From NCBI GenBank assembly GCA_004298675.1, contig SCRI01000079.1, positions 1 to 40,966 on the forward strand: 40,966 nt of DNA. The letters run 5' to 3'. The translations under genes and the position numbers were made by a program. Position 1 is the stretch's first letter. Each line of letters opens with the position of its first letter. The notes beneath the pieces were generated by a model. It had not been told where the DNA came from. It worked only from the letters and a program-made list of their open reading frames with translations, and ran no database searches. Shown here in pieces: positions 1 through 40,966 of this stretch. The stretch comes from a bacterium. GTDB taxonomy: Bacteria > Vulcanimicrobiota > Vulcanimicrobiia > Vulcanimicrobiales > SCRA01.

Positions 1-98
1 CGCGTGCCACCGGCCCTTCATGAATTGTTTCGTACGTCTCTCACCACTTCCGTAGTAAAAGACGCCCGAGAACCCACAGACTTTATGCGCTTCTGTCC

Positions 99-117
99 TG
101 TTCAGTTTTCAAGGAGC
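99..117 (-). promoter_or_regulatory. boxA-like antitermination element of a probable rRNA leader
   Basis: On the minus strand this reads GCTCCTTGAAAACTGAACA, resembling the conserved boxA-type sequence of rRNA leaders and spacers in Firmicutes and relatives. It lies downstream of a near-consensus promoter and a boxB-like hairpin, the order found in rRNA leaders. The mature rRNA is not in the window: positions 1-98 show no recognisable 16S or 23S 5' end. Assignment is by pattern and order only. Confidence 0.5.
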
Positions 118-130
118 CGCTCGATTCAGA

Positions 131-149
131 GAACCGGTAAGACCGGTTC
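131..149 (-). promoter_or_regulatory. boxB-like hairpin in the same leader
   Basis: This is a perfect inverted repeat, GAACCGGT and ACCGGTTC around a 3-nt loop, giving an 8-bp stem. It sits between the promoter at 192-221 and the boxA-like sequence at 99-117, where boxB lies in rRNA antitermination leaders. It has no U-tract, so it is unlikely to be a terminator. Confidence 0.45.
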
Positions 150-191
150 GCCGGCCACACCATAACGGTGCGGAGCTCGAGCACGCACCGT

Positions 192-221
192 AGTATACGA
201 CGCGGCATCATGCCAAGTCAA
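192..221 (-). promoter_or_regulatory. strong sigma70-type promoter, probably of an rRNA operon
   Basis: On the minus strand, TTGACT (216-221) and TATACT (192-197) are separated by 18 bp. The TGA inside the -35 box is also the stop codon of trpA, so the promoter starts exactly where the trp operon ends. Transcription would start near 185 and run off the left edge through a boxB/boxA-like leader. The rpsL promoter (29591-29620) has the same design. Confidence 0.7.
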
Positions 222-1015
222 GCCTTGTGCGATGCGATTTTTAGCGACGAGACAAACGCGCGCGCCGCGCGCCCGGCAGCCTCACCGCGACGTTCGCCAA
301 GCGCATCGATCAGCGCGCTGCCGATGATCACGCCATCCGCGACGCCTCCGATCGCTTCTACCTGCTCCGCCTTAGAGATGCCGAAACCCACGGCGAGCGG
401 CAGCTCGGTCAGAGGGCGCAAACGGCCGATCTGTGCGATCACCGGCTCGAGATCGAGTCCGCCGGCTCCGGTGACACCCGCCCTCGACACCACGTACAGA
501 AACCCGTCAGACGCCGCCGCGATACGTCTAGACCGCTCGTTGGAGGTCGTGGGCGCCACCAACTGCGTGAGGCCCAAACCGCGGGCTCGCAGCTCCTCAC
601 GCAGCCCGGCACACTCTTCGAATGGGAGATCCGGCACGATGGCACCGAGCGCCCCGGTCGCGGCCAACCGCTCGGCGAAACGGGCGTGGCCGTAGCGCTC
701 GATCGGGTTGGCATAGCCGAACGCGATCAACGGCGGCCCGCCGGCCGCTGCCAAGCGGTCGAAAAGCGACAGCACGCCTGCGAAGGTCGCCCCGCCGGCC
801 AGGGCCCGCTGCGCCGCCGCCTGGATCGTCGGGCCGTCGGCGAGCGGATCGCTGTACGGTATGCCCAGCTCCACGGCATCGGCCCCGGCCTCCGCCAGCG
901 CCAATACGACCGCCACCGTCGTCTCCGGATCGGGATCTCCCGCCATGACGTAGGGGATGAGCGCCGGGCGCCCCTCGCGCCGCGCCCGCGCAAACAACGC
1001 TTCGTATCCCCCCAT
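218..1015 (-). CDS. trpA: tryptophan synthase alpha subunit
   Basis: This subunit cleaves indole-3-glycerol phosphate to indole and glyceraldehyde 3-phosphate and passes indole to TrpB. The 265-residue TIM barrel has the usual length. The family signature around VELGIPYSDPLADGP places the catalytic Glu at residue 49 and Asp at residue 60, the same numbering as the enteric enzyme. A later SRAGVTGA segment matches the conserved loop 6 region. The ATG overlaps the trpB stop (ATGA), indicating translational coupling. It is the last gene of the trp operon, and its stop codon lies inside the -35 box of the next promoter. Confidence 0.97.
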   Translation of the reverse strand: MGGYEALFARARREGRPALIPYVMAGDPDPETTVAVVLALAEAGADAVELGIPYSDPLADGPTIQAAAQRALAGGATFAGVLSLFDRLAAAGGPPLIAFGYANPIERYGHARFAERLAATGALGAIVPDLPFEECAGLREELRARGLGLTQLVAPTTSNERSRRIAAASDGFLYVVSRAGVTGAGGLDLEPVIAQIGRLRPLTELPLAVGFGISKAEQVEAIGGVADGVIIGSALIDALGERRGEAAGRAARAFVSSLKIASHKA

Positions 1016-2205
1016 CAGAGTCGGACCCCCTCGAGCGCCGCCACCTGCATCACGTCCTTGTCGCCGCGCCCGGAAAGCGAGACGACGATGACCCGCTGCG
1101 GCGGCCCCTCGCTGGCCAGGCGCATGGCATAGGCCACGGCATGGGCGCTCTCGAGCGCCGGCACGATGCCCTCCAAGTGGGCCAAGAGATGGAAGGCCTC
1201 CAACGCCTCGCCGTCCTCAATGCCGGCGTACGTCGCCCGCCCGGTATCGTGCAGATACGCGTGCTCGGGCCCGACGCCGGGGTAGTCCAAGCCGGCCGAA
1301 ATCGAGTGGGTCTCGCGGACCTGCCCCTCCTCGGTCTGCAACAGATAGGAGCGCGAACCGTGAAGCAGCCCCACGCTGCCCGCTCCCAGGGAGGCGGCGT
1401 GCTCGCCGCCCGCGAGCCCCCGGCCGGCCGCTTCCACGCCCCAGAGCCGGACACCGGCGTCGTCGACGAAGGCGGTGAAGATGCCCATCGCATTGCTTCC
1501 GCCGCCGACGCAGGCCACGACGTCGTCGGGCAGACGGCCCAGCCGCTCCAGCGACTGCGCGCGCGCCTCGTCTCCGATCACACGCTGAAACTCCCGCACC
1601 ATGTACGGATAGGGGTGCGCCCCGACCACGCTCCCGATGACGTAAAACGTGTTGTCCGAGCAGGCGGCCCAGACGCGGAACGCCTCGTTCGTGGCGTCCT
1701 TCAACGTCTGCGTACCGCTGGAAACCGGGTGCACCGTCGCCCCTAGCAGACGCATCAGATAGACGTTGAGTGCCTGGCGCTCGACGTCTTTTGCCCCCAT
1801 GTAGACGTCGACGGGCAGCCCGAGCTTCGCCCCGATCGTCGCGGTGGCCACGCCGTGTTGCCCTGCCCCGGTTTCCGCGATCAGACGCCGTGCCCCCATG
1901 CGCTTGGCCAACAGGCCCTGACCCACCGTGTTGTTGATTTTATGGGCGCCGGTATGGTTGGTGTCCTCGCGCTTGAGGAAGATGCGCGCGCCGCGGCAGT
2001 GCTCGCTCAGGCGTCGCGCCTCGTAGAGCGGCGACGGACGGCCGACATACTCCGCCAACAGCGAACGGTACTCGTGCCAAAAGAGCGGATCGGCGAAGGC
2101 CTCGCCCATCGCTTGCTCTAAACGCTCCAGCGCTCCGTGGAGCACTTCGGGAACGTACCTGCCGCCGAAGCGGCCGAAATACCCTCGTTCGTCAGGCTGC
2201 TGCAT
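1015..2205 (-). CDS. trpB: tryptophan synthase beta subunit
   Basis: The PLP-dependent beta subunit condenses indole with serine. The 396-residue form starts at the ATG at 2205, preceded by GGGAG at a suitable distance; a longer in-frame start at 2223 adds six residues and has no such site. Family motifs are intact: [13 protein letters not shown] at the N-terminus, the PLP lysine in TGAHKINN (Lys89), and the phosphate-binding GGGSNAMG. It is a canonical TrpB1, not the stand-alone TrpB2 type, as expected beside trpA. The start overlaps the trpF end by 14 nt. Confidence 0.97.
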
Positions 2206-2806
2206 CGCTCTCCCTAACCGCACGCACGAACGCGCGCATCAACTCACGGTCCTTCCGTCCGTCGCGTTCAACGCCGCTGGAGACGTCAACGGCGAACGGG
2301 CGCAGCAGGCGAATCGCCTCGCCCACGTTCTCGACGCACAAGCCCCCGGCCAGGCAGAACGGACCTAGCCCGCGCAGCGGTTCGATGGACGCCCATGCGA
2401 ACGTGCGTCCCATGCCTCCGCCGCGCGCGCTGGAGGCGTCGTACATGATCGTCCCCGCACCATAGCGGCGCACGTCGCCGGGATCCGGAGCCCGCTCGCC
2501 GACGTGGAGCACCTTCACAAACGCGCGCCCAAACGAGGCGCAGAACTGCGGCGACTCGGCGCCGCTGAACTGCAGGACGTCGACGCCGGCCTCGATGGCT
2601 GCACGCACGTCCTGCGCACCGGGGTCGACGAAGACGCCCACCAGCGGCACGAGCGCCGGGAATGACTGCCGTATCACCGCGACCTCGGCAAGCGACACGC
2701 GCCGCGGAGACGGGGCTAGAATCACGCCTAATGCATCCGCGCCCGCCTGCACCGCGTCATGCGCATCCTGCGGCGTGCGCATGCCGCAGATCTTCACGCG
2801 CGTCAT
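2192..2806 (-). CDS. trpF: phosphoribosylanthranilate isomerase
   Basis: TrpF catalyses the Amadori rearrangement of phosphoribosylanthranilate to CdRP. The 204-residue protein begins [10 protein letters not shown], the family's N-terminal signature, with the catalytic Cys in KICG. Further conserved segments are GVFVDP, LAGGL and DVSSGVE near the C-terminus, which contributes the phosphate site. The frame is open upstream to 3757, but that extension lies antisense-like over trpC and has no family similarity. The ATG overlaps the trpC stop (ATGA). Confidence 0.95.
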
Positions 2807-3603
2807 CGCAGCGATCCGACGCCGCGTAACTCTCGCAACATCGCACCAGGGTCGGCACTGCGCATCAAAGACTCGCCGACCAGGAAGGCCTGGGCACCCG
2901 CTCGCCGCAGCCGGCGCACCTGCTCCCCGTTGTGTAAGCCGCTCTCGCTGACCACCAGCACGCCGGGTGGAATCTCCGATAGCAACTCCGTGGTCGTGGA
3001 GAGATCGACGTCGAACGTGCGCAGGTTGCGGTTGTTGATGCCGACGATACGTGCACCCGCACGCAGGGCGCGACTCAACTCGCCTGCGCCGTGTACCTCC
3101 ACCAATGCATCGAGCGCATAGCGGGCGGCTTCTTGGATCAGCGCCGTGAGGCGCTCGTCGTCCAGCGCGGCCACGATCAGCAGGACCGCGTCGGCGCCAT
3201 AGGCCGAGGACTGCGCAATCTGGTAGGCGTCGGTGAGAAAGTCTTTGCGCAGAATCGGGCGCTCCGAGTTGGCGCGCGCCACATCGAGAAAGCTCAGTTC
3301 CCCCAGGAAGTGATCGCTCTCCGTCAGCACGCTGATGGCGTCGGCGCCGGCGCATTCGTAGGATGCGGCGATGCGCGCGGGATCGAAATCCTGTACGATC
3401 AGGCCCAGCGAGGGCGAGGCACGCTTGATCTCCGCGATGATCGCCGGCTCTTCGCCGCGCGCGCACAAAGCCTGCCCGAAGCCGCGGCGCTGCGCCGCGC
3501 GCGCGAGGCCGCGCTCGTGCAGTCGCTCCCACGGCTGCGCCGCGCGCTCGAGCTCGAGCACCTTCGCCTTCGCGTCCAGCAGCCGCTGCAGAATGTCGTT
3601 CAC
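2803..3603 (-). CDS. trpC: indole-3-glycerol-phosphate synthase
   Basis: TrpC closes the indole ring, converting CdRP to indole-3-glycerol phosphate. The 266-residue protein carries the expected barrel motifs in order: IAEIKRASPS (catalytic Lys), VLTESDHFLG, PILRKDF (catalytic Lys), VEVH, GINNRNL, VSESGL and FLVGESLM. I place the start at the GTG at 3603, which overlaps the trpD stop (GTGA) and has AAGGAGG 5-6 nt upstream; the frame is open to 3636. TrpC and TrpF are separate polypeptides here, not the fused enteric form. Confidence 0.95.
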   Translation of the reverse strand: MNDILQRLLDAKAKVLELERAAQPWERLHERGLARAAQRRGFGQALCARGEEPAIIAEIKRASPSLGLIVQDFDPARIAASYECAGADAISVLTESDHFLGELSFLDVARANSERPILRKDFLTDAYQIAQSSAYGADAVLLIVAALDDERLTALIQEAARYALDALVEVHGAGELSRALRAGARIVGINNRNLRTFDVDLSTTTELLSEIPPGVLVVSESGLHNGEQVRRLRRAGAQAFLVGESLMRSADPGAMLRELRGVGSLR

Positions 3604-4646
3604 CGGGCCTCCTTGGCACCGTGCGCCGGCTCGCACTCCGCGCGCGCCCGGCGCATCGCCTCGAGCGTAGCCAGCGCGCGCCCTTCGAGGATACTGCGCC
3701 GCGCCAGCGCCAGACCCTCGCGCACGTCTTCGGCCGCCCCCGCGACGTACAGCGCAAGCGCCGCGTTCAGGGCCACGACGTCCGCGCGCGGGCTGCGCTC
3801 GCCGGCCAAGATCGACTCCAGCGCGCGCGCGTTCTCGGCGGCCTCACCGCCGCGCAGCTCGGAGAGTTCCGCGCGCACTCCGTAGTCGGCGGGGTCCAAC
3901 CGCCCCGTCTCGACGCGCCCGTCGCGCACCATCGTCACGAGCGCCGGTGCCGCCCCCGAGAGCTCGTCGACGCCATCCAGGGAATGGATCACGGCGGCGC
4001 GTTCGCAGCCCAATCCCAGCAGCGCGTTGGCCACTAAGGGCACGAGCGGCTCACGCGCCACGCCTACCACTTGCCGGTTTGCCCCGGCCGGATTGGTCAG
4101 CGGGCCGAGCACGTTGAAGATGGTGGGCACGCCCAGGTCGCGCCGCAGCGGCGCGACGTTCTTGAACGCAGGATGGTAACGCTGCGCGAAGAGAAAGGCG
4201 ATGCAGTCTTCGCGTAGCCGGCGTGCAGCCTCCTGTGGACCCACCGAGATCTCCACACCTAACGCCTCCAGCACGTCGGCGCTGCCGCACTTACTCGACG
4301 CAGCGCGGTTCCCGTGCTTGGCAACGGGAACACCGGCGCCGGCTACCACCATCGACGCGGCGGTGGAGATGTTGATCGTATGCGCGCCGTCGCCCCCGGT
4401 GCCCACGATATCGAGAACCAACGGGAGCTCGTGCTCGACGCGCAATGCGCGCTCGCGCATGGCACGCGCCGCACCCACGACCTCGTCGGCCGTCTCGCCT
4501 TTCACGGCCATCGCCACCAGCAAGCCGGCCACGCGCGTGGGCGGCTCCTCGCCGTCCATCAAACGCCCGATGGCTAAGGCAACCTCGTTGGCACTCAGGT
4601 CCTCGCCGCGCATCACGCGCCGCAGCAGCTCGACGATCTCACTCAC
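3600..4646 (-). CDS. trpD: anthranilate phosphoribosyltransferase
   Basis: TrpD transfers phosphoribose from PRPP to anthranilate. From the GTG at 4646 the protein is 348 residues, the usual length. It shows the N-terminal helical region (EIVELLRRVMRGEDLS), the PRPP-binding DIVGTGGDG loop, the NISTAAS segment and the KHGNRAASSKCGSADVLEALG block. The frame is open upstream to 5003, but the extra sequence lies over trpG and is not family-like. The start overlaps the trpG stop (GTGA). TrpD is not fused to TrpG. Confidence 0.96.
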   Translation of the reverse strand: MSEIVELLRRVMRGEDLSANEVALAIGRLMDGEEPPTRVAGLLVAMAVKGETADEVVGAARAMRERALRVEHELPLVLDIVGTGGDGAHTINISTAASMVVAGAGVPVAKHGNRAASSKCGSADVLEALGVEISVGPQEAARRLREDCIAFLFAQRYHPAFKNVAPLRRDLGVPTIFNVLGPLTNPAGANRQVVGVAREPLVPLVANALLGLGCERAAVIHSLDGVDELSGAAPALVTMVRDGRVETGRLDPADYGVRAELSELRGGEAAENARALESILAGERSPRADVVALNAALALYVAGAAEDVREGLALARRSILEGRALATLEAMRRARAECEPAHGAKEAR

Positions 4647-5251
4647 GTTACCGTGCTCCGTTGCTTGGTCCGTACGACCTCCAGAAAGTTTGCGAAGATG
4701 CGACCGCCCACGTCCGTCAGCACCGACTCCGGGTGAAACTGCACGCCGTACAGCGGTAGCTGCGCGTGCTGGAGTCCCTGTACCACGCCGTCCTCGCTCC
4801 ATGCCACCGCGCGCAACGGCTCGCGCAGGCTGCGCTCCTCCACGGCCAGCGAGTGGTAGCGCGTGGCGGCGAAGTTCTGCTCGACGCCCTCGAAGAGCCG
4901 CCCGTGCTCGTGACGAATGAGCGAAGTCTTGCCGTGCAGCAGTGCCGGGGCGTATCCCACCCGCGCGCCGAACGCTTGCGCCAGCGCCTGGTGCCCTAGG
5001 CAAACGCCGAAGAGCGCGCGGCGCGCCTCAGCCGCCGCCACGATCAGGGCCACGCTGATACCTGCATCCTCCGGGCGCCCCGGCCCCGGCCCGACCACGA
5101 TGCCGTCGTCGCCGCGCGCCAGCGCCTCCGGCACCGTCAGCGCATCGGCTCGCACGACCTCAACGGCGGCGTCGGCGGCGGCCAGCGCATGCGCGATGTT
5201 GTACGTGAACGAGTCATAGTTGTCCAGGAGCAGAATCCGCGGCGTCACCAT
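4643..5251 (-). CDS. trpG: anthranilate synthase glutamine amidotransferase component
   Basis: This class I glutamine amidotransferase supplies ammonia to TrpE. The 202-residue protein begins near ILLLDNYDSFTYN. It has the oxyanion motif VGPGPGRPEDAG, the nucleophile elbow GVCLGHQA (catalytic Cys) and VQFHPESVLT (catalytic His and Glu). Either the ATG at 5251 or the GTG at 5248 could start it; both overlap or abut the trpE stop at 5245-5247. Such subunits often also serve 4-amino-4-deoxychorismate synthase, and no separate pabA is visible here. Confidence 0.95.
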   Translation of the reverse strand: MVTPRILLLDNYDSFTYNIAHALAAADAAVEVVRADALTVPEALARGDDGIVVGPGPGRPEDAGISVALIVAAAEARRALFGVCLGHQALAQAFGARVGYAPALLHGKTSLIRHEHGRLFEGVEQNFAATRYHSLAVEERSLREPLRAVAWSEDGVVQGLQHAQLPLYGVQFHPESVLTDVGGRIFANFLEVVRTKQRSTVT

Positions 5252-6678
5252 GGCTGAATCCCTAGAGTCTCGGCAATGATGCGCGTCTTGTGATGCACCT
5301 CGGCATACTCCGACTCCGGATCGGAGTCCGCGACGATACCGGCTGCCGCCTGAAAGTAGACGCGGCCGTCCCGCACGTGCGCGCTGCGCAGCGTGATGCA
5401 AGAATCCATGTCACCGTTGAAATCGAAGTGCGCCACGCTGCCCGCGTAGAAGCCGCGCGTTAGCGGCTCGAGCTGGTTGATGATCTGCATGGCGCGAATC
5501 TTGGGTGTTCCCGTCACGGTGCCGGCCGGATAGGCTGCTGCGAAGAGATCGACGGCATCGCAACCCTCCCGCAGCTCGCCCTCGACGTCGGAGACGATGT
5601 GCATGACGTGACTATACTTCTCGATCGTCATCAATTCATTGACGTGCACGCTGCCGAAGCGGCAGACGCGGCCGAGATCGTTGCGCGCGAGGTCCACGAG
5701 CATGACGTGCTCGGCGCGCTCCTTGGGATCCGCCAAGAGCTCGCGCATCACGCGCGCCTCGATCGCCGGATCCGGATGACGGGGGCGCGTTCCCGCCAGC
5801 GGCCGCAGGCGTGCCGTCGAGCCGTCGAGGCGCACGAGGAATTCGGGCGAAGCGCCGAGCACCGCGCCGTAGGGCGTATCCAAGAAGAACATGTACGGCG
5901 AGGGGTTCTGCGCGCGTACGCGGCGGTAGAGGTCGAAGGGTTCGCCGCGAACCTCAACACCGAAGCGAATCGAGAGCTGCAGCTGGTAGACGTCGCCTTC
6001 GTAGATGGCGCGCTTGGCCCGTGCCACGCCGTCGAGAAATGCCGCGTGCTCCAGCGAGCGCTGTGGCGGACCGGCCGCGGCGAAGATGCCCGGAAGCGAC
6101 GGGCGCGTCCAGAGCAAGCGGCGCTCGTACTCGGCCAGGCGCGCCTCCACGGCCGCCCGTTCCGCGTCGTCGCGTGAGAAGCCCAGCAGCGTGAGGGTGT
6201 GACGGAAATGGTCGAAGACCAGCCACGTGCCGGGCACGACGGCGTAGATCTGTGGCAACTCCGCGTCGGCGGGGAGCGCCTGGCCGACGCGCTCGAGGGC
6301 GCGCACGAGATCGTAGCTGCACAACGCCACGACGCCGCCGGCAAATGCCAGTTGGTCGCGTCCCGCCACCGTGAAGTTGCCGATCAGGCGGCGCAGCTCA
6401 CCCAGCGTCGAAGCGGCGTCGGCACCATCGATCGCTACGGCCGCCAGATAGTCCAAGCCCAGGAAACTGTAGCGGGAGATGCGCTCCGTGCCCTCGACCG
6501 ACTCCAGCAAACACGCACGCCCCGGCTCGGCCAGGGCGTGAAACGCGGAGATCGGGGTGATGGCATCGGCCACGAATGCGCGCGCTGAGGCGCGCAAAAC
6601 CACAGGACCTCGCCGGTCCTCCTTCACGCAACGGTTGGCGCTGACGAAGTCATTGCGCCGGACGTCCGCTGCCCCCAC
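5245..6678 (-). CDS. trpE: anthranilate synthase component I
   Basis: TrpE converts chorismate plus ammonia to anthranilate. The protein is 477 residues from a GTG start 6 bp after rplQ. The chorismate-binding domain is clear in the C-terminal half: PSPYMFFLDT, GASPEFLVRL, RPLAGTRPR, AAYPAGTVTGTPK and the DMDSCITLRS region. The N-terminal half contains LLESVEG, matching the tryptophan feedback motif LLES of TrpE, which favours TrpE over PabB. The upstream gap holds no leader peptide or attenuator, so trp expression appears tied to the alpha operon transcript. The exact start is uncertain. Confidence 0.93.
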   Translation of the reverse strand: MGAADVRRNDFVSANRCVKEDRRGPVVLRASARAFVADAITPISAFHALAEPGRACLLESVEGTERISRYSFLGLDYLAAVAIDGADAASTLGELRRLIGNFTVAGRDQLAFAGGVVALCSYDLVRALERVGQALPADAELPQIYAVVPGTWLVFDHFRHTLTLLGFSRDDAERAAVEARLAEYERRLLWTRPSLPGIFAAAGPPQRSLEHAAFLDGVARAKRAIYEGDVYQLQLSIRFGVEVRGEPFDLYRRVRAQNPSPYMFFLDTPYGAVLGASPEFLVRLDGSTARLRPLAGTRPRHPDPAIEARVMRELLADPKERAEHVMLVDLARNDLGRVCRFGSVHVNELMTIEKYSHVMHIVSDVEGELREGCDAVDLFAAAYPAGTVTGTPKIRAMQIINQLEPLTRGFYAGSVAHFDFNGDMDSCITLRSAHVRDGRVYFQAAAGIVADSDPESEYAEVHHKTRIIAETLGIQPW

Positions 6679-6684
6679 CTCGAT

Positions 6685-7041
6685 TTAGCCGGCAACCAGT
6701 TCGAGCACGGAGACCTCAGCGGCATCGCCTTTACGCACGCCCACCTTGAGCACGCGCGTGTAACCGCCCGTACGATCCTTGAGCGTCGGCGCGATCTGAT
6801 CGCAGACCTTCTGCACGACCTTGGGATCGAGCAGATACGAGGCCACCAGCCGGCGCGAGTGCAGATCGCCGCGGCGTGCCGTAGTTAGCAGGCGTTCGGC
6901 GATCTTGGAGATTTCCTTGGCCTTGGTGGAGGTCGTCTCTACCTTGCCGTGCAGGAGGAACGACGTCGTCAGGTTGCGGAGCATCGCCCGGCGGTGCGCA
7001 TCGGTGCGCGAGAGACGCTTGGAAGCTTTGTTATGGCGCAT
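6685..7041 (-). CDS. rplQ: 50S ribosomal protein L17
   Basis: The 118-residue L17 has the family start MRHNKASKRLSRTDAHRRAM and the LTTSFLLHGKVETT segment. L17 lies near the exit tunnel of the large subunit. It is the last ribosomal gene of the alpha cluster, 17 nt after rpoA. The trpE start follows only 6 nt beyond its stop codon, with no terminator between. Confidence 0.97.
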   Translation of the reverse strand: MRHNKASKRLSRTDAHRRAMLRNLTTSFLLHGKVETTSTKAKEISKIAERLLTTARRGDLHSRRLVASYLLDPKVVQKVCDQIAPTLKDRTGGYTRVLKVGVRKGDAAEVSVLELVAG

Positions 7042-7058
7042 CGGGGTGACCTATCTCC

Positions 7059-7988
7059 TTACGGCTGCCGGAGCGAGAGACCGCGCTCCTCCAGCTTCTC
7101 CTTGATCTCGTCGAGCGATTTCTTGCCGAAGTTGCGCATCTTGATGATCTCGTCTTCGGTCATGTCCAGCAGCTCCGAGACCTTGGAGATGCCGGCGCGT
7201 TTGAGGCAGTTATACGAACGCACCGAGAGGTCGAGCGTCTCGACAGGGATGTCCCACTCGCTCTGCACCGGTTCGGCGATGGGCTGCTCCTCCGACGTGA
7301 ACGTCGCGAAGAGCGAGAACTGCTCACGCAGGATCTTGGCCGCCGTGGCCAGCGCCTCATCCGGCGTGATCGAGCCGTTGGTCTCGATCTCGAGCGTCAA
7401 CCGATCGTAATCCGTGACTTGACCGACGCGCGTGTCGTCCACGGCGTAGTTGACTTTACGGATTGGCGAGAAGATCGAGTCCATCGGGATGATGCCGATC
7501 AGATGCTCGACGTTCTGTTGCTTGTCCGCGGTGACGTAGCCGCGATGCTTTTCAACGCCGATCTCCATGGCCAAGCGGCCGTCCTTGGAGTTGAGCGTGG
7601 CCAAGTGATGGCTCGGATCGAGGATCTCCACCTCGGCGTCCGGCTGGATGTCGGCCGCGGTGATTTCGCGCGGTCCGCCGCTGACATGGAGCTGAAGGAT
7701 CTTCGGCTCGTCCGTCGTCACTTTGATGGGCAGACCCTTGAGGTTGAGGATCAGATTTGTCACGTCCTCGACCACCCCAGGGAGAGTCGAGAACTCGTGG
7801 AGCACACCGTCGATCTTCACATAGGTGACGGCAGCCCCGGGAATCGCGGAGAGCAGCACGCGACGCAGCGCGTTTCCAAGCGTCATCCCGAAGCCACGCT
7901 CCAGCGGCTCCGCCACGAACTTGGCGTAGTTGTCCCGACGCTCGCGAACCTCGATGGTCGCACCCTGCTGCATTTCCAGCACCGACAT
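7059..7988 (-). CDS. rpoA: DNA-directed RNA polymerase alpha subunit
   Basis: Alpha dimerises to nucleate RNA polymerase assembly. The 309 residues comprise the N-terminal dimerisation domain (about 1-230, with FVAEPLERGFGMTLGNALRR) and, after a short linker, the alpha-CTD (about 245-309, with LSVRSYNCLKRAGI and MRNFGKKSLDEI), which contacts UP elements and activators. The length is slightly below E. coli (329) and near Bacillus. It lies between rpsD (29 nt upstream) and rplQ, the standard alpha operon position. Confidence 0.98.
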   Translation of the reverse strand: MSVLEMQQGATIEVRERRDNYAKFVAEPLERGFGMTLGNALRRVLLSAIPGAAVTYVKIDGVLHEFSTLPGVVEDVTNLILNLKGLPIKVTTDEPKILQLHVSGGPREITAADIQPDAEVEILDPSHHLATLNSKDGRLAMEIGVEKHRGYVTADKQQNVEHLIGIIPMDSIFSPIRKVNYAVDDTRVGQVTDYDRLTLEIETNGSITPDEALATAAKILREQFSLFATFTSEEQPIAEPVQSEWDIPVETLDLSVRSYNCLKRAGISKVSELLDMTEDEIIKMRNFGKKSLDEIKEKLEERGLSLRQP

Positions 7989-8017
7989 ATTTGTTGTTCC
8001 CCTACGCGACGCAGGCG

Positions 8018-8674
8018 TTAGCGGCTGTAGTACTCGACGATGAGCTGCTCGTCAACGGGCGCATCGATCTCCTCGCGGCCAGGCAGGCGCTCGATCTTGG
8101 CGGCCTTGCCCTGCTCGTCATAAGAGAGCCAGGCCGGCGCGTGGCGATTGGCCGCCGCGTCCAGCAGCATGAGGAAGAGCGGCGACTTCTGGCTTGCCTC
8201 GTTCACGGCGATGATGTCGCCGGGACGCACGAGGTACGAAGGTATGTTGACCTTGCGGCCGTTGACCGTGAAGTGGCGGTGCGTCACCAACTGCCGCGCC
8301 TGTGCGCGGGAGCTGGCGAGATTCACGCGATAGACCACGTTGTCCAGACGCTGCTCCAGCAGCTGCAAGAGCTGCGTGCCGGTGCTGCCCTTCTTGCGCG
8401 ACGCCGTCCGGAAGTAGTTCTCGAACTGACGCTCTAGGACGCCGTAGTAGCGGCGCATCTTCTGCTTCTCGCGCAGCTGACGCCCGTACTCGCTGATCTT
8501 CTGGCGCCCCTTGCCCTGCGTTTTCTGCCCGGGGGCTGTACCGCGCCGCTCGACCGCGCACTTCTTGGTAAGGCAGCGGTCGCCTTTGAGGAACAGCTTG
8601 ATCTTCTCGCCCGTTTTGCTGGCGGCGGTCTCGCGCCGGCAGAGACGGCAGACGGGGCCCGTGTAGCGTGCCAT
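8018..8674 (-). CDS. rpsD: 30S ribosomal protein S4, zinc-binding form
   Basis: S4 is a primary 16S rRNA binder. This 218-residue version has the zinc-type N-terminus, with cysteines at 9, 12, 34 and 39 (C-x2-C and C-x4-C), and the S4 RNA-binding domain around [20 protein letters not shown]. Family members are usually 200-210 residues; the excess lies in the C-terminal part after [18 protein letters not shown]. In many bacteria S4 represses the alpha operon, but no recognisable S4 target is visible upstream of rpsM here. Confidence 0.97.
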
Positions 8675-8698
8675 TGCTTCTCTTTCGCCCTTCCCTAG

Positions 8699-9094
8699 TT
8701 ACACTCGACGACGCTTCGGAGGCCGGCACCCGTTGTGCGGGATGGGCGTGACGTCTTTGATCATCGTGATCTCCAGGCCGGCGGCCTGCAGCGAGCGAAT
8801 CGCCGCCTCACGCCCGGCTCCAGGGCCCTTCACGAAGACCTCGATCTGACGCATGCCGTGCTCCATGGCCTTGCGCGCGGCGCTCTCAGAGGCCAACTGA
8901 GCGGCAAACGGCGTCGACTTCTTCGAGCCCTTGAAGCCCATGTTGCCGGCGCTGGCCCAGGCAACCACACCGCCCTGCGGGTCGGTGATGGTCACGATGG
9001 TGTTGTTGAACGAGCTATGGATGTGTGCGGTACCGGACGCGACGTTCTTGAACTCTCGCTTCTTGCGCGTCTTGGTCTGCTTCTTCGCTGCCAA
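8699..9094 (-). CDS. rpsK: 30S ribosomal protein S11
   Basis: The 131-residue S11 contains the family core from [12 protein letters not shown] through [20 protein letters not shown] to [19 protein letters not shown]11 forms part of the platform contacting mRNA near the E site. The start is a TTG at 9094 with GAGG a few bases upstream. It follows an unusual 183-nt gap and a non-ribosomal ORF, since rpsM normally abuts rpsK. Confidence 0.96.
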
Positions 9095-9119
9095 ACCGTC
9101 CTCAATACTATTTATCTTG

Positions 9120-9143
9120 CTCCGCCGATCACGACAGGCGGAG
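9120..9143 (-). other. hairpin in the rpsK leader
   Basis: CTCCGCC and GGCGGAG form a 7-bp stem with a 10-nt loop, 25 nt upstream of the rpsK start codon. It occupies part of the 183-nt gap after the ORF at 9278-9664. No U-tract follows, so it may be a processing or regulatory structure rather than a terminator. The rest of the gap shows no convincing promoter. Confidence 0.3.
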
Positions 9144-9277
9144 TGTCGTCGCCTCGACCGGCGCCCAAAAGAGCCCGATCTCTCATGCGCGGATCGCGCA
9201 AGCCCCTAGCGCGGCGATCGCCGGGGCCGCTCGCCCCACGTTCCACGCGAGGGGAGCCAAAGCCTTAGTTTACAGAC

Positions 9278-9664
9278 TCACCTGGGTCCCGTCAAGCCTG
9301 GCCGGCTCGAGCCCGGGGCCTTCAGCCGCTCCGATGGCACGCCCTTCAGCCACGCCCGCGCTAGCAGCTCGCCCTCGGTCGGGCGTCTCAGCCAGTGCTG
9401 GAACTCCCTCGCGGAGTCGCCCAGCGGCGCGTAGACATAGCACTCCGGCTCGCTGCCTTGGGCCAGGTCGCGCCCGTCGCGACCGACGGCGAAGAGGGCC
9501 GAGGGCGGCGGGGCCGGCACGACCCGTAACTCGCCCTGGCCCCCTTTGCCGATGAGATGCCCCTTCATTCCATTTGCCGCCTGGAGCGAGGGGAACTCCT
9601 CTACGATCTCCCAGCGCTCACCGCCGTCTGGACCGGCGCACTTCCGTTGGAGCAGGTACGACAC
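9278..9664 (-). CDS. unidentified 128-residue protein between rpsM and rpsK
   Basis: I do not recognise this family. The frame starts at a GTG 15 nt after rpsM and has codons with G/C-rich third positions like its neighbours. The N-terminal half looks like a small folded domain (SYLLQRKCAG, WEIVEEFPSLQAANGMKGHL, GELRVVP); the C-terminal third is proline- and arginine-rich. No transmembrane segment, signal peptide or metal motif is seen apart from two isolated cysteines. There is no clear ribosome binding site, so the start is uncertain. Its position inside the normally uninterrupted alpha operon is odd. It may be a lineage-specific protein or spurious. Confidence 0.5.
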   Translation of the reverse strand: MSYLLQRKCAGPDGGERWEIVEEFPSLQAANGMKGHLIGKGGQGELRVVPAPPPSALFAVGRDGRDLAQGSEPECYVYAPLGDSAREFQHWLRRPTEGELLARAWLKGVPSERLKAPGSSRPGLTGPR

Positions 9665-9679
9665 GTCGAGAACGCGGGG

Positions 9680-10063
9680 TTACTTCTTGGCGGCGGCCTT
9701 CTTCTTGCCGCCGACGGTCTTCTTCGGGCCCTTGCGGGTGCGGGCGTTGGTCTTGGTGCGCTGCCCGCGCACGGGCAGCCCACGGCGATGGCGCAGCCCA
9801 CGGTAGCAGCCGATGTCCATCAGCCGCTTGATGCTCGAGGCAACGTCGCGCCGCAGATCGCCCTCAACCTTGAGGTTCTTCTCGATGAAGTCGCGCAGCC
9901 GGCTGCTCTCCTCCTCCGTTAGCGCCTTGACGCGCGTATCCGGGTTGACCCCGGTGGTTTGGAGGATGCGCTTGGCGGTCGGCCCACCGACGCCATAGAT
10001 GTAGGTAAGGGCGACCTCAACCCGCTTCTCGCGGGGCAGATCGACACCGGCGATACGTGCCAT
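9680..10063 (-). CDS. rpsM: 30S ribosomal protein S13
   Basis: The 127-residue S13 has the start [20 protein letters not shown], the helix-two-turn-helix region around [15 protein letters not shown], and the C-terminal [25 protein letters not shown] reduced here to its basic tail, which contacts P-site tRNA. S13 also bridges to the large subunit at the head. It follows rpmJ by 8 nt, as in other alpha operons. Confidence 0.97.
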
Positions 10064-10071
10064 GCTTACAA

Positions 10072-10188
10072 TTACCCCTGGACCTGCTTGTGCTTGGGAT
10101 TAACGGTGCAGATTACCCGCACGCGACCCTCGCGCCGGATGATCTTGCACTTCTCACAAATCTTCTTGACCGATGGCCGAACTTTCAT
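10072..10188 (-). CDS. rpmJ: 50S ribosomal protein L36
   Basis: This is a 38-residue protein, [19 protein letters not shown] onward, with the zinc ligands Cys11, Cys14, Cys27 and His33 of the zinc-containing L36 type. It lies in the gap between map and rpsM in the usual order, although infA, which usually stands between map and rpmJ, is absent. The map-rpmJ gap is only 16 nt and holds a GAGGAG ribosome binding site. Confidence 0.97.
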
Positions 10189-10204
10189 TGCTAGAATCGC
10201 TCCT

Positions 10205-11005
10205 CTACGCCGCCTCGCCCTTTGGACGGTAGAGGGCGGCATCCGCGTGCTCGTACACGTCGCGTAGTGTGAGTATCTTGGGACCCTCGTCCGTCATCGC
10301 GATCGTGTGCTCAAAATGCGCCGATAGTTTACCATCGGCCGTGACGACTGTCCAGCCGTCCTTCAACGTTCGAACTCTATGCGACCCGGCATTGATCATG
10401 GGCTCGATCGCGAGGACTAGCCCTGTCTTGAGGACCAGGCCCTTGCCTGGGTCGCCGTAGTTAGGAACCTGAGGCTCCTCGTGCATCTGCGTCCCGACGC
10501 CATGACCCACCAAATCCCGCACCACGCCGTAGCCATGAGCCTCGGCGTGCCGCTGCACGGCGTGGCCGATGTCGGAGAGGTGGTTACCTGCCTTCATCTG
10601 GGCGATGCCCAACATGAGGCACTCCTGCGTGACGCGCATGAGGCTGCGCGCCTCTTCCGAGATCTCACCGATGGCGATGGTCACGGCGGAATCGCTCACG
10701 TACCCGTCCAGCGTCGTGCCGATGTCGATGGAGAGCAGATCGCCCTCCTGCAGCACGCGCTTACCGGGAATGCCGTGTACGACCTCGTCATTGAGCGAGA
10801 CACAGATGGTGGCCGGATAACCATGGTAGCCGACGAACGTGGGGATGCCGCCGCGCTCCCGAATCGAGGCTTCGGCCAACGCGTCTAACTGCTGCGTGGT
10901 CATGCCCGCCTTGGCGGTACCGATCAGCATCGAGAGCGTGGCGGCCGTAATGGCACCGCTCCGGCGCATCTTCTCGATCTCGCGCGGTGACTTCAGCGTG
11001 ATCAC
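10205..11005 (-). CDS. map: type I methionine aminopeptidase
   Basis: This enzyme removes the initiator methionine from nascent chains. The 266-residue protein has all five metal ligands: Asp94 (SIDIG), Asp105 (VSDSA), His168 (GHGVG), Glu201 (IEPM) and Glu232 (FEHT), with the same spacing as the E. coli enzyme, plus the substrate histidine His77. There is no N-terminal SH3-binding or zinc-finger extension. The start is the GTG overlapping the adk stop (GTGA). Confidence 0.97.
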
Positions 11006-11661
11006 GTTCCCGCCCCCTGGCGCTCCGAGAGCGCCGTGAGAATCTCCGCAGTCACGTCAGTGACCGGGCGCTCCGCGTGGATGGCGATCAGGTTCCCCTG
11101 CTTGCGGTAGTACTCGATCAGCGGAGCGGTCTGCTCGTCGTAGACCGCCATCCGCCGCTTTACGGTTTCAAGCGTATCGTCCGAACGTTGAACCAGCGCC
11201 GTTCCGCACAGATCGCAGTGGCCGGGGTTGCGCGGCGGATTGAACGTCAGATGGTAGGACGATTGGTCCTTGGGGCAAGTCCAGCGCCCGGTTAGGCGCT
11301 CGATCAACTGGGCCCGTGGGACCTCGAAGAGCAGCACCGCCGTCAGCGGCGCACTCAAGCGCGCCAGCAGTTCGTCGAAGGCTTGCGCCTGCGCGATCGT
11401 GCGTGGAAATCCGTCGACGATGAAACCCGTGCTCCCCGCCAGTTCCCGCTCGACCATGCCGATGATCACGGCGTCCGGCACCAGATCGCCGGCGTCCATG
11501 TAGCGCTTGGCCTCGAGCCCCAGCGGCGTCCCCTCGCGCACGTTGCGGCGCAGGACGTCACCAGTAGCCAACTGCTCCACGCCGTACTGCGTGGCCAGCA
11601 GCTGTGCCTGGGTGCCCTTGCCCGCCCCCGGCGGGCCGAGAAAAACCAACCGAACGCTCAT
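11002..11661 (-). CDS. adk: adenylate kinase, long form with modified zinc site
   Basis: Adenylate kinase interconverts ATP plus AMP with 2 ADP. The 219 residues include the P-loop GPPGAGKGTQ (9-18), the AMP-binding region (LATGDVLR), the DGFPRT motif and the long LID. The LID zinc site usually reads C-x2-C-x16-C-x2-C/D; here it is Cys129, Asp132, Cys149, Cys152, so the aspartate sits in the second position rather than the fourth. The gene overlaps secY and map by 4 nt on either side, the common secY-adk-map order. Confidence 0.96.
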   Translation of the reverse strand: MSVRLVFLGPPGAGKGTQAQLLATQYGVEQLATGDVLRRNVREGTPLGLEAKRYMDAGDLVPDAVIIGMVERELAGSTGFIVDGFPRTIAQAQAFDELLARLSAPLTAVLLFEVPRAQLIERLTGRWTCPKDQSSYHLTFNPPRNPGHCDLCGTALVQRSDDTLETVKRRMAVYDEQTAPLIEYYRKQGNLIAIHAERPVTDVTAEILTALSERQGAGT

Positions 11662-12947
11662 CGTTTGATGAACCCGCGGTAATCACGCATCGCGAGGCGC
11701 GCCTCGATTTGCGTCATCGTGTCGAGCGCCACGCCCACGACGATCAGCAGCGACGTCGCGCCGAGATAGAACGTCGTCACGCCCGTGCCCTGCTGGACAA
11801 CCGAAGGCAGCACCGCCAAGAGGCCGAGGTAGACGGCGGAGACCGTCGTCAATCGCAGCATGATGCGGTCGAGGAAGTCCTTGGTGGGCTGGCCGGGCCG
11901 GATGCCCGGAATGAAGCTTCCGCTCTTCTTGAGGTTATCCGCGATGTCTTTGGTCTGTACCACGACGTTGGCGTAGAAATACGTGAAGACCACGACCAGG
12001 ACGAAGTAGGCAACATTGTAGAGCACCGAATTCGGGCCAAACCACGTTTGCAGGAACAGTCCGATATTGGCGCCGGGCCCGGTCGTACCGCGCTGGAACC
12101 ACGAGAGCGCCTGCTGCGGCAGCAGCAGGATTGAAATCGCAAAGATGATCGAGATGACGCCGGCGTTGTTCAGTCGCAGCGGAATGTAGCTGGAGCGCCC
12201 CGCGAACATCTTGCGGCCGACGACGCGCTTGGCCTGCTGCACCGGCACCCGCCGCTGCCCCTGATACATGAAGATGATCGAGACGATCGTGATCAAGGCG
12301 ATCAGCAGGTAGATCACCAGCCCGAGTACGTTGAGCCCGCCGCCCGTTCCAAGCTTCACGGTATCGCTGAAGTACTTGGGGTAGCGCAGGATGATGCCTT
12401 CGAAGATGATGAGCGAAACGCCGTTGCCGATGCCCTTGTCGCTCATCTGCTCGCCTAGCCACATCAGGAACATCGTGCCCGACGTCATGGCAGCGATCAC
12501 GAACAGCGAGAACGCCCAGCCGCGGTCATAGAAGACACCCATGTTGCGCATGGCGATCGTCATCGTCGTGGCCTGCACCAACGCCAACCCGATCGTGAGC
12601 CAGCGGGTGTAGTAGTTGATCTGCTTGCGCCCTTCTTCGCCGCCGTGTTTCGCCAGCTCTTCGAGCTGCGGCAACACGATCGTCATCAACTGCATGATGA
12701 TGGATGCGTTGATGTAGGGCGTGATGCCCATAGCGATGACGGAGAGCTCTTGCAGGGCGCCACCGGACAGGAAGCCTAGAAAGTTGTAGAACGTTCCGCC
12801 CTGAATGGCACGCTGCCACGCCGCCAGATTCACATTGGGAATCTGAACGTGGATCATGAAGATGAAGATCGCAAACGACAGGAACACGAAGCCCAGCCGT
12901 TTACGGATCTCCGGGACGATGAAAGCGGCGCGCAGGTTATTGAACAT
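11658..12947 (-). CDS. secY: preprotein translocase subunit SecY
   Basis: SecY forms the protein-conducting channel of the Sec translocon. The 429-residue protein has ten predicted transmembrane segments, the plug region after TM1 (GTFYNFLGFLSGGALQELSV), the PYINASIIMQL segment and the conserved cytosolic loop RRVPVQQAKRVVGRK. It lies 11 nt after rplO and overlaps adk by 4 nt, as in most spc clusters. Confidence 0.97.
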   Translation of the reverse strand: MFNNLRAAFIVPEIRKRLGFVFLSFAIFIFMIHVQIPNVNLAAWQRAIQGGTFYNFLGFLSGGALQELSVIAMGITPYINASIIMQLMTIVLPQLEELAKHGGEEGRKQINYYTRWLTIGLALVQATTMTIAMRNMGVFYDRGWAFSLFVIAAMTSGTMFLMWLGEQMSDKGIGNGVSLIIFEGIILRYPKYFSDTVKLGTGGGLNVLGLVIYLLIALITIVSIIFMYQGQRRVPVQQAKRVVGRKMFAGRSSYIPLRLNNAGVISIIFAISILLLPQQALSWFQRGTTGPGANIGLFLQTWFGPNSVLYNVAYFVLVVVFTYFYANVVVQTKDIADNLKKSGSFIPGIRPGQPTKDFLDRIMLRLTTVSAVYLGLLAVLPSVVQQGTGVTTFYLGATSLLIVVGVALDTMTQIEARLAMRDYRGFIKR

Positions 12948-12958
12948 GCAGCGTCTGC

Positions 12959-13477
12959 TTACTCTTCCACGAACGTGGCGCCGGCCGCCGTGAGCGCTTC
13001 GCGCGCAGGGTTCGAAAAGACCACGTCGCGCAGCTTGAGGCCGGCCGGAAGCTGGACGCCCTTGCGATTACCAGCCAGGATCTTCACGCCGTCGCGCAGT
13101 TTCTTCACTTTGCCGGCGGCCTTCAGGCTCTCCGGCGTGACCTCAACCGCGGCATCCCAATCGGAGAGCGCCTCGATGTTGAGCGCCGTGTACTCGGTCC
13201 GGAAGATCTTGGTCGGACGGGACTTCTGCGAGTAGCCCTTGCGGTGCGGCAGCCGTCGCGACCAGGGCGTCTGACCGCCCTCGAACCACGGACCCTTGCC
13301 GCCGCCCGAGCGCACGGTCTGTCCCTTACCGCCCTCGCCGCCGGTCTTCACCATACCCGAACCGTGACCGCGGCCCACGCGCACGCGCTTGGGACGCGAG
13401 CCCTCGGCCGGGCGCAAGTCGGCCATACCGAGCATGCCCTGCACCGCGTGGTCGCGCCTCTTCTTCTGCTGTGACAT
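12959..13477 (-). CDS. rplO: 50S ribosomal protein L15
   Basis: The 172-residue L15 contains DLRPAEGSRPKRVRVGRGHGSG, the glycine-rich N-terminal extension that threads into 23S rRNA, and a normal C-terminal globular domain. From the ATG overlapping the rpsE stop (TAATG) it carries about 17 residues before the usual L15 start; that ATG has GAGGAG upstream, whereas the alternative internal ATG near 13426 has none. The rpmD gene, normally directly before rplO, is missing. Confidence 0.96.
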   Translation of the reverse strand: MSQQKKRRDHAVQGMLGMADLRPAEGSRPKRVRVGRGHGSGMVKTGGEGGKGQTVRSGGGKGPWFEGGQTPWSRRLPHRKGYSQKSRPTKIFRTEYTALNIEALSDWDAAVEVTPESLKAAGKVKKLRDGVKILAGNRKGVQLPAGLKLRDVVFSNPAREALTAAGATFVEE

Positions 13478-13980
13478 TACGCGAACAACTCCTCGACGGT
13501 CTTGCCGCGCAGCGTCGCGACCTGCTCGGCCGTGCGCAGCTGCTTGAGCGCCTCGTAGGTGGCTGACACCACGTTCAACGGATTGGAGCTGCCAAGTGAC
13601 TTGGTCAGGATGTCGTGGATCCCGGCCAACTCCAACACCGCGCGCATCGGGCCTCCCGCGATCACGCCGGTTCCCGGGGAGGCGGGCTTGAGCAACACGA
13701 GGCCGCGAGCCTTCTCCACTTTGATCTCGTGCGGGATCGTCTTCTCGACCATCGGCACCGTGATCATCACCTTCTTGGCCTGCTCGACACCCTTGCGAAT
13801 CGCCTCCGGAACCTCGCCGGCTTTGCCCAGGCCGAAGCCCACGCGACCCTTGCGATCGCCGACCACGACTAGCGCGCTAAAACTGAAGCGCTTACCGCCC
13901 TTGACGACCTTCGCAACGCGGTTGACCCGCACCACGTTCTCCTCGAAGCCCGAGTTATCCCGATCTCTAGGACCAGCCAT
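13477..13980 (-). CDS. rpsE: 30S ribosomal protein S5
   Basis: The 167-residue S5 has the double-stranded-RNA-binding-like N-terminal domain ([38 protein letters not shown]) and the C-terminal [19 protein letters not shown] region. S5 contributes to translational accuracy and the mRNA entry channel. It lies 6 nt after rplR and overlaps rplO by one base, where rpmD would normally be. Confidence 0.97.
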
Positions 13981-13986
13981 GCTACA

Positions 13987-14355
13987 CTAAAACTCCAGTC
14001 CGGCGCCGCGCGCCGCGTCGGCCAACGCCTTCACGCGTCCGTGATACTTGTAACCGCCCGCATCGAAGACGACGGCCGAGACGCCGGCGGCCTTCGCGCG
14101 CTCGCCGATCGCGGTGCCGATCTTCTCGGCAGCGGAGACGTTGGTCAGCGACTCCAAACCCTCCACCAGCATCTTCTCCCGAGTGGAGGCAGCGGCCAAC
14201 GTGCGCCCCACGGCGTCGTCGATCACCTGCGCGTAGATGTGGTGAAGGCTGCGGAAGACCGCCAGGCGCGGCCGCGCCGTCGTGCCTGCCACCTTCTTGC
14301 GCAGCCGGCGGTGGCGCTTGAGGCGCCGGTCGTTCTTGGACTCTCTCAGTATCAT
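13987..14355 (-). CDS. rplR: 50S ribosomal protein L18
   Basis: The 122-residue L18, which binds 5S rRNA with L5, has [35 protein letters not shown] and the C-terminal [26 protein letters not shown] pattern. It is preceded by a 67-nt gap after rplF that contains a GGGG/CCCC hairpin and a GAGAGAG ribosome binding site. Confidence 0.97.
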
Positions 14356-14422
14356 TGTCGTCTACTCTCTCGAGGCTTTGCCGTATGGCGCACGAGCGCC
14401 GCGGCCGGGGAACCAGGCCCCG

Positions 14423-14971
14423 CTACTTCTTACCGGTCTTACCGGCCTTGCCCAACTTCTTGCGAACGAACTCGCCCTCGTAGCGCACGCCCTTGCCCTT
14501 GTACGGCTCGGGAGGGCGCAGCGCGCGCAACTCGGCGGCAACCTGTCCCACGAGCTGCTTGTCGATGCCGTCGACGTGGATCTTCGTCTGGCCCTCGGTC
14601 GCGAACGTAATGCCTTTGGGGGCCTTGTAGACGACCGGATGCGAGAAGCCCAGCGTGAGATTGAGGTCCTCGCCCGCCTTAGCGGCGCGATAGCCGACAC
14701 CCTGAATCTCAAGCGACTTGCGGAAGCCCTTGGTGACACCCTCGATCATGTTCGCCACGATCGTGCGCGTCAGACCGTGCACGGCGCGCGCCTCGCGCTC
14801 CTCGCTGGTACGCGATACCAGCACCTGGTCGCCCGACAGCGCGACCTGCACCAGCGGCAGGATGCGCTGGCTGAGCTCGCCCTTGGGGCCCTTGACCTTG
14901 ACCTCCGAGTCGCCGACCTGGACGCTTACGCCACCCGGCACGGGAATCGGCAGCTTACCGATGCGAGACAT
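14423..14971 (-). CDS. rplF: 50S ribosomal protein L6
   Basis: The 182-residue L6 shows the two repeated alpha-beta domains, beginning MSRIGKLPIPVPGGV, with the C-terminal signature PEPYKGKGVRYEGEFVRKK that binds near the sarcin-ricin loop. The length is typical. It lies 14 nt after rpsH. Confidence 0.97.
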   Translation of the reverse strand: MSRIGKLPIPVPGGVSVQVGDSEVKVKGPKGELSQRILPLVQVALSGDQVLVSRTSEEREARAVHGLTRTIVANMIEGVTKGFRKSLEIQGVGYRAAKAGEDLNLTLGFSHPVVYKAPKGITFATEGQTKIHVDGIDKQLVGQVAAELRALRPPEPYKGKGVRYEGEFVRKKLGKAGKTGKK

Positions 14972-14985
14972 GTTGTGTGCTTCCT

Positions 14986-15390
14986 CTACCAGACATATGC
15001 CAGGACTTCGCCGCCGCAGCCCTCGCGCTTGGCGCGTTTACCCGACATGATGCCCTTGCTGGTCGACATGATGACGAGACCCAAACCGCCCATAACGCGC
15101 GGGATCTCCGTCTTGTTGGTATAGATGCGCAGGCCGGGGCGGCTGATGCGCCGTAGGCCCGTGATCACCTTCTCACGATTGGGGCCGTACTTGAGATGTA
15201 CGCGCAACGTATCTTGCGGCGTCTTCGCGACGACCTCGACCTCGCGCACGTAGCCTTCGTCCTTCAGAATCTGTGCTACTGCTTGCTTGGTCCGCGAGGC
15301 AGGAATGTCCACCATCGTGTGGCCGGCCTGATTCGCGTTGCGGATGCGCGTCAGCAGATCGGCGATCGGATCCGTAATCGTTCCAGCCAT
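14986..15390 (-). CDS. rpsH: 30S ribosomal protein S8
   Basis: The 134-residue S8 begins with [13 protein letters not shown] and ends with the rRNA-binding signature around [27 protein letters not shown]8 is a primary binder of the 16S central domain and, in enterics, also represses the spc operon; no S8-type target was identified here. It lies 3 nt after rpsZ. Confidence 0.97.
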
Positions 15391-15393
15391 CGT

Positions 15394-15579
15394 CTACCAG
15401 CTCGCCTTCGTCACGCCGGGGATATGACCCAGGTGCGCGTTCTCACGGAAGCAGATGCGGCACATCGCGTACTTACGCAGATAACCGCGCGGGCGTCCGC
15501 AGACTTTGCAGCGATTGTGCTGGCGGACGGTGAACTTCGGCGTCCGGTTCGCCTTCTCGATGCTCGACGTCTTAGCCAC
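15394..15579 (-). CDS. rpsZ: 30S ribosomal protein S14, zinc type
   Basis: The 61-residue short S14 has a zinc knuckle at Cys24, Cys27, Cys40 and Cys43 (C-x2-C and C-x2-C) and the [18 protein letters not shown] core. This is the compact zinc-requiring form found in Gram-positives, Thermus and many deep lineages, not the roughly 100-residue zinc-free paralogue. The GTG start overlaps the rplE stop by one base. Confidence 0.97.
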
Positions 15580-16130
15580 TACGCTTTCTCCTTTTGCAGC
15601 GGGAGCCCCATCTCAGAGAGGAACTCGGCCGCTTCCTCATCGTTCTTGGCCGTGGTCACGATGACGATGTCCATGCCGCGGGCCTTGTCGACCTTATCGT
15701 AGTTGATCTCCGGGAAGACCAACTGCTCCCGCAGACCCATGTTGTAGTTGCCGCGGCCGTCGAACGACTTGCGCGAGAGACCGCGGAAGTCGCGCAGACG
15801 CGGCAGCACGATGTTAAAAAGCTTGTCCAAAAAGGCGTACATGCGCTCGCCGCGCAGCGTCACCTTGCAGCCGATCGACATTCCTTCGCGCAGCTTGAAG
15901 GCTGCGATCGACTTCTTGGCCTTCGTAACCACCGGCTTCTGACCGCTGATCGTGGTCAGCTCGCCGACGGCGGCCTCGAGCGACTTGGGATTGCCGACGG
16001 CGTCGCCCACGCTCATGTTGAGCACGACCTTCTCCAGCCGCGGCACCTGCATGACGTTGGTGTAGCCGAAGCGGTCGATGAGGTGCTTGCGAACCTCGGT
16101 CTGGTACCGTTCTTTCAAACGCGATGGCAT
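15579..16130 (-). CDS. rplE: 50S ribosomal protein L5
   Basis: The 183-residue L5 binds 5S rRNA and contacts P-site tRNA. It has the family segments [37 protein letters not shown] and the [19 protein letters not shown] loop. Its order after rplX and before rpsZ is standard. Confidence 0.97.
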
Positions 16131-16144
16131 GACAGCTTCTCCGA

Positions 16145-16531
16145 TTAGCCCTTCCCAGGCCGCTCAGCGACCTCACCGCAACGGCGGCACACTCGCTCGC
16201 GCACACCCGCGTGCACCTCTGACTTGGTGCGCGAGGGCGCCTGACATTTCGGGCAGACATACATCAGCTTGCTGAGCCGCAACGGCGACTCTTTTTCGAT
16301 GATTCCGCCGGCCTCGGTGCTCGACATAGCTCCACCTGCCGGACGCGGCTTGGTGTGGCGCTTGACGATGTTCAACCCCTCGACGGTGGCGGTACCATTC
16401 TTCGGAGAGACCGACTTAACCGTACCGCGCTTGCCTCTGTCCTTACCGGAGAGCACCTGCACCGTATCGCCGCGCTTGACGTGCGGTTTGGCTACCGCAA
16501 CGGACGCGTCCGGACGCTTCGCCCTGGCCAT
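16145..16531 (-). CDS. rplX: 50S ribosomal protein L24 with zinc ribbon
   Basis: The 128-residue L24 has the KOW motif ([21 protein letters not shown]), the assembly-initiator loop [11 protein letters not shown], and a C-terminal zinc ribbon with Cys93, Cys96, Cys115 and Cys118. It is about 20 residues longer than typical L24, with extra sequence at both the N-terminus (before KPHVKRGD) and the C-terminus. It starts 2 nt after rplN. Confidence 0.96.
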
Positions 16532-16533
16532 GG

Positions 16534-16911
16534 TTACAGCACCTCCGGTGCCAGTGAGATGATCTTCATGAAACCGCGCTCGCGCAGCTCGCGCGCCACC
16601 GGGCCGAAGATACGAGTCCCGCGCGGGTCGAGATTATCTTTATCGCCCTTGATGAGCACGGCGGCGTTCTCGTCGAACTTGATCGTCGAGCCGTCGGGAC
16701 GGCGCACCGGCGCGGTGGTGCGTACCACCACGGCCTTCACGACTTGCCCCTTCTTCACGGCGGCACCCGGGATGGCGCTCTTGACGGTGCCCACGATGAT
16801 GTCGCCGATGTGCGCGTAGGGGTGGCGGCTGCCGCCCGAGATGTGAACGCACAGGATCTCACGGGCGCCGGAGTTGTCGGCGACTTTGAGCCGAGTTTCC
16901 GTTTGTATCAT
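16534..16911 (-). CDS. rplN: 50S ribosomal protein L14
   Basis: The 125-residue L14 begins [18 protein letters not shown] and has the signature region around [19 protein letters not shown] and [24 protein letters not shown] reduced to family consensus. L14 forms intersubunit bridge B8. It lies 1 nt after rpsQ. Confidence 0.97.
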
Positions 16912-16912
16912 G

Positions 16913-17194
16913 CTACTTCACGTGCTCCACGATCTCGACCAGGCGCCAGCGCTTCTCTTTCGAGTACGGACGGCACTCCATGATCTTCACGAGATCACCG
17001 ATGCTGCACTCGTTCTTCTCGTCGTGCGCCTTGAAGCGCTCGGACTTGCGAACGATCTTCTTGTAGATGGGGTGGGGGACGCGCGTCTCGGTTACGACCA
17101 CGATCGTCTTGTCCATCTTATTGGACGCGACGCGGCCGACTTTGACCTTACGCCGGCCGCGCTCCGCGAGCGCCTGTCCGTTAAGCTGCACCAT
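16913..17194 (-). CDS. rpsQ: 30S ribosomal protein S17
   Basis: The 93-residue S17 has an OB fold with [36 protein letters not shown] and the [20 protein letters not shown] segment. I choose the ATG at 17194 (GGAGG 7 nt upstream) over an open frame to 17224; the chosen start overlaps the rpmC end by 14 nt. Confidence 0.96.
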
Positions 17195-17402
17195 GCTTGT
17201 CCTCCGCCATCTGCTTCTCGGCAATCACCGTCAGGATGCGCGCGTAATCACGACGGACCGCGCGCACCGTGCTGAAGTTCGAGAGATGCCCGGTGCGCAG
17301 CTGAAAGCGCAGGTTGAACAGCTCTTCCTTGACCTCGCGGGCCTTCTTCTGTAACTCGTCAACCGTCAGCTCGCGTAGAGCCACTACGTCTTTACGCTTC
17401 AA
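17181..17402 (-). CDS. rpmC: 50S ribosomal protein L29
   Basis: The 73-residue L29 is a two-helix protein at the exit tunnel that contacts SRP and trigger factor. It contains [32 protein letters not shown] and the [15 protein letters not shown] motif. The start is a TTG overlapping the rplP end by 11 nt; no in-frame ATG or GTG gives a family-like N-terminus. Confidence 0.95.
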
Positions 17403-17826
17403 CTGCCGTCGCCCCCATCTCTTCGCGCTGGACGAACTTGGTACGAATCGGAAGCTTGAACGCAGCTAGGCGCAGCGCTTCCTTGGCGACCTCGATCGGC
17501 ACCCCCGAGAGTTCGAAGAGCACACGGCCGGGGCGCACCACGGCTACCCAGAACTCCGGCGAGCCTTTACCGGAACCTTGACGCGTCTCGGCGGGCTTCT
17601 TGGTGACCGGCTTGTCCGGGAACACTTTGATCCAGACTTTACCGCCGCGCTTGATATAGCGCGTCATCGCGACACGGGCGGCCTCGATCTGACGGGCGGT
17701 CAGCCACACGGGCTCCAGCGCCTGTAGTCCATACTCGCCGAAGGTGAGCGAATTGCCCACCAGCGCCCGGCCCCGTAGGCGGCCGCGCTGCTGTTTGCGC
17801 CACTTGACTCGTTTCGGTGTCAGCAT
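17392..17826 (-). CDS. rplP: 50S ribosomal protein L16
   Basis: The 144-residue L16 begins [16 protein letters not shown], has the [20 protein letters not shown] core and the [16 protein letters not shown] loop near the A-site tRNA elbow. The [17 protein letters not shown] signature is present. It lies 31 nt after rpsC. Confidence 0.97.
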
Positions 17827-17857
17827 TTCGTTCCACTCACTTCAGAAGTCGGACTCG

Positions 17858-18709
17858 TCACTCGCTCTGCGTCCCTGCCGCCGGCGCGGGGGCCGGCGCG
17901 CTGGGCGGATTCAGCACGAGGGGCTCGGAAAAATCAGCCTGATCCAGCGAAGGCTCGGCCGCGGGGGCCTCGGGTCTGCCGCCGCCGGGGCGTCCGCCCC
18001 TGCCACCACGCCGTCCGCGGTCGCCGCGGCGATCGCGGAACTGCACGCGCTCACCGCGCTGTCCGCCGTCGCGCTGCACGGCCTCCGGCAGTTGCTCGCC
18101 CGTATAGACCCAGACTTTGACGCCGATGCGGCCGAACGTGGTGAAGGCCTCGACGTTGGCGTAGTCGATGTTGGCGCGCAGCGTATGCAGCGGCACCTTA
18201 CCATCATGATTGCGCTCGGTGCGCGCGATCTCCGCGCCGCCCAAACGCCCCGAGATCTGCACCTTGATGCCGCGGGCGCCGGCCTTCATGGTCCGCATGA
18301 TGGCCTGCTTCATAGCGCGCCGGAAGGCGATCCGCTTCTCGAGCTGATCGACGATGTTCTGTCCGATCAGACGCGCGTCCAGCTCCGGGTGCTTGATCTC
18401 GACGACGTTGACCTGGATCGACTTCTTCGTCAGCTTCTCCAGGTTCCGGCGGTGCTCTTCGATGCCCGCGCCGCGTTTGCCGATGATGATACCCGGCTTG
18501 GCGGTGTTGATGATGACACGCGCCTGGTTGGCGCGCCGCTCGATCTCCACCCGGCTGATGCCGGCCACGCGCGAGAGACGCGTGAAGTACTTACGGACCT
18601 TGAGATCCTCGTGCAGCCAATCCTGGTAGTGCTTCTTCTCGAACCACCGGCTGTCCCAAGTGCGTGTGATACCAAGACGCAGGCCGAGCGGATGTATCTT
18701 CTGTCCCAT
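17858..18709 (-). CDS. rpsC: 30S ribosomal protein S3 with extended C-terminal tail
   Basis: S3 lies at the mRNA entry channel and contributes to helicase activity. The family core starts [13 protein letters not shown], includes the KH domain ([21 protein letters not shown]) and ends near [14 protein letters not shown] tail of roughly 65 residues follows, first Arg/Gly-rich, then Pro/Ala-rich, giving 283 residues against about 215-235 usually. I use the ATG at 18709; its GGGGAG ribosome binding site lies inside the repeat copy that also encodes the rplV tail. Confidence 0.96.
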
Positions 18710-18710
18710 A

Positions 18711-19181
18711 TTATTTTTTCTCCCCACTCACTGCGCTGCGCTCCGCTCGCGGGGTCCCCTTCTTTGTCTGAGACCCCTTCGGGGAGGAAATCGCGCGAGT
18801 CGCGATTTCTTGATTGCTCTTGTTGGCAACGGTGACCGTTACGTGCGACATGCGCTTGCGCTTGAACGCGGCGCGCCCCTGGGCACGCGGGTCAAGCCGC
18901 TTCGTGGACTTGCCGCCCGGGCCGCCGTCGACCATGATGCGCTTGACGTAGAGATCCTCGGTGGCCATCTCGTGATTGTTCTCGGCATTGGCGACGGCGC
19001 TGCGCAACAGCTTCTCGATCACGGCGGCCGCGTAGACCGGCGTGAACTTCAGGACCGCCAAGGCGTCCTTGACGCTCTTGCCCCGAACCGCGTCGGCAAC
19101 CCGGCGCAACTTGCGCGGGCCCATGCGAGCGAATTTGAGGTGTGCGTGCGCTTCACTGCGCTCTTGCGTGCTGGCTGCCAT
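18711..19181 (-). CDS. rplV: 50S ribosomal protein L22 with a repeat-derived tail
   Basis: L22 lines the exit tunnel. The conserved part (about residues 11-120) includes the N-terminal [20 protein letters not shown], the tunnel hairpin region around [19 protein letters not shown] and HVTVTVAN, where the family normally ends. About 35 further residues ([10 protein letters not shown] onward) follow, encoded by palindromic and repeat sequence: 18788-18808 encodes residues 126-131 and the 38-bp repeat encodes about 141-153. The tail is basic and polar with no recognisable domain. Confidence 0.95.
18723..18760. repeat. 38-bp dispersed repeat, copy 1, inside the rplV 3' end
   Basis: This matches 29011-29048 at 33 of 38 positions without gaps, including the run GCTGCGCTCC and CTCGCGGGG. 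Here it lies within coding sequence, supplying about 13 residues of the rplV tail and the ribosome binding site of rpsC. Neighbouring small hairpins are at 18774-18784 and 18788-18808. It looks like a member of an intergenic repeat family that has invaded a gene end. Confidence 0.6.
18788..18808. repeat. perfect 8-bp inverted repeat in the rplV tail
   Basis: AAATCGCG and CGCGATTT flank a 5-nt loop. The sequence is translated as residues 126-131 of L22, beyond the conserved end of the family. Together with the adjacent CCCC/GGGG hairpin and the 38-bp repeat it forms the whole non-conserved tail, suggesting the tail arose from inserted palindromic DNA. Confidence 0.5.
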
Positions 19182-19182
19182 C

Positions 19183-19455
19183 TTACTTCACCGAGCTCTT
19201 GTCGCCGTGGCCACGGTAGTTGCGCGTCGGGGCGAACTCGCCGAGCTTGTGCCCGACCATGTTCTCCGTGACGTACACCGGAACGTGAGCCTTGCCGTTA
19301 TGGACGCCGATCGTATGCCCCACCATCTGAGGCACGACCGTGGAGGCACGGCTCCAGGTCCGCAGCACACGCTTTTCGCGCGCCGCGTTCATGCGCTCGA
19401 TCTTCTGGAGCAGGTGGTCCGCTACGAACGGGCCCTTCTTCAAACTGCGCGACAT
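19183..19455 (-). CDS. rpsS: 30S ribosomal protein S19
   Basis: The 90-residue S19 begins [20 protein letters not shown] and has the signature [20 protein letters not shown] and [13 protein letters not shown]19 forms a head complex with S13. It ends 1 nt before the rplV start codon and follows rplB by 2 nt. Confidence 0.97.
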
Positions 19456-19457
19456 GG

Positions 19458-20279
19458 TTACTTGCGCTTCCTCACGATCATCTTGGCGGTGCGCTTGTTG
19501 CGGCGCGTCTTCTTACCCATGGTCATCTGACCCCACGGCGTGGTCGGCGGGCGCCCCGACGTCGAGCGGGCCTCGCCGCCGCCGTGCGGGTGATCGACCG
19601 GGTTCATGGCGATACCGCGCACCGCGGGACGCTTACCCAGGTGCCGTTGGCGGCCGGCCTTGCCGACCACGACGTTCTCGTGCTCGACGTTGCCGATCTG
19701 GCCGATCGTGGCACGGCAGCTCACGTGGATCAGGCGCACCTCGCCGGAGGGCATGCGCACCTGCGCGTAGTCGCCTTCCTTTGCCATCAGCTGCGCGGCG
19801 CCGCCGGCGGAGCGGACGAGCTTGGCACCCTGTCCCGGCCGCAGCTCCACGTTGTGGACCACGGTACCCAGCGGGATGAACTTCAGCGGCAACGCATTGC
19901 CGGTCTTGATGTCGGCCTTCTCGCCGGACTCGACCCGATCGCCGACCTTCAGCCCTAACGGTGCGATGATGTAGCGCTTCTCGCCATCCAAGTAGTGCAG
20001 GAGCGCGATGCGGGCGGAGCGGTTGGGATCGTATTCAATCGCCGCCACCTTCGCGGGCACGCCGTCCTTGGTGCGCTTGAAGTCGATGATGCGGTACATG
20101 GGGCGGCGCCCACCGCCCTTGTGGCGCACGGTGATGTGGCCGCTATGGTTGCGTCCGGCATGCTTCTTGTTGGGCTCGATCAGCCGTTCCTCGGGCGCCT
20201 TTTTGGTCAGCTCCGAGAAATCGGCGACGGTCATGAACCGCTTGCCGGCCGAGGTTGGCTTGAATGACTTGACGGGCAC
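19458..20279 (-). CDS. rplB: 50S ribosomal protein L2
   Basis: The 273-residue L2 is needed for subunit association and sits near the peptidyl transferase centre. The conserved [16 protein letters not shown] loop is present, as is the N-terminal [20 protein letters not shown]. The start is GTG ([14 protein letters not shown] follows), with an AGAGAGTAGAGAAG purine-rich region upstream. A 68-nt gap precedes it. Confidence 0.97.
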
Positions 20280-20347
20280 TTCTTCTCTACTCTCTCACTG
20301 GCTTTGCGGGGCGCGGGAACGTCCCATACGTGCGAGCCGTGCGGGCT

Positions 20348-20659
20348 CTACTGCTCGAAGTAGTTGACCCCTCCGAGCTCGATCTTTTGGCCGTCCTTGA
20401 CGGTCACGATGGCCTTCTTCCAGTCGCTCTGTCTGCCGACGGTCGGACGGGCGCGGCGGCGGGCGAACGACCTGGTCTTGCCCTTCACGTTGACCGTGTT
20501 GACCTTCGTGACGTTGACTTTGAAGATTTCCTCGACGGCATGGCGGATCTGCGTCTTCGTGGCCGCGGGATCGACCCGGAAGGTGTACTGCTGCGTCATC
20601 GTCTTGCTCATCGATTTCTCGGTGATCAACGGAGCGATGATGACATCACGAGCTTCCAT
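20348..20659 (-). CDS. rplW: 50S ribosomal protein L23
   Basis: The 103-residue L23 forms the main docking site for trigger factor and SRP at the tunnel exit. It has DVIIAPLITEKSM, YTFRVDPAATKTQIRHAVEE and the KVNTVNVKGKTRSFARRR loop. The start overlaps the rplD stop (TAATG). Confidence 0.97.
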   Translation of the reverse strand: MEARDVIIAPLITEKSMSKTMTQQYTFRVDPAATKTQIRHAVEEIFKVNVTKVNTVNVKGKTRSFARRRARPTVGRQSDWKKAIVTVKDGQKIELGGVNYFEQ

Positions 20660-21306
20660 TACGCGCAGACCTCCTGGAGCTGCTGGTAGGCCGCGGAGGT
20701 GAGGACGATACGCTCGTGTGCGACGATCGCCTCGATCTCCAGATCGCTGACGGGGAGGATGCCGACGCGCGCCAAGTTGGCGCCGCCGCGCAGCAGGTTC
20801 TGCCCCACGCTGTCGGCTTCGTTCACGTGGTAGACGAAGAGGGTCTTGGGGCCGGTCTTGGCCGCCTTGGGCGAGCCGAAGAACGCGGTGGCGAACTCCT
20901 TGGTGCGCACCACGCCGAATTCCGGGGCGTCGAGTACCAGCACGGCTTCATGTGCGAAACGATCCGCCAGCGCCGCGCGCAATGCCGCCTTGCGCTCTTT
21001 CTTGTTCAGGGACTCCGCGAACGAGCGCGGCTTGGGGCCGAAGACGACGCCGCCGTGACGCCACTGCGGGGAGCGCGTAGAACCCTGGCGAGCGCGCCCG
21101 GTACCCTTCTGGCGCCAAGGCTTCTTGCCGCCGCCGGAGACTTCGTCGCGACGCTTGGTGGAGGCGGTGCCGGCACGGCGATTGGCCTGCTCGCGGTGAA
21201 CGGCGCGAAAAATCAGCGCCGTCTTCGACTCCTCGGAGGGGGCGAAGACCGCCGGGGTCGGCTCCGTTCGCAGACTCTTTCCGCTCGCATCGATGAGCTG
21301 TGGCAT
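20659..21306 (-). CDS. rplD: 50S ribosomal protein L4
   Basis: The 215-residue L4 has the tunnel loop region [20 protein letters not shown] followed by [20 protein letters not shown], and a normal globular domain. In enterics L4 also represses the S10 operon through its leader; here a structured leader of unknown function precedes rplC (21941-22082). It starts 4 nt after rplC. Confidence 0.97.
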
Positions 21307-21310
21307 CTTC

Positions 21311-21940
21311 TTAGGACCCCTTCACCTTGACCGACTGCTGGATGACGACCAGCGCGTTCTTCGCGCCGGGAACCGGGCCGCGCAGCAGCAGCAAGTTGCG
21401 CTCGGCGTCGGCACGGACGACCTCGAGATTCTGATGGGTCACGCGGTCGACGCCGTAGTGACCGGGACGGCGGCTGCCCTTGGTGGTGCGGCCGGCGTTG
21501 GTATCGCCGTTCGAGGCCGGCTGACGATGGATCATCGAACCGTGGCTCGCTCCGCCGCCGCTGAAGTTATGGCGCTTGATGCCGCCGGCGAAGCCATGAC
21601 CTTTCGAAACGCCTACGACGTCGACACGATCGCCGGCGACAAAGTCGGAAACGGTGATCGTCTGCCCGGCCTCCACGCCGTCGATGCCCTTGCGGAACTC
21701 GCGCAGGAAGCGCTTCGGGGCCGCGCCGGTCTTCTTGAAATGACCGAGCATCGGCTTGGTCGCGCGCTTCGCGTTCGCGTCGCCGAAGGCAAGCTGCACC
21801 GCTTCATAACCATCGGAGTCAGCGGTCTTGCGCTGCGTCACCACGCAGGGCCCCGCCTCCACGACGGTCACCGGTACGAACCGTCCGTCGTCCAGGAAGA
21901 CGCTCGTCATCCCGACCTTGCGGCCGATGATGTTCTTCAC
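21311..21940 (-). CDS. rplC: 50S ribosomal protein L3
   Basis: The 209-residue L3 begins KNIIGRKVGMTSVFLDDGR after a GTG start and has the central extension GKGHGFAGGIKRHNFSGG with GASHGSMIHRQPASNG, which reaches toward the peptidyl transferase centre. AAAGGA lies 9 nt upstream. It is the first gene after its own promoter and hairpin-rich leader, and is separated from rpsJ by three non-ribosomal genes. Confidence 0.97.
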   Translation of the reverse strand: MKNIIGRKVGMTSVFLDDGRFVPVTVVEAGPCVVTQRKTADSDGYEAVQLAFGDANAKRATKPMLGHFKKTGAAPKRFLREFRKGIDGVEAGQTITVSDFVAGDRVDVVGVSKGHGFAGGIKRHNFSGGGASHGSMIHRQPASNGDTNAGRTTKGSRRPGHYGVDRVTHQNLEVVRADAERNLLLLRGPVPGAKNALVVIQQSVKVKGS

Positions 21941-22081
21941 GTGTTGTCCGTCCTTTCGCGCTTCTCACCCGCCGGCTCATGTCCACGGAGCCTAGCGTTT
22001 GAGGCTACGTTCGTCCCCGCGCTCGTGCGTGGGGATCAAGTATGCGGCACAGAAAGCCGCAGCCGTGGCCCGGAGCCACGA
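21941..22081 (-). promoter_or_regulatory. hairpin-rich leader of rplC
   Basis: Downstream of the promoter at 22089-22117, about 140 nt precede rplC. Reading with the transcript, the leader can form CGTGGC/GCCACG with a 5-nt loop, TGCGGC/GCCGCA with a 7-nt loop, a CCCC...GGGG stem with one internal mismatch, and AGCCT/AGGCT with an 8-nt loop. No ORF or U-tract is seen. By position it could be a ribosomal-protein-responsive leader (L4 binds the S10 leader in E. coli), but no sequence match to that target was recognised. Confidence 0.4.
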
Positions 22082-22088
22082 CCGGTCA

Positions 22089-22117
22089 ATCTTACTAGCC
22101 TAGCGCGGCGCTGTCAA
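22089..22117 (-). promoter_or_regulatory. promoter upstream of rplC
   Basis: On the minus strand, a consensus TTGACA (22112-22117) and TAAGAT (22089-22094) are 17 bp apart, with a start expected near 22082. It begins 21 bp beyond the stop of the DsbA-like gene, so the main S10/spc/alpha block would be transcribed independently of the genes inserted after rpsJ. Confidence 0.6.
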
Positions 22118-22138
22118 TAGACGCTGCGCGCTCGCGCA

Positions 22139-22756
22139 TCAATGCCCGTGCAGTTGCTCCAGCACCGCGACGAGCTGCTCGGGCTCTTGCATCCCGGCGA
22201 CGGCGCGCCCCCCCGGCCAGCCGAACGCCGGCACGCCGGTGACGCCGGCGTCGATACCCGCTTGAAACGCCGCGTCCACGGCCTCGCGGTAGCGCCGCTC
22301 GCGCCACGCTTCCTCGACGTCGCCCGGCGCGATGCCAAACGGCGCGGCCAACTCCGCCACGACGGCCGGATCGCTGATGTCGCGCCCCTCGGCGAAATAG
22401 GCTCGCGAGGCGGCGTGGTGAAAGCGCCCCGCGGCGGCGTCTCCGCCGCGTTCGCGCACCAGCTCACCGGTCTCCAGCGCCAGCCGCGAGTTGAGGTTGC
22501 GCTGCGGCGGATCCATCGGCAGCCCCACCATCCCGGCGAAACGCAGCAGGCGCGCGCGAATCTCCGGCCATTCGCGGGGCGAGAAGGGCTTGGGTGCGCC
22601 GCCGGGCGGCGTCTCCGGATGCAGCTCGAACGGCAGCCAGCGCAGGCGCGCCCCCAGGCGCCGCGCCGCCTCTTCGGCCCAGACCGAGCCGAGATAGCAG
22701 TAGGGTCAGATGACGTCGCTCCAGACGTCGATCACCAGCGGTGGCGAGCTCTCCAT
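22139..22756 (-). CDS. DsbA/FrnE-family thiol-disulfide oxidoreductase, candidate selenoprotein (UPYC active site)
   Basis: The gene starts at an ATG 4 nt after the LarA-like gene, with a strong GGAGGAGGT site overlapping that gene's stop. Codons 1-16 encode a family-like first strand (VIDVWSDVI). Codon 17 (22706-22708) is TGA, exactly where DsbA/FrnE proteins carry the first cysteine of C-P-W/Y-C; PYCYLGSVWAEE follows directly (Cys20), then PFELHPETPPGG and a complete helical and C-terminal domain (VTGVPAFGWPGG, with the cis-Pro loop). Read through, the protein is 205 residues, normal for the family, with no other internal stop. A bacterial-SECIS-like hairpin lies just downstream. Predicted to be cytosolic, as no signal peptide is seen. 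Alternatives are a nonsense mutation or sequencing error. Confidence 0.75.
22671..22694 (-). promoter_or_regulatory. candidate bacterial SECIS element downstream of the in-frame TGA
   Basis: The hairpin stem runs UCUCGGCUC against GGGCCGA-(A)-GA, nine pairs with one bulged A, closed by the loop GGUCU (22681-22685). The loop begins 20 nt after the UGA, inside the window known for bacterial SECIS elements, and its first two bases are G. An alternative pairing bulges a U just below the apex, as in E. coli fdhF, whose loop (as I recall it) is also GGUCU at 18 nt after UGA. The match was judged by eye, without folding software. Confidence 0.65.
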
Positions 22757-22760
22757 TGCG

Positions 22761-23990
22761 CTACCTCCTCCATACCGTCAACAGCGCGCCGCCGCCATCG
22801 TATGCAAGGGGACTGGGTTGCGTCACGATTTCCAGACGCGGATCCGCCGCCACCGCCGGCAGCAAGGCGGGGCTCACGTGGAGGTATTCCAGGTCCGCGG
22901 TGTTGCGAATGTGGGCGATGCGTGCGGCGCCGGCGTCGAAGGGCTTACACGCTAGGGCGACGGCCTCACGTGCCGTGGGCAGCGTCAACGGGATCTTGGC
23001 GCCCGCGAGAAAACCGCTGGTCATCGCGTTCATGGCGGTCGCGCCTTCGTCGATCTTGGCGCGCAGCGTCCGCGAGATCACATCGGCCATGCCCACGCCC
23101 ACGGCGTTGCCGTGCGAGGCCGCGGTGAGATCAAGCGCGACGATGCGCTCGATGCGCCGGTCCACCGCGCCCCCGATACGCCGCCACATTCCGATGACGT
23201 TGGGATCCATGCCGGCACCGGAGATGTTCTTTCCGATCTCGTCGATGATCAGCACGTCGAGCGGATCGAAGGGAATGCCGGGCATGGCCGCGCGTGCGCG
23301 GGCCAAGAGCCTGCGATCGGCCTCCTCGAACTCCTCCGGCACCACGCCTTCGACCAGCGCCAGACGGTCGCGAGCGTTCTCCACCAGCGCGACGCCGAAA
23401 GCGATGGGCGCCCGCGTCAACACCCGCCGCGCCGCCGCCACCAAGTGCTCTTGCAGCCCTTTGGCGTGCAGCGCGTCGGCGCCGTGGCGTTTTCCCAAGC
23501 CGATGGCGCACATCTTCAGCAGACCACTGCCCAAGTCGCCGGTGAGGATGGAGTGGGGCTTGACGCGCCCGACCACGATGATCCCGTCCGACTCGAAGGC
23601 CTGGCGATCGCAGAAGACCTCGACGCCGCCCGTCGTAGCGCCCAACGCCACCACTTCCATCGAAGAGCGGATCTCGCAGCCGATTGCCTCTTCCGTGATA
23701 CCGTAGCCGCGCAGCACCTCGCGCTGCCCCTGATCCGTGGCGCCGCCGTGCGAGCCCATCGCGGCGGTGAGAAAAGGCTTGGCACCCAACGCCTTGACGG
23801 CGCCAACGACCGCGCGCAGCACGGGCACGATGGCGTCGATGCCGCGGCTGCCGGCGGTGATGGCGATCGACGCGCCAGGCGCGATACGTCTAGTGGCTCC
23901 GACGCTGGCAAAGGCAGCCTCGACCGCGGCAGCGGGATCGGCCACGGCCGTGACGTCGAAACGCTGGCGGATCAGCGCCCAGTCAGACAC
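22761..23990 (-). CDS. LarA-like (nickel-pincer lactate racemase family, DUF2088) protein
   Basis: The 409-residue protein resembles the LarA N-terminal family: [15 protein letters not shown] (His81) and VGRVKPHS (His146) are spaced like the two N-terminal nickel/cofactor histidines of lactate racemase, with Lys159 and His169 as further candidates. The true substrate is unknown, as most relatives are uncharacterised and not proven lactate racemases. No larB, larC or larE, needed to make the nickel-pincer cofactor, is in the window. The GTG start has no clear ribosome binding site. It lies 24 nt after the SRPBCC gene and 4 nt before the DsbA-like gene. Confidence 0.75.
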
Positions 23991-24014
23991 GGGCGGCGCG
24001 ACGGCGGCACGCGC

Positions 24015-24449
24015 TCACGATTTGCGCGCCGCGACCTTTGCGAGCTTGTCGAGCAGCCCTGCGATGGAGCGATCGTGAGCGTCCTCGGCGCGCCGCCAGA
24101 GCATCTCCGCCTCGGTTGTCTCCAGCTCCGCCTCCAAGCGATGCTCCACCAGCGTCTTCTTCTCGCCGAGCTCCGTGAGGTAGAAGCCGTGCCTACCGCG
24201 GATGCCCTCGGTAAGCACGCTCCAGACCAACGCGCTGGGCGGCTCCAAGCGCTCGAGCCGCGCATGAAACGGCCCGTGCCACTCTTCGCTCTTGCCCTCT
24301 TCGAGTGGGCCGGCGGTGCGTTGAAAGGGCTGCGCCCGGAACGGCCAGATCTTGTCGGCCGAGGTGCCGAGATCGGCGATCAGCTCGAAGGCGCGGCGTG
24401 GCGTCGACTTGATTTCCTTGGAATGCACGACACGCAGCGGCTTACTCAT
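24015..24449 (-). CDS. SRPBCC (START/Bet v 1 fold) family protein
   Basis: The 144-residue protein fits the polyketide cyclase/START-like pattern: an opening strand [21 protein letters not shown], then strands ending in tryptophan-rich turns ([18 protein letters not shown]), and a long C-terminal helix ([26 protein letters not shown]) that would cover the hydrophobic cavity. The ligand is unknown. The ATG at 24449 is preferred over a GTG at 24467. It follows a strong hairpin after rpsJ and heads the three-gene non-ribosomal group with the LarA-like and DsbA-like genes. Confidence 0.75.
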
Positions 24450-24471
24450 ACGGCGATCTTCGCGCACGCAA

Positions 24472-24497
24472 GAGGCACGGCCTTGCGGCCGTGCCTC
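24472..24497 (-). terminator. GC hairpin after rpsJ
   Basis: GAGGCACGGCC and GGCCGTGCCTC form a perfect 11-bp stem with a GCAA tetraloop, 26 nt after the rpsJ stop. Only a short CTCTTGCG follows, not a U-tract, so termination may be partial or the stem may protect the 3' end. It marks the boundary between rpsJ and the inserted SRPBCC gene. Confidence 0.5.
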
Positions 24498-24523
24498 CGA
24501 AATCGTCGCTACGAGCGGTACTC

Positions 24524-24832
24524 TTACGCTTTGAGCTCGATGTCCACGCCCGCCGGAAGATCGAGGTGCATCAGCGCATCCATCGTCTTGGGCGAAGCCT
24601 GCAAGATGTCCACGAGCCGCTTGTGCGTGCGCATCTCGAAGTGCTCGCGGCTCTTCTTGTCGACGTGCGGCGAGCGCAGGACGCAGACGCGATTGATCTC
24701 GGTGGGAAGCGGAACGGGCCCGCTCACAAATGCACCGGTACCGCGCGCGGTCTCGACGATCCGGGCGGCGCTCTGGTCGAGCACTTTGTGATCGTATGCC
24801 TTCAGGCGAATGCGAATCTTCTGCTTGGACAT
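24524..24832 (-). CDS. rpsJ: 30S ribosomal protein S10
   Basis: The 102-residue S10, also a NusB partner (NusE) in antitermination, begins [19 protein letters not shown] and has the signature around [36 protein letters not shown] in part. It normally heads the S10 operon directly before rplC. Here it is followed by a hairpin and three unrelated genes, and lies 145 nt after tuf. Confidence 0.97.
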
Positions 24833-24922
24833 GTCTCTCGTTCCCTATCCTGCCGCTGTGTGTGGATCGTCGATTGTCAAAGGACTGGACACAACGCCTA
24901 GCGGCGCCGCGTCAACCGCTGG

Positions 24923-24951
24923 ATCGTACCACACGGAGACGGGGAGGGCAA
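24923..24951 (-). promoter_or_regulatory. possible promoter upstream of rpsJ
   Basis: TTGCCC (24946-24951) and TACGAT (24923-24928) are 17 bp apart on the minus strand. The -35 box overlaps the second arm of the hairpin following tuf. The match is moderate; readthrough from tuf could also supply rpsJ. Confidence 0.3.
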
Positions 24952-24962
24952 GCCCTCCCCGT
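24939..24962 (-). terminator. GC hairpin after tuf
   Basis: ACGGGGAGGG and CCCTCCCCGT form a perfect 10-bp stem with a 4-nt loop, 15 nt after the tuf stop. It is followed by CTCCGTG rather than a U-tract. It is similar in design to the hairpins after rpsL, rpsG and rpsJ, so it is probably a terminator or 3'-end stabiliser of the str operon. Confidence 0.5.
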
Positions 24963-24977
24963 TCCGGGGCCGGAATC

Positions 24978-26177
24978 CTAGGCGCTGATCGCCGTGACGA
25001 CGCCGGCACCGACGGTGCGGCCGCCCTCACGGATGGCGAAGCGCAGTCCCTCTTCGCAGGCGATCGGGGTGATCAATTCGACGTCCATCGTCACGTTGTC
25101 GCCCGGCATCACCATCTCCACACCCTCGGGGAGCTTGATCGTTCCGGTCACGTCCGTGGTACGGAAGTAGAACTGCGGGCGGTAGTTCGAGAAGAACGGC
25201 GTGTGGCGGCCGCCCTCCTCCTTGGAGAGCACGTACACCTCAGCCTTGAACTTGGTGTGCGGCTTGATCGACCCGGGCTTGGCAAGCACCTGGCCGCGCT
25301 CGATATCGTTACGCTCGATGCCGCGCAGCAGCACGCCGATGTTGTCGCCGGCGATGCCGACGTCGAGCAGCTTACGGAACATCTCGATGCCGGTGACGAC
25401 GGACTTCTTGGTCTCTTCCTTGAGGCCGACGATCTCGATCTCCTCACCGACCTTGACCTGACCACGCTCCACGCGGCCCGTGCCGACGGTACCGCGGCCG
25501 GTAATCGTGAAGACGTCTTCGATCGGCATCAGGAACGGCTTGTCGACGTCGCGCTCAGGGGTGGGGAAGTACGAGTCGACCGCGTCCATCAACTGGAAGA
25601 TCGGGTCGGCATCGGGGTCGCCGCGCTTGCCGCTGGAGTTGAGGGCCTTGAGTGCGGAGCCCTTGATGACGGGGATCTCGTCGCCGGGGAACTCGTAGCT
25701 GGAGAGCAGCTCGCGCACCTCCATCTCGACCAGCTCCAGCAGCTCCGGATCGTCCACCATGTCGACCTTGTTCAGGAAGACCACCAGACGCGGCACACCC
25801 ACCTGACGCGCGAGCAGGATGTGCTCGCGGGTCTGCGGCATCGGGCCGTCGGCCGCCGAGACCACCAGGATGCCGCCGTCCATCTGCGCGGCGCCGGTGA
25901 TCATGTTCTTGATGTAGTCGGCGTGGCCGGGGCAGTCGACGTGAGCGTAGTGGCGTTTGGCCGTCTCGTACTCCTGGTGCGAGATGGCGATGGTAATGCC
26001 GCGCTCTTTTTCCTCGGGAGCGTTGTCGATCTCGTCGACGGCACGTTTCTGCGCCAGACCCTCGGTCGCCAGACAGTTGGTAATCGCCGCGGTCAGCGTC
26101 GTCTTGCCGTGATCGACGTGGCCCAGCGTGCCGATGTTGACGTGCGGCTTGGTCCGCTCAAATTTTGCCTTCGCCAA
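24978..26177 (-). CDS. tuf: elongation factor Tu
   Basis: EF-Tu delivers aminoacyl-tRNA to the ribosome. The 399 residues contain all GTPase motifs: GHVDHGKT (19-26), the switch I region with GITI, DCPGH, NKVD and SAL, followed by domains 2 and 3. The start is a TTG at 26177, since the next codons give the canonical [22 protein letters not shown] and no ATG or GTG is available nearby; GGAG lies about 10 nt upstream. A TTG start is unusual for such an abundant protein. It is the only tuf in the window. Confidence 0.98.
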
Positions 26178-26247
26178 TGTAGGTCTCTCCTGCTCCTTGC
26201 GTGTGCTTAGTGGTCTTCCGTTCGCGCGACGGCGCGGCCGGACTCTC

Positions 26248-28341
26248 TTACGCCGCCGACGGCTTCTTTCCGGTCGACTTCGCGATGATCTCCTCTTCCA
26301 CCGTCTTGGGAGCCCGCTCGTAGTGGTTGAACTCCATCGTGTAGGTGGCGCGCCCTTGGGTTTTCGAGCGCAGGTCCGTGGCGTACCCGAACATCTCCGA
26401 GAGCGGCACGTTGGCCTTGATCACCTGCGCTCCACCCGGCGCCTCTTCAGTTCCCTGAATCATGCCGCGGCGGCTGTTGAGGTCGCCAATCACATCGCCC
26501 ATGTAGTCCTTCGGGGTGGTCACCTCGACGCCCATGATCGGCTCGAGCAGAATCGGGCCCGCGGCTCGATTGGCCTCCTTGAACGCCATCGAACCGGCAA
26601 TTTTGAAGGCCATCTCCGAAGAGTCGACGTCGTGATACGAACCGTCGTAGAGGGTGGCTTTGAAGTCGAGCACGGGATACCCCGCCAAGCATCCGCTCTG
26701 CGAAGCCTCCTTGATGCCCTCCTCAACCGGCTTGACGTATTCCCTGGGAACCACGCCGCCGACGATCTTGCTTTCGAACACGAAGCCGGTACCGGGCTCG
26801 CCGGGTTCCAGCCGGATCCAGACGTCGCCGTACTGCCCCTTGCCGCCCGTCTGACGCACGAAGCGCCCCTGCTTCTCGACGCTCTTGGTGATGGCTTCCT
26901 TGTACGCCACCTGCGGTTTGCCGACGTTGGCCTCGACCTTGAACTCGCGCTTGAGGCGGTCGAGGATGATCTCCAAGTGCAGCTCGCCCATACCGGCGAT
27001 AATGGTCTGCCCCGTCTCCTCATCGGTGAACATGCGGAAGGTGGGGTCCTCGATTGCCAGCTTCTGGAGCGCCTGCCCCAGCTTCTCCTGGTCAGCCTTG
27101 GTCTTGGGCTCGATGGCCTGCGAGATCACGGGCTCTGGGAAGGTGATCGCCTCCAGAATCACCGGCGTCTTCTCGTCGCATAGGGTGTCGCCGGTGGTGC
27201 TGTACTGCAAACCCACCGCCGCGGCGATGTCGCCCGCGCCCACCATGTCGATATCCTCACGGTGGTTGGCATGCATGCGCAGGATGCGCCCCACGCGCTC
27301 CTTACGGTCCTTGGTGGAGTTGAAAACGTAGCTGCCCTTCTTCAGCACGCCCGAGTAGACGCGGAAGTAGGTGAGGTTTCCATAGGGATCGCTTGCGATC
27401 TTGAAGGCCAAGGCCGAGAACGGCGCGTCGTCGCTCGCTTCGCGCGTGACGATCTCGCCATTGTTGGGGTTGGTGCCCTCAACCTTCGGCAGATCCACCG
27501 GTGCGGGCAGAAAGTCGACCACGGCGTCGAGCAGCGGCTGAACGCCCTTGTTCTTGAAGGCGGAGCCGCAGAGCATCGGGATCACCGTGCCGCTGATCGT
27601 GGCCGTGCGCAGCGCACGCTTGAGCTCTTCCTCACCGACTTCAGCGCCCTCGAGATACTTCTCCATCAGCTCGTCATCCGTCTCCACGACGGCCTCGACC
27701 AGCTTGTGGCGCCACTCCTTGCAAACCTCGACGAGCTCGGCTGGAATCTCCGTCTCCTGCGAGGTCGTGCCGAGGTCGTCCGTATAGACGGTGGCCTTCA
27801 TCCCAAAGAGATCGACGACGCCTTTGAACTGATCTTCCGCGCCGACCGGGATCTGGATCGGATATGCGGGCGCACCAAGGCGCTCACGCACCTTGTCGAT
27901 GGCGTTGAAGAAGTTCGCTCCCATGCGATCCATCTTGTTCACGAAGATGATCCGCGGAACGTTGTACTTGTTCGCCTGACGCCAAACGGTCTCCGACTGC
28001 GGTTGGACGGCGGCCACGGCATCGAAGAGCGCGACCAATCCATCCAGCACGCGCAGCGAGCGCTCCACCTCGACGGTAAAGTCCACGTGGCCGGGCGTAT
28101 CGATGATGTTGATGCGCGTGTCATTCCACGTGCAGGCAGTGGCGGCGGAGGTGATGGTGATGCCGCGCTCCTGCTCCTGCTCCATCCAATCCATCGTGGC
28201 GGCGCCCTCGTGGACCTCGCCCAACTTATGGGTGCGCCCCGTGTAGAACAGGATGCGCTCGGTCACGGTGGTCTTGCCGGCGTCGATGTGCGCCGCGATT
28301 CCGATGTTGCGCGTCTTGGCGAGCGGAAACTCTCTGGACAC
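26248..28341 (-). CDS. fusA: elongation factor G
   Basis: EF-G drives translocation and ribosome recycling. From the GTG at 28341 it is 697 residues, starting [24 protein letters not shown] in family style; the frame is open to 28416, but the extra 25 residues are not family-like. G motifs are [17 protein letters not shown] and NKMDR, and the domain IV region with GGKGQYGDV is present. It lies in the usual rpsL-rpsG-fusA-tuf order, 70 nt before tuf. Confidence 0.97.
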
Positions 28342-28414
28342 GATCTCTACAACCTCATGACGTGAACTGTTCCGGGCCAACCGGCCCGGTCTTCTTAGTT
28401 GCGTCGCACGCGAC

Positions 28415-28437
28415 AAGGGCGGCCAGCGGCCGCCCTT
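28415..28437 (-). other. intercistronic GC hairpin between rpsG and fusA
   Basis: AAGGGCGGCC and GGCCGCCCTT form a perfect 10-bp stem with a 3-nt loop, flanked by further complementary GCGAC/GTCGC with one bulged base. It lies 24 nt after the rpsG stop. There is no U-tract; it may be a processing site, partial terminator or 3' stabiliser. Confidence 0.45.
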
Positions 28438-28461
28438 CGTCGCTCAGCGGGCGGCCGTACG

Positions 28462-28932
28462 CTACCAGCGGTAGTGTGCGAAGGCCTTGTTTGCCTCTGC
28501 CATCTTGTGCGTGTCTTCGCGCTTCTTGACCGCGGAGCCGATGTTGTTGGCCGCATCCATGATCTCGGCTGCTAAGCGTTCGAACATCGGACGCCCGGTG
28601 CGCTTGCGCGCGAAGCCGATCAGCCAGCGCATCGCCACCGCTTGGCGGCGATCCGGGCGAACCTCCATCGGCACCTGGTAGGTGGCGCCACCCACGCGGC
28701 GAGGCCGCACCTCCACCATCGGCATGACGTTGGTCATGGCCTGTTGGAAGACGTCCATCGGATCGCGCGCCATCTTCTCTTGAATGACTTCGAAGGCGTC
28801 ATAGGTGAGCTTCTCGGCGACGCTCTTCTTCCCGCCAACCATGATCTTGTTGATGAAGCGGGCGAGCATCTTCGAGTTGAAGCGCGGATCCGGCAGGATC
28901 TGCCGCTTAGGAACCGGTCCCTTACGAGGCAT
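28462..28932 (-). CDS. rpsG: 30S ribosomal protein S7
   Basis: The 156-residue S7 nucleates head assembly and contacts mRNA at the exit. It begins [10 protein letters not shown], has the signature [37 protein letters not shown] and ends near HYRW. In E. coli S7 represses the str operon by binding the rpsL-rpsG gap; the equivalent gap here (28933-29091) is long and packed with hairpins. Confidence 0.97.
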
Positions 28933-28960
28933 GAACGAACGTACTCTCCTTCAGGTTGCC

Positions 28961-28974
28961 CGGGCAGTAGCCCG
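28961..28974. repeat. small hairpin upstream of rpsG
   Basis: CGGGC and GCCCG form a 5-bp stem with a 4-nt loop, about 29 nt upstream of the rpsG start. It is one of several consecutive palindromes in the rpsL-rpsG gap. Confidence 0.35.
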
Positions 28975-28982
28975 ACCTTACT

Positions 28983-29005
28983 CCCCACGCGCGCAGCGCG
29001 TGGGG
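28983..29005. repeat. perfect 10-bp hairpin in the rpsL-rpsG gap
   Basis: CCCCACGCGC and GCGCGTGGGG flank a 3-nt loop. No U-tract is present on either strand, so it is not a standard terminator. It adjoins the second copy of the 38-bp repeat. Confidence 0.5.
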
Positions 29006-29010
29006 ATTCC

Positions 29011-29048
29011 CCCACTCGTTTCGCTGCGCTCCACTCGCGGGGACCCCT
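29011..29048. repeat. 38-bp dispersed repeat, copy 2, between rpsL and rpsG
   Basis: This matches 18723-18760 at 33 of 38 positions without gaps. Here it is intergenic, between two hairpins. Read with the str transcript it begins AGGGGTCCCCGCGAGTGG and ends CGAGTGGG. Confidence 0.6.
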
Positions 29049-29063
29049 AGATTTTGAAAGGTT

Positions 29064-29081
29064 CCGGGGCACTCGCCCCGG
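29064..29081 (-). terminator. GC hairpin directly after rpsL
   Basis: CCGGGGC and GCCCCGG form a 7-bp stem with a 4-nt loop, 10 nt after the rpsL stop, followed in the transcript by AACCTTTCAAAATC. It is the most terminator-like of the str hairpins because of the T-containing stretch, but probably partial since rpsG, fusA and tuf follow. Confidence 0.4.
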
Positions 29082-29091
29082 GTTGTACAGG

Positions 29092-29529
29092 CTACTTCTT
29101 CGGGCGCTTGGCGCCGTACTTGGAGCGCCCTTGTTTGCGGTTGGCGACGCCCGAAGTGTCGAGCGTTCCACGCACGATGTGGTAGCGGATACCCGGAAGA
29201 TCCTTGACGCGACCGCCGCGGATGAGGACCACCGAGTGCTCCTGCAAGTTGTGGCCGATCCCAGGGATATAGGCGGTAACCTCGATCCCGTTGGTCAGAC
29301 GCACGCGGGCCACCTTACGCAAGGCCGAGTTCGGTTTCTTCGGCGTGATGGTCTTCACTTGCGTGCAGACGCCGCGGCGTTGCGGGCTGCCAGGCACGTT
29401 GAAGCTGCGGTTGGGCAGGTCGGCGTGGCCAGGCTTCGGCCCCGTGGAACTGAAGCGGAACGCCGGAGACTTCGTCTTCTTCTTGCTGGTGATGCGCCCT
29501 TTGCGAACGAGCTGACTAATGGTCGGCAT
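29092..29529 (-). CDS. rpsL: 30S ribosomal protein S12 with N-terminal insertion
   Basis: S12 monitors decoding. The protein is 145 residues against about 124 in E. coli. The start [12 protein letters not shown] and the decoding segments [20 protein letters not shown] and [20 protein letters not shown] are intact. The excess is an insertion at about residues 24-47 ([20 protein letters not shown] and a few more), between SPA and PQRRGVC, the site where Firmicutes S12 carries a shorter insertion. It is the first gene of the str operon, 55 nt downstream of a strong promoter. Confidence 0.97.
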
Positions 29530-29554
29530 GAAGCCCCTTTACACACAGAAACGC

Positions 29555-29579
29555 GGCCTCCCCCACTTCTGGGTAGGCC
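29555..29579 (-). promoter_or_regulatory. stem-loop in the rpsL leader
   Basis: In the transcript, GGCCT-A-CCC pairs with GGG-GG-AGGCC around a 6-nt loop. It lies between the promoter and the rpsL start codon in a leader of about 55 nt. Its position suggests a regulatory structure, but no known ribosomal protein target was recognised. Confidence 0.35.
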
Positions 29580-29590
29580 GGAACCCCGGT

Positions 29591-29620
29591 AGTATAGGCG
29601 ATATGACCGCGTTCCGTCAA
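29591..29620 (-). promoter_or_regulatory. strong promoter of the str operon
   Basis: On the minus strand, TTGACG (29615-29620) and TATACT (29591-29596) are 18 bp apart, with a start expected near 29584. Spacing, -10 box and the following AC match the probable rRNA promoter at 192-221. Confidence 0.7.
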
Positions 29621-29688
29621 GCGGCGGGAAGCGCCGGGCAAAGCGTTCGAGAGAGGGCGCCGTGCGGCGGCTGCGAAGCGGGCAAGCC

Positions 29689-30534
29689 ATGTACACCACG
29701 ATCGTGGATCCGTCGACGCTGTACGCACATCTAGACGACCCGGCCTGGGTCATCTTCGATTGCCGCAACGATCTAGCCAATCCCGCCGCCGGTGAGGCCC
29801 TCTATGCCGAGGGTCATATCCCCGGCGCCTACGGCGTGCAGCTGGAACGCGTCCTCACCGGCGTCAAGACCGGCCGCAACGGACGCCACCCGCTGCCCGA
29901 ACCCGGCGCGTTCGCACACTTCCTCCAGGCAGCGGGGGTTGGGCCGGCGACGCAGATCGCGGCCTACGACGGCGGCGGCGGCGACATGTTCGCGGCGCGG
30001 TTTTGGTTCTTGGCACGCTGGCTGGGGCACGCGGCCGTGGCGCTCTTGGACGGCGGCTACCAAGCCTGGACGTCGGCGGGCTTTCCGGTTTCGCGGGAGG
30101 CCCCGCCGCCACGGCAGGCGCCTGGCGGCCCCGCGCTCGAGCATGACGAGTTGACGGCGCAAGCCGGCGAGATCCTCGCATCCTTGAATGGCGGGCATCT
30201 GCTGGTGCTGGACGCCCGCAGCCCTGACCGGTTCGCGGGACAGAACGAGATCATCGATCCGGTAGCGGGTCATATCCCTGGGGCCGCCAACCGCTTTTAT
30301 AAAGAGAACTTCGATGCGTCGGGACGCTTGAAGCCAGCGGAGGTGCTGCGTGCGGAGTTTGCCGCTGCGGGCGTGCGATCGCCCGTGGCGGTGGTACATC
30401 AGTGCGGCTCCGGAGTCTCAGCCTGCGTCAACCTGCTCGCCATGGAGCACGCGGGATTACGTGGATCGCGTCTCTACCCCGGGTCCTGGAGCGAGTGGAT
30501 CGCCGACCCAGCCCGGCCGGTTGCGCGCGACTGA
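29689..30534 (+). CDS. tandem rhodanese sulfurtransferase (3-mercaptopyruvate/thiosulfate type)
   Basis: The 281-residue protein has two rhodanese domains. The N-terminal one (about 1-135) lacks a cysteine in its active loop (YDGGGGDMFAARF) and is structural; the C-terminal one has the catalytic Cys239 in HQCGSGVSA. The CGSGV(S/T)A loop is typical of mercaptopyruvate sulfurtransferases, whereas thiosulfate enzymes tend to have CRKGVTA. I choose the ATG at 29689, followed by YTTIVDPSTLYAHLDDP; the frame is open from 29662. It is divergent from rpsL and 82 nt upstream of a cytochrome c gene. Confidence 0.85.
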   Translation: MYTTIVDPSTLYAHLDDPAWVIFDCRNDLANPAAGEALYAEGHIPGAYGVQLERVLTGVKTGRNGRHPLPEPGAFAHFLQAAGVGPATQIAAYDGGGGDMFAARFWFLARWLGHAAVALLDGGYQAWTSAGFPVSREAPPPRQAPGGPALEHDELTAQAGEILASLNGGHLLVLDARSPDRFAGQNEIIDPVAGHIPGAANRFYKENFDASGRLKPAEVLRAEFAAAGVRSPVAVVHQCGSGVSACVNLLAMEHAGLRGSRLYPGSWSEWIADPARPVARD

Positions 30535-30616
30535 GGCTCCTTGGTTGCTAGGGGCACGGCATCATCCAACCGAAGGAACGCCGACCACTTAGCTCAAGCC
30601 ATGAGGAGCGTGCGCG

Positions 30617-30991
30617 ATGCTGAGCCGATTGACAATCGCATCCTTGACTGCTGTGGCTTCCATCTCCGTTCTCGGTCTGGTTCACGTCAACGCCGTCTCG
30701 GCCGCCGGCTACGAGCCGGCCGGCATTCAGGTTGCCGCGGCGAGCAACCTGAACAACGGCAAGAAAATCTATGCCGCCAACTGCGCCTCCTGTCACGGCG
30801 CCAAAGGCGAGGGCGGGGTTGGCCCGAGTCTCCGCGGCGACCTCAAGACACCGGTCATGAAGCGCACCAAGAAGGCGGTGGTGGCCTGGATCCGAGACCC
30901 CAAGCCGCCCATGCCCAAACTCTACCCCGGCACCTTGAAAGCCAAAGACGTGGACGACGTCGCGGGGTACGTGCTCGCCACGTTCAAGTAG
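30617..30991 (+). CDS. small secreted class I cytochrome c
   Basis: The 124-residue precursor has an N-terminal signal sequence (hydrophobic from about residue 5 to 22, cleavage likely near VSA-AG at 29-30) and a single heme-binding motif C-A-S-C-H at 56-60. Methionine 99 in PPMP is the probable distal ligand. It is an exported electron carrier, with the donor and acceptor unknown. It lies 82 nt after the sulfurtransferase on the same strand and ends 12 bp from the convergent aldehyde dehydrogenase, with no terminator between. Confidence 0.9.
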   Translation: MLSRLTIASLTAVASISVLGLVHVNAVSAAGYEPAGIQVAAASNLNNGKKIYAANCASCHGAKGEGGVGPSLRGDLKTPVMKRTKKAVVAWIRDPKPPMPKLYPGTLKAKDVDDVAGYVLATFK

Positions 30992-31003
30992 CGCCGGCCC
31001 CGG

Positions 31004-32476
31004 TTAGGTCGCGAGGTCTCCGAAGCAGCAGTACTTGATCTCGACCCAGTCGTCGATGCCGTACTTGGAGCCCTCGCGGCCGATGCCGGATTCCTTGACC
31101 CCGCCAAACGGTGCCACTTCGTTGGAGATCAATCCCGTGTTGATGCCGACGATCCCCGTCTCCAAAGCTTCGGCCACGCGCCAGACGCGCCCGATGTCGC
31201 GGCTGTAGTAATACGCGGCCAGGCCAAAGGGCGTGGCGTTGGCCATGGCGATGGCGTCGGCTTCCGTGTTGAAGGTCGTGATCCCGGCGACGGGCCCGAA
31301 CGTCTCCTCGTTGCTCATCTTCATCTCGGCGGTCACGCCGGTGAGGATCGTCGGCGTATAGAACGTCCCGCCCAAGTCGCTCTGGTTGCCGCCGGCAACG
31401 ACCTTCGCGCCGCGCGCGCGCGCGTCGCCCACGTGCTCGACGACCTTTGCCAGGCCCTGCTCCTCGATCAGCGGCCCAACGGTCACGCCCTCGTCCAAAC
31501 CGTTGCCCACGCGCAGTTTCTCCACCGCCTGCGCCAGCTTCGCGACAAAGGCATCATGAATGCCGCGCTGCACCAGCAGCCGGTTGGGGCTCACGCAGAC
31601 CTGCCCCGCATTGCGGAACTTTCCGGAGATCGCGCCGCTGACCGCCGAATCGAGATCGGCATCGTCAAAGACGATGAAGGGGGCGTTGCCGCCCAACTCC
31701 AGCGAGACTTTCTTGACGGTGCCCGCGCACTGCGCCATCAGCAGCTTCCCCACTACCGTGGAGCCGGTGAAGCTGAGCTTCCGTACCGTGGGATTCGAGG
31801 TCATCTCGGCGCCGATTACCGGCGCGTCATCGGCGGCACCGGTGACGACGTTGAACACGCCCGCGGGGAATCCGGCTTGCTCCGCAAGCGCCGCCACGGC
31901 CAACGCTGAGAGCGGCGTCTGCTCGGCCGGCTTCAAGATGAAGGTGCAGCCGGCGGCTAATGCCGGCGCCGCCTTGCGCGTCACCATCGCCAATGGGAAG
32001 TTCCAGGGCGTGATGCCGACGCAGACGCCGATCGGCTCCTTGAGCACGACGATGCGCTTGTCGGCCGCGTGCGAAGGGATGACGTCACCGTAGATGCGCT
32101 TGGCCTCTTCGGCGAACCACTCCACGAACGAGGCGCCGTAAGTCACCTCGCCGCGTGCCTCAGCCAGCGGCTTGCCCTGTTCCAGGGTCATCAGGGTCGC
32201 CAATTCCTCCCGATGCTGTATCAAGAGATCGAACCAGCGCCGCAGAATCGTCGCGCGCTCCTTGGCCGTCTTCGCGCGCCAGGCCGGCAAGGCTGCGCCC
32301 GCGGCGGCGATGGCGCGCTTGGTCTCGGATGCCCCCATGCGCGGAACGTCGGCGAGGTGTTCGCCGGTGGCCGGATTGAGCACGGGGAACGTCCGTCCGG
32401 AATCCGCCGGAATCCACGCTCCGTTGACGTAGCCAAGTTGCTTGACCAGACTCAAACGCTCGATTGCCATTGCCAT
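31004..32476 (-). CDS. NAD(P)-dependent succinate-semialdehyde-type aldehyde dehydrogenase
   Basis: The 490-residue protein shows the aldehyde dehydrogenase catalytic set: Asn159 in TPWNFP, Glu260 in LELGGNAP and Cys294 in NAGQVCV. Overall it resembles the GabD (succinate-semialdehyde dehydrogenase) branch, with KIRKLSFTGST-like and FGGVKESGIGREGSKYG segments, but substrate cannot be fixed from sequence. The ATG at 32476 has AAGAGG 8 nt upstream, overlapping the alcohol dehydrogenase stop. It is the last gene of the transporter operon, so it probably oxidises the aldehyde made by the dehydrogenase encoded just upstream. Confidence 0.88.
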   Translation of the reverse strand: MAMAIERLSLVKQLGYVNGAWIPADSGRTFPVLNPATGEHLADVPRMGASETKRAIAAAGAALPAWRAKTAKERATILRRWFDLLIQHREELATLMTLEQGKPLAEARGEVTYGASFVEWFAEEAKRIYGDVIPSHAADKRIVVLKEPIGVCVGITPWNFPLAMVTRKAAPALAAGCTFILKPAEQTPLSALAVAALAEQAGFPAGVFNVVTGAADDAPVIGAEMTSNPTVRKLSFTGSTVVGKLLMAQCAGTVKKVSLELGGNAPFIVFDDADLDSAVSGAISGKFRNAGQVCVSPNRLLVQRGIHDAFVAKLAQAVEKLRVGNGLDEGVTVGPLIEEQGLAKVVEHVGDARARGAKVVAGGNQSDLGGTFYTPTILTGVTAEMKMSNEETFGPVAGITTFNTEADAIAMANATPFGLAAYYYSRDIGRVWRVAEALETGIVGINTGLISNEVAPFGGVKESGIGREGSKYGIDDWVEIKYCCFGDLAT

Positions 32477-32488
32477 GTGATGAACCTC

Positions 32489-33616
32489 TTAGAAACGCAG
32501 CACTTGCCGAACGACCTCTCCGCGCTGCAGGGCATCGAAGGCTGAATTGATCTCTTCGAGGCCGATCGTCCTGCTCACCAGCAGGTCCACCGGCAGCAGG
32601 CCCGCGCGATACATCGCGATGTAGCGCGGCACGTCGCGGCGAGGCACCGCTGAACCCATGTACGAGCCGCGGACGACGCGCTCCTCGGCCACCAGCGAGA
32701 CTGCCTGGATCGAGAGCTGGCGGCTGGGGTCCGGGAGTCCGACCGTCACAGTGGTACCGCCGCGCCCGGTGGCCGCGTAGGCCTGCGCCAGCACGCGTTC
32801 GTTGCCCACGGTCTCGATGGCATAGGCGGCGCCGCCCTTGGTGATCTCACGCACGCTCGCCACCACGTCGCCTGCACCCGCATTCACAACGTGCGTCGCC
32901 CCCATGCGCTGCGCCAACTCCAGCTTGGAGGCAACCAGATCGACGGCTACGATGGGGTTGGCGCCGGTGGCGCGGGCCCCCATCACCGCACTCAAGCCCA
33001 CGCCGCCTAAACCGAAGACGACGACGCCGGTCCCAGGCTCGACGCGGGCTGTGTTGAGCACCGCGCCCACTCCGGTGATTACGGCACAGCCGAAGAGCGC
33101 CGCCTTCTCCAGCGGCAGATCGGCATCCACGCGTACTAGCGACTCTTGCGCGGCGACGGTAAAGTGGCTGAACGACGATACGCCCAAATGGTGGTGCAGC
33201 TTTGTGTCCAGGCCGTTGTGGAAGCGGCGCGATCCGGTCAGCAGCGCACCCGTTCCGTTGGCGCGATTCCCGCGCTCGCACAGCGCGGGCCGGCCGATTG
33301 CGCAGTACTCGCAACGCCCGCACATGGGAACGAAACTAAAGACCACGTGATCGTCGACGGCGAGCTCGGTCACGCCCTCACCCAATGCGCGCACGATACC
33401 GGCACCCTCGTGCCCCATCACCATGGGCATCACGCGCGGACGCGAACCGTTGATGACGGAGAGGTCGGAGTGGCACAGGCCCGCGGCCGCTACCTCCACC
33501 AAGACTTCGCCGGGTCCAGGTGCGTCCAGATCCACCTCGCGCACCTGCAACGGCTGCGACTGCGCGTAGGGCTGGGGCAATCCCATCTCGCCCAGCACGG
33601 CTGCACGCGTTTTCAT
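32489..33616 (-). CDS. zinc-dependent medium-chain alcohol dehydrogenase
   Basis: The 375-residue protein has catalytic zinc ligands Cys48 (LCHSD), His69 (GHEGAG) and Cys177, the structural zinc cysteines 99, 102, 105 and 113, and the Rossmann motif GLGGVG at 202-207. It resembles the class III/long-chain branch of zinc alcohol dehydrogenases. Substrate is unknown. The ATG at 33616 overlaps the livF stop (TGATG) and has GGGAG 7 nt upstream. In the operon it follows the ABC transporter genes, suggesting that the imported compound, or its product, is an alcohol. Confidence 0.9.
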   Translation of the reverse strand: MKTRAAVLGEMGLPQPYAQSQPLQVREVDLDAPGPGEVLVEVAAAGLCHSDLSVINGSRPRVMPMVMGHEGAGIVRALGEGVTELAVDDHVVFSFVPMCGRCEYCAIGRPALCERGNRANGTGALLTGSRRFHNGLDTKLHHHLGVSSFSHFTVAAQESLVRVDADLPLEKAALFGCAVITGVGAVLNTARVEPGTGVVVFGLGGVGLSAVMGARATGANPIVAVDLVASKLELAQRMGATHVVNAGAGDVVASVREITKGGAAYAIETVGNERVLAQAYAATGRGGTTVTVGLPDPSRQLSIQAVSLVAEERVVRGSYMGSAVPRRDVPRYIAMYRAGLLPVDLLVSRTIGLEEINSAFDALQRGEVVRQVLRF

Positions 33617-34266
33617 CAACGACTCCCTTCCACGATCTCGCCGCGTTCGATGGTGACGATACGATCGGCGAGCCTTCCGATCAGCTTCAACTCAGATTCC
33701 GCGATCAGCATGGCGTAGCCTCGCGCGCAAAGCGTGCGCAGCAGGGCACCTAACCGCTCCGCCATCACCGGAGCCAACCCCTCGAAGGGCTCGTCGAGCA
33801 GCAGCAGTTTGCTGCCGGTCATCAGCGCGCGTGCCAGCGCCACCATCTTCTGCTGGCCGCCGCTGAGTTGGATAGCCTCGCGCCGCGCCAGCGCCCGCAC
33901 CTCGGGGATCTGTTGGTAGATCGCCTCCAGGCGCGCGCGCTCGTCACGCAAGCGGTTTGCCCACGCCGGTAACAGGATGTTCTCCTCGACGCTCATTCCG
34001 GCCAAGAGACGGCGATCCTCGTGGACGTAGCCGATGCCCAGACGCGCGCGGCGGTACGGCGGCACCGCGCGCAGATCGCGCCCTTCCAGCTCAATGCTGC
34101 CGCGATGAACACCGATCAACCCTAATACGCTCTTGATCGTGGTGGTCTTGCCCGCGCCATTGCGCCCTACCAAACCCACGATACGCCCGGGCTCTACCTC
34201 CAATGAGATGCCGCGTAAGATCGGGATGGCACCCAGAGTAACCCACACATCCGAGACCCGCAGCAT
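33616..34266 (-). CDS. livF: branched-chain-amino-acid-type ABC transporter ATP-binding protein LivF
   Basis: The 216-residue ATPase has Walker A GRNGAGKTT, the ABC signature LSGGQQKMVALARAL, Walker B LLLLDEPFEGLAP and ends IERGEIVEGSR. It fits the short LivF branch, one of two ATPases in HAAT-family importers. The ATG overlaps the livG stop (TAATG). An open frame continues upstream to 34680 but covers livG. Confidence 0.93.
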   Translation of the reverse strand: MLRVSDVWVTLGAIPILRGISLEVEPGRIVGLVGRNGAGKTTTIKSVLGLIGVHRGSIELEGRDLRAVPPYRRARLGIGYVHEDRRLLAGMSVEENILLPAWANRLRDERARLEAIYQQIPEVRALARREAIQLSGGQQKMVALARALMTGSKLLLLDEPFEGLAPVMAERLGALLRTLCARGYAMLIAESELKLIGRLADRIVTIERGEIVEGSR

Positions 34267-35021
34267 TACGCGCCCTCCGCGACGCCCAAGACCAACTCGC
34301 GCACCCGGGCGTCGCCCAGCACGTCGGCGGAGCGTCCGTCGGCGATGATCCGCCCCTCGACGAACGCCAGGACACGCCTGGCGTAGCGCTCGACCACTTC
34401 CATGTCGTGCTCGATGAAGAGAACCGTCATCTGCGCCTCTGCCAACGCCCCCGTCACGGTGTCCATCAGCGCAAATTTCTCGGCCGCGCTGACGCCGCTG
34501 GTGGGCTCGTCCAAGAGCAGCACCGAGGGCCGCAAGGCGAACGACATCGCGATATCGAGAACCTTGCGCCGGCCTTCGGGGAGTTGGCCGACCTCCACGT
34601 CCGCCGCCTCGCCCAACTCGAATCGTTCCAGCAGCGCGGAGGCCCCTTGCAATGCACGCGCCTGCTTGAGGGGCCGCCATGAGGCGTGCCGCCGCTCCTT
34701 GACGGCCAGGGCGATCAAGGCGTTCTCCAGCACGGTCAGACTCTCGTAGAGCTGCGGATGCTGAAACGAGCGCGCGATGCCCAGCGTCACCGCGGTGCGC
34801 GGTGTCAGCCCGCTGTGTTCCCGTCCGCGGTACTTGATATAGCCGGAGTCCGGCGCGACGTAGCCGGTGACGACGTTTACGAACGTGGTCTTGCCGGCGC
34901 CGTTAGGTCCAACCACGCCCACCAGCTCGCCGGCATCGAACGCTACGGAGACGTCATGACAGGCGATGACCGCACCGAAGCGTTTGTGCAGGCCGACGGC
35001 TTCGAGGACCGGCGTGCTCAC
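34266..35021 (-). CDS. livG: branched-chain-amino-acid-type ABC transporter ATP-binding protein LivG
   Basis: The 251-residue ATPase has Walker A GPNGAGKTT, Walker B LLLDEPTSG and the H-loop in FIEHDMEVVE, plus the RSFQHPQLYESLTVLENALIA pattern of LivG proteins. The ABC signature is degenerate, reading LPEGRRKVLDIA instead of an LSGGQ-like form, so LivF supplies the better signature of the pair. I choose the GTG at 35021 overlapping the livM stop (GTGA) over an open frame to 35060. Confidence 0.92.
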   Translation of the reverse strand: MSTPVLEAVGLHKRFGAVIACHDVSVAFDAGELVGVVGPNGAGKTTFVNVVTGYVAPDSGYIKYRGREHSGLTPRTAVTLGIARSFQHPQLYESLTVLENALIALAVKERRHASWRPLKQARALQGASALLERFELGEAADVEVGQLPEGRRKVLDIAMSFALRPSVLLLDEPTSGVSAAEKFALMDTVTGALAEAQMTVLFIEHDMEVVERYARRVLAFVEGRIIADGRSADVLGDARVRELVLGVAEGA

Positions 35022-35977
35022 GCTGCGTGCCTCGCCGAGAATCGCTCGTAGAGGCTCCATAGGCCCCTAGGCATGAGCAGGATGATGGCCAGCATGATTG
35101 CGCCCAACGCCATCTGCCAGACGTTGGGAAGGTAGGCCGAGAGGTAGCTATTGAGCGACTCGAAGACGACGGTGCCGACGACGGGTGCGATGGGACTGGA
35201 CGTGCCGCCCAGCAGCGCCGCAAAGAGGAACTCGCCGGACTTGGTCCAGTACGCCAGCGTCGGGCTAACGTGGCCCACGGCCAACGCGAAAAGGCCGCCG
35301 CTGAGGCCGGTGAGCGCCGCCGCGAAGATGTAGGCGCGGAACGTCTCCCGGCTCACGGAGGCGCCGAGATACTCCAGACGGATCTCGTTGTCGCGCACGG
35401 CGCGCGCGAGATAACCGGCGGGCGACGCGTAGTACGCCGCGGTCGCGAAGAGCGCGACGCCAAAACACGCCAGCGTCAGATAGTAGTAAACACCGGCCAG
35501 CGCCTTGGCTGCGGCGTGATAGCCGAGCACCGTTGCCGCCGTAACCTCCATGCCATCGCTCCCACCGGTGGCGGTGTTGAATTTCAGCAAGATGCTATAG
35601 AGCACCATCGAGAACGCTAGACTGATCATCGCGAAGAAGATCTGACGGTAGCGGCAGATCAACGGCCCGATCGCCACCGCCAACAACGTGCTGGCTGCAA
35701 CGGCGACCGCCAGCAGGAGCAGCGCTTCGTGAATGCCCCATAACCGCATCCCGTACGCCACGGCATACGCGCCCACCGCCGAGAAGAGTCCTTGACCGAA
35801 GCTGACCAAACCCGCGCGCATCAGCAGCGCCACGCCGATGACCGCCAAGCTCTCGCCTAGTGCGACCGTCAGTAGAAACCTCGTCCAACCTGCGAGCCAT
35901 AGCCCCAACAGCGCCAGAACCGCGACGAGCAGTACCACGCCGAGCAGCCGGCGCAGATTGCCGGGATCGATCTTCAC
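35018..35977 (-). CDS. livM: branched-chain-amino-acid-type ABC transporter permease LivM
   Basis: The 319-residue membrane protein has about nine hydrophobic segments and the LivM landmarks GLVSFGQGLFSAVGAY, QIFFAMISLAFSMV, ARAVRDNEIRLEYLG and HVSPTLAYWTKSGEF. The GTG at 35977 overlaps the livH stop and has GGAGGT 8 nt upstream; an open frame to 36382 is not family-like. It pairs with LivH to form the transmembrane channel. Confidence 0.92.
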   Translation of the reverse strand: MKIDPGNLRRLLGVVLLVAVLALLGLWLAGWTRFLLTVALGESLAVIGVALLMRAGLVSFGQGLFSAVGAYAVAYGMRLWGIHEALLLLAVAVAASTLLAVAIGPLICRYRQIFFAMISLAFSMVLYSILLKFNTATGGSDGMEVTAATVLGYHAAAKALAGVYYYLTLACFGVALFATAAYYASPAGYLARAVRDNEIRLEYLGASVSRETFRAYIFAAALTGLSGGLFALAVGHVSPTLAYWTKSGEFLFAALLGGTSSPIAPVVGTVVFESLNSYLSAYLPNVWQMALGAIMLAIILLMPRGLWSLYERFSARHAA

Positions 35978-36861
35978 AGCCGTTTGACCTCCGCGCGCCC
36001 GAAGAGGCCCTGCGGCCTGAAGATGAGCACGATCACCATCACCACATAGATCGTCACGAGATCTAGATCGGGGAAGCGGTGCACCGCGATCGCACGCGCG
36101 ATGCCCACGATCAGCGAACCTAATGCCGCACCCTCGAGACTCCCCAAGCCGCCGATCACCACCACGGCGAACGAGAGCACGATCACGGTGACGTCGATTC
36201 CCGGAACCACCGAGATGGTCGGCGCGGTGAACGCGCCGCCCAGCGCCGCGAGCACGGTGCCGATGGTGAAGGCTACGGTGCAGACCAGCGGCACGTTGAT
36301 GCCGAGCGCCGTACTGATCTCGCGATCGCCGATCACTGCCGTCATCAGCCGCCCAAAACGCGTGCGGTTGGTCATCAGCCACAGCCCAATACCGACCGTG
36401 GCGGCGAGGCCGATCAGCACCAGGTCGTAGCGTGGATAGGGCACGTTCCCGATCGAGACGTTGCCCAGCATGCTATAAGGGGCATACGCGTAGTACGGAT
36501 TGACACCCCAGATCAGCTTGGTGAGATCACCTAAGATCAGGAAGAGCGCGTAGGTCACCAGCAGCTGCATCACCTCGTCGCGCCCGTAGGTGAAGCGTAG
36601 CAGCAAGCGTTCGATGAGCGGACCGAGGACCAGGCCGGCGATGAGCGCACCCGCCAGGAGTAGCGCGAAGCTCAGCGCGAGCGGCATGCCGGGTTGGAAG
36701 TAGCGCACCACCAGCCAGGCCCCCGTGTACGCTCCGACGGCGTAGAGACTGCCGTGAGCGATGTTGAGGATTCGCAAGACCCCGAAGACCAACGTCAGGC
36801 CGACGGATACCAGGAAGATCCAGGATGCGTAGACGACGCCGTCGACGAGGATTGCGGTCAT
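35974..36861 (-). CDS. livH: branched-chain-amino-acid-type ABC transporter permease LivH
   Basis: The 295-residue permease has about eight membrane segments and LivH landmarks: SVGLTLVFGVLRILNIAHGS near the N-terminus, TRFGRLMTAVIGDREISTALGIN in the cytosolic loop (coupling helix region), and VIGGLGSLEGAALGSLIVG. It starts 8 nt after the second substrate-binding protein gene. Confidence 0.93.
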   Translation of the reverse strand: MTAILVDGVVYASWIFLVSVGLTLVFGVLRILNIAHGSLYAVGAYTGAWLVVRYFQPGMPLALSFALLLAGALIAGLVLGPLIERLLLRFTYGRDEVMQLLVTYALFLILGDLTKLIWGVNPYYAYAPYSMLGNVSIGNVPYPRYDLVLIGLAATVGIGLWLMTNRTRFGRLMTAVIGDREISTALGINVPLVCTVAFTIGTVLAALGGAFTAPTISVVPGIDVTVIVLSFAVVVIGGLGSLEGAALGSLIVGIARAIAVHRFPDLDLVTIYVVMVIVLIFRPQGLFGRAEVKRL

Positions 36862-36869
36862 CTAATCGG

Positions 36870-38201
36870 CTACTTTGGGCAGTTCTTCGCGCCCGGGAAG
36901 TGGCGCGCGATCCAATCCTCCGCCTTGATACCCTCGGGCGGGTTGACGCACTCCACGGGGTAGCGCTTGACGTCGGTCAGCGTCACCTTGCCGTTCTCCA
37001 CCTTGGTGACTCCGTATGCGGCCGGTTCCACCGCCTGGTGTCCCTTCCCCAGCGCCATCGTGATGGTGCCGCTCGGCGTCTCGAACGAGAGGTGCGTGAA
37101 CGCCGCGATCACCTGAGCCGTGGTTGGGTGCTCGCTATGGCTAGCCGCCTGAGCCTTCTCGTACGCGGCCTTCAGCCCCAGCACCGCTTGAGCCATATGA
37201 TACGACGGATAGGCCGGCTCGGTGTTGTAGCGATCGGCATAGGCCTTGCTGAACCACGCGTCGAGCTTGTTCTCCGGAGCCAACGGCCCATGCGGGCCGC
37301 GCGCGCCCAAGACCACGCCGGACGGCATGAGCGAAGCGATGCCCTGCCGGTGCAGAATCGGCTCGCCAGCCGTCAGCACGACATGGCTGCGCGAGAACAA
37401 CCCTAGTGGCGCGCCCTGGATCAGCAGCCCCTCGGCATCACCGCCCCAAAAACTCGAGTGAATGACGTCCGGATCGGCTGCCAGCAGCGTCGAGATCTGC
37501 GACGAGTATGAGCCGGCGAAGATGGCCGGGAACTGCGCCGCGTCGATCTTGACCTTCGAATCGAGGCTCTTGATGGCAGAGCTGAAATCTTTCCACGAGT
37601 CCTGCCCCCAGGCGTAGTTCTGGTTGATGCCGCTCACGGTCTTGAGGTTGGGATAGCGCGAGTAAACGTAGCGCGCCGCGGCGATATTGTCCACGGCCGC
37701 AGTGGCTGTCGTGCGGAAGACGTAGCGGTAGCTATTGTCTTCGAAGATGCGCGGCGTACCGCAATCGAAGAGAACCGTCAGTTTCTGTTCCTCTTCGGCG
37801 GCGGGCGCCACGGAGAGGCAATGCTCGCTCGAGATGTAGCCGATCACGAAATCCACCGACGAGGCTAGGCGCCGGTAGGCCGAGATCGGATCGGGGCCGC
37901 TGGCCTCGTCCATGAAGACCGGAACGACTTTGACGCCGCCGAAGCCCTTCTTCTCGTAGGGCGCCGGCAGGCTGCCTTTGTTGATGCTCTCCAGCAAGAT
38001 CTCCGCGCCGTTACGCGCCGGGATGCCGAACGGCGAAGCGGCGGCACCGGAGAGGAACGTCACGATACCGATCTTGAGCTCCTGCGGCTGCGTCTGCGCC
38101 GCCGCGGGCGAGCTGGGCACCAACGTGGCCGAAGCCATTGCGGTCGCGGCCAATGCCGCCATGATGACACGACGGAACGTCATGAAACACTGCCTTTCCA
38201 T
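36870..38201 (-). CDS. exported ABC transporter substrate-binding protein
   Basis: The 443-residue precursor has a signal peptide (about 1-35, with cleavage likely near AAA-QTQPQ) followed by a type I periplasmic-binding fold: IGIVTFLSGAAASPFGIPARNGAEI, VDFVIGYISSEHCLSVAP and YAWGQDSWKDFSSAIK. This is the LivK/UrtA/AmiC-type family (Peripla_BP_6); the ligand is not predictable. The ATG at 38201 has AAAGGAGAG upstream. It is likely anchored or released outside the membrane to feed LivHM. Confidence 0.92.
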   Translation of the reverse strand: MERQCFMTFRRVIMAALAATAMASATLVPSSPAAAQTQPQELKIGIVTFLSGAAASPFGIPARNGAEILLESINKGSLPAPYEKKGFGGVKVVPVFMDEASGPDPISAYRRLASSVDFVIGYISSEHCLSVAPAAEEEQKLTVLFDCGTPRIFEDNSYRYVFRTTATAAVDNIAAARYVYSRYPNLKTVSGINQNYAWGQDSWKDFSSAIKSLDSKVKIDAAQFPAIFAGSYSSQISTLLAADPDVIHSSFWGGDAEGLLIQGAPLGLFSRSHVVLTAGEPILHRQGIASLMPSGVVLGARGPHGPLAPENKLDAWFSKAYADRYNTEPAYPSYHMAQAVLGLKAAYEKAQAASHSEHPTTAQVIAAFTHLSFETPSGTITMALGKGHQAVEPAAYGVTKVENGKVTLTDVKRYPVECVNPPEGIKAEDWIARHFPGAKNCPK

Positions 38202-38226
38202 CGAAACTCTCCTTTACGTTAGAAAA

Positions 38227-39447
38227 TCAGGGGTGACCGAACGACTTGCCGCCCTGGCTGCGCAGGCGCAAGACTTCTTCCTCGCTGGGCAGCGTGAGGT
38301 GCGCACCGATCACTTCCCACGAGCCCAGCATGACCTGCGCCGGCGGATACAGCGGGCAGGCCTCGGTGATGCCGATGAACATCTCTTGCGAGATCTGATG
38401 ATCGACGGCGCGCATGACCGAAGTCACGCCTTCGCGGTCGCGCGGCGTCGCCAGCTCCATCCCCTCCGCGGCCGCCACGAAGTCATCGGGCTCCAGCGAG
38501 TTGGCGCGGCGCAGCGCCGTGGCGATGAACTGCACCCCGACGTAGGCGCCGTGCGCCGCGTAGGATGGAAAGCGGTGCGCCCTGCGCCAGAATGATTCGA
38601 CAAAGGCGCGGTTGGCAATCGTGTCGGGAAAATTCACGTGATGGCGGCAACTCAACGTCATGCCCAGCGGCATGCGGCTTCCCAACGCCTCAAAAGCTTC
38701 GTAGTTGCCTCCGGCATCGAAGCTCATGACGTGCGTGCGCTCGAAGAGGCGGCTGGGCAGGCTCTGCTCCAAGAACGCAATCGTATCGCCGCCCCAGAAG
38801 CCGTGTATCACGACGTCGGGGCGCGCCGCGAGCACCGCCTCCACGTACGGCTGGTAATCGGCTTCGTACAGTTTGGGCCAAGCCGTGCCCACGATCTGAA
38901 CGTCGGGGCGCAGCACGCTGAGATGCTCGCGCAGATCCTGATACTGGCGATGGCCGTATTCGTAGTCGGGTCCGATGTAGAACAGGCGCTCCCAGGGGCG
39001 GCTGCTCAGGTACACCGCACCAGCGCGCATCGACTGCTGCGTGTCGTTGGTCACGCGGAAATAGTAGGGCTGGAAATCTTCCAGACTCAGACGCGCCGAA
39101 GCGTGATCCGTGCCGACGAAGGGGATGCCGAAGTACCGTGACACCGCCGATACCGCCAGCGCCACGGCACTGCTCACCACGCCCATGAGGAAGTCGACCC
39201 GGTCCTCTACGACGTAGCGGCGCGCCACCTTGACCGCGTAGGTCGGCTCCGAGCGGTCGTCCACGAAGAGCAAACGAACCTCGCGGCCGTCGATCCCGCC
39301 GGTCCGGTTGATCTCCTCTGCGGCCATTTCGGCGGCCTGGATGGAGTCCGAACCATAGCGGGCAGCCCTACCCGATAATGGATAAAGGCATCCGATGGTG
39401 ACTGCATCCCGGCTCCCGCGACCCTTCGCTGGAAGTCTACGAGCCAT
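38227..39447 (-). CDS. LivK/AmiC-like ligand-binding protein without visible signal peptide
   Basis: The 406-residue protein belongs to the same type I binding-protein family, with IGCLYPLSGRAARYGSDSIQ, FVGTDHASARLSLEDFQPYY, GPDYEYGHRQYQDLR and HGFWGGDTIAFLEQSL. The N-terminus is basic and polar (MARRLPAKGRGSRDAVT) with no hydrophobic core, even if earlier starts at 39462 or 39498 are used, so export by a standard signal is not apparent. It could be a cytosolic ligand sensor, as AmiC is, rather than a transport component. The ATG at 39447 has GAGGGG about 8 nt upstream. It is the first gene of the operon. Confidence 0.85.
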   Translation of the reverse strand: MARRLPAKGRGSRDAVTIGCLYPLSGRAARYGSDSIQAAEMAAEEINRTGGIDGREVRLLFVDDRSEPTYAVKVARRYVVEDRVDFLMGVVSSAVALAVSAVSRYFGIPFVGTDHASARLSLEDFQPYYFRVTNDTQQSMRAGAVYLSSRPWERLFYIGPDYEYGHRQYQDLREHLSVLRPDVQIVGTAWPKLYEADYQPYVEAVLAARPDVVIHGFWGGDTIAFLEQSLPSRLFERTHVMSFDAGGNYEAFEALGSRMPLGMTLSCRHHVNFPDTIANRAFVESFWRRAHRFPSYAAHGAYVGVQFIATALRRANSLEPDDFVAAAEGMELATPRDREGVTSVMRAVDHQISQEMFIGITEACPLYPPAQVMLGSWEVIGAHLTLPSEEEVLRLRSQGGKSFGHP

Positions 39448-39522
39448 CTTATTGCCCCTCATTGAACCACCGGCGCGTTCGGCGAGGCAAGGGCTCAATC
39501 ACACAAATATCTAGCATAAAGA

Positions 39523-39550
39523 TTGACAAGTTATCACAACCGGCTAGCAT
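39523..39550 (+). promoter_or_regulatory. promoter of the PucR-type regulator
   Basis: TTGACA (39523-39528) and TAGCAT (39545-39550) are 16 bp apart. A start about 7 nt after the -10 box falls at the GTG at 39557, so the message may be leaderless. The surrounding AT-rich gap (39500-39545) stands out from the GC-rich genes and probably also holds the promoter for the divergent transporter operon, which I could not place. Confidence 0.5.
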
Positions 39551-39556
39551 GGGGAC

Positions 39557-40966
39557 GTGGGACTTCGAGTCGTCGACCTCTTTGCTGGCGGCATGATGGG
39601 CGATGTCCAGCTGCTCTCTAGCGCCAACCTCGAGCGTGAGGTTCGCTGGGTCCACACCTGGCCGGAAGTGGAGCCGTGGCTGCATGGCGGGGAGCTGCTA
39701 CTCACCACCGCCTACAGTTGGCCGGCCGAGCCCGAACAGCAGCGTCGGATCGTGCGCGAACTGGACGGCGCCGGGGTCGCGGCGCTCCTTTTCGGAGCCG
39801 CCGAGCCCTTCTTTCCCCGCACGCCCGCCGCCATCGTCGAGGAGGCCGGCGGTCTCGATCTCCCGGTCTTCGAATCACGCGAGGATCGCTCGTTCGCCGA
39901 GCTCGTGGAGAGCATCAATCGCGAGATCATCCGCACGCAGTTTGCGACGATCGAGCGCTCCGAGCGCATCCACCGCACGTTGACGGCGGCCGCGCTGGAG
40001 GCCCAAGCCGTCGGTGACATCGCCGAGCGGCTCGCGCAACTGATCGACAAGCGGGTGGCCATTCTCAACCTGCGCCGGCGCCTGTTGACCGGCGCCCCCG
40101 CAGACTGGCGAGCGGTGGGCCCGGCGGTTGAGGCGGCAATCGAGGCGCTGCCGATGCATGAGTCGCACCCCATCCAGCACTTTACGTTACCGGGCCAGCA
40201 CGGCGCGACGCAGGGCGTCGTCTTCCCGGTGCGTGCGGGACGCGATCTGGCAGGGTATCTCGCGATCTGGCACAGCGGCGGCGAGATCGCCGAATTGGAC
40301 CTGCGCGCGGGCGAACACGGCGTGGTCGTCGTGGGTTTGCATCTGCTGCGCCAACAGGCGCTGGCCGATGCCGAGGCACGCGTGCGCAATTCATTCGTGG
40401 AGGCCGTGCTGCACGGGCGGCTCGTCGACGACTCGGGACTGCGCGAGCGCGCCCAGCTGCTCGGTTTCGACCCCTCTGGCGCCTATCACGTAGTCCTGGC
40501 CTCACCGGTGCTGCCGGACGGCGGCGCCCGCGCGGAGCCGCTCTCCTCGGCCGAGGACGTGCGCCTGCGCGCGCGACTCGGGCACGCGCTTCAAGTGTCG
40601 CTGCAGGACGCACGGCAGCCCAGCTTCATCGCCTACGTCCTCAACCAAGTGGTGGCGCTGATTCCCGCGGCGGCCACGCAGGCGCAGATGCGCGAGCGCA
40701 TGCAGCGACTGTGGCGCCGCACCTGCGAGTTGGAGCCGCAACAGCCCGTCGCGTTCCTGGTGGGGCGCGCCAATCGCGGCGACGCCGAGATGAGCGGAAG
40801 CCTGCGCGAGGCGCAGACCGCGTTGCGCTCGGTACGGGGACCAGGCGTCTGGTGGTGCGAGGATTTTCTGATCATGCGAATCTTGGGCTCGGCCGCCGAT
40901 CGCGAGGCGCTGAGCGCCCTCGTCGCATCGACGCTGCAACCGCTGCGCGAGCAAAGCGATGCTCTA
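39557..40966 (+). CDS. PucR/CdaR-family transcriptional regulator, truncated by the window edge
   Basis: The frame is open for 470 codons to the right edge without a stop. The N-terminal PucR domain is recognisable in MGLRVVDLF, LEREVRWVHTWPE and PWLHGGELLLTTAYSW. A central region resembles the GGDEF-like domain of CdaR-type regulators. The expected C-terminal PucR helix-turn-helix lies beyond the window. The start is the GTG at 39557; a stop lies four codons upstream in frame, so no longer form is possible. Being divergent from the transporter operon, it probably controls it in response to the substrate. Confidence 0.85.
   Translation, partial: MGLRVVDLFAGGMMGDVQLLSSANLEREVRWVHTWPEVEPWLHGGELLLTTAYSWPAEPEQQRRIVRELDGAGVAALLFGAAEPFFPRTPAAIVEEAGGLDLPVFESREDRSFAELVESINREIIRTQFATIERSERIHRTLTAAALEAQAVGDIAERLAQLIDKRVAILNLRRRLLTGAPADWRAVGPAVEAAIEALPMHESHPIQHFTLPGQHGATQGVVFPVRAGRDLAGYLAIWHSGGEIAELDLRAGEHGVVVVGLHLLRQQALADAEARVRNSFVEAVLHGRLVDDSGLRERAQLLGFDPSGAYHVVLASPVLPDGGARAEPLSSAEDVRLRARLGHALQVSLQDARQPSFIAYVLNQVVALIPAAATQAQMRERMQRLWRRTCELEPQQPVAFLVGRANRGDAEMSGSLREAQTALRSVRGPGVWWCEDFLIMRILGSAADREALSALVASTLQPLREQSDAL

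Follow-up and report, generated by a model that had tools for sequence, protein, structure and literature searches.

A predicted FrnE-type DsbA-like selenoprotein with a UPYC motif in Vulcanimicrobiota

DsbA-like selenoproteins have been known as a type since 2005, when nine proteins with a UxxC motif, assigned to COG2761, were reported from the Sargasso Sea (PMC1088965). Others have been described in genomes such as those of Anaeromyxobacter and Desulfotomaculum (PMC1794560) and in GOS data (PMC2398784), by 2016 the type had been recorded in 41 organisms (PMC5029168), and a 2026 review carries an entry 'DsbA-like protein form 1' (PMC13188914). An earlier, sequence-only reading of the present locus had likewise pointed to DsbA-like selenoproteins from metagenomes. 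Going by its COG name, we take COG2761 to be the FrnE group. FrnE of Deinococcus radiodurans is a cytoplasmic disulfide reductase/isomerase, and its mutant is sensitive to cadmium and diamide; the enzyme is regenerated via a C-terminal CxxxxC, which some accepted FrnE members do not have (PMC8945050).

Here we analyze a gene in a 40,966-nt contig of a Vulcanimicrobiota genome, referred to in its full length as the window. Compared by published descriptions, the gene resembles DsbA-like protein form 1 in its PF01323 domain, its COG2761 affiliation, the predicted selenocysteine (Sec) at the first position of a CxxC-type motif and the predicted SECIS element directly downstream, and differs in its host phylum and in belonging to a clade that has no Cys member in the genomes searched. 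Our sequence-based analysis indicates that the UGA at 22706-22708 is, with high probability, read as Sec to give a FrnE-type DsbA-fold selenoenzyme, as had been proposed. It represents a new branch, with good support, within a known selenoprotein type rather than a new kind of system.

Reading frame across the TGA

The gene starts with an ATG at 22756-22754, followed by 16 codons and the TGA at 22708-22706, after which the frame continues with PYCYLGSVW and remains open to a terminal TGA at 22141-22139. Read through the internal TGA, the protein matches the Pfam DSBA family (PF01323) with E = 2.7e-30 over residues 8-199. Inspection of the sequence agreed with the earlier reading on the ATG with its strong Shine-Dalgarno-like site, the 16 codons, PYCYLG, the open frame to 22139 and the TGA at exactly the first Cys of the CxxC pair in a DsbA/FrnE-like gene. 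NCBIfam offered no specific model for the Sec protein. The features of the gene are as follows.

22139..22756, minus strand: predicted selenoprotein gene, a FrnE-type DsbA oxidoreductase of 205 residues including Sec17 (from the reading frame, Pfam and the FrnE match by sequence and fold)
22706..22708, minus strand: in-frame TGA, predicted Sec17, opening the UPYC (CxxC-type) motif (the 15 other full-length relatives all have TGA here)
22697..22699, minus strand: TGC for Cys20, the putative resolving residue and sole Cys of the protein (from the sequence)
22763..22771, minus strand: Shine-Dalgarno-like GGAGGAGGT (from the sequence), overlapping the TAG stop (22763-22761) of the upstream gene

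TGA terminates 12 of the 44 tabulated genes in the window, as well as the selenoprotein gene itself. Because of these 12 genes, TGA is not reassigned in the host genome, and code reassignment was rejected. More broadly, the UGA might be read through with another amino acid, by a suppressor tRNA or a reassigned code, or translation might begin at an internal start and yield a protein without the active site; an ATG at 22531, downstream of the internal TGA, does open a 130-aa ORF. Both variants are very unlikely given the ordinary use of TGA as a stop, the conservation of the WSDV motif ahead of the internal TGA and the presence of machinery dedicated to Sec together with a hairpin that fits it, and the truncated product of an internal start would lose the first strand along with the active site. 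Translation as a Sec protein from the ATG at 22756 is the reading we retain.

Conservation of the codon and of a hairpin behind it

We searched 149 genomes of the phylum and found full-length matches in 14 (the host and 13 others), the relatives being 57-69% identical; all 14 have TGA at the Sec codon and none has Cys. A further match, in G091, is a fragment cut by a contig end. As a Cys version within the phylum, the only candidate was a distant CPWC FrnE-type protein of G088 with 32% identity, which we rejected as such. A scan of public species genomes with short peptide motifs, including one that had Cys in place of Sec, recovered 10 of the phylum relatives and at least two more sequences, L043 and L046, both with TGA; for relatives outside the phylum this number is a lower bound. 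The two come from metagenome-assembled genomes (MAGs) labelled Acidobacteria and Chthoniobacterales, and selB is present in both. Another MAG, labelled Rhodospirillales (L049; JANYGA010000237.1), carries a gene that matches that of G089 from this phylum. It is probably misnamed, and L043 and L046 could therefore be mislabelled too.

Altogether, TGA occupies the Sec codon in 16 of 16 Sec-type sequences, with Cys at this position in distant FrnE relatives, which is the pattern that a comparison of homologues at this codon had been suggested to look for. Internal stops other than the Sec TGA are absent from 15 of the 16. The exception is L043 (L043:5001-5567), in which a second in-frame TGA replaces Trp63, a residue conserved in all the others; this may be an error or the mark of a decaying copy, or may have some other cause. 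Downstream of the TGA, dN/dS ranges from 0.15 to 0.26 in six pairs, and the coding sequence 3' of the TGA is under purifying selection. The motif immediately ahead of the TGA, WSDV or WADV, is also conserved among relatives. With conservation on one side of the codon and selection on the other, the frame is therefore translated across the TGA.

These results bear on two simpler accounts of the codon. The sequence-only reading had held that homologues with other disruptions would indicate a pseudogene, in which the TGA is a nonsense mutation in an ordinary CPYC gene; apart from L043, no such homologue was found. The second stop in L043 and the patchy distribution, with 14 of 149 genomes positive, do fit a pseudogene, but every full-length relative has its TGA at exactly this codon, the other sequences contain no additional stop, dN/dS stays low after the TGA and the hairpin behind it is conserved. 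Conservation thus refutes this account, to which we assign only a very small probability. A sequencing or assembly error at a TGC or TGT codon would take just a single-base change, yet the same TGA recurs in MAGs assembled independently in different studies, and we rejected error as a practically negligible explanation.

The Sec reading of the codon also predicts a SECIS element nearby, and a search of 22640-22756 had been advised. A SECIS-type hairpin was found directly after the TGA, both in a consensus fold and in a systematic scan of TGA codons.

22674..22692, minus strand: predicted bacterial SECIS hairpin with a 7-bp upper stem (from the consensus fold, covariation, TGA scan and codon conservation)
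22685-22681, minus strand: GGUCU apical loop, 20 nt after the UGA (from the consensus fold)
22666..22700, minus strand: whole predicted SECIS including the lower stem (from the RNAalifold consensus)

The RNAalifold consensus of 14 sequences comprises the 7-bp upper stem, the GGUCU loop and a weaker 5-bp lower stem. One stem pair shows a compensatory change from C-G to U-A in L027, and at another pair half of the sequences have G-U in place of G-C. The folding energy of the single sequence is unremarkable by itself (-19.2 kcal/mol, z only about -1.1, not significant). Conservation at synonymous sites is higher within codons 18-28 than across the remainder of the gene (0.83 versus 0.68, p = 0.015). 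The TGA scan asked for GGUCU 14-33 nt after a TGA and a stem of at least 7 pairs; among 28,143 TGAs on both strands of all loci gathered to that point, which are partly redundant, it returned 28 matches, every one a copy of the selenoprotein gene or of fdhA and none elsewhere. All relatives have the hairpin except L029 (loop AGUUU) and L043, which gave no match in the GGUCU scan. Rfam at the gathering threshold had no match in the window. The hairpin of the host fdhA has the same GGUCU loop, 18 nt after its UGA as against 20 nt in the selenoprotein gene, and so does the SECIS of E. coli fdhF; the encoded protein is unrelated.

Selenocysteine decoding in the host and its phylum

The host genome measures 3.03 Mb in 87 contigs, with the window as contig C67, and is 98.5% complete. 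It contains selA (L009:9016-10392, contig C71), identified by its own sequence and by its place before the adjoining selB; selB itself, which scores over the cut-off with E = 5e-80; and a tRNA-Sec whose anticodon is UCA, which scores 71.7 bits where 47 is the threshold and which ARAGORN confirmed. The selD frame has a single TGA, within SSCAG-TGA-ASKVGSAD, which is the known Sec position of SelD. With selD, all four of the genes (selA, selB, selD and tRNA-Sec) that the earlier reading had named as a check on Sec decoding are present. A single TGA also lies in the formate dehydrogenase alpha chain, within ARI-TGA-HSSTVPGLG, the known Sec site of the family; this chain is the best match of its kind in the host genome, yet under the family cut-off. 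Counting the selenoprotein gene, the host genome thus has three or more frames of selenoprotein type that contain a TGA. The two outside the window are located as follows.

L121, about 1828, minus strand: in-frame TGA of the formate dehydrogenase alpha chain, a classical Sec site
L021, about 2390, minus strand: in-frame TGA of SelD, a classical Sec site

Across the phylum, selB exceeds the curated cut-off in 113 of 149 genomes. Three MAGs that carry the TGA gene, 83-91% complete, depart from this picture: neither selB nor a convincing tRNA-Sec was detected in G052 (91% complete) and G120 (83% complete), and no clear selB in G126. In the host, G076 and G125 only tens of kilobases separate selB from tRNA-Sec, so that one missing scaffold could explain the gap, and the three are probably incomplete bins.

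Fold, predicted action and family

The AlphaFold2 model is a confident DsbA fold (pLDDT 91.9) that retains the UxxC motif and has Sec17 where helix 1 begins; all relatives keep a GVP (cis-Pro-type) loop at 174-176. The top fold matches in the PDB are structures of D. radiodurans FrnE (5cp1/5cnw; TMq 0.81-0.84, E = 1.5e-13), followed by SCO1869 (3gl5) and then by HCCA isomerase 3fz5 and kappa GST, and a profile search agrees that D. radiodurans FrnE is the closest solved structure (5.5e-18). The Pfam match, the model and the best PDB match together identify a DsbA-like thioredoxin domain with a CxxC-type motif in helix 1, as in the FrnE subfamily of DsbA (PF01323, cd03024). In D. radiodurans FrnE (DR_0659) a CP(W/F)C active site occupies the position of UPYC. 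The structural alignment shows about 29% identity, and FrnE differs in using Cys in place of the predicted Sec and in having a C-terminal CxxxxC, which is absent here, Cys20 being the only Cys. SCO1869 of Streptomyces coelicolor likewise has a FrnE-type DsbA fold and differs as a Cys protein. No signal peptide was seen by inspection, so the Sec protein is probably cytoplasmic; the first strand of the model starts at residue 7. No other PF01323 protein was found in the host genome.

The neighboring genes are two.

22761..23990, minus strand: upstream neighbor, a LarA-like nickel-pincer-cofactor isomerase (group 22), separate from the selenoprotein (NCBIfam NF052515, E = 2.7e-139)
21311..21940, minus strand: downstream neighbor rplC (ribosomal protein L3), start of the ribosomal protein operon (from the ORF list)

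The gene had been described as linked to ribosomal proteins, which is correct at this locus and within the genus (the host and G029/L040) and does not extend beyond it. Because the setting is limited to the genus, the neighbors are uninformative on function, and no partner genes are conserved beside the Sec gene in the loci compared. Gene order differs even between two species of the genus: the host has an SRPBCC-type gene, the isomerase, the Sec gene and rplC in succession (22139-23990 for the Sec gene and isomerase), G029 has the Sec gene and then the isomerase between the SRPBCC-type gene and rplC (L040:2062-3868), and in G030 the isomerase is directly followed by rplC, without a Sec gene between them. 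Elsewhere in the window, genes identified by sequence as trpA, B, C, F, D, G and E (218-6678) immediately follow the ribosomal protein operon at its rpoA/rplQ end.

In the mechanism that we propose, SelB with Sec-tRNA(Sec) would bind the hairpin, whose GGUCU loop starts 20 nt after the UGA, and deliver Sec; the parts are present, and their action is predicted from them. This would yield a DsbA-fold oxidoreductase of FrnE type in which helix 1 opens with U17-P-Y-C20 and the conserved GVP loop lies at 174-176. Sec17 would serve as nucleophile against disulfides in substrates, or against other oxidized substrates, and Cys20 would resolve the mixed selenosulfide. Because the C-terminal CxxxxC of D. 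radiodurans FrnE is absent, an external thiol system would have to re-reduce the enzyme. By analogy with FrnE, the role is likely to be reduction or isomerization of disulfides under oxidative or metal stress. A Sec protein with a reaction other than disulfide exchange, such as glutathione chemistry like that of kappa GST or HCCA isomerase, or peroxide or metal handling, would fit the fold matches to 3fz5 and kappa GST and the lack of conserved partner genes; we consider it rather unlikely, given that FrnE disulfide oxidoreductases rank first in the sequence search as well as in the fold search and that the UxxC motif is kept.

The proposed UPYC selenoprotein is strongly supported by the Sec machinery, the conserved TGA, purifying selection and the SECIS-type hairpin. 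In a tree built from the 16 Sec sequences and from Cys FrnE proteins chosen by motif, the Sec sequences group together with full support (100/100); the branch leading to them is long (1.57), and the nearest Cys FrnE proteins are distant. The clade may tentatively be viewed as an obligately Sec-using FrnE subfamily without a Cys member, supplying the only DsbA-domain protein of the host; it could stem from its own Cys-to-Sec change or from a single old acquisition in Vulcanimicrobiota, with later loss or transfer scattering it within the phylum and perhaps carrying it to the MAGs labelled Acidobacteria and Verrucomicrobia. This is a plausible history, though one to which we give somewhat less than even weight.

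Among the papers searched, none usefully linked selenoproteins with this phylum (as Eremiobacterota or WPS-2), and FrnE together with selenoprotein gave only unrelated matches. While the picture of Sec decoding itself is unchanged, the gene adds a well-supported predicted selenoprotein to a phylum of uncultured soil and peat bacteria, where no earlier one was found reported, and it exemplifies a gene that automated annotation would truncate or lose. With Sec predicted in every member and no Cys form, it also offers a compact clade in which to ask why some FrnE-type enzymes need selenium.
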